From NCBI RefSeq assembly GCF_034313965.1, contig NZ_JAVIWQ010000002.1:3596001-3660000 (forward strand): DNA of 64,000 nt, written 5' to 3'. Made by a program: the position numbers and the translations under genes. Source of the stretch: Herbaspirillum sp. RTI4 (GTDB lineage: Bacteria > Pseudomonadota > Gammaproteobacteria > Burkholderiales > Burkholderiaceae_D). The notes under the pieces are model-generated. The model made no database searches. It saw nothing but the letters and a program-made list of their open reading frames with translations, and had not been told where the DNA came from. Shown piece after piece: positions 1 to 64,000 of this stretch; position 1 is the stretch's first letter, and the number at the start of each line of letters is the position of its first letter.

Positions 1-2622
1 GCCCAGCACGATGTACATGGTCACGATCGCCGCCAGAATCAGCCATAGCGTGTTCGACAAGGACGCCTGAAACGCCAGCGCTGCCCCTTGAAAACTGGTG
101 ACGATACCGGCCGGCATGCCGATTTCCGCTTCCGCCGTCTTGATCGCATCGACTGCCTCGCCCAGGGAGGCATTTTTAGCCAGATTGAAGGAAATGGTCG
201 CCGCCGGAAATTGTCCGAGGTGATTCACGGCCAGCGGCGCATTGCGCTCCGTGATCGTGGCAAGGCTGGTAAGAGGAATCTGCTTGCCGTTGGACGCCAC
301 CAGGAAAATATGCTCCAGCGCGCGCGGCCCCTGTTGAAATTCCGGCTTCACGTCCATCACCACCCGGTACTGACTCGATTGCGTGTAAATGGTGGAAATA
401 AGCCGCTGGCCAAAGGCGTTGTACAACACATTGTCGATCGCTGCCGTGGTAATGCCCAGCCGTGAAGCGGCATCGCGGTTGATATCGATGAACACCTGCA
501 AGCCATTATCCTGCACGTCGCTGGCGATATCGGCCAGTTCCGGCTGACGTTGCAGACGCGCGATCAGTTTCGGCACCCACAAGCTCAGATCCGCAGCATT
601 GGCGGCTCCCAGCGTAAATTGATATTGCGTGCGACTGACGCTGTTTTCTATCGTCAAATCCTGCACCGGCTGCATGTAGAGCGTGATGCCGGCCACCTGC
701 CGGTTCAGTTCCGGTTGCAAGCGCCGGATCACATCGGCAGCGCTGATATCGCGGCTGGCATGCGGTTTCAGGTTGATCAGCATGCGGCCGTTATTGAGGG
801 TGGCGTTAGCGCCATCGACACCGATGAAGGAAGACAAATTTTCCACCGCCGGGTCCTTCAGTACAACGCGCGCCAGCTCCTGTTGCCGCTGCGCCATGGC
901 GGAAAACGAAATCGACTGCCCGCCCTCTGATACGGCCTGAATGACGCCGGTATCCTGCACCGGAAAAAATCCTTTGGGAATGAACACGTACAGCAACACC
1001 GTCAGCAATAGGGTCGAAACAGCGACCGTCAAAGTCAGTACCTGCCGGTTCAACACCCATTCCAGCGCCACCGCATAACGCGCCACCACGCGATCGAAAA
1101 AAGCGGCGCTGCGACGGGCGAACCAGCCTTCTTTTTCGGGCGGAATGTGACGCAGCAGTTTGGAACACATCATCGGCGTCAGCGTCAGCGATACGACTGC
1201 CGAAATCAGAATCGCCACCGCCAGCGTGACCGCAAATTCGCGGAACAAGCGTCCCACCACGTCGCCCATGAACAGCAGTGGAATCAGTACCGCAATCAGG
1301 GAAAAAGTAAGCGAAATGATCGTGAAGCCAATCTGCGCCGCGCCTTTCAGCGCTGCTTGCAGCGGCTCCATGCCTTCTTCGATATAGCGTGAAATATTTT
1401 CGATCATGACGATGGCGTCATCGACCACGAAACCGGTGGCGATAGTCAGCGCCATGAGCGTCAGATTGTTGATCGAAAAACCGGCGACATACATGACGCC
1501 AAAAGTACCGACCAGCGACAAAGGCACTGCCACACTGGGAATGATGGTGGCAGGCACATTACGCAAGAACACAAAAATGACCATCACGACGAGCGCAATA
1601 GAGAGCAGCAATTCGAATTGGACGTCGCTGACAGAGGCGCGGATAGTCGTGGTGCGATCGGTCAGGATGCGTACATCAATGGCCCCCGGCAGACTTTCCC
1701 GCAGGCCCGGTAGAATTTTCTGGATGTCATCGACCACCTTGATGACATTCGCGCCAGGCTGACGCTGGATGTTAACAATGACCGCAGCCGTATCGTCGGC
1801 CCAGGCACCGAGACGGGCGTTTTCAGCACCGTCCACCACATCGGCCACATCGCTGAGTCTGATTGGCGCGCTGTTTTTGTAGCCGATGATGAGTCTGCGG
1901 TATTCCTCCGCCGATTTCATCTGGTCGTTGGCATCGATGGTCGAGGCTTGCGCAGGGCCGTCGAAACTGCCCTTGGCCTGATTCACGTTGGCATTGGCAA
2001 TGGCGGTGCGGACGTCGTCCAGATTGAGACCCAGCGCCGCCACAGCGCGTGGATTGAGTTGCAGACGCACCGCTGGCCGCTGGCCGCCGGACAGACTGAC
2101 CAGACCCACGCCGCTGACTTGCGCAATTTTTTGCGCCAGCCGGGTATCGATCAGATCTTGCACTTTGGGCAAGGGGATGGTCTTTGAAGTAACAGCCAGC
2201 GTCATGATCGGGGTATCAGCCGGATTGACCTTGCTGTAAATCGGCGGCGTCGGCAAATCGGAAGGTAGCAGGTTGGTGCCGGCATTGATGGCGGCCTGCA
2301 CTTCCTGTTCGGCAATATCGAGATTGAGTTCCAGATTGAATTGCAGGGTGATGACCGAAGCGCCGCCGGAGCTGGACGAGGACATTTGCTTGAGTCCGGG
2401 CATCTGTCCGAACTGCCGCTCCAGTGGTGCCGTGACGGAAGAAGTCATCACATCCGGGCTGGCACCGGGATAGAGCGTGACGACCTGAATCGTCGGGTAA
2501 TCGACTTCGGGCAGTGCGGACAAAGGCAGTTGCCGGTAGGCCACGATGCCGACCAGCAAAATGGCCAGCATCAGCAGCGATGTGGCGATAGGTCGGAGAA
2601 TAAACAGCCGTGAAGGATTCAT
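1..2622 (-). CDS. mdtB: RND multidrug efflux permease, MdtB-like (partial, C-terminus off the left edge)
   Basis: Inner-membrane proton-driven RND pump subunit that works with the adjacent membrane fusion protein. About 874 residues are visible, starting [19 protein letters not shown], with the first membrane helix near residues 10-30. The block around [13 protein letters not shown] is the RND TM4 signature with the acidic pair of the proton relay, and [10 protein letters not shown] follows. The large periplasmic loops between helices are present. The start ATG lies 10 bases after the stop of the mdtA-like gene, so the two are one operon. The [14 protein letters not shown]-terminal region and the mdtA neighbour favour MdtB over AcrB. 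A second permease (mdtC) would be expected just outside the window. Family is certain; the exact subtype is inferred. Confidence 0.93.
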
Positions 2623-2632
2623 GCTGCTGCCT

Positions 2633-3937
2633 TCACGGACGGCTGCCAGCGCTGCCGGATGGCCGCTTGCCACGCGCAGGTTTATCGGATTTCTCGGTTA
2701 ATTTGTTGGCCGGATCGTTGGCACCACCGCGCACGATGGCTTCCACTTTCGCGCCCTCGCGCAAACGGTCGACACCATCGATCACCACTGTTTCGCCACT
2801 GACGATACCGCTCTCGATGATGATCTGCTCGCCGTTCACCGGGCCGGTCTTGACCGGACGCACCGTGACCGTCTGGTCGGGCTTGACGAGATAGACGAAC
2901 AGCCCCGAGGAGCCGCGCTGCACAGCGCTGCCAGGAACGACGATGGCGCTTTTACGCACATCGAGCAGCAGGCGGATATTGACGAACTGGTTGGGAAACA
3001 AGGCGTAGTCGGCATTCGGAAATTGCGCCTTCAGTTTGACGGTGCCGGTGGTGGCATCAACCTGATTGTCGATAGTCAGCAGTTGGCCGTTGTCGAGCCG
3101 GTTTTTCAAATCGCGGTCCCAGGCTTGGGCAGGCATTTGTTTGCCGCTCTGTAATTGCTTCATCACGGCCGGGATATTGTCCTCGGGAATGCTGAACACC
3201 GCGGTAATCGGTTGTTCCTGCGTAATGATGACGAGGCCGGTGGTATCGCTGGCGTGCACGATATTGCCCAGATCAACGACTCGCAGACCAAGTCGGCCAC
3301 TGATCGGTGCGGTAACACGGGTGTAACTCAGGTTGAGACGCGCATTGTCCAGCAGTCCCTGATCTACCTTGACCGTACCTTCGTATTGCTTCACCAGCGC
3401 GGCCTGGGTATCGACTTGCTGACTGGCTATCGAATCTTGCGACAGCAGCATGTTGTAACGCTTGAGATCAATCTGTGCCGCGCTGAGCAGTGCGCGGTCG
3501 CGCATAAGTTGACCATCGGCCTGATCGACCAGGATACGGTAAGGCTGCGGATCGATTTCGGCCAGCAGGTCGCCGCTTTTAACCAAAGCGCCTTCCTTGA
3601 AGTGCAATTTGATCAGTGGGCCATCAACGCGACTCTTGACCGTGGCGGTGGCGGTGGCGGTAACTGCCCCCAGTCCCGACAGGTAAATATTGACATCGGA
3701 GGTGGTAGCGGCGGCAACACCGACCGGGATGACCATCGCACTTCCCTGCCATTGACGCTTGCCATTCGCGCCGCCTTCGACGGGTGCCTTGCTTCGCCCC
3801 CACAGGTAATATCCGCCCAGCACCAGCGCAAGGATCAGGATCAACAACCATAAGATCCGTCTGCGGCGCGCTTTTGCTTTGGCGATCAGGGCGAGTTGAT
3901 TGTCGGTGTCAGGAGGCAAGGAGGGGAGCGTATTCAT
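2633..3937 (-). CDS. mdtA: RND efflux membrane fusion protein, MdtA-like
   Basis: Periplasmic adaptor linking an RND permease to an outer-membrane channel. The 434-residue protein has one N-terminal anchor helix (about residues 28-46, [19 protein letters not shown]) after a basic ARRRR stretch. The lipoyl half-motif [16 protein letters not shown], an alpha-hairpin, the second lipoyl half and the beta-barrel domain follow. The C-terminal tail is Lys/Pro/Arg-rich and probably disordered. It is the first gene of the mdtA-mdtB operon. Together with the nearby Spy-like gene and two-component pair it resembles the arrangement that BaeSR controls in enterics. That regulatory link is inferred from neighbourhood only. 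Confidence 0.92.
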
Positions 3938-4272
3938 ACGGATTTTTGTCGATTCAATCGGTGAAGAACGAACCGCATTCTATTGTTATTCCAGAATACT
4001 TTCTGGAGGGACTGAATTGTGGTGAGTCAGGTTATCGCTGATAAGGCAATAGCGAAAGCAAAGACGGAGGCAACTACGGATGCAACAATGGATGCAACAG
4101 TGAGGCAACAGTGCAGGTCATTTCAGGGAGGCCCTACCAGCGTATTCATGCAGTGACTGCTTTTCCCCTGCCCTGGCCCTGATTTTGCGTCAATTGTCAC
4201 ACTTCTTCAGGGGTATTTCTGCTTTCAGAAATTCCCTCCGCTCGCTTGGCAAAGAACGGAGGGCTGTTTTAT
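3938..4272. other. Intergenic region upstream of mdtA
   Basis: This 335-base stretch lies between the mdtA start and the stop of the Spy-like gene. It must hold the mdtAB promoter on the minus strand. It also contains a 12-bp tandem repeat (4070-4116, listed separately) and a strong GC hairpin with arms CCCTCCG/CGGAGGG at about 4234-4268. I see no additional coding region with a ribosome-binding site. Confidence 0.5.
4070..4116. repeat. Short tandem repeat, four units of 11-12 bp
   Basis: The four units read GCAACTACGGAT, GCAACAATGGAT, GCAACAGTGAG and GCAACAGTGCAG. The array lies about 155 bases downstream of the stop codon of the Spy-like gene and upstream of mdtA. It belongs to the general pattern of short repeats in this window, although it does not touch a stop codon. 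Confidence 0.7.
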
Positions 4273-4881
4273 TTATTTGCTCATACGCTCGTCGTCATGA
4301 TGAGCGCCGTTTTTGCCGCCTTCATGACCACCCTCGTGACCACCTTTACGATCACCTCCGTGACCACCACGCTGCCAGAAGTGATGCTCAAAACGCGCGG
4401 TCTGCTGATCGAATACTTTTTTCTGCTGATCGTTTAGCACGGCATAGAAATCCTTGACGGTGACCAGACGTGCGCTCAGCATTTCTTCCCGGTTTTTCAG
4501 CATGTCGATCTGTTGTTGCAGTCGCTCAGGCGCAGTGGCGTCTTTTGCCAAACGTGCACGCGGTGCTGGCGGCGTATCAGGATGCATGCGTGCGTTAAAA
4601 GCATGCCAGGCAGGTTCCTGAGCGGAAGTCAGTTGCAGCTTGTCGTGAAAGGCAGCGAGGTGTTTTTCAAAGCCGGCCTTGAATTTGGCGATTTGCTCCG
4701 GTGTCGGTGCGGCACGCGGTCCGCGTCCACCATGCTCACCATGCTCACCGGGGGCCGGGACGGAAGCCGAGACCGGTGCCGGCGGCGCTGGCTGCACCGA
4801 TTGCGCTTGTGCGAAAAATGTCATGGTGCCGAACGCAGTCGCCAACAAGCCTGTGGCGATTTTTTGTCGTAGCTTTAACAT
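4273..4881 (-). CDS. Spy/CpxP-like LTXXQ-motif periplasmic protein
   Basis: A 202-residue exported protein with a signal peptide (cleavage expected after AQA near residue 27) and a Pro-rich linker. The LTXXQ motif appears as LTSAQ (84-88), and a second LTXXQ-like copy, LNDQQ, is at 149-153. The family comprises envelope-stress periplasmic proteins (Spy chaperone, CpxP). The last 30 residues are rich in Gly, His and Lys (GGHGGDRKGGHEGGHEGG), which suggests metal binding; that is inference. It is divergent from the OmpR/EnvZ-like pair at 5102-7209, a typical arrangement for a target or modulator of such a system. A GC hairpin follows the stop. Confidence 0.8.
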   Translation of the reverse strand: MLKLRQKIATGLLATAFGTMTFFAQAQSVQPAPPAPVSASVPAPGEHGEHGGRGPRAAPTPEQIAKFKAGFEKHLAAFHDKLQLTSAQEPAWHAFNARMHPDTPPAPRARLAKDATAPERLQQQIDMLKNREEMLSARLVTVKDFYAVLNDQQKKVFDQQTARFEHHFWQRGGHGGDRKGGHEGGHEGGKNGAHHDDERMSK

Positions 4882-5101
4882 ATTGAATCCTTTAACTGTG
4901 AAGTCATGCCGTTTGCTATTTGCAGTGCGAAGTGCACGGTTCCCATTTAACCGGAACTGTGTAACGGGGGTTTGTCGCAGAGCGCATGATTTGTATCGTT
5001 TTGTCGCTTCTGGCGCCCATTGTGTATCTGCATGTATCAGGCGCGAGGCTTGTCATATCACTATACAAATTTCGTCCTGCCGTTCCAGAGGACTGGGCAT
5101 A

Positions 5102-5836
5102 ATGCAGACTATGGATACCACCTCACACATTCTGGTCGTCGATGACGACCGCGATATCCGCACCTTGCTGGCGGAATATCTGGACGCCAACGGTTTTCGC
5201 ACACTGACTGCGACGAATGGCCACGACATGCGACAGGTGCTGGCGGAATCGCGCGTCGATCTGATCGTGCTGGATCTGACCCTGCCCGGCGAAGACGGCC
5301 TGACGCTTTGTCGCAACCTGCGCGCCCAATCGTCCATCCCCGTCATCATGCTGACTGCGCGCGGCGAGCCGCTGGATCGCATTCTGGGCCTGGAAATGGG
5401 GGCCGATGATTATCTGGCTAAACCCTTCGAACCGCGCGAATTGTTTGCGCGCATCCGCAGCGTACTGCGCCGCACCCATGCGCTACCGCCGAACATGGCA
5501 GCAGAACAATTACAGACTTTGTATTTTTCTGGTTGGGCGCTGGACCTGACGGCGCGTCATTTGCTCAATCCCGAAGGCGTAGTGGTGGCGCTTTCCGGTG
5601 CAGAATTCAAGATACTGAAAGTATTTCTCGATCATCCCAATCGCGTACTCAATCGCGATCAACTGCTGGAGCTGACACAGGGACGTGAGGCCGACCCTTT
5701 CGATCGCTCCATCGACATCCAGATCAGTCGCTTGCGCCAGAAACTGGGGGACGATGCGCGTACCCCGACCATCATCAAGACCGTGCGTAATGAAGGCTAT
5801 GTGTTGGCCGCCGGCGTTTCGGCGGAGCAACCCTGA
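5102..5836 (+). CDS. OmpR-family response regulator
   Basis: DNA-binding response regulator of 244 residues. The receiver domain (about 8-120) has acidic D14/D15, phospho-acceptor D58 in LIVLDLTLPGEDG, T85 and K107 (LAKPFEP). The C-terminal winged helix (about 140-238) ends in IKTVRNEGYVLA, typical of the OmpR/PhoB output domain. The start at 5102 is preceded by GAGG about ten bases upstream; an in-frame ATG at 5111 is an alternative. An open frame continues upstream but lacks homology to the family. The stop overlaps the kinase start (TGATG). The Spy-like gene and mdtAB next door suggest an envelope-stress or efflux role. Confidence 0.92.
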   Translation: MQTMDTTSHILVVDDDRDIRTLLAEYLDANGFRTLTATNGHDMRQVLAESRVDLIVLDLTLPGEDGLTLCRNLRAQSSIPVIMLTARGEPLDRILGLEMGADDYLAKPFEPRELFARIRSVLRRTHALPPNMAAEQLQTLYFSGWALDLTARHLLNPEGVVVALSGAEFKILKVFLDHPNRVLNRDQLLELTQGREADPFDRSIDIQISRLRQKLGDDARTPTIIKTVRNEGYVLAAGVSAEQP

Positions 5837-7209
5837 TGCGTCATTTTTTTGGATCGATCGCCAATCGGGTATTTTTGATTTTACTGGCAGGGATTCTGGT
5901 TGCCACGCTGGTCACCATCTGGCTGGCCAATAATGAACGCAAGGGAGTGCTGCGAGACATTCGTGTGCAGCATGCCGCTGAACGCGTTGAGCAAATTGTG
6001 CTCGCACTCGATAATCAGACGCCGCAAGTACGTCAGGCTATTTTGCAAGCGGCGCGCAATTTCGGTTTCGATGTGGAAATGGTGGCGGCCGACGATCAGC
6101 TGCGCAACGACGATAGCGATGCGCTGATCGATATCCTGAAAGGACGCTTTGGCACACAGCGTCCCGTCATCGGGCAGCGCGAAACGAGCTGCAATCGAAA
6201 CAATGGCATTGATGCCAGCGGCCATCGAAGGCCGGAAACATGCCGTCTCGTTTATGTCGGGCTAGACGACGGCAAGTTATTGAAAATCAAGCTGCATATT
6301 CCCAGCGATTTGCCGCCGCCATTTGCGCAAAATGGCGGACTGCCGCTGCCCTATCCAGGCCCCTACACCATTTTGTTTCTGGTGTTGATTGCTGCACTTG
6401 CGTATGCCGTTGCGCGGATGGCAGCCAGCCCGATTCAGCGCTTATCGACGGCGGCAACGGCCTTGGGTCGCGACATTGATCAGCCACCGCTGGAAGAAAC
6501 CGGCCCCACTGAAATCAAACTGGCAGCCCGCGCTTTTAATGCCATGCAGGCACGGATACGACGGCAGATTCAGCATCGCACGCATATGCTGGCGGCGATT
6601 ACACATGATTTACAAACACCCCTGACGCGACTGCGTTTGCGGCTGGAAAAAGTCGGCGATGAGGAATTGCGTATCAAGTTGATTGACGATCTGGCCGTGA
6701 TGCAAGGCATGGTGCGCGAAGGTCTGGATCTGGCGCGCAGCATGGATGATTCGTCGGAAAAAATGCAGCGACTGGATATCGACTCGCTGCTGGCCAGCGT
6801 GTGCGCCGACGCCAGCGACGCCGGCCATCAGGTAGAACTGCAAGGCAGCACGCGGCAGCAGATCATCGGGCAACCGAGTGCTTTGAGGCGCTGCCTGACC
6901 AATCTTCTGGACAACGCGATTAAATACGGCCAGCGGGCCGAGGTCAGTTGCATTGAAGAAAACGGACGGATTGTCATTACCCTTCACGATGCTGGTCCGG
7001 GCATCCCCGAAGATCAGCTGGATGCGGCATTCGATGCGTTTTATCGGGTGGAAACTTCCAGATCGCGCGATACCGGCGGCACAGGACTGGGACTGACGAT
7101 TGCGCGCAATATTGCGGAAAATAATCTCGCGACACTGACGCTGAAAAACCACTCGGCGGGTGGGCTGGTGGCGACGCTCAGTTTGCCGATAGCGCCGCTT
7201 AAAAATTGA
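5836..7209 (+). CDS. EnvZ/BaeS-type sensor histidine kinase
   Basis: Membrane sensor kinase of 457 residues, partner of the preceding regulator. Helix 1 is at about 12-31, followed by a periplasmic domain of about 145 residues carrying a Cys pair (near 119 and 136). Helix 2 is at about 177-195, then a HAMP linker (ARMAASPIQRLS). The H-box HDLQTPLTRLR (His257) resembles EnvZ. The N-box is LLDNAIKYG, and G-boxes DAGPGIPEDQ and GGTGLGLTIA complete the ATPase domain. Translational coupling with the regulator is evident from the one-base overlap. The signal is unknown; the two periplasmic cysteines could form a disulfide (inference). Confidence 0.92.
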   Translation: MRHFFGSIANRVFLILLAGILVATLVTIWLANNERKGVLRDIRVQHAAERVEQIVLALDNQTPQVRQAILQAARNFGFDVEMVAADDQLRNDDSDALIDILKGRFGTQRPVIGQRETSCNRNNGIDASGHRRPETCRLVYVGLDDGKLLKIKLHIPSDLPPPFAQNGGLPLPYPGPYTILFLVLIAALAYAVARMAASPIQRLSTAATALGRDIDQPPLEETGPTEIKLAARAFNAMQARIRRQIQHRTHMLAAITHDLQTPLTRLRLRLEKVGDEELRIKLIDDLAVMQGMVREGLDLARSMDDSSEKMQRLDIDSLLASVCADASDAGHQVELQGSTRQQIIGQPSALRRCLTNLLDNAIKYGQRAEVSCIEENGRIVITLHDAGPGIPEDQLDAAFDAFYRVETSRSRDTGGTGLGLTIARNIAENNLATLTLKNHSAGGLVATLSLPIAPLKN

Positions 7210-7347
7210 GGCATCTGTGGGTAAGTGCAGTCCCCAGCGCAAGGACAGGCGAAGAAGCCTAGAGGTTAAATTATTCTGCACTTAGCGCTTCATCGCACTC
7301 GCATCAGAACCACTGAGTCGGCGGCGTGAGTGGTGTGATTTCAACGT

Positions 7348-7386
7348 AAAAATGGCCACAGTACTGAGTATTGTGGCCATTTTTAA
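7348..7386. terminator. Bidirectional rho-independent terminator
   Basis: The hairpin AATGGCCACA...TGTGGCCATT has an A-run before it and a T-run after it. It sits between the convergent kinase gene and the glycine-zipper lipoprotein gene and can serve both strands. Confidence 0.8.
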
Positions 7387-7436
7387 TCTTTGCAGCCCTT
7401 AGATGCGCTGCGCACTAGCTTAAACAGTAGTTCCGA

Positions 7437-7976
7437 TCAGCGATAGCCGGGAGGCGTGCCGTAATAGCGCGTGGACGGGCCATCGTAATCCGATGGCGGC
7501 GGTGGCGCCTGATAAGTCGGTGCTTCACGACGCACGTAACGATCGCGGCTCGGGATCTGATTGCCCTTGCTGTACATGCATTGCAGGTAGACAGAATCGA
7601 AACGGCGTTGTGTGCCGTAATTGCCGTTCGACGAGGCATTGCTGCCAGCAGCACTGCCAACCAGCAAACCACCACCAGCACCAATTGCCGCACCCGCGCC
7701 TGCCTGATGGGAGGCGGCACCGATCAACGCCCCTGCCACAGCACCGACGACAGTGCCGACGGCTGCGCTGTTGACGGTCGCATCTTGCGTTGCCTTTGCA
7801 TTACCGGCAGTGGCTTGCTGCGCATAGCTTTGGCAAACCGCTTCGTCTTCACGGAATTGTTCGTATGACTTGTTTGAACCCGGCATCGCCATGACGCTCG
7901 GACCGGTTGGCGCTGACACACAGCCGCCAAGTACCAATGCGCCGGCCAGCGCCGCGAGTTTATAAATTGATTTCAC
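7437..7976 (-). CDS. Glycine-zipper outer-membrane lipoprotein
   Basis: A 179-residue lipoprotein precursor with signal peptide and lipobox LGGC (Cys19). A Gly/Ala-rich zipper segment (about residues 72-115, with AVGTVVGAVAGALIGAA and AGAAIGAGGGLLVG) is followed by a Tyr/Pro-rich tail. The fold is that of the YMGG-like/OmpA glycine-zipper family. Its two other cysteines are in EAVCQSY and LQCMYS. No enzymatic role is apparent; it is probably an envelope component. It is monocistronic, with a terminator shared with the kinase gene downstream. Confidence 0.78.
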   Translation of the reverse strand: MKSIYKLAALAGALVLGGCVSAPTGPSVMAMPGSNKSYEQFREDEAVCQSYAQQATAGNAKATQDATVNSAAVGTVVGAVAGALIGAASHQAGAGAAIGAGGGLLVGSAAGSNASSNGNYGTQRRFDSVYLQCMYSKGNQIPSRDRYVRREAPTYQAPPPPSDYDGPSTRYYGTPPGYR

Positions 7977-8106
7977 GATGGGACTCTCTGTTTTCTATTG
8001 TTGTTTATCTTTAAAGAACCACTGAGGAAGTGGATTGAGCAGGTATCAACAGGGCTGCTCAGTTGCTTATCAGGAATTCTTTATGTTTATTGAGCTTATC
8101 AGTTAC

Positions 8107-8481
8107 TTATCGCGGCGGCGCTCCGTCGTTGCCCGGCGTCGTGCTAGGCACGACCTTCATCCATCCGCGAGCGCAACTCTGAACATAGGGGTAGTAACCG
8201 TTGGATTCTTTGCAGAAATACCAGTAGTCGGGTGCTGGCTGCGCTTTCTCGACATAGACTTCCGGTGCCTGATAAACCGGCCGTTCAATAATGATAGGTT
8301 GCGGCGGGTAATAGTAAGGGGAATAAGGTCCGGGCCCCCAATACGGGCCACCGATGGTGACACCACCGTAAAATCGTGGGCCACCACCATGCCAATGCTG
8401 CGCGAATACATTGGCGCTGGCCAATGTCATGACCACGGCCAGGCCAGTGGCCAGTAATCCGGATAATGCTGTTTTTTTCAT
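8107..8481 (-). CDS. Small secreted Tyr/Pro-rich protein
   Basis: A 124-residue exported protein. I chose the start MKKTALSGLL because AGGTGA lies six bases upstream; a longer in-frame start at 8550 has no such site. The signal peptide ends near ANVFAQ. The mature part is rich in Gly, Pro and Tyr and ends with a compact block containing YFCKESNGYYPYVQSCARGW, with two Cys that could pair. Similar small periplasmic proteins are widespread in betaproteobacteria. I know of no assigned function. Confidence 0.7.
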   Translation of the reverse strand: MKKTALSGLLATGLAVVMTLASANVFAQHWHGGGPRFYGGVTIGGPYWGPGPYSPYYYPPQPIIIERPVYQAPEVYVEKAQPAPDYWYFCKESNGYYPYVQSCARGWMKVVPSTTPGNDGAPPR

Positions 8482-8664
8482 GTTGTCACCTCGGATACGC
8501 TTGCACAAAGAAGATAAGACTGCGTCGTATAAATTGCTCAATACACGCATTTCCTAATATACGCAGACCCTCTGGTACAAGCTGTCTTTGTTTCATTTGG
8601 TAACCCATTTCACTTCTTCTTTGTATGCGTAAAGAAATGTATAAAGACAAGCCCCCAGGGTGCC

Positions 8665-10104
8665 TCAGGTGAGACCGGGTTGCGTCATGGCTTTGGCTTG
8701 CACCCAGGTGACAAATTCCTGCTCGGTAACAAAGCCGAGCCCCACTGCTGCCTGCTTCAGGCTCAATCCTTCTTTGTGCGCATGTTTGGCAATTTGCGCG
8801 GCTTTGTCGTAACCGATGTGCGGTGCCAGCGCAGTCACCAGCATCAGTGAGCGCTCCATCAGATCGGCAATCCGTTCCTGGTTGGCACGCACACCGGAAA
8901 TGCAATGATCGTTGAAACTTTGCATACCGTCGGAAAGCATGCGGGCGCTTTGCAGGAAATTGTGCATGATCAGCGGCTTGAATACATTGAGCTCGAAGTT
9001 ACCCGAAGCGCCGCCGAAATTGATCGCCACATCGTTGCCGAATACCTGGCAGCACAGCATGGTCAGCGCTTCGCATTGGGTAGGGTTCACCTTGCCGGGC
9101 ATGATGGAACTGCCGGGTTCGTTTTCCGGGATGCTGATTTCTCCCAGCCCTGAGCGCGGGCCGGAGGCCATCCAGCGCACATCGTTGGCGATTTTCATCA
9201 ATGCAGCTGCGAGTGTTTTGAAGGCACCGTGGGCAGCCAGCATTGCTTCGTGTCCGGCGAGTGCTGCAAACTTATTGGTGGCTGTCTTGAACGGGAATGA
9301 GTAAGCGAGAGACAGTTCTGCGGCCACACGGGCGCCGAACATCGGGTGCGTATTGAGTCCGGTACCGACCGCTGTGCCGCCTGCGGCCAGTTCGCTTAAC
9401 GCTGGCAAGGTAGCAATGATGGCTCTTTCTGCATGCTCCAGTTGGGCAACATAGCCTGAAAATTCCTGGCCCAGCGTCAGTGGAGTCGCGTCTTGCAGAT
9501 GGGTACGTCCGATCTTGACGATATCTTTGAACTCGGTCACTTTGCCGACCAGTGTGCTGCGCAGCGCGTGCATCGCCGGCAGCAGGCGATTCGCAATGGC
9601 CAGTACGGCAGCGACATGCATGGCGGTCGGAAATATATCGTTGGACGACTGGCCGCGATTGACATCGTCGTTCGGATGCACCAGCCGCGCTTCTCCGCGC
9701 ATGCCGCCCAGCAACTCGGATGCCCGATTGGCCAGTACTTCATTCATGTTCATGTTGCTCTGCGTACCGGAACCGGTCTGCCAGATGGACAAAGGAAATT
9801 CGTTAGGATGACGGCCTTCGATGACTTCGTCGGCGGCGGCGATAATCGCGGCGGCTTTGCGCGGCTCCAGTCCACCCAGTTCGATATTGACACGCGCACA
9901 GCAGCGCTTGGTGGCGGCCAGTGCGACGATCAGCTCGGGTGGCATACGTTCCGAAGATATATGGAAAAACTGTAGCGAGCGCTGCGTTTGCGCGCCCCAC
10001 AAGCGCTCAGCCGGCACATCAATGGTGCCAAAGCTGTCGCGTTCAGTTCTGCTGGTGGGGTCGTTGCCGGCTTGCGGCGCACGCTGGTCGTGGTCTGCGC
10101 TCAT
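8665..10104 (-). CDS. fumC: Class II fumarate hydratase
   Basis: Reversible hydration of fumarate to L-malate in the TCA cycle, by a cytosolic iron-independent homotetramer. The protein has 479 residues. The substrate-site block around [14 protein letters not shown] and the fumarase/aspartase signature [11 protein letters not shown] are present. I chose the start [10 protein letters not shown] because AAGGA lies just upstream; an open frame runs 35 codons further but has no family similarity. The DUF3579 gene lies 68 bases upstream on the same strand and is probably cotranscribed. Confidence 0.96.
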
Positions 10105-10172
10105 GCGATCCTTAGTAAAAAGAATTGTAGCTGCTGTTGCTGCTCGCCATAGGTAAGCAGCAAATATCGCGA

Positions 10173-10517
10173 CTAGGTTTTGCTCGCGCCGGGCTCGGGC
10201 AAGAGGCAAGCATCGACTACTTGCAAATCATTATCCCGCGCGAAGTTGACAACGAAGTGGTAGGCCAGCGGTTCAAGTTCGCGTAGTGCGTGGTTGACGA
10301 CCACAGAGCGCACGCCATTGATCATGGTCGGCACGACATAAGGAGAATATTTGAGGTGGGCATTGCGTCCACCTGCACCGGTAGGACGAAAGCAGGACAT
10401 GACGCCGCAGAGGCGCTCAGCCCAGTCGCTGGGACGGAATTGTTTGCCATCCTGAGTCAGACCCAGGATAAAGAATTCTTGTGCAGGAGGCTTAGAAGTG
10501 TCAGCAGGATCCGACAT
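10173..10517 (-). CDS. DUF3579 family protein
   Basis: Small cytosolic protein of 114 residues with the conserved block [17 protein letters not shown] and the later [20 protein letters not shown]. It belongs to DUF3579, a betaproteobacterial family of unknown function. A strong AGGAGG site precedes the ATG at 10517. It lies directly upstream of fumC on the same strand. Function unknown. Confidence 0.85.
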
Positions 10518-10676
10518 GCATGCATTCCTCCTCTATAGCTTGTCACATAAATTGACCGACCAGCCAGACTGCAGCGGAGGGCACTGAATACCTGAGTATT
10601 ATATCTTATATAAGACCCAGGAAATAGCCTTGACTCAGATGATGACTGAAATCGGGCCGCCAGATCGGGCGGGGAC

Positions 10677-11636
10677 TTAACCCAGCCAGACCGCTACCGA
10701 CAGCAAAAGCAGCATGGACATCCACAATAGCAGAGCGCGCCAGACCAGTCCGACAATACTTTGCAGCGTCCGCGGTGATGGGGTATCACCGGGCAAACCG
10801 TCGGATTCTTCGTCGAGGGAATCGACGGTCGCGGCATCGGCCGGCAAAGCCATATCCGACGCGGCCTGTTGCGGAGTGCCGAAACGGGTGCCGATTGCAC
10901 CGCCGCCAGCCGACAAAATAATCCCCGCAGTTTCATCCTGCCAGCGATCAGCGAAATTGCGCCAGACATACACCGCATCCTCGAAGTTGCCGACCACGGC
11001 GAACGCAGCCGCCGTCATACGGGCAGGAACCCAGTCGATCCAGTAAAACGCGCGCGCAGCGAAGCGCCCGAACTGCTCGTTTTTCATATGCTCCGGCTCA
11101 CTCCAAGCGCGCGACAGATATTCAGCAACCCGGTATAAAACGGCCCCGGCAGGCCCTATCGGGATGAGGAACCAGAAAAATACGCCGAAAACATTTCTAT
11201 GCGTCGTGATCAATGCTTTTTCTGCCGCCAGCCGGGAAATTTCACTGACATCCAGCGCGGAGGTGTCCTGCTTCAACCAATCGGCTAAAAGTGCGCGGGC
11301 AGCGATTTCATCTCCGTTATTCAATGCTAGCTGTATCGAAGTGAAGTAGTGGCTGTAATGCCGGAATCCCAATGTCAGATAGACGATCACGACGTTCCAG
11401 ATCAATGCCAGGACGGGGCTGATATGCATGAGGACCCAATAGATCAGGGCAGTTGGCAATATCAGCAGCAGAATGGTCACGATCCAGGCCAGTCGGCCAT
11501 GCCGGGCCTGTCCGGCGTTGAAAGAGGATTCGATACGCGCTGCCAGCATCTTGATGGAGGCGTAAATGGGGTTATCTGCCCTCAGGGGCTTTAATTGTTC
11601 GATCAGAAGTGCGAAGAGGATGGAAAGAAAAGTCAT
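10677..11636 (-). CDS. CobD/CbiB-family integral membrane protein
   Basis: A 319-residue membrane protein with helices near the N-terminus, at about 50-90, at about 150-170 and at the C-terminus. Its sequence (FSILFALLIEQLKPL start, WIDWVPARMTAAAFAVVGNFEDA middle) matches the CobD/CbiB and AmpE-like superfamily. No cobalamin genes are nearby, so a role in B12 synthesis is doubtful; betaproteobacterial members usually stand alone. Fold assignment is good, function unknown. Confidence 0.75.
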   Translation of the reverse strand: MTFLSILFALLIEQLKPLRADNPIYASIKMLAARIESSFNAGQARHGRLAWIVTILLLILPTALIYWVLMHISPVLALIWNVVIVYLTLGFRHYSHYFTSIQLALNNGDEIAARALLADWLKQDTSALDVSEISRLAAEKALITTHRNVFGVFFWFLIPIGPAGAVLYRVAEYLSRAWSEPEHMKNEQFGRFAARAFYWIDWVPARMTAAAFAVVGNFEDAVYVWRNFADRWQDETAGIILSAGGGAIGTRFGTPQQAASDMALPADAATVDSLDEESDGLPGDTPSPRTLQSIVGLVWRALLLWMSMLLLLSVAVWLG

Positions 11637-11758
11637 CAGGCTACCTTAAAATGCACTCGACAGACGCTACGATAACGCAGCGCAGTCACGGAATCAAACG
11701 AATAGTCACTGCCCGACCGTCCCTCCGATTTGCGCGGAACCGGGACGCCGGTCAAAAT

Positions 11759-12430
11759 TCAGGCTCGTAAAAAGTGAAACAGGTTGCGCAACATACCTGC
11801 CGTTGCGCCCCATATGAAAAATCGCTGATACGGCATGGTGTAAAAGGTGCGGCTGCCGAATTCGCTCTCCAGCACAATCGTGCGGCGCTCATGATTCATG
11901 CCATTCATGAGAAAAGCGAAAGGCACCTCGAAAATTTCGGCTACTTCGCCCGGATTCGGGGTCAATGACAGAGGCGGTTGAACCAGCGCCGCCACAGGTG
12001 TTACCCGGTAACCGGTCCCCGTAAAATATTCCGGCAGGCTGCCGATCACTTCTATTTGGCTGCGCGGCAAACCTATTTCTTCTTCTGTTTCGCGCAACGC
12101 CGTGTCGATAACGCTGCGATCATCGGCTTCCACGCGGCCGCCAGGGAAACTGACCTGACCGCCATGATTTCTCAAATCTGCTGTGCGCTGTGTAAAAAGC
12201 AGGGTCGGCCCATCGCTGCGCAAGACAATCGGAATCAGTACCGCTGCCGGAGAGGGCGTTCTGCCGGCTTGTCTGGCGCGTTGTTCATCACTGCCTTCAG
12301 GAAACCATTCGGGCGGATTGGCAAATCTCTCTCGCAACCAGGCCGACGACAAACGCTCCGCCATCAAAGGCGCCTCACCTGCGATGGACTCAACAGGGAC
12401 GAGCAAGGGATCGAAAGACAATCTGGACAA
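11759..12430 (-). CDS. Nudix hydrolase, CoA-pyrophosphatase type
   Basis: Likely hydrolyses coenzyme A or related nucleoside diphosphate derivatives. The Nudix box GGRVEADDRSVIDTALRET with EEEIGL is intact. The upstream FTQRTADLRNHGGQVSFPGG is typical of the CoA-pyrophosphatase subgroup (NudL/YeaB). I prefer the TTG start at 12430: GAGGA lies seven bases upstream, and SRLSFDPLLVPVES then aligns with the N-terminus of relatives as I recall them. A longer ATG start at 12505 would lie almost on the rplS terminator. Length is 223 residues from TTG. Confidence 0.83.
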   Translation of the reverse strand: MSRLSFDPLLVPVESIAGEAPLMAERLSSAWLRERFANPPEWFPEGSDEQRARQAGRTPSPAAVLIPIVLRSDGPTLLFTQRTADLRNHGGQVSFPGGRVEADDRSVIDTALRETEEEIGLPRSQIEVIGSLPEYFTGTGYRVTPVAALVQPPLSLTPNPGEVAEIFEVPFAFLMNGMNHERRTIVLESEFGSRTFYTMPYQRFFIWGATAGMLRNLFHFLRA

Positions 12431-12516
12431 CGCTATATCCTCAGGAAACTCGACAAACTGCACCAACCTATCCGCTGCACCACTATATCGTTGCCTGCCA
12501 CACATATCAGGAAACG

Positions 12517-12543
12517 AAAAAGGGCGTCCTGAGACGCCCTTTT
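12517..12543 (-). terminator. Rho-independent terminator after rplS
   Basis: A GGGCGTC/GACGCCC stem with a four-base loop is flanked by A- and T-runs. It ends the rpsP-rimM-trmD-rplS transcript. Confidence 0.88.
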
Positions 12544-12565
12544 GATGCTCGCTGACCTACCGCTA

Positions 12566-12952
12566 TTACGCGGCTGTCTTTGCAGCATTGCTGCGACGGT
12601 TAGGCAGCTTTTCCTTGATACGTGCCGATTTACCGGAACGCTCACGCAGATAATACAGTTTCGCACGACGGACATCACCGCGACGCTTGACTTCAATCGA
12701 AGCGATCAGTGGCGAGTACAGTTGGAATGTACGCTCTACGCCTTCACCGGACGAAATCTTACGAACGATGAAGTTGGAATTCAAACCACGATTGCGACGC
12801 GAAATGACGACGCCTTCGTAAGCCTGGGCGCGCTTGCGCGTACCTTCGACTACGTTGACATTGACAATGACGGTATCGCCAGGGCCGAACACAGGGATGT
12901 TTTTGGCAAGGCGAACGATCTCTTCTTGCTCAAGTTGCTGGATCAAATCCAT
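12566..12952 (-). CDS. rplS: 50S ribosomal protein L19
   Basis: Ribosomal protein at the 30S-50S interface. Its 128 residues match the family length. Conserved features include [20 protein letters not shown], the AYEGVVI block and [12 protein letters not shown]. It is the last gene of the rpsP-rimM-trmD-rplS operon, followed by a clear terminator. Confidence 0.98.
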
Positions 12953-13114
12953 TATTAACTCCTAAGACCATCTTGCTGGCACGTTTGAAGACACATTGGT
13001 GTTTTCGTCCAGTAGAGGATGGGGTTTCACATGTTGAACGAGGCGGTTTGACGCCTTCGTCCGTCTATATTGCATTTTTGCTTGTTTGATGCTGCCACAA
13101 GCAGAATTACTGCC

Positions 13115-13150
13115 ACTACGCTTACAACTGCACTTGCAACTACGATTACA
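13115..13150. repeat. 12-bp tandem repeat at the 3' end of trmD
   Basis: Three units ACTACGCTTACA, ACTGCACTTGCA and ACTACGATTACA (plus strand) run from 13115 to 13150. The trmD stop codon (TAA on the minus strand, 13146-13148) lies inside the unit nearest the gene, and the other units extend into the trmD-rplS spacer. Confidence 0.8.
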
Positions 13151-13907
13151 AAGACTGAGACAACAATTCTTTGAGCAATTTTTCATCCGACTTGCTCAGC
13201 AGCCCTGCAGCGCGGGCGCTGACAATCAGGTCGGGCCGCTTTTGCAGCGTTGCCTCCAGTGCCTGCCGCCGTCGCCACTGCACGATATCGGCATGATTGC
13301 CGCCGAGCAGTACTGCGGGGACTTTCACGCCTTCATATTCTTCCGGCCGCGTGTAGTGCGGGCAATCCAGCAAACCATTAACGAAGCTGTCTTCGACTGC
13401 CGAAGCATCATCATGCAGTGCTTGCGGCAATTGCCGGATAACCGCATCCAGCAAGGCCATTGCCGGCAGTTCGCCACCGGACAAAACAAAATCGCCAAGA
13501 CTGATTTCTTCATCGACGCAACGATCCAGCAAACGCTGATCGACTGCTTCGTAACGCCCACACAGCACGACCAAACCCGGCTCGGCGCTGAGCGCCATGA
13601 CTTTACTGTGGGTGAGCGGCGCGCCTTGCGGCGACATGTAAATCACTCGTGGCGCTGGCAAACCACGTTGCGTCTGCCTGCCTTTGGCTGCGTTGATCGC
13701 GGCCTCAAGGGGTTTGACCAACATGACCATGCCTGGACCGCCCCCATAAGGGCGATCATCGACCGTACGATGACGATCAGCAGTGAAATCGCGCGGATTC
13801 CATACATTCAATTCGCATATTTGCTGCTCAAATGCCCGGCGAGTAATCCCCGACTGCGTGATAGCGACAAACATTTCAGGGAAAAGCGTGACGACATCAA
13901 ATTGCAT
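13146..13907 (-). CDS. trmD: tRNA (guanine-37-N1)-methyltransferase
   Basis: Methylates G37 of tRNA using S-adenosylmethionine and so prevents +1 frameshifts. The protein has 253 residues starting [28 protein letters not shown] gives the ribosome-binding site. An in-frame start 11 codons upstream is less likely. The trefoil-knot cofactor motifs [20 protein letters not shown] and [13 protein letters not shown] are present. Third gene of the rpsP operon. Its stop codon is embedded in a 12-bp tandem repeat. Confidence 0.97.
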
Positions 13908-13994
13908 CCCGCCTCTTCTCCCTCTTTCGTTCGAATACATGGAATGCGTAAGATTTACCGCTGGCGACGTCCGACCTGAAAATTACTGCCTCGA

Positions 13995-14567
13995 TCAATA
14001 ATCGAGGCCCCACTCCACCACAATCGTCTTGGTGTCCTGGTCGACGCTTTTGATAAAGCGATCAACAAAGGGAATCAGTATTTCAGGTTCGCGCACCGCT
14101 TGTTTTTTTGTCTCGACCGGAATGGATTCCGGCTCCGAAGAGATCTTCCCGACAATACGCAATATAGGATGTGCGCCATTGTCCATCAGATCCATGACTT
14201 GCCCCAGGGCTACGCCCTCCAGGTTGACGACGTTCAGACCGACCAAGTCAACCCAGTAAAATTCATTGTCGGACAAGACGGGGAAATGACTGCGGGCGAT
14301 TTTTACCGCTGCGCCTTTGAGCGCTTCGGCAGCATCGCGACCAGTCACACCCATCAGGCTGGCGACAACATCGCCACCGTGAGTCTTGACCTGCATAACA
14401 TCCACATCATGCATGTCCGGCTTGTCCAGCCACCAGGTTTTGGTTTGCAGCAAGGCATCGGCATCGGCAGAATACGGTTTAATCCGCACCCATCCCTGCA
14501 CGCCGTAGGCGCCGCTCACATAGCCGACGATTTGTAAATCGTCAGGAATTTTCACGACTGCCAACAT
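13995..14567 (-). CDS. rimM: 16S rRNA processing protein RimM
   Basis: Assembly factor for the 30S head domain that binds ribosomal protein S19. The 190 residues include the N-terminal barrel (IVGYVSGAYGVQGWVRIKPYS) and the PRC-barrel region with FYWVDLVGLNV. Near the C-terminus, EILIPFVDRFIKSVD and VVEWGLDY match the family end. It lies between rpsP and trmD. Confidence 0.95.
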   Translation of the reverse strand: MLAVVKIPDDLQIVGYVSGAYGVQGWVRIKPYSADADALLQTKTWWLDKPDMHDVDVMQVKTHGGDVVASLMGVTGRDAAEALKGAAVKIARSHFPVLSDNEFYWVDLVGLNVVNLEGVALGQVMDLMDNGAHPILRIVGKISSEPESIPVETKKQAVREPEILIPFVDRFIKSVDQDTKTIVVEWGLDY

Positions 14568-14619
14568 TGCTTACTCACTGACACCTGATGCCAAACCCGG
14601 ACACAGAAGCGGTCAATTT

Positions 14620-14877
14620 TCAGACTGCTGCTGCTTTTTTGCCGGCATCGGCAACCAGACGGGCAACCGTAGGCGACAATTGCGCGCCAACTTCTTGCCA
14701 GTGTGTCAGGCGATCCTGAGCGATACGGAAGCTTTCTTCCTTACCGGATGCCACTGGATTGTAAAATCCAAGGCGTTCAATAAAGCGACCATCGCGGCGG
14801 TTGCGCGAATCAGTAGCGACAATATTGAAAAACGGGCGCTTTTTTGCGCCTCCACGTGCTAAACGAATAACGACCAT
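14620..14877 (-). CDS. rpsP: 30S ribosomal protein S16
   Basis: Small-subunit assembly protein of 85 residues. The start [19 protein letters not shown] and the block [16 protein letters not shown] are diagnostic. First gene of the rpsP-rimM-trmD-rplS operon. Confidence 0.98.
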
Positions 14878-15224
14878 AATGGTTCCAAAAAGTGTTCGAA
14901 GACGGAAAAAGCCGCAAAGTATAGCCCGGATACGGCCTCGGCCGCAACTCCCGCAGTTCAGTTGTTGTTCATCTATTCACCAGCCACCGGCAAATTTATT
15001 GCTGCCAGGCATGCAAAAGCCGGAAAAGGGGTGACGAATTTCCCCCTTTTTTCTGCGTGACACCCAAACCAGCGGCAAGCTGCTGCAAACAATTAAAGCC
15101 CGACCGCTACCAGGTACCGCTCTATACTACAGCGCTCACCGCTGCACCCACGCCAAGGCGGCTGCGTCCACCCTGCCAACATGACAAAACACCGTTAGTG
15201 CATTTTCTTTAGAGGTACTGTTGC
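14878..15224. other. Intergenic region between divergent rpsP and the TM2 gene
   Basis: About 347 bases that must hold the rpsP operon promoter (minus) and the TM2 gene promoter (plus). A hairpin AAAAGGGG...CCCCCTTTTTT at about 15023-15053 looks like a terminator, but no gene ends there. No coding region seen. Confidence 0.45.
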
Positions 15225-15641
15225 ATGCTTGCTACACACAAGAACAAAACCCTGACCACCTTCCTTGCATCGCTGCTCGGGGGCGTCGGAGCCCACCGTT
15301 TTTATCTGCATGGATTCAAAGACGCTTTCGGATGGCTCCACGTCGCGCTGGCGGCGCTGTCCCTGTTGCTTCTGACCGCCCTGCCTGAGCAGCAACCCAT
15401 GTTCATGAGCATGCCCCTCGCATTGTCCGTGTTGAGCGGTTTCCTGGAGGCGCTGGTACTGGGACTAACGCCTGACGACAAATGGGATGCCCGCTACAAC
15501 GCCAACACCGGCAAGCACAGCGAGTCTCACTGGATACTTGCATTAATTCTGGTGCTAACCGTAGGTGTCGGGGCGTTTGCATTGATCGCAACGATTGCCC
15601 GCTGCTTCGATCTGTTTTTTACCGGCGGCGCTTTCGGCTAA
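15225..15641 (+). CDS. TM2-domain membrane protein
   Basis: A 138-residue membrane protein with the TM2 pattern: KNKTLTTFLASLLGGVGAHRFYL and then a glycine-bearing helix pair. A further membrane segment follows at about 100-125. The AGAGGT site lies upstream of the ATG. TM2 proteins are widespread and their bacterial role is not established. Monocistronic and convergent with the acyl-CoA dehydrogenase gene. A GC hairpin (about 15652-15688) lies in the convergent gap. Confidence 0.8.
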   Translation: MLATHKNKTLTTFLASLLGGVGAHRFYLHGFKDAFGWLHVALAALSLLLLTALPEQQPMFMSMPLALSVLSGFLEALVLGLTPDDKWDARYNANTGKHSESHWILALILVLTVGVGAFALIATIARCFDLFFTGGAFG

Positions 15642-15694
15642 ACGACCACGACTGCGGCAGCACCTTCACATGAAGGACGCCGCCGCAGCGGGCA

Positions 15695-17485
15695 TCAGAA
15701 CTGTTGCTCGCTGAGTGCGAGTACCGAACCACTGCCCTCGACAATCGCGGCACACAAGGCTTGCGCCTGCGGCAAAAAGTGATCTGCATAAAAACGCGCA
15801 GTCACCATTTTTGCTTCATAGAACGGCAGATCGCCATTGCCCTCTTGCAATTTCTTCTCGGCAATCAGCGCCGCCCGTCCCATTTGCCAGCCGCCGAGCA
15901 CAATCCCCGCCAGCTTCAAATACGGCACACTGCCTGCATACACGCCCTTAGCATCACTCTTGACGTTCGCATTGATATAGTCCAGCACCTGCTCCAGCGC
16001 TTGCGCGGCATCACCCAGCCGCACCGCGATGAGCGGCAAATCGCCACTCTTGCGCGTCGCCAATTCGGCTTGCGTATGGCGCATCTGCGCGATCAGCGTG
16101 CGAGCCGTAGCACCGCCGTCACGGGCAGTCTTGCGTCCCACCAGATCATTGGCCTGAATGGCCGTTGTACCTTCATAGATCGTCAGAATGCGTGCATCAC
16201 GATAATACTGAGCCACACCTGTTTCTTCGATGAAACCACAACCGCCATGGACCTGCACCGCCGTCGATGCAACATCGATAGACAGCTCAGTCGACCAGCC
16301 CTTCACAATCGGTACCAGATACTCATACAGCGCCTGACTGGCCTTGCGCTCCTCAGCATCCGTATGATGATGCGCCACATCAAACGCCCCGGCCGCCACG
16401 TAAGCCAGCGCACGCGCCGCCTCAATCTGGGCCCGCATGCTCATCAGCATGCGACGTACATCAGGATGATGGATGATGCTCACCGCCTCAGGAGAGCCGT
16501 CCAGATCCCGCGACTGCACACGCGAGCGGGCATATTCAACCGCCTGCTGATAAGCCCTCTGCGCCACGCCGATACCCTGCATGCCGACAGCAAAACGCGC
16601 GGCATTCATCATGATGAACATGTATTCCAGGCCGCGATTTTCGGCCCCGACCAGCATGCCGGTCGCACCGCCGTGGTCGCCAAACTGCAATACCGCCGTG
16701 GGACTGGCTTTAATCCCTAGCTTATGTTCGATCGACACGCACTGAACGTCATTGCGCGCACCCAAAGTACCGTCCTGATTGACCAGGAACTTGGGCACGA
16801 TGAACAGGGAAATCCCCTTCACGCCCAAGGGCGCATCCGGCGTACGGGCCAGCACCAGATGGACGATGTTATCGGCCATGTCGTGTTCGCCGAAAGTAAT
16901 GTAAATCTTGGTACCGAACAGTTTGTAACTGCCATCGTCCTGCGGCACTGCCCGTGTGCGCACCGCGGCCAGATCGGAACCGGCCTGCGGCTCGGTCAGA
17001 TTCATCGTCCCGGTCCATTTCCCGGAGATGAGGTTGGCCAGATAGACCGCTTTTTGCTCCTCACTCCCCGCAGTCAGCAAAGCCTCGATAGTGCCGTCGG
17101 TCAGCAAAGGACAAAGAGCAAAGGAAAGATTGGCTGCATTCAACATCTCTATGCAAGGCGTCGCCACCAGCTTGGGCAAGCCCTGTCCGCCATATTCCTC
17201 AGGATGCTGCACACCCTGCCAACCCGCCTCACCGAACTGCTTGAAAGCCTCTTTGAAGCCCTTGCTGGTAGTAACCTCACCATCGCGCCAGTAGCTGGGC
17301 TGCTGGTCGCCGGAACGATTGAGCGGCGCGACCACTTCCGAACAAAATTTCGACTTTTCTTCCAGAATCGCCTCGACTGTTTCCAAGGTCGCATCAGCGC
17401 ACCCAGGCAAACCAGTGATCAGTGGCAATCCGGCCAGTTCGTTCACCACGAACAGCATGTCTTTTAATGGCGCGATATAACTCAT
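15695..17485 (-). CDS. Acyl-CoA dehydrogenase (long form, DmdC-like)
   Basis: FAD enzyme of about 596 residues, longer than the 380-residue classical family because of a C-terminal extension (Acyl-CoA_dh_C type). The N-terminal helical domain leads to MNLTEPQAGSDL (FAD/substrate site) and then KIYITFGEHD. The C-terminal helical domain has QVHGGCGFIEETGVAQYYRDARI and the catalytic-region IYEGTTAIQANDL. DmdC-type and medium/long-chain dehydrogenases share this layout, so the substrate cannot be fixed. It is the third gene of the etfB-etfA-acyl-CoA dehydrogenase operon, which supplies its electron acceptor. Confidence 0.92.
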   Translation of the reverse strand: MSYIAPLKDMLFVVNELAGLPLITGLPGCADATLETVEAILEEKSKFCSEVVAPLNRSGDQQPSYWRDGEVTTSKGFKEAFKQFGEAGWQGVQHPEEYGGQGLPKLVATPCIEMLNAANLSFALCPLLTDGTIEALLTAGSEEQKAVYLANLISGKWTGTMNLTEPQAGSDLAAVRTRAVPQDDGSYKLFGTKIYITFGEHDMADNIVHLVLARTPDAPLGVKGISLFIVPKFLVNQDGTLGARNDVQCVSIEHKLGIKASPTAVLQFGDHGGATGMLVGAENRGLEYMFIMMNAARFAVGMQGIGVAQRAYQQAVEYARSRVQSRDLDGSPEAVSIIHHPDVRRMLMSMRAQIEAARALAYVAAGAFDVAHHHTDAEERKASQALYEYLVPIVKGWSTELSIDVASTAVQVHGGCGFIEETGVAQYYRDARILTIYEGTTAIQANDLVGRKTARDGGATARTLIAQMRHTQAELATRKSGDLPLIAVRLGDAAQALEQVLDYINANVKSDAKGVYAGSVPYLKLAGIVLGGWQMGRAALIAEKKLQEGNGDLPFYEAKMVTARFYADHFLPQAQALCAAIVEGSGSVLALSEQQF

Positions 17486-17555
17486 GTGTCTCTCCAGATA
17501 ATATTTTTATCAGTCAGTGCGGCAGAAATAGGCCACCGAGGCAAAGCCTGTTTTT

Positions 17556-18485
17556 TTACCCCAACTGCTTAACCAGCTCCGGCACCGCCTCGAACAAATC
17601 CGCCACCAGCCCGTAATCGGCCACGCTAAAAATCGGCGCTTCTTCGTCCTTGTTGATGGCAACGATGACCTTCGAATCCTTCATCCCCGCCAAATGCTGG
17701 ATCGCGCCCGAAATGCCGATAGCGACATACAGCTGCGGCGCGACGATTTTGCCGGTCTGTCCGACTTGCCAGTCGTTCGGCACATAGCCCGCATCGACTG
17801 CCGCCCTCGACGCCCCCATAGCCGCGCCCAGCTTGTCGGCCAGCGGTTCTAATATCTTGAAATTCTCCGCTGAGCCTAGTCCGCGGCCACCCGAAACGAT
17901 GATCTTGGCTGCCGTCAGTTCCGGCCGGTCCGATTTGGCGACTTCGCGGCTGACGAATTGCGAGATACCGGCGTCGGCTACGGCGTCGATGCTGTCAATC
18001 GTGGCGCTGCCGCCGCTGCCAGCCGCATCGAAGCCGGTAGTGCGCACGGTAATGACCTTGATCGCGTCCCGGCTTTGCACGGTGGCGATGGCGTTACCGG
18101 CGTAGATCGGCCGCTCGAACGTGTCGGGGCTGTCGACCTTGGTGATTTCCGAGATTTGCGCCATGTCCAGTGCGGCGGCGACGCGCGGCAGGATGTTTTT
18201 GCCGTAGGCAGTGGCCGGGGCGAGGATGTGGCTGTACTGAGTGGCAATAGCGAGTGCCTGAGCGGCGATGTTTTCCGCCAGTCCGTCGGCCAGTTGCGGG
18301 GCGTCTGCCAGTAGGACTTTGCTCACGCCGGCGATCTGGGCAGCCGCCGCAGCGACCGCCTGAACATGGTGGCCGGCAACCAGAATGTGGACCTCGCCAC
18401 CGGCCTGGATTGCGGCGGTGACGGTGTTGAGGGTGCTGGCCTTGAGGCCGGTGCTGTCGTGTTCGGCAATGACGAGTGCGGTCAT
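17556..18485 (-). CDS. etfA: Electron transfer flavoprotein alpha subunit
   Basis: Binds FAD and passes electrons from acyl-CoA dehydrogenases to ETF-quinone oxidoreductase. It has 309 residues starting [10 protein letters not shown], with GAGGA upstream. The C-terminal FAD domain carries [33 protein letters not shown] and [16 protein letters not shown]. Downstream of etfB and upstream of the dehydrogenase on the same strand. Confidence 0.96.
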
Positions 18486-18549
18486 GGTGTGTCCTCTGTG
18501 TAGTCGGGTGCGGTGGCGCGGTATGAAAACCCGGCGCGGCAAACCGTTT

Positions 18550-18588
18550 TGATATCCGTTAGTAATATCCGTTATTAATATCCGTGAG
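18550..18588. repeat. 13-bp tandem repeat in the etfB-etfA spacer
   Basis: Three units with core ATATCCGT: TGATATCCGTTAG, TAATATCCGTTAT, TAATATCCGTGAG. The array starts about 30 bases past the etfB stop, with a small CCCGCT/AGCGGG hairpin between stop and array. Confidence 0.75.
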
Positions 18589-18617
18589 CGATGCCCGCTC
18601 CTGAGCGGGTAAGGCAC

Positions 18618-19373
18618 TTAGATGACTTTGGCTTCCGTTTTGAGCTTGGCGACCAGCGTGGCGACGTCAGGCACTTTCACGCCAGCGCTGCGCTTCGGTG
18701 GCTCACTAACCTTGAGCGTGGTCACGCGCGCTTCGACATCCACTCCCAGATCGGCCGGTTTGGCGATGTCCATCGTCTTTTTCTTGGCTTTCATGATATT
18801 GGGCAGCGTGACGTAGCGCGGTTCGTTGAGGCGCAAATCGGTGGTGATGATCGCAGGCAGCTTGAGCGAAAGCGTTTCCAGTCCGCCGTCGACCTCGCGG
18901 GTGACGCTGGCGCGGCCGTCGGCAACCACGACCTTGGAGGCGAAGGTGGCTTGTGGCCAGCCCAGCAGCGCGGCCAGCATTTGTCCGGTTTGATTGCTAT
19001 CGTCGTCGATGGCTTGCTTGCCCAGGATGATCAGTTGCGGTTGTTCTTTGTCGGCAATGGCTTTGAGCAGCTTGGCTACGGCCAGCGGTTGCAGGTCAAC
19101 GCCGGCGTCGACTTCGGCAAGAATCGCCCGGTCAGCGCCGATGGCCAGCGCGGTGCGCAGCGTTTCCTGACATTGCGTCACGCCGCACGAGATGACGATG
19201 ACTTCGGTCGCAATCCCCGCTTCGCGCAGACGCACCGCTTCTTCCACCGCGATTTCATCGAACGGGTTCATGGCCATCTTGACGTTGGCAATGTCGACAC
19301 CGCTGCCGTCACTCTTGACTCTGACCTTGACGTTGTAATCCACCACGCGTTTGACAGGAACTAATATTTTCAT
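18618..19373 (-). CDS. etfB: Electron transfer flavoprotein beta subunit
   Basis: Partner of EtfA that binds AMP. It has 251 residues starting [19 protein letters not shown], with GAGGA upstream; a start 12 codons earlier is less likely. Family motifs [17 protein letters not shown] and [17 protein letters not shown] are present. The [25 protein letters not shown] signature is also there. First gene of the operon. An operator-like palindrome and a TATAAT lie upstream. Confidence 0.97.
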
Positions 19374-19413
19374 TGCGCTATCCTCAAAAAAATTCATATT
19401 GACCGGCAACAGC

Positions 19414-19441
19414 TTACGTATACGTTAACTACCGAATTATA
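19414..19441 (-). promoter_or_regulatory. etfB promoter element with palindromic operator
   Basis: A near-perfect palindrome TTACGTATACGTTAA (19414-19428) lies eight bases downstream of a perfect TATAAT -10 box read on the minus strand (19441-19436). A palindrome here, at the probable transcription start, fits repressor binding. No convincing -35 box is visible. Regulator not identified. Confidence 0.55.
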
Positions 19442-19548
19442 GAAGAAAATCGGAGTCTCGCCTCGAATTATGCACGATCGTTCTTTTTGATTGCGAAATA
19501 CAAACAAGCTAAGCAATAAGAACAACTACTTGCTCTGAAATATCTGGG

Positions 19549-19570
19549 GCCTGTTGACGTTCCATTTGCG
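19549..19570. repeat. Dispersed 22-bp repeat, copy A
   Basis: The sequence GCCTGTTGACGTTCCATTTGCG matches a copy at 39269 at 20 of 22 positions, with a weaker copy at 31531. All are intergenic. Possibly the end of a decayed insertion sequence; that is inference. Confidence 0.55.
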
Positions 19571-19709
19571 AATCAGGACATGAGGCCGGTGGTGACTACC
19601 TGACCGCAGAGACGCGTCGTAGCGCGGCTACGGCCAGGAGCTGCCACAACGGCAGACGATGCCCACAACCGCTCACTAAGGGTTTCTTCCTGAAAGCCAA
19701 AAATGATGA

Positions 19710-20750
19710 CTAGCCGAGACTTTTCCTTCTCAGGTGTTTTTGTGGCACAGCATGCAAGGGCTCTGCCTTGATAGTTGCAGCAATAAACACCTCGAGATTT
19801 CTTCCCTCCAAGGCCATTTTATTTTTCTTATACCTTGCGCCATGCATCACCAGATCGCTCAGGTAGGCAATGTATTGCGCATTGACCTCCGCATTTCTCA
19901 ATGGAGAGATACGCACCTTATTCAGGTAGTGAAGCATGTCGATTAATTTTTCAGGCGCGCTAAGAGCGCTTCCGCCCATGTCATTGGTACCCAGAGCAAT
20001 GTGGGTCAGTTCATGGATGAGGAGATGCGCAATGTTCTCTTTCGACGCATTTTTAAGAAAGCTGTTTTTGACGTGAATGTATTTCCTGAAATGGCGCGTC
20101 ACAAAACTGTTCGTCATTAACGCCGCTTTCAATGCAAAGGCATCGGCCGGTATGCTTTCCGAGTCGAAACCGCTGAATTTATGCATGTTCTTTTTCATGA
20201 AATCGGCGGCTTCTATCGTTCTGGTGATGTTGTCCGACACCTCTTTTTCGTCTGTTTTAACGTGCTTGAAAAATACCCCATTGAGCCACGCAATTTCCTC
20301 CTGGTATTCCGCATTGCCAAGCGCGGCATGCGCGACGCAAAGAATCATGCGGGCATGATCGAGCCCTTCTGTCAGCCTGTTATGTTCGTCGGTATATCGC
20401 CACCGGACGTCCTCAATAAAATTCCCCGCAGCAAGCTCGCACCCGGCCCCAATAAACGCCGCCGCCATACCAATTCCAAACAGCGAAGCAGCGCTTTGAT
20501 TGAGTGTTGCCGCAATGCCAACACTAATGCCGGAGGCAAGCGCCGCACTGGAAGTAGCTTCGCCAAAAAAGGTCGGGACGATAGCGCCGAGGGCATTATT
20601 TCTTGCGGCAATAAACCGTTTCGTCAGCGGTAATGAAGCGGACTTTTTATCAGACCCAACATGGTCAGACGTAATATTTTTTATAGCGCATGGCATGCAT
20701 TGCAATGGGATGCTATTTCCGGTCTTTGGTCCTGATAGCGGCATCGGCAT
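19710..20750 (-). CDS. Predicted HExxH zinc metalloprotease, aspzincin-like; possible effector
   Basis: A 346-residue protein not recognised as a named family. The motif HELTH (His246, Glu247, His250) is followed directly by GTND (Asp257), then 29 residues later by NAEVNAQYIAYL. HExxH plus GTxD plus a downstream NA-x-x-Y-like block is the layout of M35-type aspzincin proteases, in which the Asp is the third zinc ligand. Residues 51-110 are Gly/Ala-rich and hydrophobic, perhaps membrane-interacting. There is no classical signal peptide, and the N-terminus is Pro/Ser/Thr-containing. The first ATG is at 20750; the second (20744) is better spaced from AAGGA. It is divergent from another unknown gene. 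Confidence 0.6.
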   Translation of the reverse strand: MPMPLSGPKTGNSIPLQCMPCAIKNITSDHVGSDKKSASLPLTKRFIAARNNALGAIVPTFFGEATSSAALASGISVGIAATLNQSAASLFGIGMAAAFIGAGCELAAGNFIEDVRWRYTDEHNRLTEGLDHARMILCVAHAALGNAEYQEEIAWLNGVFFKHVKTDEKEVSDNITRTIEAADFMKKNMHKFSGFDSESIPADAFALKAALMTNSFVTRHFRKYIHVKNSFLKNASKENIAHLLIHELTHIALGTNDMGGSALSAPEKLIDMLHYLNKVRISPLRNAEVNAQYIAYLSDLVMHGARYKKNKMALEGRNLEVFIAATIKAEPLHAVPQKHLRRKSLG

Positions 20751-21319
20751 TTTCCTTTTCAGACTGTCTGAATACAGATTGTCACAAGATCAATTCTTTC
20801 CCGACAGAGCAACGCCAATCGGGACATCCTTTGAGAGAGCCCATCGGAATGGGTTCGATATAAAAATTATCAATTTTTCCCCATATCCGCATCGACAGCA
20901 TCGGCAAAAAAAACCGCTCCTCAAACCTTCATCATGGCACCTCGCCGCACACAGCAACTTCTATCATCAACTTTGGTGGATCAGCAAAAATAATTCCCTT
21001 AGATCGTATTAGTCGCGACTAAGGTGTCGCATCAATTCCAGAATAAATACAAAATAGCGATAGAAAAAACCAGCGCCACAAGCTCTGAATAAATGTAGCA
21101 AACAACATAATCGCAGTGGATGAAACACAAGCATTTGATTACGGCGCATCATCATCCAAAAATGTGGCCGTACAGCGGCTCCGTACATTGGCGCCGCACA
21201 GTCGGTCAATCAGAATTATCCGCTGAATTTTCATCCTTCAAATCGCTCAAAAATCTGCGACGACTCCAAGAAATAGACGACTCTAAAGCATTGTCGATCA
21301 CATTAGAAAAAGGTAATTT
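20751..21319. other. Long AT-rich divergent intergenic region
   Basis: About 569 bases between the predicted metalloprotease (minus) and an unknown gene (plus), noticeably more AT-rich than the surrounding operons. A perfect 14-bp palindrome, TTAGTCGCGACTAA, is at 21009-21022. I see no further gene with a ribosome-binding site. Confidence 0.5.
21009..21022. promoter_or_regulatory. Perfect 14-bp palindrome, possible operator
   Basis: TTAGTCGCGACTAA is self-complementary over 14 bases and lies midway between two divergent accessory genes. It could bind a dimeric regulator of one or both. Confidence 0.4.
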
Positions 21320-22261
21320 ATGACCGTCACCCATGTGCATAGCACCTCTCCCGTTTCAAGTCGACAGCAAGCACATCAAGCGACTGAATCGCCAGTCACT
21401 CAGCCGGTTTCCGCCCATCTCAAACAATACCGGGCCGACAATGACGACCACCTCGTCAAACAATTCGCTCTTGAATGTGCCGTGGCACTAGGCAAAGCAC
21501 TGCAACAGTTGAGCAAAGAGATTTACCGCCACGTACAGGCATTTCCCGGAGAAGCCCGACTGCGCACACTTCTGCAGCAACCGGAAATAGAGGCCCGTTT
21601 CGGAAAAATTGACCCGTTGGCGCTGGTGAAATGCGACATCAGCAAGGCGCATCTGAAGGAAGAGGCCATGCTGATGGCTGTCGTGCTATTGCTCACGTCA
21701 GAACCGGAACGCGTGGAAAACAATATTATTTATATCGACAACAGCAACCCCGCAAAAAAATCAGATTTCAAAATCTGCGCCTGGGAAAATCTTTATTGGG
21801 TGGAATCGGATGAGGAGCCCATACAGCCGCTGGAAATATGGCATCTCAACGAATGTGAGTCTGCACTGGATCTTGACGAGCATTTGACGCTGGAAGAATT
21901 GCAGGAGATGCAAAAGGAAGCCATCGGAAACAATGGAAAAAACGGCGTCTATGATGATGAAGCTGAGCAACAGTTGGCAATAAAAATGGCCGATCGCGAA
22001 GCTCTCTTTGCGCTCAGAAAAAAAGCCGCCGAATACGTGCGCTCACCCGCCATCCAGGAGAAGACGATCGAAATCAGTTTCAGGGAAATTGTTTCTAAGG
22101 ATGAGGTGTCGGAATCAGAAATTCGCGCTACTGCAAAACGACAGGAGGCCGAAAGCAAGGCCCCCTCTTTGACATGGCAAGTCTCCGAAAAAGACTCGCT
22201 GGCACGGCGTGGCCTGCTCGGTCTGAAGCAGTTATCGGTCATCTACGATAACTATGAGTAA
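21320..22261 (+). CDS. Uncharacterised protein, possible effector
   Basis: A 313-residue soluble protein that I do not recognise. The first 35 residues are rich in Ser, Thr, His, Gln and Pro with no signal peptide. A largely helical body follows, with an acidic stretch around 170-215 (ESDEEPIQPLE, LDLDEHLTLEELQEMQ) and charged helices to the end. AAGGT precedes the ATG by six bases. A disordered polar N-terminus before a helical body occurs in type III-secreted proteins, but no secretion genes are in the window, so this is only a possibility. It forms a divergent pair with the predicted metalloprotease. Confidence 0.55.
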   Translation: MTVTHVHSTSPVSSRQQAHQATESPVTQPVSAHLKQYRADNDDHLVKQFALECAVALGKALQQLSKEIYRHVQAFPGEARLRTLLQQPEIEARFGKIDPLALVKCDISKAHLKEEAMLMAVVLLLTSEPERVENNIIYIDNSNPAKKSDFKICAWENLYWVESDEEPIQPLEIWHLNECESALDLDEHLTLEELQEMQKEAIGNNGKNGVYDDEAEQQLAIKMADREALFALRKKAAEYVRSPAIQEKTIEISFREIVSKDEVSESEIRATAKRQEAESKAPSLTWQVSEKDSLARRGLLGLKQLSVIYDNYE

Positions 22262-22293
22262 ATAAAAAGCGTCAGCGATAACTCAGAACTTCA

Positions 22294-22515
22294 TCACACC
22301 ATTGCTTTGTGCCGCTTGACCGCTTCCAGCACGATCTCCGACAAACCAGCGCCGTTCTCTTCCTCAATATATTTCATGAAGGCCACCCGCATGCGGGTTT
22401 CCCAGGAACGGCGCAAGTGCATTCCCAGATCCTCTATCGCTTGTTCGCGGTCAGGCATGGTTTCAAAAAAACTACCAATCTGATTGGCCATTTTGACCAG
22501 GTTATGCACGTCCAT
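22294..22515 (-). CDS. fdsD: NAD-dependent formate dehydrogenase delta subunit
   Basis: A 73-residue helical protein, MDVHNLVKMANQIGSFFETMPD, matching FdsD, the small subunit at the end of fds operons. FdsD is needed for assembly or activity of the soluble enzyme. It ends the fdsG-fdsB-fdsA-fdhD-fdsD cluster. Confidence 0.92.
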   Translation of the reverse strand: MDVHNLVKMANQIGSFFETMPDREQAIEDLGMHLRRSWETRMRVAFMKYIEEENGAGLSEIVLEAVKRHKAMV

Positions 22516-22551
22516 TGTGTTGCTCCCGAATTACTGCATAGTCAAATAAAG

Positions 22552-23403
22552 CTACGATCCGCCAAGCTCGATCAGGCGCTGCCGTCCGCTATACACCGCA
22601 TGGCTTTGCTCGCGCAGAAAACCGATCAGCGTCACATTGCATTCTTCCGCCAGCCTGATCGCCAGCGCGGTCGGCGCTGAAATCGCAGCAACCATGCCGA
22701 TACCGACGGTCGCCGCTTTCTGCACCATTTCATAACTGGCCCGACTGGTAATGAGCACCGCACCAGACGCAAAATCCACATCGCGCAGAACCAGCGCACC
22801 GATCAGTTTGTCCAGCGCGTTATGACGGCCGACATCTTCCCGCAGCAGGACAATTTCGCCATCGCTACCCAGCCAGGCGGCGGCATGCGTCGCACCAGTA
22901 CGTTGCTGCAATCGCTGACGTTCCTGCATTGCCAGCCGTGCTGCATGCAAGGTCAAGCCGGAGAAATGCGCGGTGTCGCTGCGCACTGCCGGAGGATGCC
23001 GTACGGCCTGCTGCAAGGTTTCCGCACCGCATAATCCACAACCAGTGCGCCCGGTCAGATTGCGCCGTTTTTCCTTCAATGCAACGAAGCGTTCGCTGGC
23101 GATGCGCATCTGCACCTGCATGCCTTCCGCACCGTCAACCACCTCGCACTCATACCATTCACTACGGTCGGCAACGATGCCTTCGGTCAAAGAAAAACCG
23201 AGCGCAAAATCTTCCAGATCGTCTGGCGTCGCCATCATCACCGCGTGCGAAATGCCGTTGTATTCCAAAGCTACGGCACACTCTTCCGCCACCAGATCGC
23301 GACCGGGCTGCATCTGCCCGCTCTGCCCAATCTGTTCCTTGCGCCAGTTCCACACGTCCACTTCCGCCACGGTTTGCGTGGCGGTTGAATCTAGCGGAGT
23401 CAT
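22552..23403 (-). CDS. fdhD: Formate dehydrogenase accessory sulfurtransferase FdhD/FdsC
   Basis: Supplies the sulfido ligand to the molybdenum cofactor of formate dehydrogenase. It has 283 residues; the conserved cysteine motif GCGLCG (Cys122, Cys125) and the C-terminal REDVGRHNALDKLIG and SRASYEMVQKAA blocks are present. The start MTPLDSTATQ overlaps the fdsA stop by four bases (ATGA), indicating coupling. Confidence 0.94.
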   Translation of the reverse strand: MTPLDSTATQTVAEVDVWNWRKEQIGQSGQMQPGRDLVAEECAVALEYNGISHAVMMATPDDLEDFALGFSLTEGIVADRSEWYECEVVDGAEGMQVQMRIASERFVALKEKRRNLTGRTGCGLCGAETLQQAVRHPPAVRSDTAHFSGLTLHAARLAMQERQRLQQRTGATHAAAWLGSDGEIVLLREDVGRHNALDKLIGALVLRDVDFASGAVLITSRASYEMVQKAATVGIGMVAAISAPTALAIRLAEECNVTLIGFLREQSHAVYSGRQRLIELGGS

Positions 23404-26294
23404 TTCCCGGCAGTGCTCAGTGCAGCCTCGCTTTGCTCGCCCTTCAACAAATCCAACTGTTGAAGATTGACCCGATGGAATTCCTGCTGCCATTCCGACG
23501 CCGGCAAAGTTTTTGACTTGGCCAGACTTTGCGGCACCGGCAACACCTGCACTGCCGTGACCTTGTATTCAGGGCAATTCGTGGCCCAGTCGGAGTTATC
23601 CGTCGTGATCACATTGGCACCCGATTCAGGGAAATGGAAGGTGGTATACACCACGCCCGGTTGCACCCGCTCAGTCAGCGTGGCGCGCAATACCGTTTGA
23701 CCGGCACGCGATTCAATGCCCACCCAGTCGTCCTGCTTGATGCCGCGATCTTCAGCATCATGCGGATGAATTTCCAAGCGGTCTTCACTGTGCCACTGAA
23801 TATTTTCAGTGCGTCGTGTCTGCGCGCCAACATTGTATTGCGACAAAATCCGGCCCGTCGTCAGAATCAATGGGAAACGCAGCGTGACTTTTTCATCCGT
23901 CGCCAGATATTGGGTGTTGATGAATTTACCCTTGCCGCGCACGAATTGGCCAATGTGCATGACCGGCGTGCCTTCCGGCGCATCGTCATTACAAGGCCAT
24001 TGGATGCTGCCCAACTTGTCCAGACGTGCGTAACTCACGCCCTTGAAGGTCGGTGTCAGTGCCGCGATTTCATCCATGATTTCCGAAGGATGCTTGTAGT
24101 TCATCGGATAACCGAGTGCGGCTGCCAGCGCGACTGTCACTTCCCAGTCCGCCTTGCCTGCCTTGGCCGGCATCACTTTGCGTACGCGCGAAATGCGACG
24201 TTCGGCATTGGTGAAGGTGCCGTCTTTTTCCAGGAACGAAGAACCGGGCAGGAACACATGCGCGTACTTGGCGGTTTCGTTGAGGAACAAGTCTTGCACC
24301 ACCACGCATTGCATGGCTGACAGTGCGGCAATCACATGCTGAGTATCAGGGTCGGATTGAACGATGTCCTCACCTTCGCAATACAGGCCGAGGAAACTGC
24401 CATCCATGGCGGCGTCGAACATGTTGGGAATCCGCAGACCCGGTTCCGGGCTGAGCGTAACGCCCCATGCCTGTTCGAACTCGGTGCGCACGGTGGTATC
24501 GGAAACGTGACGATAGCCTGGCAATTCGTGCGGGAAAGAACCCATGTCGCACGAACCCTGCACATTGTTTTGTCCACGCAGAGGATTGACACCGACACCT
24601 AAACGGCCGACGTTGCCGGTCGCCATCGCCAGATTGGCGATACCGATGACCATGGTCGAACCTTGTGCATGTTCTGTCACACCGAGGCCGTAATAAATCG
24701 CTGCATTGCCGCCAGTAGCAAACAAACGGGCCGCGCCGCGCAAAGCATCGGCGGGAACGCCGGTCACTTCCGCCATGGCTTCAGGCGAGTTTTCCGGCTT
24801 CAATACGAAGTCTTTCCAGTCTTTATAGGATTGCTCTTCGCAGCGTTCAGCGACATAGCTTTCATCCTGCAAACCTTCAGACACAATCACATGCGCCATT
24901 GCCGTAATCAGCGCGACATTGGTGCCGGGTTTCAGTTTGAGATGGTAGTCCGCCTGAACGTGCGGCGAGCGAACCAGTTCAGTCGTGCGCGGATCGACAA
25001 TGATCAGCTTGGCACCCTGACGCAGGCGACGCTTCATTTGCGACGCAAATACCGGATGTGCCGCTACAGGATTGGCACCGATGATCATGATCACATCGGA
25101 TTGCATGACGGAATCGAAGGTCTGCGTACCGGCAGATTCACCCAGCGTTTGCTTCAGACCATAGCCGGTCGGCGAATGGCAGACGCGGGCGCAGGTATCG
25201 ACGTTGTTGTTACCGAAGGCAGCGCGCACCAGCTTTTGCACCAGATAGGTTTCTTCGTTGGTGCAACGGGAGGAAGTGATACCGCCGATGGAATCGCGTC
25301 CATGCTCGCTCTGAATACGGCGGAATTCACTGGCGGCATAGGCCAGCGCTTCTTCCCACGATACTTCGCGCCAAGGGTCGGTGATGTTCTTGCGAATCAT
25401 GGGATTGAGCATGCGGTCTTTGTGCGTCGCGTAACCGAAGGCAAAACGCCCCTTCACGCACGAGTGACCGTGGTTGGCTTGTCCGTCTTTATTCGGCACC
25501 ATGCGCACCACTTCATTGCCCTTCATTTCTGCCTTGAACGAGCAGCCGACGCCGCAATAAGCACAGGTCGTAATCTTGCTGTGCTCGGCCTGACCCATCA
25601 TGATGACGGTTTTTTCTGTCAGCGTTGCAGTCGGGCAGGCTTGCACGCAAGCGCCGCAGGAAACGCATTCCGATTCCATGAAACTATCCATCTGACCGGC
25701 CGACACGCGCGACTCAAAACCACGGCCGTCGATAGTCAATGCAAACGTCCCCTGGGTTTCTTCGCAGGCGCGCACACAGCGGTTGCAGACGATACATTTG
25801 GAAGGATCGTAGGTGAAGTAGGGATTCGATTCATCCTTCTTCATATCCAGATGGTTAGCCCCGTCGTAGCCGTAACGCACTTCGCGCAGGCCCACAGTGC
25901 CGGCCATGTCTTGCAATTCGCAATTGCCGTTGGTCGGGCAGGTAAGGCAGTCGAGCGGGTGATCGGAGATATACAACTCCATCACGCCGCGTCGGATATC
26001 GGCCAGCTTGGGCGATTGCGTGACAACTTTCATGCCGGGTTCGCACGGGGTGGTGCAAGAGGCCGGATAGCCCTTGCGACCGGCGATTTCCACCAGACAC
26101 AGACGGCAGGAGCCAAACGGTTCCAGACTGTCGGTCGCGCATAATTTCGGCACGTTGACACCGGCGTCGACTGCCGCTCGCATGACCGATGTGCCGACCG
26201 GCACTTCAATCGATACGCCGTCGATTTCCAGCGTGATCAGTTTTTCGGACGCACTTTTTGGGGTGCCGTAGTCGATATCGTTAAGTTGATTCAT
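23400..26294 (-). CDS. fdsA: NAD-dependent formate dehydrogenase alpha (molybdenum) subunit
   Basis: Catalytic subunit oxidising formate to CO2, 964 residues. An N-terminal [2Fe-2S] domain has CXXXXXXXXXXCXXC-type ligands near 52-66. Next come a complex-I G-type Cys/His region (about 110-125) and two [4Fe-4S] ferredoxin motifs (CIVCNRCVRAC, CVSCGACVQAC). A CAYCGVGCSF cluster site (near 244) leads to the molybdopterin domains. CARVCHSPTGYG carries the probable Mo ligand Cys372 followed by His373. This is the cysteine form, not selenocysteine. The C-terminal MopB domain has TGRILSQYN. It receives and passes electrons to FdsB/FdsG. Confidence 0.97.
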   Translation of the reverse strand: MNQLNDIDYGTPKSASEKLITLEIDGVSIEVPVGTSVMRAAVDAGVNVPKLCATDSLEPFGSCRLCLVEIAGRKGYPASCTTPCEPGMKVVTQSPKLADIRRGVMELYISDHPLDCLTCPTNGNCELQDMAGTVGLREVRYGYDGANHLDMKKDESNPYFTYDPSKCIVCNRCVRACEETQGTFALTIDGRGFESRVSAGQMDSFMESECVSCGACVQACPTATLTEKTVIMMGQAEHSKITTCAYCGVGCSFKAEMKGNEVVRMVPNKDGQANHGHSCVKGRFAFGYATHKDRMLNPMIRKNITDPWREVSWEEALAYAASEFRRIQSEHGRDSIGGITSSRCTNEETYLVQKLVRAAFGNNNVDTCARVCHSPTGYGLKQTLGESAGTQTFDSVMQSDVIMIIGANPVAAHPVFASQMKRRLRQGAKLIIVDPRTTELVRSPHVQADYHLKLKPGTNVALITAMAHVIVSEGLQDESYVAERCEEQSYKDWKDFVLKPENSPEAMAEVTGVPADALRGAARLFATGGNAAIYYGLGVTEHAQGSTMVIGIANLAMATGNVGRLGVGVNPLRGQNNVQGSCDMGSFPHELPGYRHVSDTTVRTEFEQAWGVTLSPEPGLRIPNMFDAAMDGSFLGLYCEGEDIVQSDPDTQHVIAALSAMQCVVVQDLFLNETAKYAHVFLPGSSFLEKDGTFTNAERRISRVRKVMPAKAGKADWEVTVALAAALGYPMNYKHPSEIMDEIAALTPTFKGVSYARLDKLGSIQWPCNDDAPEGTPVMHIGQFVRGKGKFINTQYLATDEKVTLRFPLILTTGRILSQYNVGAQTRRTENIQWHSEDRLEIHPHDAEDRGIKQDDWVGIESRAGQTVLRATLTERVQPGVVYTTFHFPESGANVITTDNSDWATNCPEYKVTAVQVLPVPQSLAKSKTLPASEWQQEFHRVNLQQLDLLKGEQSEAALSTAGK

Positions 26295-26361
26295 GATGAG
26301 ATTCCTTCACTCTTTGGCTAGCGCGGCCGGACAATACCGCCGCGCATGGCGCTCAATGACA

Positions 26362-27921
26362 TTAAATGGCAGCTGACGCCGCCTGCGTAACAGGACCAAA
26401 ATCTTCAGGGAAATAATTCAGTGCCGACAACACCGGATACGGTGTCATGCTGCCCATGGCGCACAGTGAACCGTTGACCATGGTGTCGCACAAATCGCGC
26501 AGCAGATGCACTTGCTGGGTGCGGTTGTCGTCGGCAATGATTTTGTCGATGACTTCCACGCCGCGGGTCGAACCGATGCGGCATGGCGTGCATTTGCCGC
26601 AGGATTCGACGGCACAGAAGTGCATGGCATAACGCGCCTGCTTCGCCATATCGACCGTATCGTCGAATACCACGACGCCGCCGTGACCGAGCATCGCGCC
26701 GACTGCGGCGAAGGCTTCGTAATCGAGCGGTGTATCGAACAGATGATCTGGCAGATAAGGACCAAGCGGGCCACCGACCTGCACCGACCGAATAGGCCGA
26801 CCACTCTCGGTACCGCGGCCGAAATCGTTGAGCAAAGCGCGCAATGTCAGGCCGAATGCTTTTTCAACCAGCCCGCCGTGCAGGACATTGCCAGCCAGTT
26901 GGAATGGCAGCGTGCCGAGCGAACGTCCCTGCCCATAGCCTTTGTAATAGGCTGCGCCGCGCGCCATGATGATAGGCACGCTGGCAAGAGAAATCACATT
27001 GTTGATGACGGTGGGCTGTCCGAACAAACCCTGAATTGCCGGCAGTGGCGGCTTGGCGCGCACCAGGCCGCGTCGTCCTTCCAGACTTTCCAGCATCGCG
27101 GTTTCTTCGCCGCAGATATAGGCGCCAGCAGCCTTGCGCACAGTCAGATTGAACTCTTTCCCGGAACCCAGAATGTTGCTTCCAAGATAACCGGCGGCGT
27201 TGGCAGCGACAATCGCTTCGTTCAGCGCAATGATGGCGTGCGGATATTCGGAACGGACGTAGATGTAACCTTCGGTGGCACCGACGGCGACGGCAGCAAT
27301 CGTCATTCCTTCAATCAGAACGAAGGGGTCGCATTCCATGATCATGCGATCGGAAAACGTACCGGAGTCGCCTTCATCGGCATTACACACCACGTATTTC
27401 TGCGCGGCGGGCGCGTTGAGCACCGTGTTCCATTTGATACCGGTCGGAAAGGCTGCACCGCCACGGCCACGCAGGCCGGAGTCGGTCATTTCTTTCACAA
27501 TCGCGGCACCATCCATGGTCAAGGTGCGTTGCAGTCCGGCATAGCCTTCGTGCGCAATGTAATCGCTCAGCGAGACCGGATCGGTAATACCGACCCGCGC
27601 AAAAGTCAGACGCTCCTGGTTTTTCAGAAAGTCGATCTTGTCGGTCAGGCCTTGCGACAAGGCGTGCGTTCCGCCTTTCAACAGTCCGGCGTCGAACAGT
27701 CCGGCAACATCCCCGGCATCGACCGGGCCATAGGCGACACGGCCTTCCGGCGTTGCCACTTCTACCATTGGTTCCAGCCAGAACATGCCGCGCGAGCCGT
27801 TGCGCACGATGCTGACGGCTTCACCACGGGCTTCTGCTTCGCGTCGTATGGCGGCGACGACTTGTTCGGCTCCCAGCGCAACGGCGGTGGAATCGCGTGG
27901 TACATAAATAATGGTGCTCAT
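26362..27921 (-). CDS. fdsB: NAD-dependent formate dehydrogenase beta (FMN/NAD) subunit
   Basis: Diaphorase subunit of 519 residues, a fusion of a thioredoxin-like N-terminus to a NuoF-like domain. FMN/NADH-binding blocks GLRGRGGAAFPTGIKW, CNADEGDSGTFSDR and YICGEETAMLESLEGRRG are intact. The C-terminal [4Fe-4S] site is ESCGKCTPCRIG. It passes formate-derived electrons to NAD+. The start overlaps the fdsG stop by four bases. Confidence 0.97.
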   Translation of the reverse strand: MSTIIYVPRDSTAVALGAEQVVAAIRREAEARGEAVSIVRNGSRGMFWLEPMVEVATPEGRVAYGPVDAGDVAGLFDAGLLKGGTHALSQGLTDKIDFLKNQERLTFARVGITDPVSLSDYIAHEGYAGLQRTLTMDGAAIVKEMTDSGLRGRGGAAFPTGIKWNTVLNAPAAQKYVVCNADEGDSGTFSDRMIMECDPFVLIEGMTIAAVAVGATEGYIYVRSEYPHAIIALNEAIVAANAAGYLGSNILGSGKEFNLTVRKAAGAYICGEETAMLESLEGRRGLVRAKPPLPAIQGLFGQPTVINNVISLASVPIIMARGAAYYKGYGQGRSLGTLPFQLAGNVLHGGLVEKAFGLTLRALLNDFGRGTESGRPIRSVQVGGPLGPYLPDHLFDTPLDYEAFAAVGAMLGHGGVVVFDDTVDMAKQARYAMHFCAVESCGKCTPCRIGSTRGVEVIDKIIADDNRTQQVHLLRDLCDTMVNGSLCAMGSMTPYPVLSALNYFPEDFGPVTQAASAAI

Positions 27922-28397
27922 GGGGTACCCCGCTTGGCGCCAATCAGGCGATCCAGTTTGTCTGCGCCCACACGGGCATGTAGTTCATCGTTAATCATGA
28001 TGTTGGGGCCGCAGGCACATTGGCCTAGGCAGTACACCGATTCCAGCGTGAATTGACCATCGCTGCTGGTTGCATGAAATTTGCAATCGAGCAAAGTTTC
28101 CGCATGCTGCGCCAGCGCTTCGCCGCCGCGTGCCTGACAGGCTTCGGCGCGACAAATTTGCACAACATTTTTACCGGCCGGATGCTGACGGAAAAAATGA
28201 TAAAAAGAAATGACGCCGTGAATTTCGGCCCGCGACAAGTTGAGCTCATCGGCAATCAGTGGCACCACGTCGGCAGGAATGAAGCCGATGGCCTCCTGAA
28301 CGGCGTGCAAGACGGGCAACAAGCTGCCACGTTCTTGGCTGTGGGCGGTGATGGCAGCCTTGGCCGCATCGATATCGAATGGATATTGTCTGTTCAT
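27918..28397 (-). CDS. fdsG: NAD-dependent formate dehydrogenase gamma subunit
   Basis: NuoE-like [2Fe-2S] subunit of 159 residues. The cluster ligands are in CRAEACQ and CLGQCACGP. The start MNRQYPFDID is preceded by GGAGAGAG; a start nine codons earlier is less likely. First structural gene of the fds operon, 239 bases downstream of the transporter gene. Confidence 0.95.
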   Translation of the reverse strand: MNRQYPFDIDAAKAAITAHSQERGSLLPVLHAVQEAIGFIPADVVPLIADELNLSRAEIHGVISFYHFFRQHPAGKNVVQICRAEACQARGGEALAQHAETLLDCKFHATSSDGQFTLESVYCLGQCACGPNIMINDELHARVGADKLDRLIGAKRGTP

Positions 28398-28451
28398 GAA
28401 CTCTCTCCTGCTGGAGCCGCACAATAGCGGCGTTACTAGTTTAGAACTTAC

Positions 28452-28548
28452 GCAAAAGGCCGCTCGCGTTATTGCATCGGGTTATTGCATCGCTTTGCCC
28501 TACTACGTGTACTGCCTGCGGCAATGCGTCTGGCCATCGGCCTTTTGC
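28452..28548 (-). promoter_or_regulatory. Inverted and direct repeats upstream of fdsG
   Basis: An 11-bp inverted repeat (GCAAAAGGCCG at 28452-28462 and CGGCCTTTTGC at 28538-28548) encloses two copies of a 13-bp direct repeat, GTTATTGCATCGG/C (28468-28493). It lies in the 238-base gap between the transporter gene and fdsG. It could be a stem-loop that separates or attenuates expression of the two, or a regulator site. Confidence 0.4.
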
Positions 28549-28635
28549 ATAAATTCTATAGCTAAAACTGTTGCGATGATGGTCGGCGCGCCGCCGCTTC
28601 ATGCGAGCAGCGCGCCGGCTCATGTGTTGTTGGTT

Positions 28636-30279
28636 TTACTTAAACAGCACGGAAGCTTTTTGCAAGGTCAGCGAGATACCCCAGACCAGCGGAATACCGA
28701 CCGCCAGCCAGGCTGCTATGACGATGACCGGATTACCACCGCTACCGATGCGATCCATTGCCGCGCCATCGAGAACAACGGAATCGTCGCCGCTGGACTT
28801 TTCATGCGCCAGTTTCTTTTCAATCGCCAGTTCTTCCGGTGTCATGAAGTGCTTCGCCGCTACCGGACGTACCAGCAAGTTGCAGATCAGGCCCAGTACC
28901 AGCATTCCGGCCAGGATGTACATCGTGGTGTTGTAGACCGATTCCCGCGGCATGCCGAGCGACAACTGATATTCACGCATGTAGTTGACGACGACCGGCC
29001 CGAGTATCCCGGCAGTAGCCCACGCGGTCAGCAGACGACCGTGAATGGCACCCACCATTTGCGAACCGAACAAGTCAGCCAGATACGCCGGCACGGTAGC
29101 GAAACCGCCGCCGTACATCGACAGAATCAGACAGACCGCGCCGACGAACAAGGCAATGCTGCCCGATTGCGCCGACCATGGCAGGCTGACGTACAGGATA
29201 AAACCGAGCACGAAGAAGATCACATAGGTCATTTTGCGGCCGACAAAGTCGGAGCAAGTGGCCCACACAAAACGTCCGCCGATATTGAACAGACTGATCA
29301 GCCCGGTAAAGCCGGCAGCGATAGCCGCAATGGCGGTTTTCTGCTCCATGCTGAGATCGCCGAATTTGACATTCACGCCCAGCAAATGGCCACCAAACAC
29401 TTCCTGCAACATCGGTGATGCGATACCGATCACGCCGATACCGGCCGAGACGTTCAGACACAACACCAGCCACACCAGCCAGAACTGTGGAATGCCCCAG
29501 ACCTTGCTGACATGCACATGCTGTTGGGTAATCATGGCGTTATTTTTGGCTTCCGGAGGCGTCCAGCCAGCGGGCTTCCAGCCCGAAGGCGGCACCCGGT
29601 AACCGAAAGCACCGGCCATCATGAAGACGAAATAGATCGCGGCCATGGCGACGAAGGTTTCCCATACGCCGACCGAAGTGGCCGTGGCGAAATGCCGCAT
29701 CAGCTTGTCGGCCAGTGGGGTGCCGACCAGCGCGCCGCCGCCAAAACCCATGATCGCCATACCGGTGGCCATGCCGCGACGGTCAGGGAACCACTTGATG
29801 AGGGTCGACACCGGCGATATATAGCCCAGTCCGAGGCCGATGCCGCCGATCACGCCCGAGCCTATCCACATCAGCCATATCTGATGGGTGTAGACGCCGA
29901 ACGCTGAAATCAGCAGCCCGCCGCACCAGCACAAGGCCGCGACAAAACCCGCCTTGCGCGGACCGACACGTTCCAGCCAGCCGCCCCATATCGCGGCAGA
30001 CACACCGAGCAGAACAAAAAACATCGTATACATCCAGCCCAGCATGGAGATTTTCCAGTCGCAGCTGGTACTGAGCATTTGTTCGAAGAAACCCGCATCT
30101 TTAGCGCAGGCTATCGGATCCTTGATACCCAATGCGCGGGACAGCGGCAGCCAAAACACCGAAAAACCATACGCCATACCAATACATAAATGGATTGCCA
30201 GCGCTGCCGGCGGGACCAGCCAGCGATTAAATCCTGCGCCGGCAATAGTTCGTTCTTTTTGTAGAAAATCGAAAGCCAT
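28636..30279 (-). CDS. MFS transporter of the oxalate/formate antiporter (OFA) type
   Basis: Twelve-helix major facilitator of 547 residues. The start MAFDFLQKER follows GGAGGAG directly. AIHLCIGMAYGFSVFWLPL at the start and GGIGLGLGYISPVSTLIKWFPDRRG are hallmark OFA-family sequences, close to OxlT-like proteins. A Cys-containing periplasmic loop follows helix 1. It is next to the formate dehydrogenase operon on the same strand, so formate (or oxalate/formate exchange) is the likely substrate. Regulated from the palindrome at 30312. Confidence 0.87.
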   Translation of the reverse strand: MAFDFLQKERTIAGAGFNRWLVPPAALAIHLCIGMAYGFSVFWLPLSRALGIKDPIACAKDAGFFEQMLSTSCDWKISMLGWMYTMFFVLLGVSAAIWGGWLERVGPRKAGFVAALCWCGGLLISAFGVYTHQIWLMWIGSGVIGGIGLGLGYISPVSTLIKWFPDRRGMATGMAIMGFGGGALVGTPLADKLMRHFATATSVGVWETFVAMAAIYFVFMMAGAFGYRVPPSGWKPAGWTPPEAKNNAMITQQHVHVSKVWGIPQFWLVWLVLCLNVSAGIGVIGIASPMLQEVFGGHLLGVNVKFGDLSMEQKTAIAAIAAGFTGLISLFNIGGRFVWATCSDFVGRKMTYVIFFVLGFILYVSLPWSAQSGSIALFVGAVCLILSMYGGGFATVPAYLADLFGSQMVGAIHGRLLTAWATAGILGPVVVNYMREYQLSLGMPRESVYNTTMYILAGMLVLGLICNLLVRPVAAKHFMTPEELAIEKKLAHEKSSGDDSVVLDGAAMDRIGSGGNPVIVIAAWLAVGIPLVWGISLTLQKASVLFK

Positions 30280-30311
30280 CGTCTCCTCCTGTGGAGTGTT
30301 ATAACCCTGAC

Positions 30312-30333
30312 AATATGCATGGGTTTGCATATT
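30312..30333. promoter_or_regulatory. Palindromic operator upstream of the OFA transporter
   Basis: AATATGCA and TGCATATT form a perfect 8-bp inverted repeat with a six-base spacer. A related palindrome lies at 30442-30461 beside the regulator start. The pair probably binds the adjacent ModE-like regulator. Confidence 0.65.
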
Positions 30334-30441
30334 TCTTCTATAGTATTTTTACCATTTATTGGGATTTTAATAATTTTTTCTGCGATTATAATTAAATTGA
30401 ATTCGCACTCAGGAAAGTAACACCGAAGCGCAATCACAGCA

Positions 30442-30461
30442 ATATGCTATATTTTGCATAT
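30442..30461. promoter_or_regulatory. Second palindromic operator at the regulator's own start
   Basis: ATATGC, an eight-base spacer, and GCATAT repeat the half-site of the palindrome at 30312. It overlaps or directly precedes the regulator's start codon, which would fit autoregulation. Confidence 0.55.
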
Positions 30462-31529
30462 ATGTATAAAGTCATAATCAAACCGCACTGGGAAATTACC
30501 CACGACACACAAACACCGCTCGATACCGCTGAACTGCTCCTTTTGCTCGGGGCAATCCAGCAGACCGGATCAATCGCTCAGGCCGCGCTGCAACTTCATT
30601 CCTCGTACCGACATGCATGGGGCGTCTTGCGATCGGCTGAAACACTATTCGGCTGTAGCCTGACCGACAGCGGACGGGGACGCGGCACGACCCTGACGCC
30701 ATTCGCCGATAAGCTGCTGTGGGCCGATCGTCTGGTGGCTGCACGACTCTCCCCGACTCTGGACAGCCTGGCATCGGAACTGGAAACGGAACTGGACAAG
30801 ACCGTCGAGGGGGCATCGCGCGCAGTGCGACTCTTTGCCAGCCACGGTTTTGCGGTGGCAGCATTGCTGCGGCAACTAAAAGCCATCGAGATGCCGGTTG
30901 AAGTGCGCTACCGTCACAGCAGCGACGCTATCGCCGCTCTGTCGCGGCAGGAGTGCGACCTGGCCGGATTTTCCATCCCGCTGGGCGAACTGGAAGCCCC
31001 TGCCGTTGCGCATTACGCCAGCTGGCTGAACAAGCGCAGCGATTGCCTGATCCATCTGGCTGAGCGCAGCCAGGGCTTGTTCGTCATGCCGGGCAATCCC
31101 AAGAACATCACTTCGCTGGAAGCCCTGGCGCATTCCGGCGTACGTTTCGTTAATCGTGAAACCGGCTCTGGCACACGCATGTTGTTGGAAATGATGCTGG
31201 CTCGCGCGTCCATATCACCAAACGATATTAGCGGTTTTGAAAACACCGAATTCACCCACTCGGCAGTTGCGGCGTTCATTGCCAGTGGCATGGCGGATGT
31301 CGGTTTCGGCGTGCAAACGGCCGCCCAGCGCTTCGGGCTGGAATTCATCCCGCTAATCAAGGAGCGGTATTTTTTCGCTTTGCGCGGCACGACGCTCAAT
31401 GACCCGCTGATGCGGGTCATCGTCGACATTTTGCAATCGACCCAATTCCGGCAGGTGGTCGATGAATTAGCCGGCTACGACGGCAGCAAGACCGGAAAAA
31501 TTCTGACGCTGCAGCAAGCATTTGGTTAA
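30444..31529 (+). CDS. ModE-type HTH regulator with substrate-binding-like domain (FdsR-like)
   Basis: Transcription regulator of up to 361 residues. The N-terminal winged helix (about 20-95, with LLGAIQQTGSIAQAALQLHSSYRHAW) is of ModE/LysR type. The C-terminal periplasmic-binding-protein-like domain (about 125-345) includes NRETGSGTRMLLE and GMADVGFGVQTAA. Such proteins often sit beside molybdenum-dependent formate dehydrogenase operons and may sense molybdate or formate-related ligands. The in-frame ATG at 30462 fits the family N-terminus equally well; neither start has a clear ribosome-binding site. Divergent from the transporter-fds cluster. Confidence 0.82.
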   Translation: MLYFAYMYKVIIKPHWEITHDTQTPLDTAELLLLLGAIQQTGSIAQAALQLHSSYRHAWGVLRSAETLFGCSLTDSGRGRGTTLTPFADKLLWADRLVAARLSPTLDSLASELETELDKTVEGASRAVRLFASHGFAVAALLRQLKAIEMPVEVRYRHSSDAIAALSRQECDLAGFSIPLGELEAPAVAHYASWLNKRSDCLIHLAERSQGLFVMPGNPKNITSLEALAHSGVRFVNRETGSGTRMLLEMMLARASISPNDISGFENTEFTHSAVAAFIASGMADVGFGVQTAAQRFGLEFIPLIKERYFFALRGTTLNDPLMRVIVDILQSTQFRQVVDELAGYDGSKTGKILTLQQAFG

Positions 31530-31530
31530 G

Positions 31531-31552
31531 GTCTGTTGACCTTGCATTTGCT
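31531..31552. repeat. Dispersed 22-bp repeat, copy B
   Basis: GTCTGTTGACCTTGCATTTGCT starts directly after the regulator's stop codon. It is a weaker match to copies A (19549) and C (39269). Confidence 0.4.
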
Positions 31553-31592
31553 AGCGCGAACGCGCGGCGGTCGGTAACTGTTTAGGCTCTGT

Positions 31593-32486
31593 TCAGAGCT
31601 TCAGTTCCCGCTGCAGAAACTGCACGCACTCGCGGATTTTGGCTGAATTTTTTAATTGCAGCGGATAGACCGCGCACAAGTCCGCCTCCTGAAAATAAGC
31701 GGGCAATACCCTTGTCAGTTGGCCGCTGGTCACACTATCGGCCACATCCCAGATCGAGCGCAGGATAATGCCGTGTCCATCAACGGCCCACTGATGGATG
31801 ATCTCCCCATGATTGGACGCCAGCGCCCCGGTCACTTTGACTGTTTCCGGACCAGCCGGGCCGACCATGCGCCAGATGCCGAAGGACTGATTACGTTCAC
31901 GTATTACAAGACATTGATGCTGCGCCAGATCGCCCAGCCGCACCGGTGGCGGGTGCGCACGTAAATAATCTGGGCTGGCAAACAGCGCCCGTTGGCTGGC
32001 CACCAGACGCTGGGCAAACAAATGCGGCTCCTGCGCCACCCCGACCCGAATATCCAGATCAAAACCTTCATTGACCATATCGACTTCGCGGTCGAGCAAT
32101 TCGAGTTCTATCTTCAGCGCCGGATGTTCACGGGCAAATACCGACAATAGTGGTGATATATATTTTCGGCCCAACGCAAAGCTGGTACCTATCTTTAGCA
32201 ATCCGCGCGGCACCTGCTTGGCGCTAGCGGCGGTCTCCACCATGTGTTCCACATCGTCGAGGATTTTCCTGGCCCATTCATGGACGTTACTGCCATCGTC
32301 GGTCATCACCACGCTGCGCGTCGTGCGGTGGAACAAGCGCACGCCAAGGGCTTGCTCCAGCACGGCAATGCGCTTGCTGACAAACGCCGGCGAAGCGCCT
32401 ACCTCCTTTGCGGAAGCGATAAAACTGTTTTTGCGCGCCACCAGACAAAACAGGCGCAAATCTTCCAGCAAGGGGGGATTGTTCAC
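31593..32486 (-). CDS. LysR-family transcriptional regulator (DmlR/TtdR-like)
   Basis: A 297-residue regulator. The N-terminal helix-turn-helix contains LFCLVARKNSFIASAKEVGASPAFVSKRIAVLE, and the RLFHRTTRSV wing follows. A LysR-substrate domain fills the remainder. It is divergent from a tartrate/D-malate dehydrogenase gene, and a strong palindrome lies between them. By analogy with DmlR of the D-malate system it probably activates the dehydrogenase in response to its substrate. Confidence 0.9.
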   Translation of the reverse strand: MNNPPLLEDLRLFCLVARKNSFIASAKEVGASPAFVSKRIAVLEQALGVRLFHRTTRSVVMTDDGSNVHEWARKILDDVEHMVETAASAKQVPRGLLKIGTSFALGRKYISPLLSVFAREHPALKIELELLDREVDMVNEGFDLDIRVGVAQEPHLFAQRLVASQRALFASPDYLRAHPPPVRLGDLAQHQCLVIRERNQSFGIWRMVGPAGPETVKVTGALASNHGEIIHQWAVDGHGIILRSIWDVADSVTSGQLTRVLPAYFQEADLCAVYPLQLKNSAKIRECVQFLQRELKL

Positions 32487-32526
32487 GTTATGTGTTTTAT
32501 AGGTTCACTGAATCGTTAATTATAGC

Positions 32527-32553
32527 GTGGCAAATATGTTTACCATTTGCCAC
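32527..32553. promoter_or_regulatory. LysR-type operator, 9-bp inverted repeat
   Basis: GTGGCAAAT and ATTTGCCAC are perfect inverted arms with a nine-base spacer, in the 120-base gap between the LysR gene and the dehydrogenase gene. Position and symmetry suit a LysR recognition site. Confidence 0.7.
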
Positions 32554-32606
32554 ACTCCATTCACAAGCTATCAGGATTTACGTAAACACAAGGAAAAGGA
32601 AGAAAC

Positions 32607-33683
32607 ATGGCCCGTCATCAAATTGCTGTCATTGCCGGAGATGGTATTGGCAAGGAAGTCCTGCCCGAAGGCTTGCGCGTGGTGCAAGCCGCTGCCGCGC
32701 GTTTCGACATCGATATCGAGTTCACCCACTTCGACTGGGCCAATTGCGACTACTACGCCCTGCACGGCAAGATGATGCCGGACGACTGGTTCGACCAGCT
32801 CAAGGGTTTTGAAGCGATTTACTTCGGCGCAGTAGGCTGGCCAGCGACAGTGCCAGACCACGTCTCGCTATGGGGTTCGCTGCTCAAATTCCGCCGTGAA
32901 TTCGACCTCTATGTCAACCTGCGCCCGGTGCGCCTGATGCCTGGCGTGCCTTGCCCGCTGGCCGGCCGCAAACCGGGGGACATCGATTTTTACGTGGTGC
33001 GCGAAAATACCGAAGGCGAATACTCTTCCATCGGTGGCAGAATGTTCGAAGGAACCGACCGCGAAACGGTCATCCAGGAAACCATCTTCACCCGCCACGG
33101 CGTGGACCGTGTCCTCAACTATGCCTTCGAACTGGCGCAAAGCCGTCCCAAGAAGCATCTGACCTCCGCCACCAAATCGAACGGCATCGCCATCACCATG
33201 CCGTACTGGGATGAGCGGGTAGAAGCCGTCGCGCCCAACTACGCGGACGTGAAATGGGACAAATATCATATCGATATCCTGACCGCGCATTTCGTCCTGA
33301 ACCCGCAGCGTTTCGACGTGGTGGTGGCCTCCAATCTGTTTGGCGACATCCTGTCCGATCTCGGCCCTGCCTGCGCCGGCACCATCGGCATCGCACCCTC
33401 GGCCAATCTGAATCCTGAACGCAAACTGCCCTCTCTGTTCGAGCCTGTCCACGGATCGGCCCCCGACATCTACGGCAAGAACATCGCTAACCCAATCGCC
33501 ATGATCTGGTCCGGCGCGATGATGCTCGATTTCCTGGGCAACGGCAAAGCGGTCTACACCCAGGCCCACGATGCCATCCTCAAGGCCATTGAACTGGTTC
33601 TGGTCACCGGCCCGACCACGCCGGATCTGGGTGGCAGCGCCAACACCACGGAGGTTGGCAAGGCGATCGCCGCGGCGATCTGA
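32607..33683 (+). CDS. Tartrate / D-malate dehydrogenase (beta-decarboxylating)
   Basis: NAD-dependent enzyme of the isocitrate/isopropylmalate dehydrogenase family, 358 residues. Motifs: IAVIAGDGIGKEV at the start, VVRENTEGEYSS, and the metal-binding block VVASNLFGDILSDLGPACAGTIGIAPSANL. EPVHGSAPDIYGKNIANP follows near the C-terminus. The length and start (MARHQIAVIAG) match TtuC/DmlA rather than LeuB. AGGAAGA lies upstream of the ATG. Choosing between tartrate and D-malate as substrate is not possible from sequence alone. Confidence 0.9.
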   Translation: MARHQIAVIAGDGIGKEVLPEGLRVVQAAAARFDIDIEFTHFDWANCDYYALHGKMMPDDWFDQLKGFEAIYFGAVGWPATVPDHVSLWGSLLKFRREFDLYVNLRPVRLMPGVPCPLAGRKPGDIDFYVVRENTEGEYSSIGGRMFEGTDRETVIQETIFTRHGVDRVLNYAFELAQSRPKKHLTSATKSNGIAITMPYWDERVEAVAPNYADVKWDKYHIDILTAHFVLNPQRFDVVVASNLFGDILSDLGPACAGTIGIAPSANLNPERKLPSLFEPVHGSAPDIYGKNIANPIAMIWSGAMMLDFLGNGKAVYTQAHDAILKAIELVLVTGPTTPDLGGSANTTEVGKAIAAAI

Positions 33684-33803
33684 TCCCATAAAACTGCTGG
33701 CGGCGGAGCAAGCCACATTACCCGCCGCCAGCGGCTCATTGCACGAACATATAAAAAAACAAACGCGGCGCAGCTGACGATTTGAAGTTCACAGGAGACA
33801 AAC

Positions 33804-34850
33804 ATGATTTCACCGAAAGCACCGGGCAAAGCATTTTTCGCGACGGCCGCCATGAGCGCTCTGCTGGTATTGAGCGCCGGCACACAAGCACAGCAAGCGG
33901 CGCCCACCGCGCAGCAGCCCATCATTCTCAAATTCAGCCACGTCGTTGCCGCCTCCAGCTCGAAAGGCAAGGCTGCCGACTATTTCAAGAAAATTGTCGA
34001 GGAGCGCACGCAGAACCGCGTCAAGGTCGAGGTCTATCCAAACGGACAACTTTACAAAGACAAGGAAGAACTGGAAGCGCTGCAGCTCGGCTCCGTACAA
34101 ATGCTCGCGCCGACCTTCGGTAAATTCGGGCCGATGGGCTTACGCGAATTTGAGGTGTTCGATTTGCCCTATCTGTTCGACGATTTGCCGCAAGCACGCA
34201 AAGTGACCCAAGGCCCCATCGGCCGTGCGCTGCTGAAAAAACTGGACGCGAAAGGATTAGCCGGTCTGGCCATGCTCGACGATGGCTTCATGCAATGGAC
34301 TGCCAATAAGCCCATTTTGGTTCCGGCTGACATGAAGGGGCTGAAAATTCGTATCCAGTCGTCCAAGGTGATTGATGCGCGTGTTCGTGCCGTGGGCGCA
34401 TTGCCGCAAGTGATGTCGTTTACCGAGGTCTATCAGGGCTTGCAGAGCGGCTCGATTGACGGCCAGGAAAATCCGGCCTCGGTCATTTTTTCTTCGCGTC
34501 TTAATGAAGTGCAGAAATACATGACGATTTCCGACCACGGGTATCACGGCTATGTATTGCTATCGAACAAGAAGTTCTGGGACGGATTGCCGCCCGATAT
34601 CCGTACCATCATGGATGGCGCGGTCAAGGACACGACTGCCTACTTCGATACCAACTCGCAAAAAGAGAACGACGATGCGCTGGAAGAAATCAGGAAAAGC
34701 GGAAAAACCCGCATCACGACTCTGACTCCGGCTGAAAAACAAGAGTGGAAAAAAGTCATGTTCAAGGTCCACGCCGAAATGGCCGACCGCATCGGCAAGG
34801 ACTTGATCCGCTCGATTTACAAAGAAATCGGCTATACGACGACTAAATAA
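33804..34850 (+). CDS. TRAP transporter substrate-binding protein, DctP family
   Basis: Periplasmic solute receptor of 348 residues with a signal peptide (cleavage near TQAQ). ILKFSHVVAASSSKGKAADYF opens the mature protein. Central motifs include MKGLKIRIQSSKVID with the family arginine, and GSIDGQENPASVI. It follows the dehydrogenase gene by 120 bases, suggesting dicarboxylate or tartrate uptake. No DctQ or DctM membrane subunits follow, so it must work with components encoded elsewhere. Confidence 0.92.
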   Translation: MISPKAPGKAFFATAAMSALLVLSAGTQAQQAAPTAQQPIILKFSHVVAASSSKGKAADYFKKIVEERTQNRVKVEVYPNGQLYKDKEELEALQLGSVQMLAPTFGKFGPMGLREFEVFDLPYLFDDLPQARKVTQGPIGRALLKKLDAKGLAGLAMLDDGFMQWTANKPILVPADMKGLKIRIQSSKVIDARVRAVGALPQVMSFTEVYQGLQSGSIDGQENPASVIFSSRLNEVQKYMTISDHGYHGYVLLSNKKFWDGLPPDIRTIMDGAVKDTTAYFDTNSQKENDDALEEIRKSGKTRITTLTPAEKQEWKKVMFKVHAEMADRIGKDLIRSIYKEIGYTTTK

Positions 34851-34947
34851 ACGGCTTTAGCTGCACTATTGCCCTCAAAACCGATGCCAGAGAGACATCC
34901 GCTATTGCTTCATGTGACATAAACTGGGATAATCATCGGCTTGCGTT

Positions 34948-35032
34948 GCCGGGATGGCGGAATAGGTAGACGCACGGGACTCAAAATCCCGCGCTGTAAG
35001 GCGTGCCGGTTCGATTCCGGCTCCCGGCACCA
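34948..35032 (+). tRNA. tRNA-Leu (anticodon CAA)
   Basis: An 85-nt class II tRNA. The acceptor stem GCCGGGA pairs with TCCCGGC, then A and an encoded CCA. The anticodon stem CGGGA/TCCCG holds the loop CTCAAAA, giving CAA. The T-arm contains GGTTCGATTCC. A long variable arm, as expected for leucine, is present. Confidence 0.97.
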
Positions 35033-35074
35033 TTAGAATTACCAACCTTGCCTAAGGTTGAAAAAAAGATTGAC

Positions 35075-35114
35075 AAAAAGCCCCTTCACTTTCATAGAGT
35101 GAAGGGGCTTTTTT
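35075..35114 (+). terminator. Rho-independent terminator after tRNA-Leu
   Basis: A 12-bp perfect stem AGCCCCTTCACT/AGTGAAGGGGCT with a seven-base loop, followed by six T. It ends the tRNA transcript; with the A-run on its other side it may act in both directions. Confidence 0.9.
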
Positions 35115-35309
35115 ACGTTCATGGTGCCAAAGTTTGTCAATCGATTGCCAGATTTTATGGGGCATATTCGGGACATATTCCGGGCATATCACCGCATGTT
35201 CAGAAATGCGCGAATGCGTCAGGCTCCCGAAGCAAACGCAAATACGCTGGTTGACTGCGCCCGGACACGATGCCGGGGCAATCTCACCACAACGCGTACT
35301 CCCCCTCGC

Positions 35310-36683
35310 TTATTGCAGTGCCGGCCGCTTGACCGGCATCGCGTCCGGGCGACCTGCCGCAAACGCTGCTTCACCCGCGCCCTTCACCGGCACGGCGATC
35401 TTGCGAATTTTTGCCACCTGCTCCGCCGTCGTCGTCGAGCCGCGGTTGCCCCAGCTAGTCCGCACAAAATTAACGACCTGCGCCACCTGTTCGTCGTTCA
35501 ACTGGTCGGCATACGGCGCCATGGTCAGCGACGACGGTGCCGTATGGGTACTCGGTACGGCACCGCCAGACAGGATGATGTTGATGGTCGAAGTGGCATC
35601 GGCATTTTGCAGAAGCGCATTACCCGCCAGCGCTGGGAACGCTTTGCCGTTGCCCGCACCATCCGAACGATGACAGCCTGCGCACTTGTTCAGGTACAAC
35701 ATCGCACCGGACGTATCGGCTTTACCAAGGAAGAGTGCCTGTCCGACTTTGGGATCGGCCACAAAGGCCGCTGCGTTATTGCTGGCCGGCAGCGACTTCA
35801 GATACGTCGCGACGCTGGCCAGATCGGTATCGGTCAGGTATTGCATGGAGTGGCGAACCACGTCATTCATCGGGCCGAACGATGCCGTGTGGCTGTTGCG
35901 CCCGGTCTTCAGGAAGTCGACGATATCCCCTTCGCTCCAGCGTGCCAGTCCACCGCCATGTTCGTTGCGCAGGGACGGCGCGCTCCAGCCATCGATGGCA
36001 GCACCACCGGCCAGATAATCGCTGTGACCAAGACCGGTCAACGCGGTTTCCTGCATGGTGACGGCACGCGCCGTGTGGCAAGCACCGCAATGGCCCAGAC
36101 CTTCGACCAGATAGGCACCGCGCAGCACCGCCGTTTCGCTCCCGGCTGGCGGCACATGCGGCTGCGGCGTGGGCGCAAAGGCCCAGCGCCAGAACGTCAG
36201 AGGAAAGCGCATCGACAGCGGCCAGGGAATGTCGGCCGCCTTGTTCGGCGTCGTTTCCGGCGTCACGCCATGCATGAAATAGGCATACAAGGCCTGCATG
36301 TCGGCCGCGCTCAGGCGCGAATACGACGGGTATGGCATGGCCGGATACACGGTGTAGCCAGCCTTGGTGACGCCGGTGCGCATCAGTTTGTCGAAGTCGT
36401 CGAAACTCCATTCGCCGATGCCGTTTTTAGGATCAGGCGTGATGTTGGTCGAGTAGACCTTGCCGATGGGCGTGCCTAGCGCCAGACCGCCGGCGAAGGG
36501 TTTGCCGCCGACCGCACTATGGCAGGCAATGCAATCGCCAACGCGGGCCAGATATTCGCCCTGCTTGATCTGTTGCTGGTCGGCTGGCGCCGCCCAGGTG
36601 AGTGCCGCGGCCAGGCTCAAACCCAGCGCAGCGGTTGCCATGCCGGTCGCGCGGGCCAGTGTCAGTGTCAGTTGAATTTTCAT
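35310..36683 (-). CDS. Triheme cytochrome c subunit of a membrane-bound GMC dehydrogenase
   Basis: A 457-residue exported cytochrome with a signal peptide (MATAALGLSLAAALTWA) and three heme-binding sites: CIACH (residues 51-55), CGACH and CAGCH. This matches the cytochrome subunit of gluconate/alcohol/sorbitol dehydrogenases, which passes electrons to quinone. It lies nine bases after the flavoprotein gene on the same strand. The final residues carry no obvious membrane anchor. Confidence 0.92.
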   Translation of the reverse strand: MKIQLTLTLARATGMATAALGLSLAAALTWAAPADQQQIKQGEYLARVGDCIACHSAVGGKPFAGGLALGTPIGKVYSTNITPDPKNGIGEWSFDDFDKLMRTGVTKAGYTVYPAMPYPSYSRLSAADMQALYAYFMHGVTPETTPNKAADIPWPLSMRFPLTFWRWAFAPTPQPHVPPAGSETAVLRGAYLVEGLGHCGACHTARAVTMQETALTGLGHSDYLAGGAAIDGWSAPSLRNEHGGGLARWSEGDIVDFLKTGRNSHTASFGPMNDVVRHSMQYLTDTDLASVATYLKSLPASNNAAAFVADPKVGQALFLGKADTSGAMLYLNKCAGCHRSDGAGNGKAFPALAGNALLQNADATSTINIILSGGAVPSTHTAPSSLTMAPYADQLNDEQVAQVVNFVRTSWGNRGSTTTAEQVAKIRKIAVPVKGAGEAAFAAGRPDAMPVKRPALQ

Positions 36684-36691
36684 GGATAAGC

Positions 36692-38470
36692 TCAGGCATC
36701 GACCAGTGGACGGGGATCTTTCAGGTACTGCTCGCGGATCGCTTTGGCTGACCAGTAGGCCAGCGCCGTAGCCAGACCGGTCGGGTTGTAACCGATGCCT
36801 ACGGGGAACACGCTGGACCCGACGGCAAAGACGTTGTAGACGTCCCAGCTTTGCAGGTAGCGGTTGAGTACGCTGATCTTGCGGTCGGTACCCATGGCGG
36901 TGCCACCGGCCCAGTGCGTCGTCTGATAGTTGCGCAGGTCGAGGTGATCGCCGAGCTTTTTGACAGAGACGTTGATGGAAGTCGGATTCATGGCTTTTGC
37001 TACATCAAGCATCTTGCCGGTGACGTACTGGCTCATCTTGATGTCGTTATCTTTCCAGTCGAAGGTGAAGCGCAATAGTTTCTGACCAAACTGGTCGGTG
37101 TAGGTCGGATCGAGATCGACATAGCAGTCGCGGTACACCATGTTGGCGCCATGCACGTCGAAGGAGACGGTGTTGAGGTAACTGTCTTTCACTGCCTTTT
37201 TCCAGCCCTGACCCCAGCTTGGTGTGCCGCTCGGTACCGGAATGCCGGAGATAGGCTTCACACCGGCCGGATTGCACCACGCGGGCGAGCCGCCGACAAA
37301 GCCCAGCGGGCCGTGGTCGAAGTGGTCGCCGTTGTAGTCGTCGACCGCTACGCCGGTACCGCCAGCGCCGATGAAGGGATTGGTATTGGTATCGAGCGGG
37401 AAAAACATCTGTACGGTGGACATGGTCTGGTAGGCGATGTTGCGGCCGACCACACCTTCGTTGGCGATAGGGTCATACGGCTTGCCTATGCCTGAAACCA
37501 GGAACAGATGCGCGTTGTTATAAGCGAAGGTGCTGGCAATAACCAGCTCTGCCGGCTGATCGACCGTCTTGCCGTCCGCCGTGACATAGGTGACACCGAT
37601 CGCTTTTTTCTTGCTGCTGTCGAGGTTGATGCGCAGCACATTGCAATTGGACCGCAGTTCAAAATTCGACACTGCGCGCAAGGCCGGCATGATGTTCACG
37701 TTGGGCGAGGCCTTGGAATAGTTGTAGCAGGCGAAGCCCGAGCAAAAACCGCAAAAATTGCAGGGCCCCATTTGGCAGCCATACGGATTGGTATACGGTT
37801 GCGACGCGTTCGCCGACGGTTCGACGAAGGGATGCAAGCCCGCCTCCTTGGCGGCTTTCTGGAACAGATGCGCTGTGTACGGCACTTTTTGCGGCGGCAG
37901 CGCGTAATGGCTGGAGCGGTTCGCCTCAAAGGGATTACCCTCGCCTACCACTTTGCCGTCCACCAGATAGGCCTGACCCGAGGTGCCGAAAACCTTTTCA
38001 ACGAAATCGAAATGCGGTTCCAGCTCTTCATAGGTGACGCCGAAATCCTGGATGCTCATGCCTTCCGGGATGAATTTTTTCCCGTAGCGACTCTCGTAAT
38101 GGGAGCGCAACTTCAGTTCTTCGGGGAGTACGCGCCAGTGCTGGCCCGACCAGTGCAGCCCGGCACCGCCGACGCCAGTACCCGGTTTGAATGCGCCGAT
38201 TTGCCGATACGGTACGGCGATGCCAGTGGTCGCATGGCGGAAAGTGAAGCTGCCCTTGTTGAGATTCTGGAATAGCTTGCTGCGTTGCAGATAGGTCAGC
38301 TCATCCAGCGTTTTGGGATACGCACCGTCTGGATAGGTGTCGCGATATTCGCCGCGCTCCAGCGCCAGTACGTTCAGGCCGGCTTCAGTCAGTTCCTTGG
38401 CCATGATCGCGCCCGTCCAGCCGAAACCGATGATGACGACATCCACCGGTTTCATCGTTGTATCAGACAT
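36692..38470 (-). CDS. GMC-family FAD dehydrogenase, gluconate 2-dehydrogenase-like flavoprotein
   Basis: FAD subunit of 592 residues. The N-terminal dinucleotide motif is VIIGFGWTGAIMAKEL, and GTGVGGAGLHWSGQHWRVLPE is typical of membrane-bound sugar-acid dehydrogenases. A Cys-rich loop, CQMGPCNFCGFCSGFAC, may ligate an iron-sulfur cluster, as described for related flavoproteins. The C-terminal GMC motif ends HWAGGTAMG and VFPVGIGYNPTGLATALAY. It has no signal peptide of its own and could be exported with the Tat-dependent small subunit. The substrate is probably a sugar acid or polyol and cannot be fixed. Confidence 0.9.
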   Translation of the reverse strand: MSDTTMKPVDVVIIGFGWTGAIMAKELTEAGLNVLALERGEYRDTYPDGAYPKTLDELTYLQRSKLFQNLNKGSFTFRHATTGIAVPYRQIGAFKPGTGVGGAGLHWSGQHWRVLPEELKLRSHYESRYGKKFIPEGMSIQDFGVTYEELEPHFDFVEKVFGTSGQAYLVDGKVVGEGNPFEANRSSHYALPPQKVPYTAHLFQKAAKEAGLHPFVEPSANASQPYTNPYGCQMGPCNFCGFCSGFACYNYSKASPNVNIMPALRAVSNFELRSNCNVLRINLDSSKKKAIGVTYVTADGKTVDQPAELVIASTFAYNNAHLFLVSGIGKPYDPIANEGVVGRNIAYQTMSTVQMFFPLDTNTNPFIGAGGTGVAVDDYNGDHFDHGPLGFVGGSPAWCNPAGVKPISGIPVPSGTPSWGQGWKKAVKDSYLNTVSFDVHGANMVYRDCYVDLDPTYTDQFGQKLLRFTFDWKDNDIKMSQYVTGKMLDVAKAMNPTSINVSVKKLGDHLDLRNYQTTHWAGGTAMGTDRKISVLNRYLQSWDVYNVFAVGSSVFPVGIGYNPTGLATALAYWSAKAIREQYLKDPRPLVDA

Positions 38471-38479
38471 ATTTATTCC

Positions 38480-39169
38480 TTAAATGATGGAAACCGGTGG
38501 CAGCGGATACTTCTTGCCGTACTGCTCGACCCAGTCCATATAATCGGCACGGGCACCGGGGAAACCAATCATTTTCCAGGCGGCCATGTCCTTGTTTCCG
38601 CCATGTTGGGGATCGCAAAAATACCCTTCTTTGGTGTTTTGTAGCACCTGGCCGAAAAACGTCGCTGGTGGCACCTCGCCGATGTTGAACGTGCCTTTTT
38701 CCAGCGCCGAGATCACCTCATCGCGCTGCGCCGCATCGAGTTGAGCGAAAGTTTTGCTGAATTGTTTCTGTACGGCGGCGTCGAGCCCTGCCAGTCCGCT
38801 GCGATAGAGTTCACGCGGCGTCATGTGGAACTGGTAGCCGAATTCCGGTGCCGACGCAACGAATGGGGCTTGCATATACCACAAGCCGCCATGTGCATAA
38901 GGAGTGTTCATTTGCAGGTCGATGAACTCGTGGGCGCCCGCTTCCAGCGCGCCCGGCCCCTCATCGCTGGCCGGTATGAGCCGGTCTACCAGCGCAGAGA
39001 GGGTTTCCCATTCGGCTGGCGAAAAATAGCGGGGTTTGAAAGCGCCAGCCGGCGGTGTGTTCGTTGCCATCCCCACACCCGCAGCAGCAATCAGGACTAC
39101 GGCAGGTGCCGCCGTGACGGCCGCGCGCAAAAAATGACGCCGGTGAGGCGAAATGCCGATCACTTTCAT
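38480..39169 (-). CDS. Gluconate 2-dehydrogenase subunit 3-type protein with Tat signal
   Basis: Small subunit of 229 residues. The start MKVIGISPHRRHFLRA is preceded by AAGGGG; an open frame 30 codons longer is less likely. The twin-arginine motif RRHFLR (Arg10/11) is followed by a hydrophobic core, so the complex is probably folded before export. The body (FSPAEWETLSALVDRLIPASDEGPGALEAGAHEFID) matches the subunit 3 family. First gene of the three-gene operon. Confidence 0.9.
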   Translation of the reverse strand: MKVIGISPHRRHFLRAAVTAAPAVVLIAAAGVGMATNTPPAGAFKPRYFSPAEWETLSALVDRLIPASDEGPGALEAGAHEFIDLQMNTPYAHGGLWYMQAPFVASAPEFGYQFHMTPRELYRSGLAGLDAAVQKQFSKTFAQLDAAQRDEVISALEKGTFNIGEVPPATFFGQVLQNTKEGYFCDPQHGGNKDMAAWKMIGFPGARADYMDWVEQYGKKYPLPPVSII

Positions 39170-39268
39170 ACTGAACCCCTTAGAATTTCCATCAAATTTG
39201 TTTTTTTTAACAATTTTGGATAGTACGCTTTTTTGAAATTTGATGCTCCTACACAACAAATCGCTAGG

Positions 39269-39290
39269 GTCTGTTGACGTTTCATTTGCG
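39269..39290. repeat. Dispersed 22-bp repeat, copy C
   Basis: GTCTGTTGACGTTTCATTTGCG is the clearest copy of the repeat, upstream of the dehydrogenase operon. Compare 19549 and 31531. Confidence 0.55.
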
Positions 39291-39435
39291 AGATGCGCGC
39301 CAGCAGGCAGCGGGGAGCGGGCAGTTCACTAGCGGCGATACCGTACAATCAACAACGCTTATGCCGCCACTGTCAGCTCTTAGCAACATGGGGTATGAAT
39401 AAACGACCGAAGTACTTTAACGAAAGGTGATTGAC

Positions 39436-39633
39436 ATGTTCCAACTTAAAAGAAGTACCGCAGCGGCCATAGGTATCACGACGCTGGCAATCGCCTTATC
39501 TGGATGTTACAAACCTGAGGGTCCGGCAGAAAAAGCAGGCAAAGCAGTCGATAATGCGGCTGAAAAAGTCGGCCAAACGATTGAAAAAACTGGCGAAAAA
39601 ATTCAAGACGAGGCGAAAGGCAATCAGAAATAG
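39436..39633 (+). CDS. Small lipoprotein, entericidin/YtfJ-like helix
   Basis: A 65-residue lipoprotein precursor: a short signal peptide ending in lipobox ALSGC, then a charged helix with repeated A/E/K pattern (AEKAGKAVDNAAEKVGQTIEKTGEKIQDEAKG). AAGGTGA lies six bases upstream of the ATG. Such small helical lipoproteins are common and of unknown function. Confidence 0.75.
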   Translation: MFQLKRSTAAAIGITTLAIALSGCYKPEGPAEKAGKAVDNAAEKVGQTIEKTGEKIQDEAKGNQK

Positions 39634-39723
39634 CCTTTGAATCAGGCCTCTCTGGAATGATTTTTGAGCAGATGTAGTTCAGCGCATCAACGCACTAAAC
39701 AGAAATGTGAAATCTGATCGAAA

Positions 39724-39757
39724 AAAAGCGGCTTGTCTTGAAGGACAGGCCGCTTTT
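39724..39757. terminator. Bidirectional terminator between the lipoprotein gene and maeB
   Basis: A stem AAAAGCGGC.../...GCCGCTTTT of about 14 bp with a six-base loop, A-rich before and T-rich after, in a convergent gap. Confidence 0.85.
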
Positions 39758-39808
39758 ATATTGCCGCGCAGTGATTTCAAGCGTCAGTGGACGCTATCAA
39801 GGGACTCA

Positions 39809-39877
39809 ACAATTAACGATCAAAATGAGCGATCAATAATTAACGATCACAACTTAAGGATCACAACTTAACGATCA
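39809..39877. repeat. 14-bp tandem repeat overlapping the maeB stop
   Basis: Five units ending GATCA, e.g. CAACTTAACGATCA (39864-39877), CAACTTAAGGATCA, ATAATTAACGATCA, AAATGAGCGATCA (13 bp) and ACAATTAACGATCA. The unit nearest the gene contains the last maeB codons and the stop (39868-39870). Confidence 0.8.
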
Positions 39878-42180
39878 GATACCGCATCGACAACGCACAG
39901 TGCCGTCATGTTGACGATCCGGCGCACCGTTGCTGACGGTGTCAGGATATGCACCGGCTTGGCGCAGCCGAGCAGGATAGGGCCGATGGCAACGCCGTTA
40001 CCGACAGTCGTTTTCAACAGGTTGTAAGAGATATTGGCGGCATCCAGATTAGGCATGACCAGCAAATTGGCATCGTTGGTCAGCGTTGAATCAGGCATGA
40101 CTTTTTTCAGCAATGCCTTGTCCAGCGCCGTATCGCCATGCATTTCGCCATCGATTTCCAGATCAGGGGCAGCGGCTTTTACCAGCTTCAGCACAGCGCG
40201 CATTTTTTGCGCCGACTCACTATTGTGACTGCCGAAATTCGAATGCGAGAGCAAGGCCACGCGCGGTTGCAAACCAAAGCGGCGCATTTCTTCTGCCGCC
40301 AGAATGGTGATCTCCGCCAATTGCTCGGCGGTCGGGTTTTCGTTGACGTGCGTGTCAACCAGCACCAGCTGCCGGTTCGGCAAAATCAAGCCATTCATCG
40401 CCGCGTAGACGTTGACGCCTTCACGTTTGCCGAGCACCTGGTCGATATAGTGCAAATGCAGATTGGTGGTGCCGTAGGTACCGCAAATCATGCCGTCGGC
40501 GTCGCCCTTGTGGATCGCCATCGACCCGATCAAGGTGTGGCGGCGGCGCATTTCCAGCTTGGCGTATTGCTCGGTGACGCCGTTGCGGTTAGTCATCGCA
40601 TGGAAAGTTTGCCAGTAGTCGCGGTAGCGGCTGTCGAAGTTGGGATTAATTACCTCAAAATCGATATTCAAGCGCAGACGCAGACCGAATTTCTTGATGC
40701 GCTGTTCCAGCACTTCAGGACGACCGACCAGAATAGGCGTGGCCAGTTCTTCATCGACTACCACTTGCACGGCGCGCAGAATGCGCTCTTCTTCGCCTTC
40801 CGCGTAAATGATGCGCTTCTTGTCTGCCGGTGTTTTCTTGGCGATGGCGAACATCGGCCGCATGAAAGTGCCGCTGTGATAAACGAATTGTTCCAGCTTG
40901 GCGGCATAGGCTGCCATGTCGGTGATCGGCCGTGAAGCAACACCGGACAATTCCGCTGCACGCGCGACTGCCGGTGCAATCTTCATCATCAGCCGTGGAT
41001 CGAAAGGCTTGGGAATAATGTAATCGGGGCCGAAAGACAGGTTGTCGATGCCATAAGTCGTGGCGACAATGTCGGATTGTTCCGCCTGCGCCAGATCGGC
41101 AATGGCGTGCACGCAGGCAATTTCCATTTCACGCGAAATGGTGGTTGCGCCGCAATCGAGCGCGCCGCGGAAAATATACGGGAAGCACAACACGTTATTG
41201 ACCTGGTTCGGGTAATCCGAACGGCCGGTGGCGATGATGGCGTCGTCGCGCACGGCCAGCACTTCTTCCGGCAGGATTTCCGGGGTCGGGTTAGCCAAAG
41301 CAAACACCAGCGGCTTAGGCCCCATGGCCTTGACCATGGCCGGCTTGAGTACGCCGGCAGCAGACAAACCGAGGAAGATATCAGCGCCGGGAATCACTTC
41401 TGCCAGCGTGCGGGCATCGGTAGGCTGCGCAAAACGCGCCTTGTCGGGATCCATCAATTCAACACGGCCTTCGTACACCACGCCAGCCAGATCGGTGACG
41501 AAAATGTTTTCGATAGGGAAACCGAGATCGACGATCAGGTCCAGGCAGGCCAGCGCTGCTGCGCCTGCGCCGGACACAACCAGTTTGCATTTCTTCAGAT
41601 CCTTGCCAACGACTTTCAAGCCATTGAGGATGGCTGCGCCGACGATAATCGCGGTGCCGTGCTGATCGTCATGGAAGACGGGAATTTTCATCCGGTCGCG
41701 CAGTTTGCGTTCGATGTAAAAGCATTCCGGAGCCTTGATGTCTTCCAGATTGATACCGCCGAAAGTCGGTTCCAGTGCGGCAATGATGTCGCACAGCTTG
41801 TCGGGGTCGGTTTCATTGACTTCGATATCGAACACATCGATACCGGCGAATTTCTTGAACAGAACGCCCTTGCCTTCCATCACCGGCTTCGATGCCAGCG
41901 GGCCGATATTTCCCAGACCGAGCACGGCCGTGCCGTTGGTGATCACTGCCACCAGATTGCCGCGTGCAGTGTATTTGAAGGCATTGGCCGGATCGGCCAC
42001 GATTTCCTCGCAAGCCGCGGCGACGCCGGGCGAGTACGCCAGCGCCAGATCGCGTTGGTTCGTCAACAGCTTGGTCGGCGTTACGCTGATCTTGCCGGGG
42101 GTGGGAAATTCGTGATACTCCAACGCCGCCTGGCGAAGTTGTTGACGAAGTTCTTCCTGCTTGCTGATGATCGAATCCAT
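39868..42180 (-). CDS. maeB: NADP-dependent malic enzyme with phosphotransacetylase-like domain
   Basis: Oxidative decarboxylation of malate to pyruvate, supplying NADPH. The 770-residue protein is the long MaeB form. The malic domain (about 1-430) contains [50 protein letters not shown], and the [12 protein letters not shown] nucleotide fold. The C-terminal phosphotransacetylase-like domain (about 440-765), usually regulatory, includes [17 protein letters not shown]. Monocistronic, with a 14-bp tandem repeat over its stop codon. Confidence 0.96.
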
Positions 42181-42391
42181 GCGCTACTCTCTTTTCTTAG
42201 TGTTGCAAAAAAGTGTCATTTTATCACAGCGCCCCTTGGCAGCCCCTTATGCGAGCAGCGGTCAGCCCGGCAATTCCGGGGTCCGCTTCTCTCAAAATGG
42301 AGAACCGGGGCGGTGACATTGCAATGCAACAACACCCATTTTTTCGAACTATCATCAATAGCAAATGATGAGAAAAAGAAAATGTTGAGGT

Positions 42392-43261
42392 TTATTCCGC
42401 AATAAGATGCTTCGCCGCAGCAATGTGCGCGCCCGATTGCTGAAATGAGGCAGAGAAAGCATTTCTGCGGCGCTCATCCTGCGCTCCCATGCCATCCAGA
42501 ATCTGCGCATTGAGCGCACGACACTGAGCCACCTGCCGGTTCAATGCATAGGCCAGCACATTGGCTTCTACCGGTGTTTTTCCTTTCAGGAGAATGTCCG
42601 TCCTGGCCCGGCTTGCCCACTGTGAAAAACGGATGCCGCCGATCATGGCATTACCGATTGCATTCATTTTTTCAAAAGCGCCGGTCTCTTTGAGCACCGT
42701 CACCACATCGTGATCTGTCAACAACGCCTGGCTGTGGGCTATTTTTGAGGCGCGATTCAATTCAGTGACGAGTGCAGGCAAACTCCCGCCCTTATCCATG
42801 AGATCCATCCGAATCAGCTTTTCGCCGGTCAGGGGCACCATCTGACAAAGTATTTTATTGAACAGAGAAGGGAATTCTGTCGCTACTTTTTTCGCATTGG
42901 CGAGCACCCTGTCTTTTTCCATCGCGGCATGGATGACATGATGAATATCCAGTACTACGTCGGCGTTAACGGAGGTAGTCCCTCTTTTATTAAACAGCGC
43001 ATGAATTTTTATAGAAACTTCTTCCCTTCCATGAATATTCTTGATCTGCTGTTCCACCGCTGAAAGATATTTCCCCACCGTTTCTTGTTTTTGTTTTCTA
43101 TACGTTTCTTTAAACACAAACCGACTCAGTTTTCCCCATACCCCGCTATTTTGAATATGGACGCTATTTTTTTTAATGATTAATTTTTCATTTTTCAAAT
43201 GTCTGGCATTGATAACGAATTCTGAATAAGAAATAGCATGGCTGTTTATGGCATTCGGCAT
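42392..43261 (-). CDS. Uncharacterised protein, possible effector
   Basis: A 289-residue soluble protein that I do not recognise. I chose the ATG at 43261 (MPNAINSHAISYSEF) with GAGGAG nine bases upstream. The N-terminal third is Lys/Asn-rich and AT-rich in codon use; the C-terminal part is a helical Ala/Gln-rich region. There is no signal peptide and no membrane segment. Its upstream and N-terminal DNA is visibly more AT-rich than maeB and thiL on either side, a sign of later acquisition. Similar in style, though not visibly in sequence, to the unknown genes at 19.7-22.3 kb. Confidence 0.55.
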   Translation of the reverse strand: MPNAINSHAISYSEFVINARHLKNEKLIIKKNSVHIQNSGVWGKLSRFVFKETYRKQKQETVGKYLSAVEQQIKNIHGREEVSIKIHALFNKRGTTSVNADVVLDIHHVIHAAMEKDRVLANAKKVATEFPSLFNKILCQMVPLTGEKLIRMDLMDKGGSLPALVTELNRASKIAHSQALLTDHDVVTVLKETGAFEKMNAIGNAMIGGIRFSQWASRARTDILLKGKTPVEANVLAYALNRQVAQCRALNAQILDGMGAQDERRRNAFSASFQQSGAHIAAAKHLIAE

Positions 43262-43390
43262 GTAAATCAACTCCTCTCCATGATTGCATTCGATTAAAGA
43301 CTCGAATATATTTCGAAACCCAATCGGATGGCTTCTACAAATCCGCCAGACTTGCCGTCTTCATAGCAGCGCACTCTTGTACAATCCGAC

Positions 43391-44350
43391 ATGCTTTCTG
43401 AATTCGAACTCATCGCCCGTTTTTTTCACCGCGCCCCTGCTGTCGGCAGTCGCGCCGCGCTCGGCATCGGCGACGATTGCGCGCTGTTTTCACCCGCGCC
43501 CGGCATGCAACTGGCGGTATCGTCGGACATGCTGGTGGAAGGCCGTCATTTCTTTGCCGATGCCGATCCGGCTCTGCTGGGCCACAAGTGTCTGGCAGTG
43601 AACCTGTCGGATTTAGCGGCAATGGGGGCCAAGCCGCTGGCATTCACGCTGGCACTCGCCTTACCGACAGCCGACCCGCTCTGGCTTGCCCCTTTCTCAC
43701 AAGGCCTGCTGGCCTGCGCCGATCTGTACAGCTGTGAGCTGATAGGCGGAGATACGACCCAAGGCCCGCTCAACATCTGCATCACTATCTTCGGCGAAAT
43801 TCCTCCGGCGCAAGCCCTGCGGCGCGATGCCGCCCAAATCGGTGATGACATCTGGGTGTCCGGCACACTGGGCGATGCGCGACTGGCACTGGCCGGCTAC
43901 CGCAAGGAAATCCCACTTGATGCCGCCACTCTCGCCACCGCCGCCCCGCGTCTGCATGCCCCTACGCCGCGCGTCGCACTCGGCCTGGCCTTGCGCGGCG
44001 TCGCCCATGCCGCTATCGATTTATCGGACGGGCTGGCCGGCGATTTGCAACATATCCTTGACCGCTCAGGCACCGGTGCCTGCATCAATGCCGATGCCTT
44101 GCCGATAGGCCCGATGCTGCGCAGCCAAACGGTGGAACTGCAACGCCGCTTTGCCTTATCCGGCGGCGACGACTACGAACTCTGTTTTACTGCCGCTCCC
44201 GCAAGGCGGGAACAGGTATTGGCAGCCGCCAGCGGCGTTGGCGTCACCTGCATCGGCAAGATCGAAGCCCGTAGCGGGCTGCGCATTGTCGATCATGCAG
44301 GTCTGACGCTGATGCTCCCGATTACTTCATTCGACCATTTCCAATCATGA
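43391..44350 (+). CDS. thiL: Thiamine-monophosphate kinase
   Basis: Converts thiamine monophosphate to the active pyrophosphate. It has 319 residues. ALGIGDDCALF, VSSDMLVEGRHFF, LAVNLSDLAAMGA and GGDTTQGPLNI are the family's ATP/Mg-binding acidic motifs. Its stop overlaps the pgpA start by four bases. Confidence 0.96.
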   Translation: MLSEFELIARFFHRAPAVGSRAALGIGDDCALFSPAPGMQLAVSSDMLVEGRHFFADADPALLGHKCLAVNLSDLAAMGAKPLAFTLALALPTADPLWLAPFSQGLLACADLYSCELIGGDTTQGPLNICITIFGEIPPAQALRRDAAQIGDDIWVSGTLGDARLALAGYRKEIPLDAATLATAAPRLHAPTPRVALGLALRGVAHAAIDLSDGLAGDLQHILDRSGTGACINADALPIGPMLRSQTVELQRRFALSGGDDYELCFTAAPARREQVLAAASGVGVTCIGKIEARSGLRIVDHAGLTLMLPITSFDHFQS

Positions 44351-44898
44351 AACCAGCTTCGGACCAAGCAAACAGCAGCGATCCACACACTCTCCCGGAA
44401 AAACGCCCGCGTCCCAACGCCCGCTTCATGCGCGCCCATCCCGCCCACTGGATCGCACAGGGCTTCGGCAGTGGCTTGTCGCCCATCATGCCGGGAACCT
44501 GCGGCACGCTGTTCGGATGGCTGTCCTTCGTGGTGCTGAGCGAGCGCTGGCCACAATGGTTCAATGCCAGCGGCTGGCTGATCATCATTGCGGTGGGCTT
44601 TGTCGTCGGTATCTGGGCCTGCCAGCGGACCGGGCGCGCGCTCGGCGTGCCGGATCACGGCAGCATGGTGTGGGATGAAATTATTGCCATCTGGCTGGTA
44701 CTGGTGGTCGTGATGCCCGCCTCGCTGATGACCCAATTCTGGGCGTTCATCGTGTTCCGGTTTTTCGACATGGTCAAACCGCCGCCGATCGGCTATTTCG
44801 ATCGCCACTTCAAGGGCGGGTTTGGCGTCATGTGGGACGACATCCTGGCGGCCTTTTATACCTTGCTGTGCTTCGCTCTCTGGCATTTTTTCCGGTAG
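44347..44898 (+). CDS. pgpA: Phosphatidylglycerophosphatase A
   Basis: Membrane phosphatase giving phosphatidylglycerol, 183 residues. WIAQGFGSGLSPIMPGTCGTLFG near the start, VPDHGSMVWDEIIAIWLVL and FRFFDMVKPPPIGYFDRHFKGGFGVMWDD are diagnostic. Coupled to thiL, a common gene order in proteobacteria. Confidence 0.95.
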   Translation: MKPASDQANSSDPHTLPEKRPRPNARFMRAHPAHWIAQGFGSGLSPIMPGTCGTLFGWLSFVVLSERWPQWFNASGWLIIIAVGFVVGIWACQRTGRALGVPDHGSMVWDEIIAIWLVLVVVMPASLMTQFWAFIVFRFFDMVKPPPIGYFDRHFKGGFGVMWDDILAAFYTLLCFALWHFFR

Positions 44899-44966
44899 AA
44901 GCCTATCCTGAAAAAAATACAACACCCCGATCAGGGGAAATCCCTAGCTTCTGGAAGGAGACCAAC

Positions 44967-45458
44967 ATGGACCATCGGAACAATCTCGCCGCCCGCCTGG
45001 GCGACGCACTCAACACCAGAAAACTGGTACTGACCACCGCTGAATCCTGCACTGGCGGCGGCGTCGCGCAAGCGATCACCGACATCGCCGGCTCCTCCGC
45101 ATGGTTCGACTGCGGTTTTGTCACCTATTCCAATGCGTCAAAAAATGAATTGCTGGATATCCCAGAAGCCCTGATCGCGCAGCATGGGGCGGTCAGCGAA
45201 GAGATTGCGGCTGCGATGGCCGAAGGCGCGCTGGCCAACAGCAGCGCCAACGTGTCGCTCTCGACCACCGGCATTGCCGGGCCAGGCGGTGCTGTCCCGG
45301 GCAAACCGGTCGGCACAGTGTGCTTCGCCTGGACCATAGGCGACCGCACGCAGACAGAAAGATTGGTGTTCGACGGTGACCGTCAGTCAGTCAGAGAGCA
45401 ATCGGTACTGCATGCCATGCAGGGCTTATTGAAACGGCTGACGTCGGCGCAGTCTTAA
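44967..45458 (+). CDS. pncC: Nicotinamide-nucleotide amidohydrolase (CinA C-terminal type)
   Basis: Deamidates NMN to nicotinate mononucleotide in NAD recycling. It has 163 residues starting MDHRNNLAARL, with GGAAGGAG upstream. The CinA_C signature TTAESCTGGGVAQAITDIAGSSAWFDCGFVTYSN (Ser in SCTGG) and TTGIAGPGGAVPGKPVGTV are present. Follows pgpA on the same strand. Confidence 0.94.
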   Translation: MDHRNNLAARLGDALNTRKLVLTTAESCTGGGVAQAITDIAGSSAWFDCGFVTYSNASKNELLDIPEALIAQHGAVSEEIAAAMAEGALANSSANVSLSTTGIAGPGGAVPGKPVGTVCFAWTIGDRTQTERLVFDGDRQSVREQSVLHAMQGLLKRLTSAQS

Positions 45459-45541
45459 CAAATCAGAGCAAGAAGGAAGGCGGCGCAAGCGCAGAGTAAA
45501 AAGTGCCTGCTGAGATTGCGCCGCGCGGTAAAACCCTCTCA

Positions 45542-45597
45542 ACTTCCTTGTTTCAGCGTCCTTGATTCAGCGTCCTTGATTCAGTGTCCTTGATTCA
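45542..45597. repeat. 14-bp tandem repeat overlapping the tcdA stop
   Basis: Four units: ACTTCCTTGTTTCA, GCGTCCTTGATTCA (twice) and GTGTCCTTGATTCA (45584-45597). The last ends exactly at the tcdA stop codon (TCA on the plus strand). Confidence 0.85.
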
Positions 45598-46464
45598 TGC
45601 CTCATCCGCAGCAGTGGCAGGCAACTCCGGCAAGACCGCCGCCCCTGCTGCGATTTTCGCCAGCACATGCGCGGCGGCAATCAGGCCGAAACTGGCCGTC
45701 ACCACCATCGCCGAGCCGAATCCGGCGCAGTTCAATCCCGTCACAGCATCCGGCACTGCCGCTACGCCATCGACCGCACACACCTCGGTCTCAGGAAAGC
45801 GCAAAGGCTCGCTGGAAAACACGGCGGCAATACCAAAATTGTTCTTACTCCCGCGCGAAAAGCCATGCTCGCTGCGCAAGCGCTTGCGCACCTTGGCCAG
45901 CAAAGGCTCCTGCTCGGTACGGGACAAATCGCGCAACTCGATTCTGGTCGGATCGATCTGCCCGCCTGCGCTGCCGATAGTGATCAACGGCACTTTATTC
46001 GTGCGGCAATAGGCAATCAGCGCCACCTTGGCGCGGACGTCGTCGATGGCGTCGATGACGAAATCGAATCGCCCCGGTGGAACCATGGAAGGGATATTTT
46101 CCGCCGTCAGAAAATCTTCAATTTCCGTGACCTGACAACGCGGATTGATCTGACGTATCCGTGCGTGCAGCGCGCTGACTTTGGCCTGACCCAAGGTATC
46201 GGTCAAGGCGTGGATCTGACGGTTGATATTCGATTCCGCCAGATTGTCGAGGTCAATCATGGTAATCGCCCCCACGGCGCTGCGCGCCAGCGCTTCCACC
46301 ACCCAGGAGCCGACGCCGCCCACTCCCACCACGCAGACATGCGCATGCCGCAAGCGCTCCAGTCCGGCCGCGCCGTACAAACGCGCAATGCCGCCAAAAC
46401 GCCGGTCGAAATCGATGTCGTCGGCAGCAGGTACAACAAGAGTGGGGGATGTGGGCAGGTTCAT
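45595..46464 (-). CDS. tcdA: tRNA threonylcarbamoyladenosine dehydratase
   Basis: E1-like ATP-dependent enzyme that cyclises t6A37 of tRNA to ct6A. It has 289 residues. The ThiF nucleotide motif VVGVGGVGSWVVEALARS, DLDNLAESNINRQIHA, and VIDAIDDVRAKVALI are intact. The C-terminal GSAMVVTASFGLIAAAHVL helix completes the family. Its 3' end merges into a 14-bp tandem repeat. Confidence 0.94.
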   Translation of the reverse strand: MNLPTSPTLVVPAADDIDFDRRFGGIARLYGAAGLERLRHAHVCVVGVGGVGSWVVEALARSAVGAITMIDLDNLAESNINRQIHALTDTLGQAKVSALHARIRQINPRCQVTEIEDFLTAENIPSMVPPGRFDFVIDAIDDVRAKVALIAYCRTNKVPLITIGSAGGQIDPTRIELRDLSRTEQEPLLAKVRKRLRSEHGFSRGSKNNFGIAAVFSSEPLRFPETEVCAVDGVAAVPDAVTGLNCAGFGSAMVVTASFGLIAAAHVLAKIAAGAAVLPELPATAADEA

Positions 46465-46488
46465 AGCAGGATGGTATCGATAAAAGAA

Positions 46489-46512
46489 GATGGCCGCTCG
46501 CAGGCGGCCATC
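46489..46512 (-). terminator. Terminator after secF
   Basis: A 9-bp stem GATGGCCGC/GCGGCCATC, followed on the minus strand by TTCTTTTAT. It ends the yajC-secD-secF transcript just before tcdA. Confidence 0.85.
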
Positions 46513-46562
46513 CGGGGGAAAACTGAAAACTTACGCGCGGATCAGCCCACGATCAGACGAAA

Positions 46563-47507
46563 CTAAACTACCGCGCCATCGGTTTCATCCTTGGGCTTGA
46601 TCGGCTTGATCAAGTCTTCGCGCTTGACGCCCAGCCACATGGCAATCGCTGCGGCCACAAAGACTGAGGAATAAATGCCGAACAAGATACCAATGGTCAG
46701 CGCCACGGCGAAAAAATGCAGCGTCGGGCCACCAAAAAACAGCATCGACAAGACCATCATTTGCGTACTGCCGTGAGTAATGATGGTGCGCGAAATGGTG
46801 CTGGTAATGGCGTGGTTAAGCACTTCCTGCGTCGACAGCTTGCCGAAGCGGCGGTCACGGAACGCTTCCCGCACCCGGTCAAACACCACCACCGATTCAT
46901 TGACCGAATAGCCCAGTACCGCCAGCACCGCCGCCAGCACCGTCAGCGAGAACTCCCATTGGAAGAACGCAAAGAAGCCGAGAATAATCACCACGTCATG
47001 CAAGTTGGCGATGACGGCGGCAATCGCAAATTTCCATTCGAAACGGAAGGCCAGGTAAATACTGATCCCCAGCACCACCATCGCCAGCGCCATCAAGCCA
47101 TCGTGCGTCAACTCGTCGCCCACTTGCGGCCCGACGAATTCCACCCGCTTGAGTACCACGGCCGGCTCCTGCACTTTCAGCGCCGCGACCACTTTCTCGC
47201 TTTGCTGACCGGCATTGACGCCGCGTTGTGCCGGCAGACGAATCATCACATCCTGCGCTGTGCCAAAACTTTGCACCTGGGTATCGGTATACCCGAGGCC
47301 CTCTACCGACTTGCGGATGCTCTCAAGATTAGCCGCCTTCGGGTAGGCCACTTCCATCACCGTACCGCCGGTGAATTCAATCGACAGATGCAGCCCGTTG
47401 GTGAACAGGAAAAACACCGCTGCCACGAAGGTCAGCGCCGAAATCACGTTGAACACCAAAGCATGGCGCATGAACGGGATATCTTTTTTAATCCGGAAAA
47501 ACTCCAT
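46563..47507 (-). CDS. secF: Protein translocase subunit SecF
   Basis: RND-fold component assisting Sec export with SecD. It has 314 residues starting MEFFRIKKDIPFMRHALVFN with AAAGGG upstream. The SEFTGGT-like IEFTGGTVMEVAYP and VLGYSVNESVVVFDRVREAFRD signatures are present, and six helices are expected. Last gene of the queA-tgt-yajC-secD-secF cluster. Confidence 0.96.
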   Translation of the reverse strand: MEFFRIKKDIPFMRHALVFNVISALTFVAAVFFLFTNGLHLSIEFTGGTVMEVAYPKAANLESIRKSVEGLGYTDTQVQSFGTAQDVMIRLPAQRGVNAGQQSEKVVAALKVQEPAVVLKRVEFVGPQVGDELTHDGLMALAMVVLGISIYLAFRFEWKFAIAAVIANLHDVVIILGFFAFFQWEFSLTVLAAVLAVLGYSVNESVVVFDRVREAFRDRRFGKLSTQEVLNHAITSTISRTIITHGSTQMMVLSMLFFGGPTLHFFAVALTIGILFGIYSSVFVAAAIAMWLGVKREDLIKPIKPKDETDGAVV

Positions 47508-47590
47508 CACTACCCTTTCAGTTGGCACCGCTGGCTGGTCTCCCTTATGACAGGAGGCGCAGACCGGCGCACCGGTTCAGATAAACGCGC

Positions 47591-49450
47591 TCAGGCGTCC
47601 GGTTTCCAGATTTGGCCGATCGCCAGACTGGTCAGCTTTTTCTTGCTGCCGTACCAGAGATTGACGATACCGCGCGAGAAGAACACGGCAGAGAACATCG
47701 ATGTCAGGATGCCCAGGCAATGCACTACCGCAAAGCCGCGTATGGCACCGGAACCGAAGATCAGCAAGGCCACACCGGCAATCAGCGTGGTCACGTTGGA
47801 GTCGAGAATGGTGGCCCAGGCGCGGTCGAAACCGGTGGCAATCGCGGCCTGCGGCGAACTGCCGTTACGCAACTCCTCACGGATACGCTCGTTGATCAGC
47901 ACGTTGGAATCGATCGCCATCCCCAGCGCCAGCGCAATCGCGGCAATACCGGGCAAAGTCAGCGTCGCCTGCAGCACCGACAGCAGCGCGATCAGCAGCA
48001 ACACATTGACCGACAGCGCCAGCGCGCTGAACATGCCGAACAAGCGGTAATACAGCACCATGAATACGGCAATGGCGGCGAAACCGTAGAGCGTGGAATC
48101 GAAACCCTTGGTGATATTTTCAGCGCCAAGTTGTGGCCCGATTGTGCGTTCTTCGATAATTTCCATCGGTGCCGCCAGCGAACCGGCGCGCAGCAGCAGC
48201 GCCAGATCGGCTGCCGCTTCAGAAGAGCCTGCGCCGGTAATCTGGAAGCGCGAACCGAGTTCGTCGCGGATAGTCGCCACGGTCAGAACTTCGCCCTTGC
48301 CTTTTTCAAACAGCACGATGGCCATGGCCTTGCCGATCTTGTTGCGGGTGGCTTCGCGCATTTTGCGTCCACCGTCGCCGTTCAGATCGATGCTGACCGA
48401 AGGCTGATGCCCTTCATCGAAGCTGGCGGAAGCATTGGAGATGTAGTCGCCGGTAATGATCGGCTCCTTGTACAACACCACCGGTGCGCCCTTGCCGACC
48501 TTGAACAGTTCGGAGCCAAAGGGAATCGCTGCCGTTGTTTCCGTTCCGCGCGTCACGGACTCATCGACCATGCGCACTTCCAGCGTCGCGGTGCGGCCGA
48601 TGATGTCCTTAGCGCGCGATACATCCTGCACACCCGGCAATTGCACCACGATGCGGTCAGCGCCCTGACGCTGGATGATCGGCTCCGCCACGCCCAGCTC
48701 ATTGACCCGCTTGGACAGGGTCGTGATGTTTTGTTTGACGCCGTCTTCCTGCGTCTGTTTCAGCGCTTCGGGACGCATGGTAGCGACCAGTTTCAGGTCG
48801 TCACCGATACCGCCATCCTGAAGGGTGATTTCAGGCAACTGCGAGGACAGCGCCTCACGAGCCTGATCGCGGACCGTAGCGTCGCGGAACAACACTTCGA
48901 TGGTGTCGCCAACGCGGTTAATGCCGCCATGCCGGATATTCTTGTCGCGCAACATGCTGCGCATGCTCGATTGCAAACCCTGCAAGCGCTTGTTCAGCAC
49001 CGCCTTGATATCGACCTGCATCAGGAAATGCACACCACCGCGTAAATCGAGTCCCAGATACATAGGGAAAGCATGCAGGCTTTGCAACCAGGCCGGCGTA
49101 TTCGGCAGCAGGTTGAAAGCTACGGTATAGGTCGGGTCGCTGCTGTCGGTATTGAGTGATTGTTCCAGCAAGGTCTTGGCCTTGAACTGGATATCGGTGC
49201 TGGCAAAGCGGGCGCGCACCGATGCTTGTGCGCTGCTGCCGTCGAAAATCACATTTTCGGCCGCCAGATTGCCGGCCTGCAATATCTGCTGCACATGCGC
49301 TGCGACGGCACTATCGACCTTGATGGTCGCTTTGGCGCTGCTGATCTGCACTGCAGGCGACTCGCCGAAAAAATTCGGCAGTGTATAGAACACGCCAAAC
49401 AACAGGGCAATGACGATCAGGATGTATTTCCAGGCGGGATAACGATTCAT
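47591..49450 (-). CDS. secD: Protein translocase subunit SecD
   Basis: RND-fold translocase partner of SecF, 619 residues. The first helix (PAWKYILIVIALLFGVFYTLPNFFGE) is followed by the conserved LGLDLRGGVHFLMQVD and a large periplasmic domain. The C-terminal helices contain GMAIDSNVLINERIREELRNG and TLIAGVALLIFGSGAIRGFAV. The order with yajC and secF is standard. Confidence 0.97.
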   Translation of the reverse strand: MNRYPAWKYILIVIALLFGVFYTLPNFFGESPAVQISSAKATIKVDSAVAAHVQQILQAGNLAAENVIFDGSSAQASVRARFASTDIQFKAKTLLEQSLNTDSSDPTYTVAFNLLPNTPAWLQSLHAFPMYLGLDLRGGVHFLMQVDIKAVLNKRLQGLQSSMRSMLRDKNIRHGGINRVGDTIEVLFRDATVRDQAREALSSQLPEITLQDGGIGDDLKLVATMRPEALKQTQEDGVKQNITTLSKRVNELGVAEPIIQRQGADRIVVQLPGVQDVSRAKDIIGRTATLEVRMVDESVTRGTETTAAIPFGSELFKVGKGAPVVLYKEPIITGDYISNASASFDEGHQPSVSIDLNGDGGRKMREATRNKIGKAMAIVLFEKGKGEVLTVATIRDELGSRFQITGAGSSEAAADLALLLRAGSLAAPMEIIEERTIGPQLGAENITKGFDSTLYGFAAIAVFMVLYYRLFGMFSALALSVNVLLLIALLSVLQATLTLPGIAAIALALGMAIDSNVLINERIREELRNGSSPQAAIATGFDRAWATILDSNVTTLIAGVALLIFGSGAIRGFAVVHCLGILTSMFSAVFFSRGIVNLWYGSKKKLTSLAIGQIWKPDA

Positions 49451-49658
49451 GGTTCACCATTGTGAATAAAGCTGCCCCGCATGGCGGCGCGTCTGCTGGT
49501 CGCAAAACAGGATGGCGGCACGCACTGCGGACATCGCACAACGGCGATGCGAAAAAATTCGGAAAAAGCAAAAATGCAGAATTAACTACACGGCACATGA
49601 GCAGCGCCGAAACAAAAACCGCCGCCCGGCAAAACCGGCGCGGCGGCAAACAAACGTA

Positions 49659-49988
49659 TTACAGGCCCTTGAGCGTGCCCTTAGGCAACAAGGTAGTAAC
49701 CGCCGCTTTTTGTACGACAACTTCAGTACCTTCAGCCACTTCCAGCGTGATGTAACCATCGGCCACTTTGCTGATCTTGCCCAGCATGCCGCCGTTAGTG
49801 ATGACTTCGTCGCCCTTGGCGAGCGCTTCCATCATGGATTTTTGTTCTTTCTGACGTTTCATCTGCGGACGAATCATCAGGAAATACAGGACAACAAACA
49901 TCAGAATGATAGGCAGGAAACTGGTCAGATTTCCGCCAATACCAGCAATAGAAGGCACAGATTGTGCGAAAGCATCGGAAATGAACAA
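49659..49988 (-). CDS. yajC: Preprotein translocase subunit YajC
   Basis: Small single-helix partner of SecDF, 109 residues. I chose a TTG start (LFISDAFAQSVP read as Met) because GGAG lies six bases upstream and relatives begin at this point; an upstream ATG at 50033 is less likely. The helix FLPIILMFVVLYFLMIRPQMKRQK is diagnostic. Confidence 0.92.
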   Translation of the reverse strand: MFISDAFAQSVPSIAGIGGNLTSFLPIILMFVVLYFLMIRPQMKRQKEQKSMMEALAKGDEVITNGGMLGKISKVADGYITLEVAEGTEVVVQKAAVTTLLPKGTLKGL

Positions 49989-50073
49989 GTGGGACTCCAG
50001 GTAAATTATAAAAACAGCCCCGCATTCTAGCATTGCACTGCGGGATGCCGGACATTACTAATCAAGGGGGAAA

Positions 50074-51210
<1,137 letters not shown>

Positions 51211-51355
51211 TCATTTAATATATTTAGTTAAGCAAAATCTAACAAATCAGATATTTAACGGATACTGGCGAAATGCGCCGATATAACAAACCAGCGCAAC
51301 GGCGCTAGTTCGGTTTTATTAGGAGTTCCAAGTCTTCAACGGTTGAAAAATGAGA

Positions 51356-51940
51356 CTAGCCCACCACCCACTTACGCCACTCACTACAAAGCTTACGAAA
51401 CGATCGGCTATTATCATGTGCTAATTGCAGATCCATACGCGCCGAAAAAGCTGGCTGATCGGTGATTTCCCAGTACTTCCCTCCAGATTTTCCCTTGCTT
51501 AGCCATTCTTTCGCTCCTCGGATAGACTCCACCATTTCAAAATTCTCGGAAAAGAAAAAACCTCTGCAATTTTGGAGAGATGAAACCGCGGCCAAGAACC
51601 ATGCTTCATATTCACGATTAGCTAAAACCACGGAAACGTGTCGATGAGGAACGATTTTTTTGGCGCGCTCGAGAGTTTGCGGTCCCAATTCAGCAGGACA
51701 ATCATCATCGGCATCCAGAAGCACACAAATCCAACCATCCTCCCCACATTTCGACGCAGCCAGTTGAAGCATTCGACTAAATTCTTCATCCTTATTGAGG
51801 AACCGATCCCGTCGCACTCGTATTGGTGGCAATACATTGCAGTAAACTTCTGGAGACAACCAATCCCCTAACCTTCTAAGTAATATTGGGAATGCCTCAA
51901 CTTCGCCATCTCCTTCGACGATAGTGGCTATCGACTTCAT
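51356..51940 (-). CDS. DUF4276 family protein (TOPRIM-like), second gene of an ATPase/TOPRIM pair
   Basis: A 194-residue cytosolic protein. IVEGDGEVEAFPILL at the N-terminus (Glu9) and CVLLDADDDCP (Asp76, Asp78) have the spacing and sequence of the Glu and DxD metal sites of TOPRIM nucleases. DUF4276 is a family seen beside AAA ATPases. Its ATG overlaps the ATPase stop (ATGA), so the two are translationally coupled. By analogy with OLD and PARIS systems it would be the effector nuclease or modifier triggered by the ATPase; this is inferred. It has not been matched to a named defence system here. Confidence 0.8.
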   Translation of the reverse strand: MKSIATIVEGDGEVEAFPILLRRLGDWLSPEVYCNVLPPIRVRRDRFLNKDEEFSRMLQLAASKCGEDGWICVLLDADDDCPAELGPQTLERAKKIVPHRHVSVVLANREYEAWFLAAVSSLQNCRGFFFSENFEMVESIRGAKEWLSKGKSGGKYWEITDQPAFSARMDLQLAHDNSRSFRKLCSEWRKWVVG

Positions 51941-53142
51941 TCTCGGGAATCCCCAAACAAGTCTGGTTGATTGCGGGCCTGCTCCTCAATCTGCGTGGGA
52001 TCTGGCCCAAGTTGCTTCAAGCGTAGTAACTCGCCGGCAGAAAATAAGTGACTCCTTATAGCATCGCGAGAAGATTGATCTAATCGGGCAATTTTTGTTA
52101 CACCCTCTTCGGCAGTTACAGCGCGTATTGCATCCTCTGGTATATCGAAGTCATCAAGCAAATCCGGGCTGTGGCTCGTTACTATGATTTGAGTGCGCCC
52201 AGAAGCGAGTATCAACGCTTCGCGTAACGCAGATGCAGCAGCAGGATGCAACGCCGTTTCCGGTTCTTCTATTCCAATTAACGACGGCGCGTAGTCTCGA
52301 TTTCCCTGAAACAGAGCGGTCAATACTCCCAACGCACGCAAAGTTCCGTCCGACATATTTTGTGCAAAAAAATGCCAGGGGTGTTTTGCTCCCGCCATGT
52401 CTTGTTGAAATTGTAGAGACTCCATTGGCCCTACCGCATGCCGCTTTACCCCATGCACCATAGGAACAACTGCATGCAAATATGCTTTGATTAGCTCTAT
52501 AGCATCAGGAGCAGTGCGCTCAAGATGCGCAATGACACTCGCAATATTTTCACCTGCCGCCTTTAACAGACGCCCATCTTGAGGCTTCTGTAATTCGCGA
52601 ACCAACTTAGGATTGATGTTGTAAAACCCCATCGCGGTCAACGCATCAAAAATAGGACGGAATACGGTTAATCCAGACGCGCTCACCAGTGCCAAACGGT
52701 CCGACGTCACGGTAGGGAAAGTTGCCTCGCTAGCATTTTTTAACTGCCCTCGCTCAAGCTTAAAATAAGGTCCTTTACCGACACCGCCAATTGCGCATTC
52801 TTCTGTCTGGACCTCATAACCACCGCTAGGTAGTGATCCCACATTGAAGGCATAGTGACCACGCTCGCCCGTTGGCAGCTGAAATTCTAGGCGAATTCCA
52901 AAATGAGTGGGGTGGCCACTCGATCTACGACGCACCTCCGACAATCCACCTCGTTCATTGAGTGCATTATCGAGAGAGCCACTTAATGCGTCCTTCACCA
53001 AATGAAGTGCATCTAGAAAATTACTCTTCCCTGCTCCATTTGCCCCAACCAAATAAGTCAAGGAACTTAAACGCACATCACACGCCGCGATGCTCTTATA
53101 GTTTCGCAAAACGACGCGAGTTAAAAAAATAGGAGCCGCCAT
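51937..53142 (-). CDS. AAA/ABC-type ATPase (AAA_21/OLD-like) of an ATPase-TOPRIM pair
   Basis: A 401-residue SMC/ABC-like ATPase. Walker A GANGAGKS (33-40), signature-like MSDGT (263-267), Walker B LIGIEEPE (with Glu292/293) and switch His324 in TSHSPDLLD are all intact. The N-terminal FLTRVVLRNYKSIAACDVRL is typical of OLD/RecF-type ATPases. OLD enzymes carry a C-terminal TOPRIM domain; here it is absent and is replaced by the separate DUF4276 gene. I chose the ATG at 53142 with GGAA upstream; a TTG six codons earlier is possible. It is inserted between queA and tgt. Confidence 0.87.
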   Translation of the reverse strand: MAAPIFLTRVVLRNYKSIAACDVRLSSLTYLVGANGAGKSNFLDALHLVKDALSGSLDNALNERGGLSEVRRRSSGHPTHFGIRLEFQLPTGERGHYAFNVGSLPSGGYEVQTEECAIGGVGKGPYFKLERGQLKNASEATFPTVTSDRLALVSASGLTVFRPIFDALTAMGFYNINPKLVRELQKPQDGRLLKAAGENIASVIAHLERTAPDAIELIKAYLHAVVPMVHGVKRHAVGPMESLQFQQDMAGAKHPWHFFAQNMSDGTLRALGVLTALFQGNRDYAPSLIGIEEPETALHPAAASALREALILASGRTQIIVTSHSPDLLDDFDIPEDAIRAVTAEEGVTKIARLDQSSRDAIRSHLFSAGELLRLKQLGPDPTQIEEQARNQPDLFGDSRE

Positions 53143-53231
53143 ATAGATTCCATTTCGCAATAGTTACATCAATCCAGATACCAGATGGGAAATCGTGTTG
53201 TCATGGCCCACAACCGCTCACGGCTGACATT

Positions 53232-54263
53232 TTAGTCCTCTTTGGCACTAACTTTTGTTAGCAACATCGCATCGCCGTAACTGAAAAACCGGTAGCGCTG
53301 CGCAATCGCATGCGCGTAAGCGGCGCGGATGGCGTCGAGGCCGGCGAAAGCCGATACCAGCATCAGCAAGGTGGACTTCGGCAAATGGAAATTGGTGACC
53401 AGCCTATTCACCGTCTTGAAACGATAACCGGGCGTGACGAACAGACGCGTATCGGCGCTGCCGGCTTGCAGCGTGCCGGACTGCGAGGCCGATTCCAGCG
53501 CCCGCAGGCTGGTCGTACCGACGGCCACCACCTGCCGCCCGGCCGCTTGCGCTGCCTGCACTGCGGCGACAGTCTCCGGCGGCACCGTGTACCACTCGCT
53601 ATGCATGTGATGTTCGGCCAGATTTTCCACCCGCACCGGCTGGAAAGTACCCGCACCGACGTGCAAGGTCACAAACGCCCGTTTTACGCCCTTGGCTTCC
53701 AGACGATCCAGCAAGGCCTGATCGAAATGCAAACCGGCGGTAGGCGCGGCGACCGCGCCCGGCTCCCTGGCGTAAACCGTCTGATAGCGCGTTTCATCGA
53801 ATTCATCGGCGTCATGCGCGATATACGGCGGCAACGGCAGGCGGCCATAGGCTTCCAGCAAGGCATACGCATCCGAGGGGAAGCTCAGCGTATAAAACTC
53901 GCCGTGACGTTCCCCGACCACCACATCGAAGGCCTCGGCCAGCCGGATGGTGCTGCCCGGCGTGGGCGATTTGGAGGCGCGGATTTGCGCATGGGCGGTG
54001 CGGTCGTCGAGTACGCGCTCAATCAGCACCTCGACCTTGCCGCCGGTCTGCTTGATGCCGAAAAACCGCGCTTTCAGCACGCGGGTATCGTTAAACACCA
54101 GCAAATCGCCGGCGTCGAGCTGATCGATCAGGTCGCTGAAACTGCGATCGCTGAGCTGTACGCCCTCCACCTGAAGCAGGCGCGAGGCACTGCGCTCAGG
54201 CAGGGGCAATTGCGCGATCAGGTCGTCGGGCAATTCAAAATCGAAATCGGAAAGAACGTGCAT
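53232..54263 (-). CDS. queA: S-adenosylmethionine:tRNA ribosyltransferase-isomerase
   Basis: Makes epoxyqueuosine in tRNA. It has 343 residues starting [30 protein letters not shown], the standard N-terminus; a start 15 codons earlier is less likely. [26 protein letters not shown] and [18 protein letters not shown] are diagnostic. First gene of the queA-tgt-yajC-secDF order, separated from tgt by the ATPase/DUF4276 pair. Confidence 0.96.
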
Positions 54264-54461
54264 GGGAACCATCAGAAAAAAGAATCGGTGCTGTCGGGAG
54301 GGCAACATGCAGATAAAGCAGACGCTGACCTGTCGCCGGTCATGACTGCCATTACAATGACGGGTTGCCGGTATTGTCCGGCCAATCCCTAGCAGCCTGT
54401 CAGGCTGCCAGGCAACCCGCTATTTTACGCGCTTGCCGCTTTCCGACCAAGTTCCGCCCCA

Positions 54462-56555
54462 ATGCCGCCCGCCGCCAAGAAACCGCCCGCCAAAACCGCC
54501 CGCACTACTCCGTCCACCAGCGCCAGCCGCCTGGCCAGGCTGGGACTGTATTCGGACATGGATCTGGCCTTGCATCTGCCGCTGCGCTATGAAGATGAAA
54601 CGCAGATTGTCAGCATCCATGAAGCCGGTCTGCGCAGCCTGCAATCGGTGCAGGTGGAAGGGCATATCACCGCTTCCGATGTCCAGTACCGCCCGCGCCG
54701 CCAACTGGTAGTGACCGTGGCCGACGAGACCGGTCAGGTGGTGCTGCGCTTTTTGAATTTCTACGGCAGCCAGGCAACACAACTGGCCGTCGGCGTACGC
54801 ATCCGGGCGCGGGGCGAGCTGCGACAAGGATTTTTCGGCGCGGAGATGGTGCATCCAAATTACAAGGTCGTGCTGGAAGGCGCACCCTTGCCCGCTTCGC
54901 TGACGCCGGTGTATCCGGCGGGAGAGGGACTGTCGCAGGCGTTCTTGCGCAAAGCCATTGTGGTGGCGCTGGAACGGCTCGACTGGCGCGACACGCTCTC
55001 GGACGCTGTACGAAATAAATACCGTCTGCAATCCTTCGAATCGGCGGTGCGCACCCTGCACTACCCGCCCCCCGATGCCGACGAAAACGCGCTGGCCGAC
55101 CGCTCGCATCCAGCCTGGATACGCATGAAATTCGATGAGTTGCTGGCGCAGCAACTGTCCCTCAAACGCGCGCAGGCAGCGCGCCGCTCGCGCAACGCCT
55201 GTCCCCTGCCAACAGTGGGCGCGCTATCGGCCGCGCTGCTGAAAGTCTTGCCGTTCACACTCACCGCTGCCCAGCAACGGGTGGTGACGGAAATCAGCCG
55301 CGATCTGCAAGCCTCCTTCCCCATGCAACGTCTGCTGCAAGGCGATGTCGGCAGCGGCAAAACGGTGGTGGCAGCGATTGCCGCCGCGCAAGCCATCGAT
55401 AGCGGATTTCAGGCAGTCCTGATGGCGCCGACCGAAATTCTGGCCGACCAGCATTTCCGCAAAATCGCCGCCTGGATGGAACCGCTCGGCATCGAAGTCG
55501 CCTGGCTCACCGGCAGTCTGAAAAAGAAACAAAAAACTGCAGCGCTGGAACGGATCGCCTCCGGCGCGGCGCGGCTGATTATCGGCACCCATGCGCTGAT
55601 TCAGGACAGCGTGGAATTCGAACGGCTAGGTCTGGTGCTGGTCGACGAGCAGCACCGCTTCGGCGTCGGCCAGCGGCTGGCTTTGCGCAATAAGGGTTTC
55701 GGCGGCGGTGCGCCGGGCAGTACTCCGGGTAGCGTGCCGCATCAGCTGATGATGTCGGCCACACCGATTCCGCGCACGCTGGCCATGACCTATTACGCCG
55801 ATCTGGAAATTTCCGTGATCGATGAATTGCCGCCCGGCCGTTCCCCTGTGCTGACCCGTACCGTCGATCAGCAGCGGCGCGAAGAAGTCATCGCCCGGGT
55901 GGAAGCCGCCGCCAGGGAAGGCAGGCAGGCCTACTGGGTCTGTCCGCTGATCGAAGAATCGGAAGCCCTGCAACTGCAAACCGCCGTCGATAGCCACGCC
56001 ATGCTCAGTGCGGCCTTGCCGGAATTACGCATCGGACTGGTGCATGGCCGCCTCAAGCAGGAAGAAAAACAAGCCGTCATGACCGCCTTCACTGCCGGCG
56101 AAATTGATGTGCTGGTCGCCACCACGGTGATCGAAGTCGGAGTCGATGTGCCGAATGCCTCGCTGATGGTGATTGAACATGCGGAGCGTTTCGGCCTGTC
56201 GCAACTGCATCAGCTACGCGGCCGCGTCGGCCGGGGCGCGGCGGCCAGCATCTGCCTGCTGCTCTATCAGGGGCCGCTGGGCGGCACTGCCCGTCAGCGA
56301 CTGATGACCATGCGCGCCACTACCGACGGTTTCGAAATTGCCCGACGTGATCTGGAAATTCGCGGCCCCGGCGAATTCCTGGGAGCGCGTCAGTCGGGCG
56401 ACGCCATGCTGCGTTTCGCCGATCTGGCCACCGACCAGTGGCTGGTCGATCAGGCCAGCGAACTGGCGCAGGAGTTGCTGCCGCATGACACGGCCACGGT
56501 CGATGCGCATCTGGCGCGCTGGCTGGCCGGGCGGGAAGACTTCCTGAAAGTATAA
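54462..56555 (+). CDS. recG: ATP-dependent DNA helicase RecG
   Basis: Helicase that remodels stalled replication forks, 697 residues. An N-terminal wedge/OB domain (LARLGLYSDMDLALHLPLRYEDET) is followed by Walker A GDVGSGKTVVA. The DExH motif reads DEQHRFG, and motifs MSATPIPRTLAMT, TTVIEVGVDVPNA and QLRGRVGRG complete the superfamily 2 core. Divergent from queA. Monocistronic. Confidence 0.97.
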   Translation: MPPAAKKPPAKTARTTPSTSASRLARLGLYSDMDLALHLPLRYEDETQIVSIHEAGLRSLQSVQVEGHITASDVQYRPRRQLVVTVADETGQVVLRFLNFYGSQATQLAVGVRIRARGELRQGFFGAEMVHPNYKVVLEGAPLPASLTPVYPAGEGLSQAFLRKAIVVALERLDWRDTLSDAVRNKYRLQSFESAVRTLHYPPPDADENALADRSHPAWIRMKFDELLAQQLSLKRAQAARRSRNACPLPTVGALSAALLKVLPFTLTAAQQRVVTEISRDLQASFPMQRLLQGDVGSGKTVVAAIAAAQAIDSGFQAVLMAPTEILADQHFRKIAAWMEPLGIEVAWLTGSLKKKQKTAALERIASGAARLIIGTHALIQDSVEFERLGLVLVDEQHRFGVGQRLALRNKGFGGGAPGSTPGSVPHQLMMSATPIPRTLAMTYYADLEISVIDELPPGRSPVLTRTVDQQRREEVIARVEAAAREGRQAYWVCPLIEESEALQLQTAVDSHAMLSAALPELRIGLVHGRLKQEEKQAVMTAFTAGEIDVLVATTVIEVGVDVPNASLMVIEHAERFGLSQLHQLRGRVGRGAAASICLLLYQGPLGGTARQRLMTMRATTDGFEIARRDLEIRGPGEFLGARQSGDAMLRFADLATDQWLVDQASELAQELLPHDTATVDAHLARWLAGREDFLKV

Positions 56556-56735
56556 GAAAGGGAGCGCTGAGTCAGCGCTGCTCACAGTACAAAGCGGCCT
56601 GACTGGGGTCAGAATCCCCCGCAAGGGGAACGCAAATTGCGTGTTATTAGTCAGAAAGTCTTTCCCTGGCGGGTAGGCTATAGTAGGGCCTAACTATCTC
56701 TCCCCTTGCGGGATCATGTTTCAGATTTTTTCCCC

Positions 56736-57683
56736 ATGACACTCACCGAATTGAAATACATCGTCGCCGTCGCGCGGCACAAGCATTTCGGCCATGCCGC
56801 CGAAGCCTGCTTCGTGGCGCAGCCCACCCTCTCCGTTGCGATCAAAAAACTGGAAGAAGAGCTGGGCGTGACGATTTTTGAACGCGGCGCCAGCGAAGTA
56901 TCGGTCACGCCGCTGGGTGCGCAAATTCTGGCGCAGGCCGAGCGGGTGCTGGAACAGACCGCCGCCATCAAGGAAATCGCCAATCAGAACAAAGACCCAC
57001 TGACCGGCCCGCTACGACTGGGGATTATTTACACAGTCGGGCCTTATCTGCTGCCGCCGCTGGTCAAGACCATGATCGCCACCCTGCCGCAAATGCCGCT
57101 GATCCTGCAGGAGAATTTCACCGTGCGCCTGATCGACCTGCTGCGGCAGGGCGAACTGGATGCCGCCATCATGGCCCTGCCCCTGCCCACGCAAGGCTTG
57201 ACCATGCAGCCGCTGTACGACGAGGAATTCGTCGTCGCCCTGCCAGATCATCACAGATGGGCAGGACGCACCTCCATCGGCGCACAGGAACTCAAATCGG
57301 AAACCATGCTGCTGCTCGGTGCCGGCCATTGTTTTCGCGATCAGGTGCTGGAAGTCTGTCCTGAAATGGCGCGCTTCTCGACCACCGGCGAAGGCATTGC
57401 GCGCACTTTCGAGGGTTCCTCGCTGGAAACGATACGGCACATGGTCTCCTCCGGCATCGGCCTGACCGTGTTGCCGAAAGCGTCCGTGGCCAACATGCAG
57501 GCCAGAGACGGGCTGGTGCGCTATGTTCCTTTCACCGCCCCGGCTCCGGCGCGCAGGGTGGTCATCGCCTGGCGCAAGAGTTTTACCCGACGCGCCGCAG
57601 TCGAAGCCGTCCGGCAATCGGTACTGGATTGCCATCTGCCCGGCGTCACCATGCTGCCGGATGAACCGGTTTCGGAAAGCTGA
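56736..57683 (+). CDS. oxyR: Hydrogen peroxide-inducible regulator OxyR
   Basis: LysR-family peroxide sensor of 315 residues starting [22 protein letters not shown]. The redox pair is visible in [11 protein letters not shown], with the spacing of Cys199/Cys208 in E. coli OxyR. The helix-turn-helix [15 protein letters not shown] is typical. It activates antioxidant genes on disulfide formation. Follows recG, an order found in several betaproteobacteria. Confidence 0.95.
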
Positions 57684-57813
57684 CCGCCGTTTTGTAAAAT
57701 TGCCGATCTGCATAAAAACCCGGCAAGAACCTAGCAAAAGTCCGGCAAGACCGCGCACTGATCCTGCCTGCTGCGGTCATCCCCATTCACCACAAGACAC
57801 CCTCACCCTACTC

Positions 57814-58680
57814 ATGATGAACCGCCTCAAGCTATACGCCCGTCTGGTGCGCGTCGACAAACCCATAGGCGCGCTGTTGTTGCTGTGGCCCACCCTGATT
57901 GCGCTCTGGCTGGCCGCCGATGGCTGGCCCGGTATCGCTCTGGTGGCGATTTTCACTCTGGGAACTATTCTGATGCGCTCGGCCGGCTGCGCCATCAACG
58001 ATTATGCCGACCGCGATTTCGACCGGCATGTCGAACGCACCGCCCAGCGCCCGCTGACCTCCGGCCAGATCCATAGCTGGGAAGCACTGCTGGTGGCGAT
58101 GGTGCTGGCGATGGCGGCGTTCCTGCTGATTCTGCCGCTCAATACGCTGACCAAGCAATTGTCGCTGCCCGCGCTGGCTGTCGCTGCCAGCTATCCGTAT
58201 TTCAAACGCTTTTTCGCGATTCCGCAGGCCTATCTGGGCATTGCATTCGGCTTCGGCATTCCCATGGGATTTGCCGCTGTGCAGGGAACCGTTCCTATCG
58301 CCGCATGGATATTGCTTTTGGGGAATGTCTTCTGGACTGTCGCCTACGACACCGAATATGCCATGGTCGATCGCGAAGACGACCTGAAGCTGGGACTGAA
58401 AACCTCCGCCATCACCTTCGGCCGCTACGACGTGCTCATCACCATGCTGTGCTACGCGGCCGCACTCACGGTTTTTTTTACCGTCGGCTGGGCCTATGGC
58501 TTACGCGGCTGGTTCGCCGCCGGGATGCTGATCGCCGCCGCCATTGCCGTCTATCACTACACCCTGATTCGCAACCGCGACCGCCTGCGCTGCTTCGCCG
58601 CGTTCAGGCATAACAACTGGCTGGGCGCGGCGGTTTTTGCTGGGGTAGCGCTGGATTATCTATTTCGTTGGAGGGCATAA
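57814..58680 (+). CDS. ubiA: 4-hydroxybenzoate octaprenyltransferase
   Basis: Membrane prenyltransferase of ubiquinone synthesis, 288 residues starting [19 protein letters not shown]. The Asp-rich motif [19 protein letters not shown] and the second motif [19 protein letters not shown] bind the prenyl diphosphate through Mg2+. About eight helices. Downstream of oxyR and convergent with dacB across the 99-bp repeat array. No strong ribosome-binding site precedes the ATG. Confidence 0.95.
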
Positions 58681-59576
58681 GCGCAGCCACTATTAAGTAC
58701 GGAGCAGTTTGCCGACAGCAGCCCGGCTTACGCCGGGTCCTTCGATACGGAGCGATGCTCCTACTCAGGACGAACGGATTACTGTGTATCAAGCAGAACA
58801 AACCACCCGCCTCTGATCGAAGCAAACACCGCGCTAAGTCCTCCACTCCCCATTCGTCCTGAGTAGGGATGAACGGATTACTGTGTATCAGGCAGAACAA
58901 ACCGCCCGCCTCTGATCGAAGCAAACACCGCGCTAAGTCCTCCACTCCCCATTCGTCCTGAGTAGGGACGAACGGATTACTGTGTATCAGGCAGAACAAA
59001 CTACCCGCCTCTGATCGAAGCAAGCACCAAGCTAAGTCTTCCACTCCCCGTGCGTCCTGAGTAGGGATGAACGGATTACTGTGTATCAGGCAGAACAAAC
59101 CACCCGCCTCTGATCGAAGCAAGCACCAAGCTAAGTATTCCACTCCCCGTTCGTCCTCAGTAGGGATGAACGGATTACTGTGTATCAGGCAGAACAAACC
59201 ACCCGCCTCTGATCGAAGCAAGCACCAAGCTAAGTATTCCACTCCCCGTGCGTCCTGAGTAGGGATGAACGGATTACTGTGTATCAGGCAGAACAAACTA
59301 CCCGCCTCTGATCGAAGCAAGCACCAAACTAAGTCTTCCACTCCCCGTTCGTCCTGAGTAGGGACGAACGGATTACTGTGTATCAGGCAGAACAAACTAC
59401 CCGCCTCTGATCGAAGCAAACACCAAGCTAAGTCTTCCACTCCCCGTTCGTCCTGAGTAGGGATGAAATCCCGTATCGAAGGATCCGGCTGCAAGCCGGT
59501 AGGTCAGAATGACACCGCGCAGTAACTTAATCAGCGTTTTTAATCCGTGTTTTCAATCCGCGTTTTTAATCCGCAT
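58681..59576. other. Convergent intergenic region ubiA-dacB holding the repeat array
   Basis: An 896-base gap, unusually long for a convergent pair. Most of it is the array at 58772-59464, bracketed by an inverted repeat: GCCGGGTCCTTCGATACGG (58732-58750) and CCGTATCGAAGGATCCGGC (59471-59489), which are complementary at 18 of 19 positions. A frame stays open on the minus strand through the array only because the unit is 33 codons; it starts with TTG, has no ribosome-binding site, and overlaps the ubiA 3' end, so I do not call it a gene. Confidence 0.75.
58772..59464. repeat. Seven tandem copies of a 99-bp hairpin-containing unit
   Basis: Seven units of exactly 99 bp begin at 58772, 58871, 58970, 59069, 59168, 59267 and 59366. 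Each opens GAACGGATTACTGTGTATCA and ends CGTCCTGAGTAGGGAT/C. At each junction the sequence CCGTTCGTCC-TGAGTAG-GGACGAACGG forms a hairpin with up to a perfect 10-bp stem. Differences are few: units 1-2 share CGCGCTAAGTCC, units 4-5 share AGTATTCC, and units 6-7 are also close. This suggests recent stepwise duplication. Confidence 0.93.
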
Positions 59577-59580
59577 TTAC
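59529..59580. repeat. 13-bp tandem repeat overlapping the dacB stop
   Basis: Four units: AATCAGCGTTTTT, AATCCGTGTTTTC, AATCCGCGTTTTT and AATCCGCATTTAC. The last contains the dacB stop codon (59577-59579); the others extend downstream of the gene. Confidence 0.85.
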
Positions 59581-60989
59581 TGGTCGTAAAGCCACTGAAG
59601 CATGGCGTCCTGCGCAGCCTGACCGCGCATGGCGTTCGCATGATTAATCAAAAACACCACCGCATAATATTTCCCCGACGCTGCCTGAACGAAGCCGGCA
59701 ATAGAGCGCACATCATTGAGCGTGCCGGTCTTGATATGCGCCTGTCCCGATACCGTCTGCGTGCGCAAGCGCTTGCGCATGGTGCCGTCCACCCCGGCCA
59801 GCGGCAGCGAGGAAACGAATTCCGGCATGGTCGCCGACTGGAAAGCCGCTGCCAGCATGCGCGCCAGCATGCCGGCCGTCAGCCTGTCAATGCGCGATAG
59901 GCCCGCCCCATTTTCAATAATCAGATCGCCGGTTTCGAGTCCCTTGCTGCCCAGCCACGCCTTGACGGCGTTGCTGCCGCTTTCCGGCGTTGCAGGACTC
60001 CCGCTCATTTCCGCGCCCAGCGTCAGCAAGACCTGCCGCGCCATCACGTTATTGCTGAATTTATTGATATCGCGGATCACTTCCGGCAGCGCGGGCGATT
60101 GCCATTCCGCCAGCAGTCGCGCCTCCTGCGGTGCCGCTCCCATGCTCACCTTGCCGTTGAACACGCCGCCCACATCGGCCCACAACTGGCGAAACACCGC
60201 GCCGAAATAGTCGGTGCCGGTGAGTTTATAGGGGTGGACGTACCAGGTTTTATCGCCGCACGCGGTCGGATACGTCCCGCCGAAATCGATGGCCCCGGGT
60301 TTAATCGACAATTGCATCCGTGCCTGCCAGTCGTCGCATGCGCCCGCCGTCTGACGCAAGGTAGCAAGCGCCATCCCCGCCAGCGGCGGATCGATCATCA
60401 CATTAACCCGACCGCTGGCCTGATCCGGCATGAAGCGCAGAGTCAGCGCCTTGTAATTGAGCAACAAGGCATCGGGAACCGCGTTGTAAGGCTTGAGCGG
60501 ATCGCCATCAAATTGCGCCGGGCTGTAGGGAATCGCAGCAAAGGCGCTGCGATCAAGCACCACATCGCCGCGAATTTCACGGATGCCCTGCGCCCGGATC
60601 TGGCGCAAAAACAGCCAGAAATTTTCAAACACCAGTTTGGGGTCGCCGCTGCCCTTGAAGACCAGATCGCCATTCAACACGCCATCGACGACGGGGCCGG
60701 TCGCATAGGCCTGGGTTTTCCACACATAAGACGGGCCGAGCAACTCCAATGCCGCATCGGTCGTGACCAGTTTCATCACCGATGCCGGGTTAAACGGCGA
60801 AAGCGGGTTGACGGCCACCAGCAGGCGCTTGCCGCCGCCGATTTCCTGCGCGACGACACCGACCGAGCGCAAAGGGATTTTGGCTTGCGTCAGCGCATCG
60901 GCCACAACAGCCGGCAATTGCTGTGCAATGGCAGCGGCATTCAATAGCAATAGGCTGACGGCGGCAAAACAGAGTTTTTTCAAGGACAT
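59577..60989 (-). CDS. dacB: D-alanyl-D-alanine carboxypeptidase/endopeptidase (PBP4)
   Basis: Periplasmic class C penicillin-binding protein acting on peptidoglycan, 470 residues from MSLKKLCFAA. A signal peptide (cleavage near AIAQ) is followed by SVMK (active Ser70, Lys73), SNNVMA and KTGTLNDVRSIAGF. All three catalytic motifs are intact. An open frame extends 47 codons upstream, but it lacks a signal-peptide context. Its 3' end runs into a 13-bp tandem repeat and then the 99-bp array. Confidence 0.94.
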   Translation of the reverse strand: MSLKKLCFAAVSLLLLNAAAIAQQLPAVVADALTQAKIPLRSVGVVAQEIGGGKRLLVAVNPLSPFNPASVMKLVTTDAALELLGPSYVWKTQAYATGPVVDGVLNGDLVFKGSGDPKLVFENFWLFLRQIRAQGIREIRGDVVLDRSAFAAIPYSPAQFDGDPLKPYNAVPDALLLNYKALTLRFMPDQASGRVNVMIDPPLAGMALATLRQTAGACDDWQARMQLSIKPGAIDFGGTYPTACGDKTWYVHPYKLTGTDYFGAVFRQLWADVGGVFNGKVSMGAAPQEARLLAEWQSPALPEVIRDINKFSNNVMARQVLLTLGAEMSGSPATPESGSNAVKAWLGSKGLETGDLIIENGAGLSRIDRLTAGMLARMLAAAFQSATMPEFVSSLPLAGVDGTMRKRLRTQTVSGQAHIKTGTLNDVRSIAGFVQAASGKYYAVVFLINHANAMRGQAAQDAMLQWLYDQ

Positions 60990-61249
60990 GAGGGAAACCG
61001 GAAAGTAAGGAGCAAAGACAGCGCAGGCCCTGCTGTAGCGTGACCGCAAAACGAATGAAGCGGATTTTACGGCATAGGGCGCCATGCCGGCCAAGCGCTG
61101 GCTATTTCGCCCCTGAGCAACACACTTCAACCTACTTGACGCCCCACGCAGAAACCAGCTTGACCCTGCGCAAGGGGCGAGAGTAGAATCCGCCCGTTAT
61201 CATTTTTTTGGAGTCCCTCGCATGGGCGCTTGTTCTAGTGACAGTTGTT

Positions 61250-61371
61250 GCCAAACGCTGTTTGGCTCCGTCCCGGCGCGATAAAGCAGGTTCTCCCTGC
61301 CTTCATCCGCCCTCGCGGATGAAAGGCATTCCCCGATATGAGTCGTGCACCAGCCTCCCCGGCGGTGCGAC
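61250..61371 (+). promoter_or_regulatory. Candidate structured 5' leader of mgtA
   Basis: On the plus strand: GCCAAAC-GCT-GTTTGGC (61250-61266), GCAGG-CCTGC (61286-61300), and a 13-bp stem TGCCTT+CATCCGC pairing with GCGGATG+AAGGCA (61298-61328, one bulge, CCTC loop). A stem GTCG..CACC/GGTGCGAC with a bulge lies at 61342-61371. The second and third hairpins share 61298-61300 and exclude each other, as in switching leaders. It is 320-440 bases ahead of the mgtA start. Not matched to a known Mg2+ riboswitch by eye. Confidence 0.4.
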
Positions 61372-61460
61372 CTCCCGATTCACTTCCTTGCATGACCTCT
61401 CACACTGTAACGGCCCGCGCTGACAATTCGCACAGGATTGCCGCCGCGCTTTGCTCGTCC

Positions 61461-61505
61461 TCGCTGTCATAGTCTTCGCAGTCACAGTCCTCGCAGTCAC
61501 AGTCC
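61461..61505. repeat. 15-bp tandem repeat upstream of mgtA
   Basis: Three units TCGCTGTCATAGTCT, TCGCAGTCACAGTCC, TCGCAGTCACAGTCC, then a decayed fourth. Lies between the structured region and mgtA, not at a gene end. Confidence 0.75.
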
Positions 61506-61615
61506 TTCTGTCACAACCCGCGTTGTCACAGCGTCGTCATTGAGTCCCTCTATACTTTTGGACTTATTTGTCATCGTTGAGCAATGCGGAGTTACTTCAC
61601 TGAATCGGAAGCATG

Positions 61616-61648
61616 AAAAACCCGCCGCCATGAGGCATGTCCGGCGGG
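61616..61648 (-). terminator. Minus-strand terminator-like hairpin just before mgtA
   Basis: CCCGCCG/CGGCGGG stem with an internal CATG/CATG pair, followed on the minus strand by five T. No minus-strand gene ends here. It could stop antisense transcription out of mgtA or form part of the mgtA leader. Confidence 0.6.
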
Positions 61649-61690
61649 ATGAATATTAATTAAAAACAGTTTTCTCTGAAAAGATCCGCT

Positions 61691-64000
61691 ATGAATTTCG
61701 ACTTCATTTCCGCAACATTTGCGCGTTTCACCAATAGTCGTGGCATGGGACGGCACTTTCGCCGCCTCGGCATCGACATGTTCCGCAGCTCCCCAGTCAC
61801 CAAGGATGTGCCGCCACCGCTGGCGCATAGCCTGACCGAAGCCTCGCAATCCGAAATTACCTTCCTGCTCAAAAAACTCAATACCCGTCTCGATGGCCTG
61901 ACGGAAGCAGAAGCCGATGCCATCCGCGCCCAGTTTGGCCCGAATGAAGTCGAACATGAAAAACCACAGCCGTGGTGGATGCATCTGTGGCAGTGCTACA
62001 AGAATCCGTTCAATCTGCTGCTGACGCTGCTGGCATTCGTCTCCTATTACACCGACGACATGAAAGCCGCGACCGTGATCGGCTCCATGGTCGCGATCTC
62101 GACCATGATGCGATTCGTGCAGGAAGCGCGCTCCAATACCGCGGCCGACAAGCTCAAGGAAATGGTCAGCAATACCGCCACCGTCATGCGGCACGATGTG
62201 CTGGCCGATATCGCCGAAGAAGCGCAGCGCTACTTCGACATCACGCTGCACCCCAAAGGCGCCAAGCGCATCGAACTGGCGATCAAGAAACTGGTCCCGG
62301 GCGACATCGTGCAATTGTCCGCCGGCGACATGATCCCCGCCGACTTGCGCTTGCTCTCCGCCAAGGATCTGTTTATCAGCCAGGCCGCCATGACCGGCGA
62401 ATCGCTGCCGGTCGAGAAATTCGTCGTGCAGCGCAGTATCGAAGCCGGCAGCCCGCTGGAACTGGATAACCTGTGCTTCATGGGTACCAACGTGGTCAGC
62501 GGATCGGCCTCGGCCGTGGTCGTCACCACCGGCAAGAACACCTATTTCGGCGCACTGGCCGAGAAAGTCACCGCCACCGACCGCACACCGACCGCCTTCC
62601 AGTCGGGCGTCAACAAGGTCAGCTGGCTGCTGATTCGCTTCATGCTGGTCATGTCGCCGATCGTGTTCATGCTTAACGGTTTCACCAAGGGCGACTGGGT
62701 CGAAGCCTTCCTGTTCGCCTTGTCGGTGGCCGTGGGTCTGACGCCGGAAATGCTGCCGATGATTGTCACCTCGACGCTGGCCAAGGGCGCTGTCGCCCTG
62801 TCGCGCAAAAAGGTCATCGTCAAGCGACTCGATGCGATCCAGAACTTCGGTGCCATGGATATCTTGTGTACCGATAAAACCGGCACCCTCACGCAGGACA
62901 GGATTTTCCTGGAACGGCACACCGGCATCCTCGGTGAAGCCAGCGACGAAGTCCTGCAATACGCCTACCTGAACAGCTACTACCAGACCGGCCTGAAAAA
63001 CCTGCTCGACGTCGCCGTGCTGGATCACGCTGAACTGCAACGTGAAATGTCGATTGCCTCGGCCTACCGCAAGGTTGATGAAATCCCCTTCGATTTCCAG
63101 CGCCGTCGCATGTCGGTGGTGGTCAGCGAGCGCGAAGACCATCATGAGTTGATCTGCAAGGGCGCGGTCGAAGAAATCCTCGATATTTGCACCCACGCCA
63201 AACGCGACGGGGAAATCGTCCCGATGAGCGCGGAATTGCTGGCCGAAATCAAAGAAACGACCGCCGGTCTGAACGCCGAAGGCTTGCGCGTCGTGGCCGT
63301 GGCCGCCAAGGATTTGCCGCCGACCAAGGAAGTCTACAGTCTGGCCGACGAGTCCGATCTGGTGCTGATTGGTTACATCGCCTTCCTCGATCCACCGAAA
63401 GAATCGACCGAACCGGCGCTGACCGCTTTGCGCGAACACGGCATCACGGTCAAGATCCTGACCGGCGACAATGAACTGGTCACCGCCAAGATCTGCCGCG
63501 AAGTGGGACTGGAAGTCAAAGGCATGCTGCTCGGCTCGCAAGTCGAAAAAATGAGCGATGCCGAACTGAGCGTGGCAGTCGATGTCACCACCGTCTTCGC
63601 CAAACTCAGCCCGACCCACAAGGAACGCATCGTGCGGGTATTGCACGACAAGGGTCACGTCGTCGGCTTCATGGGCGACGGCATCAACGACGCTCCGGCA
63701 TTGCGCGCAGCCGATATCGGTATTTCGGTCGACACCGCAGTCGATATCGCCAAGGAAGCAGCCGACATCATCCTGCTCGAAAAGAGCCTGATGGTGCTGG
63801 AAGCCGGCGTGCTGGAAGGCCGCAAGACCTTCGCCAACATGCTGAAGTACATCAAGATGACGGCCAGCTCGAACTTCGGCAATGTGTTTTCGGTGCTGGT
63901 GGCGAGCGCTTTCCTGCCCTTCCTGCCGATGCTGCCTTTGCATCTGCTGGTGCAGAACCTGCTGTACGACGTGTCGCAGACCTCCATCCCCTTCGATAAC
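61691..64000 (+). CDS. mgtA: Magnesium-transporting P-type ATPase (partial, C-terminus off the right edge)
   Basis: P3B-type ATPase for Mg2+ uptake; 770 codons visible. After a basic N-terminus come FGPNEVEHEKPQPWW, the actuator motif MTGESLPVEK, and the helix VGLTPEMLPMIVTSTLAKGA. The phosphorylation site is DKTGTLTQD (Asp395), followed by KGAVEEILD and the hinge GDGINDAPALRAADIGISVD. The final residues, LLVQNLLYDVSQTSIPFDN, are in the C-terminal membrane half. The long structured leader suggests regulation by Mg2+ or a related signal. Confidence 0.94.
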   Translation, partial: MNFDFISATFARFTNSRGMGRHFRRLGIDMFRSSPVTKDVPPPLAHSLTEASQSEITFLLKKLNTRLDGLTEAEADAIRAQFGPNEVEHEKPQPWWMHLWQCYKNPFNLLLTLLAFVSYYTDDMKAATVIGSMVAISTMMRFVQEARSNTAADKLKEMVSNTATVMRHDVLADIAEEAQRYFDITLHPKGAKRIELAIKKLVPGDIVQLSAGDMIPADLRLLSAKDLFISQAAMTGESLPVEKFVVQRSIEAGSPLELDNLCFMGTNVVSGSASAVVVTTGKNTYFGALAEKVTATDRTPTAFQSGVNKVSWLLIRFMLVMSPIVFMLNGFTKGDWVEAFLFALSVAVGLTPEMLPMIVTSTLAKGAVALSRKKVIVKRLDAIQNFGAMDILCTDKTGTLTQDRIFLERHTGILGEASDEVLQYAYLNSYYQTGLKNLLDVAVLDHAELQREMSIASAYRKVDEIPFDFQRRRMSVVVSEREDHHELICKGAVEEILDICTHAKRDGEIVPMSAELLAEIKETTAGLNAEGLRVVAVAAKDLPPTKEVYSLADESDLVLIGYIAFLDPPKESTEPALTALREHGITVKILTGDNELVTAKICREVGLEVKGMLLGSQVEKMSDAELSVAVDVTTVFAKLSPTHKERIVRVLHDKGHVVGFMGDGINDAPALRAADIGISVDTAVDIAKEAADIILLEKSLMVLEAGVLEGRKTFANMLKYIKMTASSNFGNVFSVLVASAFLPFLPMLPLHLLVQNLLYDVSQTSIPFDN

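Follow-up and report, generated by a model that had tools for sequence, protein, structure and literature searches.

The window analysed here, a 64,000-nucleotide stretch of the Herbaspirillum sp. RTI4 genome, holds a two-gene cassette between queA and tgt, listed below from queA to tgt.

53232..54308, minus strand: queA, the upstream flank
53143..53231, minus strand: leader between queA and the ATPase gene, absent among the congener junctions listed
51937..53142, minus strand: ATPase gene (HEC-01A), ATG start, stop codon included, 401 aa, an OLD-type ABC ATPase
51937..51940, minus strand: ATGA, the 4-nt overlap of the ATPase stop with the DUF4276 start, from the ORF coordinates
51356..51940, minus strand: DUF4276 gene (HEC-01B), stop codon included, 194 aa, from its sequence a probable TOPRIM nuclease
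51202..51355, minus strand: spacer between the DUF4276 gene and tgt, with one promoter-like match, not above chance
50074..51201, minus strand: tgt, the downstream flank

The initial annotation had described an intact AAA_21/OLD-type ATPase that lacks a TOPRIM domain of its own, joined by an ATGA overlap to a small protein, the pair lying between queA and tgt. Both reading frames are present and intact on the minus strand. The coordinates confirm the overlap, and the description of the ATPase holds as well: the 401-residue product matches AAA_21 above the Pfam cut-off (3.7e-28), and no TOPRIM family is found among the 7 Pfam families that match it at E values up to 1. An alternative upstream TTG start at 53160 is possible for this frame, and among the matches listed most relatives have an ATPase of 396–417 aa. 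The GC content is 0.46–0.50 across the cassette, against 0.51–0.64 in the flanks. A promoter belonging to tgt itself in the downstream spacer was considered and rejected, the whole region yielding 1 match against 3.1 expected from shuffles.

The sequence motifs of the ATPase, with their conservation across 78 ATPases, are these.

53023..53046, minus strand: Walker A, GANGAGKS, residues 33–40 (G33, N35, G36, G38, K39 and S40 each in at least 97%)
52336..52356, minus strand: ABC signature-like MSDGTLR, residues 263–269 (seven of seven positions in at least 97%)
52243..52275, minus strand: Walker B and D-loop, GIEEPETALHP, residues 290–300 (every position except I291 in at least 97%)
52165..52179, minus strand: H-switch, TSHSP, residues 322–326 (five of five positions in at least 97%)

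By sequence, the nearest solved chains are OLD 6p74 (5e-6), GajA and PtuA (5e-6 to 5e-4), followed by SMC-type ATPases.

The protein encoded by the second gene matches DUF4276 above the Pfam cut-off (6.7e-10); a Pfam scan taken to E values of 10 gives it no match to a TOPRIM family, whether OLD-like_TOPRIM, RloB or DUF3226, and a search of PDB sequences at E up to 1 finds nothing. Three stretches stand out when it is aligned with its relatives, a set of 91 sequences made up of 57 database proteins (the window's own included) and 34 from named loci.

51902..51919, minus strand: TOPRIM motif 1, VEGDGE, residues 8–13 (E9 invariant, E13 in at least 90%), aligning with the VEGxxE of OLD
51701..51715, minus strand: TOPRIM DxD, DADDD, residues 76–80 (D76 and D78 invariant in the subfamily), aligning with the DxD of OLD
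51599..51613, minus strand: EYEAW, residues 110–114 (E110, E112 and W114 invariant), aligning with the FExW stretch of RloB

Profile–profile comparison supports the view that DUF4276 is a distant TOPRIM homologue, with a strength that depends on the breadth of the profile. Against an OLD TOPRIM profile of 18 sequences, the narrow subfamily matches weakly (15.7%), a wider set of 24 sequences reaches 64.8%, and the combined profile of 55 sequences reaches 91% (pairwise E 1e-6), its VEGxxE and DxD motifs lining up with those of OLD. The corresponding values are 6.7%, 35.6% and 79% for RloB, represented by 9 sequences, and 1.6%, 3.2% and 12% for DUF4435, represented by two. As yardsticks, the same method gives 52% for RloB against OLD and 39% for DUF4435 against OLD. 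The controls consisted of shuffled and reversed profiles; ten column shuffles and the reversed profile against OLD, and five shuffles and the reversed profile against RloB, all gave 0.4% or less. Taken singly, few of the 91 relatives make such a connection: 10 match OLD-like_TOPRIM weakly (best 0.025), 11 match RloB weakly (best 0.017) and 2 match DUF3226 weakly. The E...DxD motifs that had been read as TOPRIM-like at the outset are supported by the invariance of E9, D76 and D78 and by their register with OLD. Many of the wider DUF4276 members carry D-x-Y in place of DxD, so that some DUF4276 proteins may lack nuclease activity. In the literature searched, we found no published account of DUF4276 as an OLD/RloB-like TOPRIM protein.

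By its model matches, the gene pair is a member of the PADLOC candidate defence system HEC-01. The HEC-01A model (PDLC04178) covers ATPase residues 3–397 at 1.1e-179, and the HEC-01B model (PDLC04196) covers residues 1–191 of the DUF4276 protein at 5.6e-82; for both proteins these models lead the other defence models listed by far, with AriA far below for the ATPase (2.8e-27) and the Old and GajA models also scoring far lower. No NCBIfam model matches the cassette proteins above its cut-off. The gene order is that of HEC-01, ATPase first and DUF4276 second, adjacent and on the same strand, and the copy here is a solo one between two core genes. The defence-model search proposed in the initial annotation gives both proteins a name and supports the reading of an ATPase plus TOPRIM-like defence cassette, with defence as its predicted function; what that annotation had missed is that the pair was already catalogued. 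HEC stands for 'Hma-embedded candidate' (PMC12988326, citing Payne et al., a preprint from 2024), and, in the text available from that source, antiviral activity is shown for several HEC systems, HEC-06 among them. HEC-05 and HEC-06 are described as acting independently (PMC11411939), and HEC-01 is listed among the predicted systems of Desulfovibrio piger (PMC12724379). We found no phage assay of HEC-01 in the papers searched.

Three groups of known systems bear comparison with this pair. PARIS (AriA/AriB), as described in PMC10568477 and PMC12409363, likewise encodes its ATPase and its TOPRIM nuclease as separate genes, and separate adjacent genes are what is found here, the TOPRIM assignment coming from the profile comparison. 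The pair differs from PARIS in that HEC-01B has no AriB match (PADLOC, E up to 1), Pfam gives it DUF4276 alone, and its profile similarity to DUF4435, from two sequences, is weak. AriB is a DUF4435-type protein. AbiL and RloA-RloB, in the account available to us (PMC10440598), also pair an AAA ATPase with an RloB/OLD-type TOPRIM protein; the broad DUF4276 profile matches RloB, and the ExW stretch is common to both, whereas the window protein itself has no RloB-family match and the link is a distant one between profiles. OLD class 1 and Gabija GajA have an ATPase of the same family by sequence and a related TOPRIM, but there the two are fused (PMC10568477, in the part consulted); here they are separate genes, the 401-aa ATPase has no C-terminal TOPRIM fusion and, in a further difference from Gabija, no GajB helicase is present at the window locus.

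The two genes are a maintained unit under strong purifying selection, co-evolving and spreading horizontally. An ATPase homologue adjoins DUF4276 in 79 of 80 named loci, the exception being L034, a MAG in which the DUF4276 frame is open and no full ATPase is recognisable. Of the 79 named loci having both genes, 69 would allow an overlap of 4 nt, an upper count, given that the in-frame start codon nearest the expected place was taken. Pairwise distances of ATPase and DUF4276 correlate across 78 loci (r = 0.78, with 0 of 1000 permutations as high) in a test that ignores host relatedness. By a simple count over nine pairs, some of them near saturation, dN/dS is 0.03–0.07 for the ATPase and 0.03–0.20 for DUF4276. 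Besides L034, which also looks like a decaying copy, L075 holds a decayed one with a stop codon within DUF4276. Copies from different families and classes are intermingled in the ATPase tree.

The comparison of the queA-tgt junction suggested in the initial annotation shows that the pair is not fixed there. A close ATPase (E <= 1e-60) is present in 3 of 61 relatives, namely the window's own genome and two congeners, and at E <= 1e-90 in 4 of 245 genomes of the family. queA is found in 33 of 34 genomes of the genus; the junction is readable in 31 of 33 congeners, and in 28 of these queA and tgt are adjacent, with 10–43 bp between the matches. The other three have 4.5–4.8 kb of another insert (L117:6851-11401; L119:2140-6657; L118, where queA ends at 2225 and tgt starts at 6756), and in the two that were read this holds an ORF of ~1500 aa without a Pfam match above cut-off. 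In a draw of 145 genomes from the family, queA and tgt lie on one contig in 138, and a gap of at least 1 kb between them, judged by eye, is seen in 2: the window's own genome and G084. The latter has a 335-aa ORF between the two genes (L179:1724-2731), which we take to combine an HTH, a GHKL ATPase and a STAS-like part.

The two congeners that do bear HEC-01 have an empty queA-tgt junction; their pair lies downstream of ychF, and their ATPases group with Halomonadaceae. A diverged pair sits exactly between queA and tgt in Duganella sp. SG902, with an ATPase 56% identical to that of the window. The ATPase tree places the window copy with Caballeronia (97/92) and leaves Duganella as a long outlier, so that separate arrivals at queA-tgt in the two lineages seem likelier than shared inheritance, although the long branch leaves the placement of Duganella unsure. 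The recurrence in Duganella is what could commend a housekeeping role tied to queuosine tRNA modification, as the position between queA and tgt might imply. Such a role is most improbable: queA or tgt is present in the locus DNA of 1 of 80 named loci, those 28 congeners do without the pair at the junction, and the other insertion sites largely refute it.

What surrounds HEC-01 elsewhere was counted in 69 upstream and 70 downstream genes scanned from 71 loci, to which the window's own locus contributes no neighbours. Among the matches listed upstream, Pfam gives YchF 5 times, YicC 4, N6_N4 DNA methylase 5, an EngA-type KH domain 2 and N6_Mtase 2, and PADLOC gives type III methyltransferase 5 times, type I methyltransferase 2, a second HEC-01A-like ATPase 2 and mad2 2. 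Among those listed downstream, PADLOC gives a GajB-like UvrD 3 times, and JetA, JetC (Wadjet), a type I REase, a PLD helicase, a second HEC-01A and a second HEC-01B once each; Pfam adds Phage_integrase twice and TGT once. Defence neighbours are real but a minority, and many HEC-01 copies stand beside core genes. When 509 neighbour genes are grouped at 35% identity, the methylase cluster occurs in five loci, always as the first gene upstream. In L044, L048, L051, L074 and L082 a type III-like DNA methylase precedes HEC-01 at a distance of 9–49 bp, and in L048 and L051 a UvrD-like gene, identified by eye, follows HEC-01. In a single clade (L022, L045, L068, L081, L086 and L056), the pair is within or adjacent to a probable methylcrotonyl-CoA carboxylase / HMG-CoA lyase cluster, as judged by eye and from Pfam.

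Mobile elements and general rules of siting were also considered as accounts of this distribution, and none was retained. Targeting of tRNA genes fails as a rule, with a tRNA gene within 1 kb in just 4 of 50 loci scanned (L011, L026, L052 and L069). A provirus or plasmid origin is set aside on counts of 3 in 72,556 plasmid records (E <= 1e-15, all Streptomyces) and 1 in 50,697 phage records (E <= 1e-5); no relative was confirmed when viral contigs were scanned by pattern. Many defence systems, unlike HEC-01, are not rare on plasmids and phages. On the Streptomyces plasmids, two distant copies keep the pair, one of them adjoining an ATPase and a helicase. Insertion downstream of a co-directed gene was rejected as a rule on a weak excess (the gene upstream runs in the same direction in 61 of 71 loci, against 273 of 367 background pairs, p = 0.047); the downstream neighbour is co-directed in 43 of 71 (p = 0.02), both direction tests being uncorrected for relatedness. 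No att-like flanking repeat was convincing among those listed for the window cassette and for L083, L005 and L029.

These distributions bear on the proposal that HEC-01 is a toxin–antitoxin or addiction pair, in which the ATPase would neutralise a TOPRIM toxin for selfish persistence and phage defence would be secondary or absent. There is precedent in PMC10440598, where toxicity assays show AAA ATPases counteracting two toxins of the TOPRIM_OLD type, of which one is RloB-like, and the 4-nt overlap of the genes would suit such a pair. We nevertheless judge it unlikely, in view of the rarity of HEC-01 on plasmids, its absence from most congeners, the recurrence of restriction-modification neighbours, and L034, whose DUF4276 gene without a full ATPase is a poor fit to a constitutively toxic effector.

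The newest point is the occurrence of solo HEC-01 copies beside core genes, with queA-tgt occupied in two unrelated HEC-01 lineages. Solo two-gene sites comprise queA-tgt, the downstream sides of ychF, yicC and der, and the methylcrotonyl-CoA carboxylase cluster. Several of these sites are each confined to one clade, as is the carboxylase cluster, and the insertions are therefore not all independent. The repeated solo sites, the lack of convincing flanking repeats among those listed for four sites, and the Phage_integrase count of 2 in 70 among the matches listed would suggest an unrecognised insertion route. That such a route might deliver minimal defence cargo beside core genes, and, in a bolder extension, place a tRNA-nuclease effector under local housekeeping-operon regulation, is a speculative idea that we regard as rather doubtful.

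By analogy with PARIS and AbiL, we infer for HEC-01 an anti-phage activity, with complex formation, a trigger, a nuclease activity, a substrate and an abortive outcome. The window pair would then be a horizontally acquired system in which the ATPase controls a TOPRIM nuclease, a reading to which we assign a probability of roughly 0.6. The OLD-type ABC ATPase, HEC-01A, would act as the phage sensor and bind HEC-01B, keeping its TOPRIM nuclease inactive or ready; a phage component would alter the state of the ATPase, and the TOPRIM metal site (E9/E13 and D76/D78) would be freed or switched on. HEC-01B might then cut a nucleic acid that the infected cell cannot do without, with phage growth stopped by abortive infection. 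Since HEC-01 divides the work as PARIS and AbiL do, on separate genes that here overlap, a sensor ATPase that restrains a TOPRIM nuclease would be the simplest arrangement. The sensor of PARIS is AriA; on detecting phage it frees AriB, a TOPRIM nuclease of the two-metal kind that cleaves the host's tRNA (PMC12409363, as far as that text was available), and AbiL is stated to work by abortive infection (PMC10440598). The translation block described in the latter source belongs to a different, non-TOPRIM toxin, AarT, and the phage screen reported there produced no hit for the AarT pair. Against this reading of HEC-01 count the housekeeping genes among many of its upstream neighbours, its rarity on plasmids and phages, the weak match of the narrow DUF4276 profile, the D-x-Y of many wider members, and L034.

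As for the substrate, we lean slightly toward RNA, probably tRNA, over DNA because of the PARIS example alone. The main rival keeps the same anatomy but takes DNA to be the target, following OLD and Gabija, with a nucleotide-held complex that nicks or cleaves phage or host DNA during infection. This is possible, though clearly the less probable reading. In its favour, OLD 6p74 and GajA are the closest solved sequences to the ATPase, the DUF4276 profile is closer to OLD TOPRIM (91%) than to RloB (79%) or the two-sequence DUF4435 (12%), and UvrD helicases occur in 3 of the 70 downstream neighbours, among the matches listed. Against it, PARIS, the one two-gene ATPase plus TOPRIM system with a published substrate in the papers searched, cleaves tRNA (PMC12409363), and the window locus has no helicase partner.

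HEC-01 is a widespread, catalogued, little-studied candidate antiviral system, of which the window copy is a new example. With HEC-01, DUF4276, a large domain family without known function, becomes tied by sequence comparison to TOPRIM nucleases, and K39 of the ATPase and D76 and D78 of the putative effector offer concrete residues for testing. Pairs of this kind can occur on their own with core genes on either side, a setting in which surveys for defence islands may overlook them. In all, 3277 proteins match the window copy of DUF4276 at E <= 0.001. Of 200 genomes searched in the phylum, 51 have a DUF4276 match, and some carry 6 or 7.
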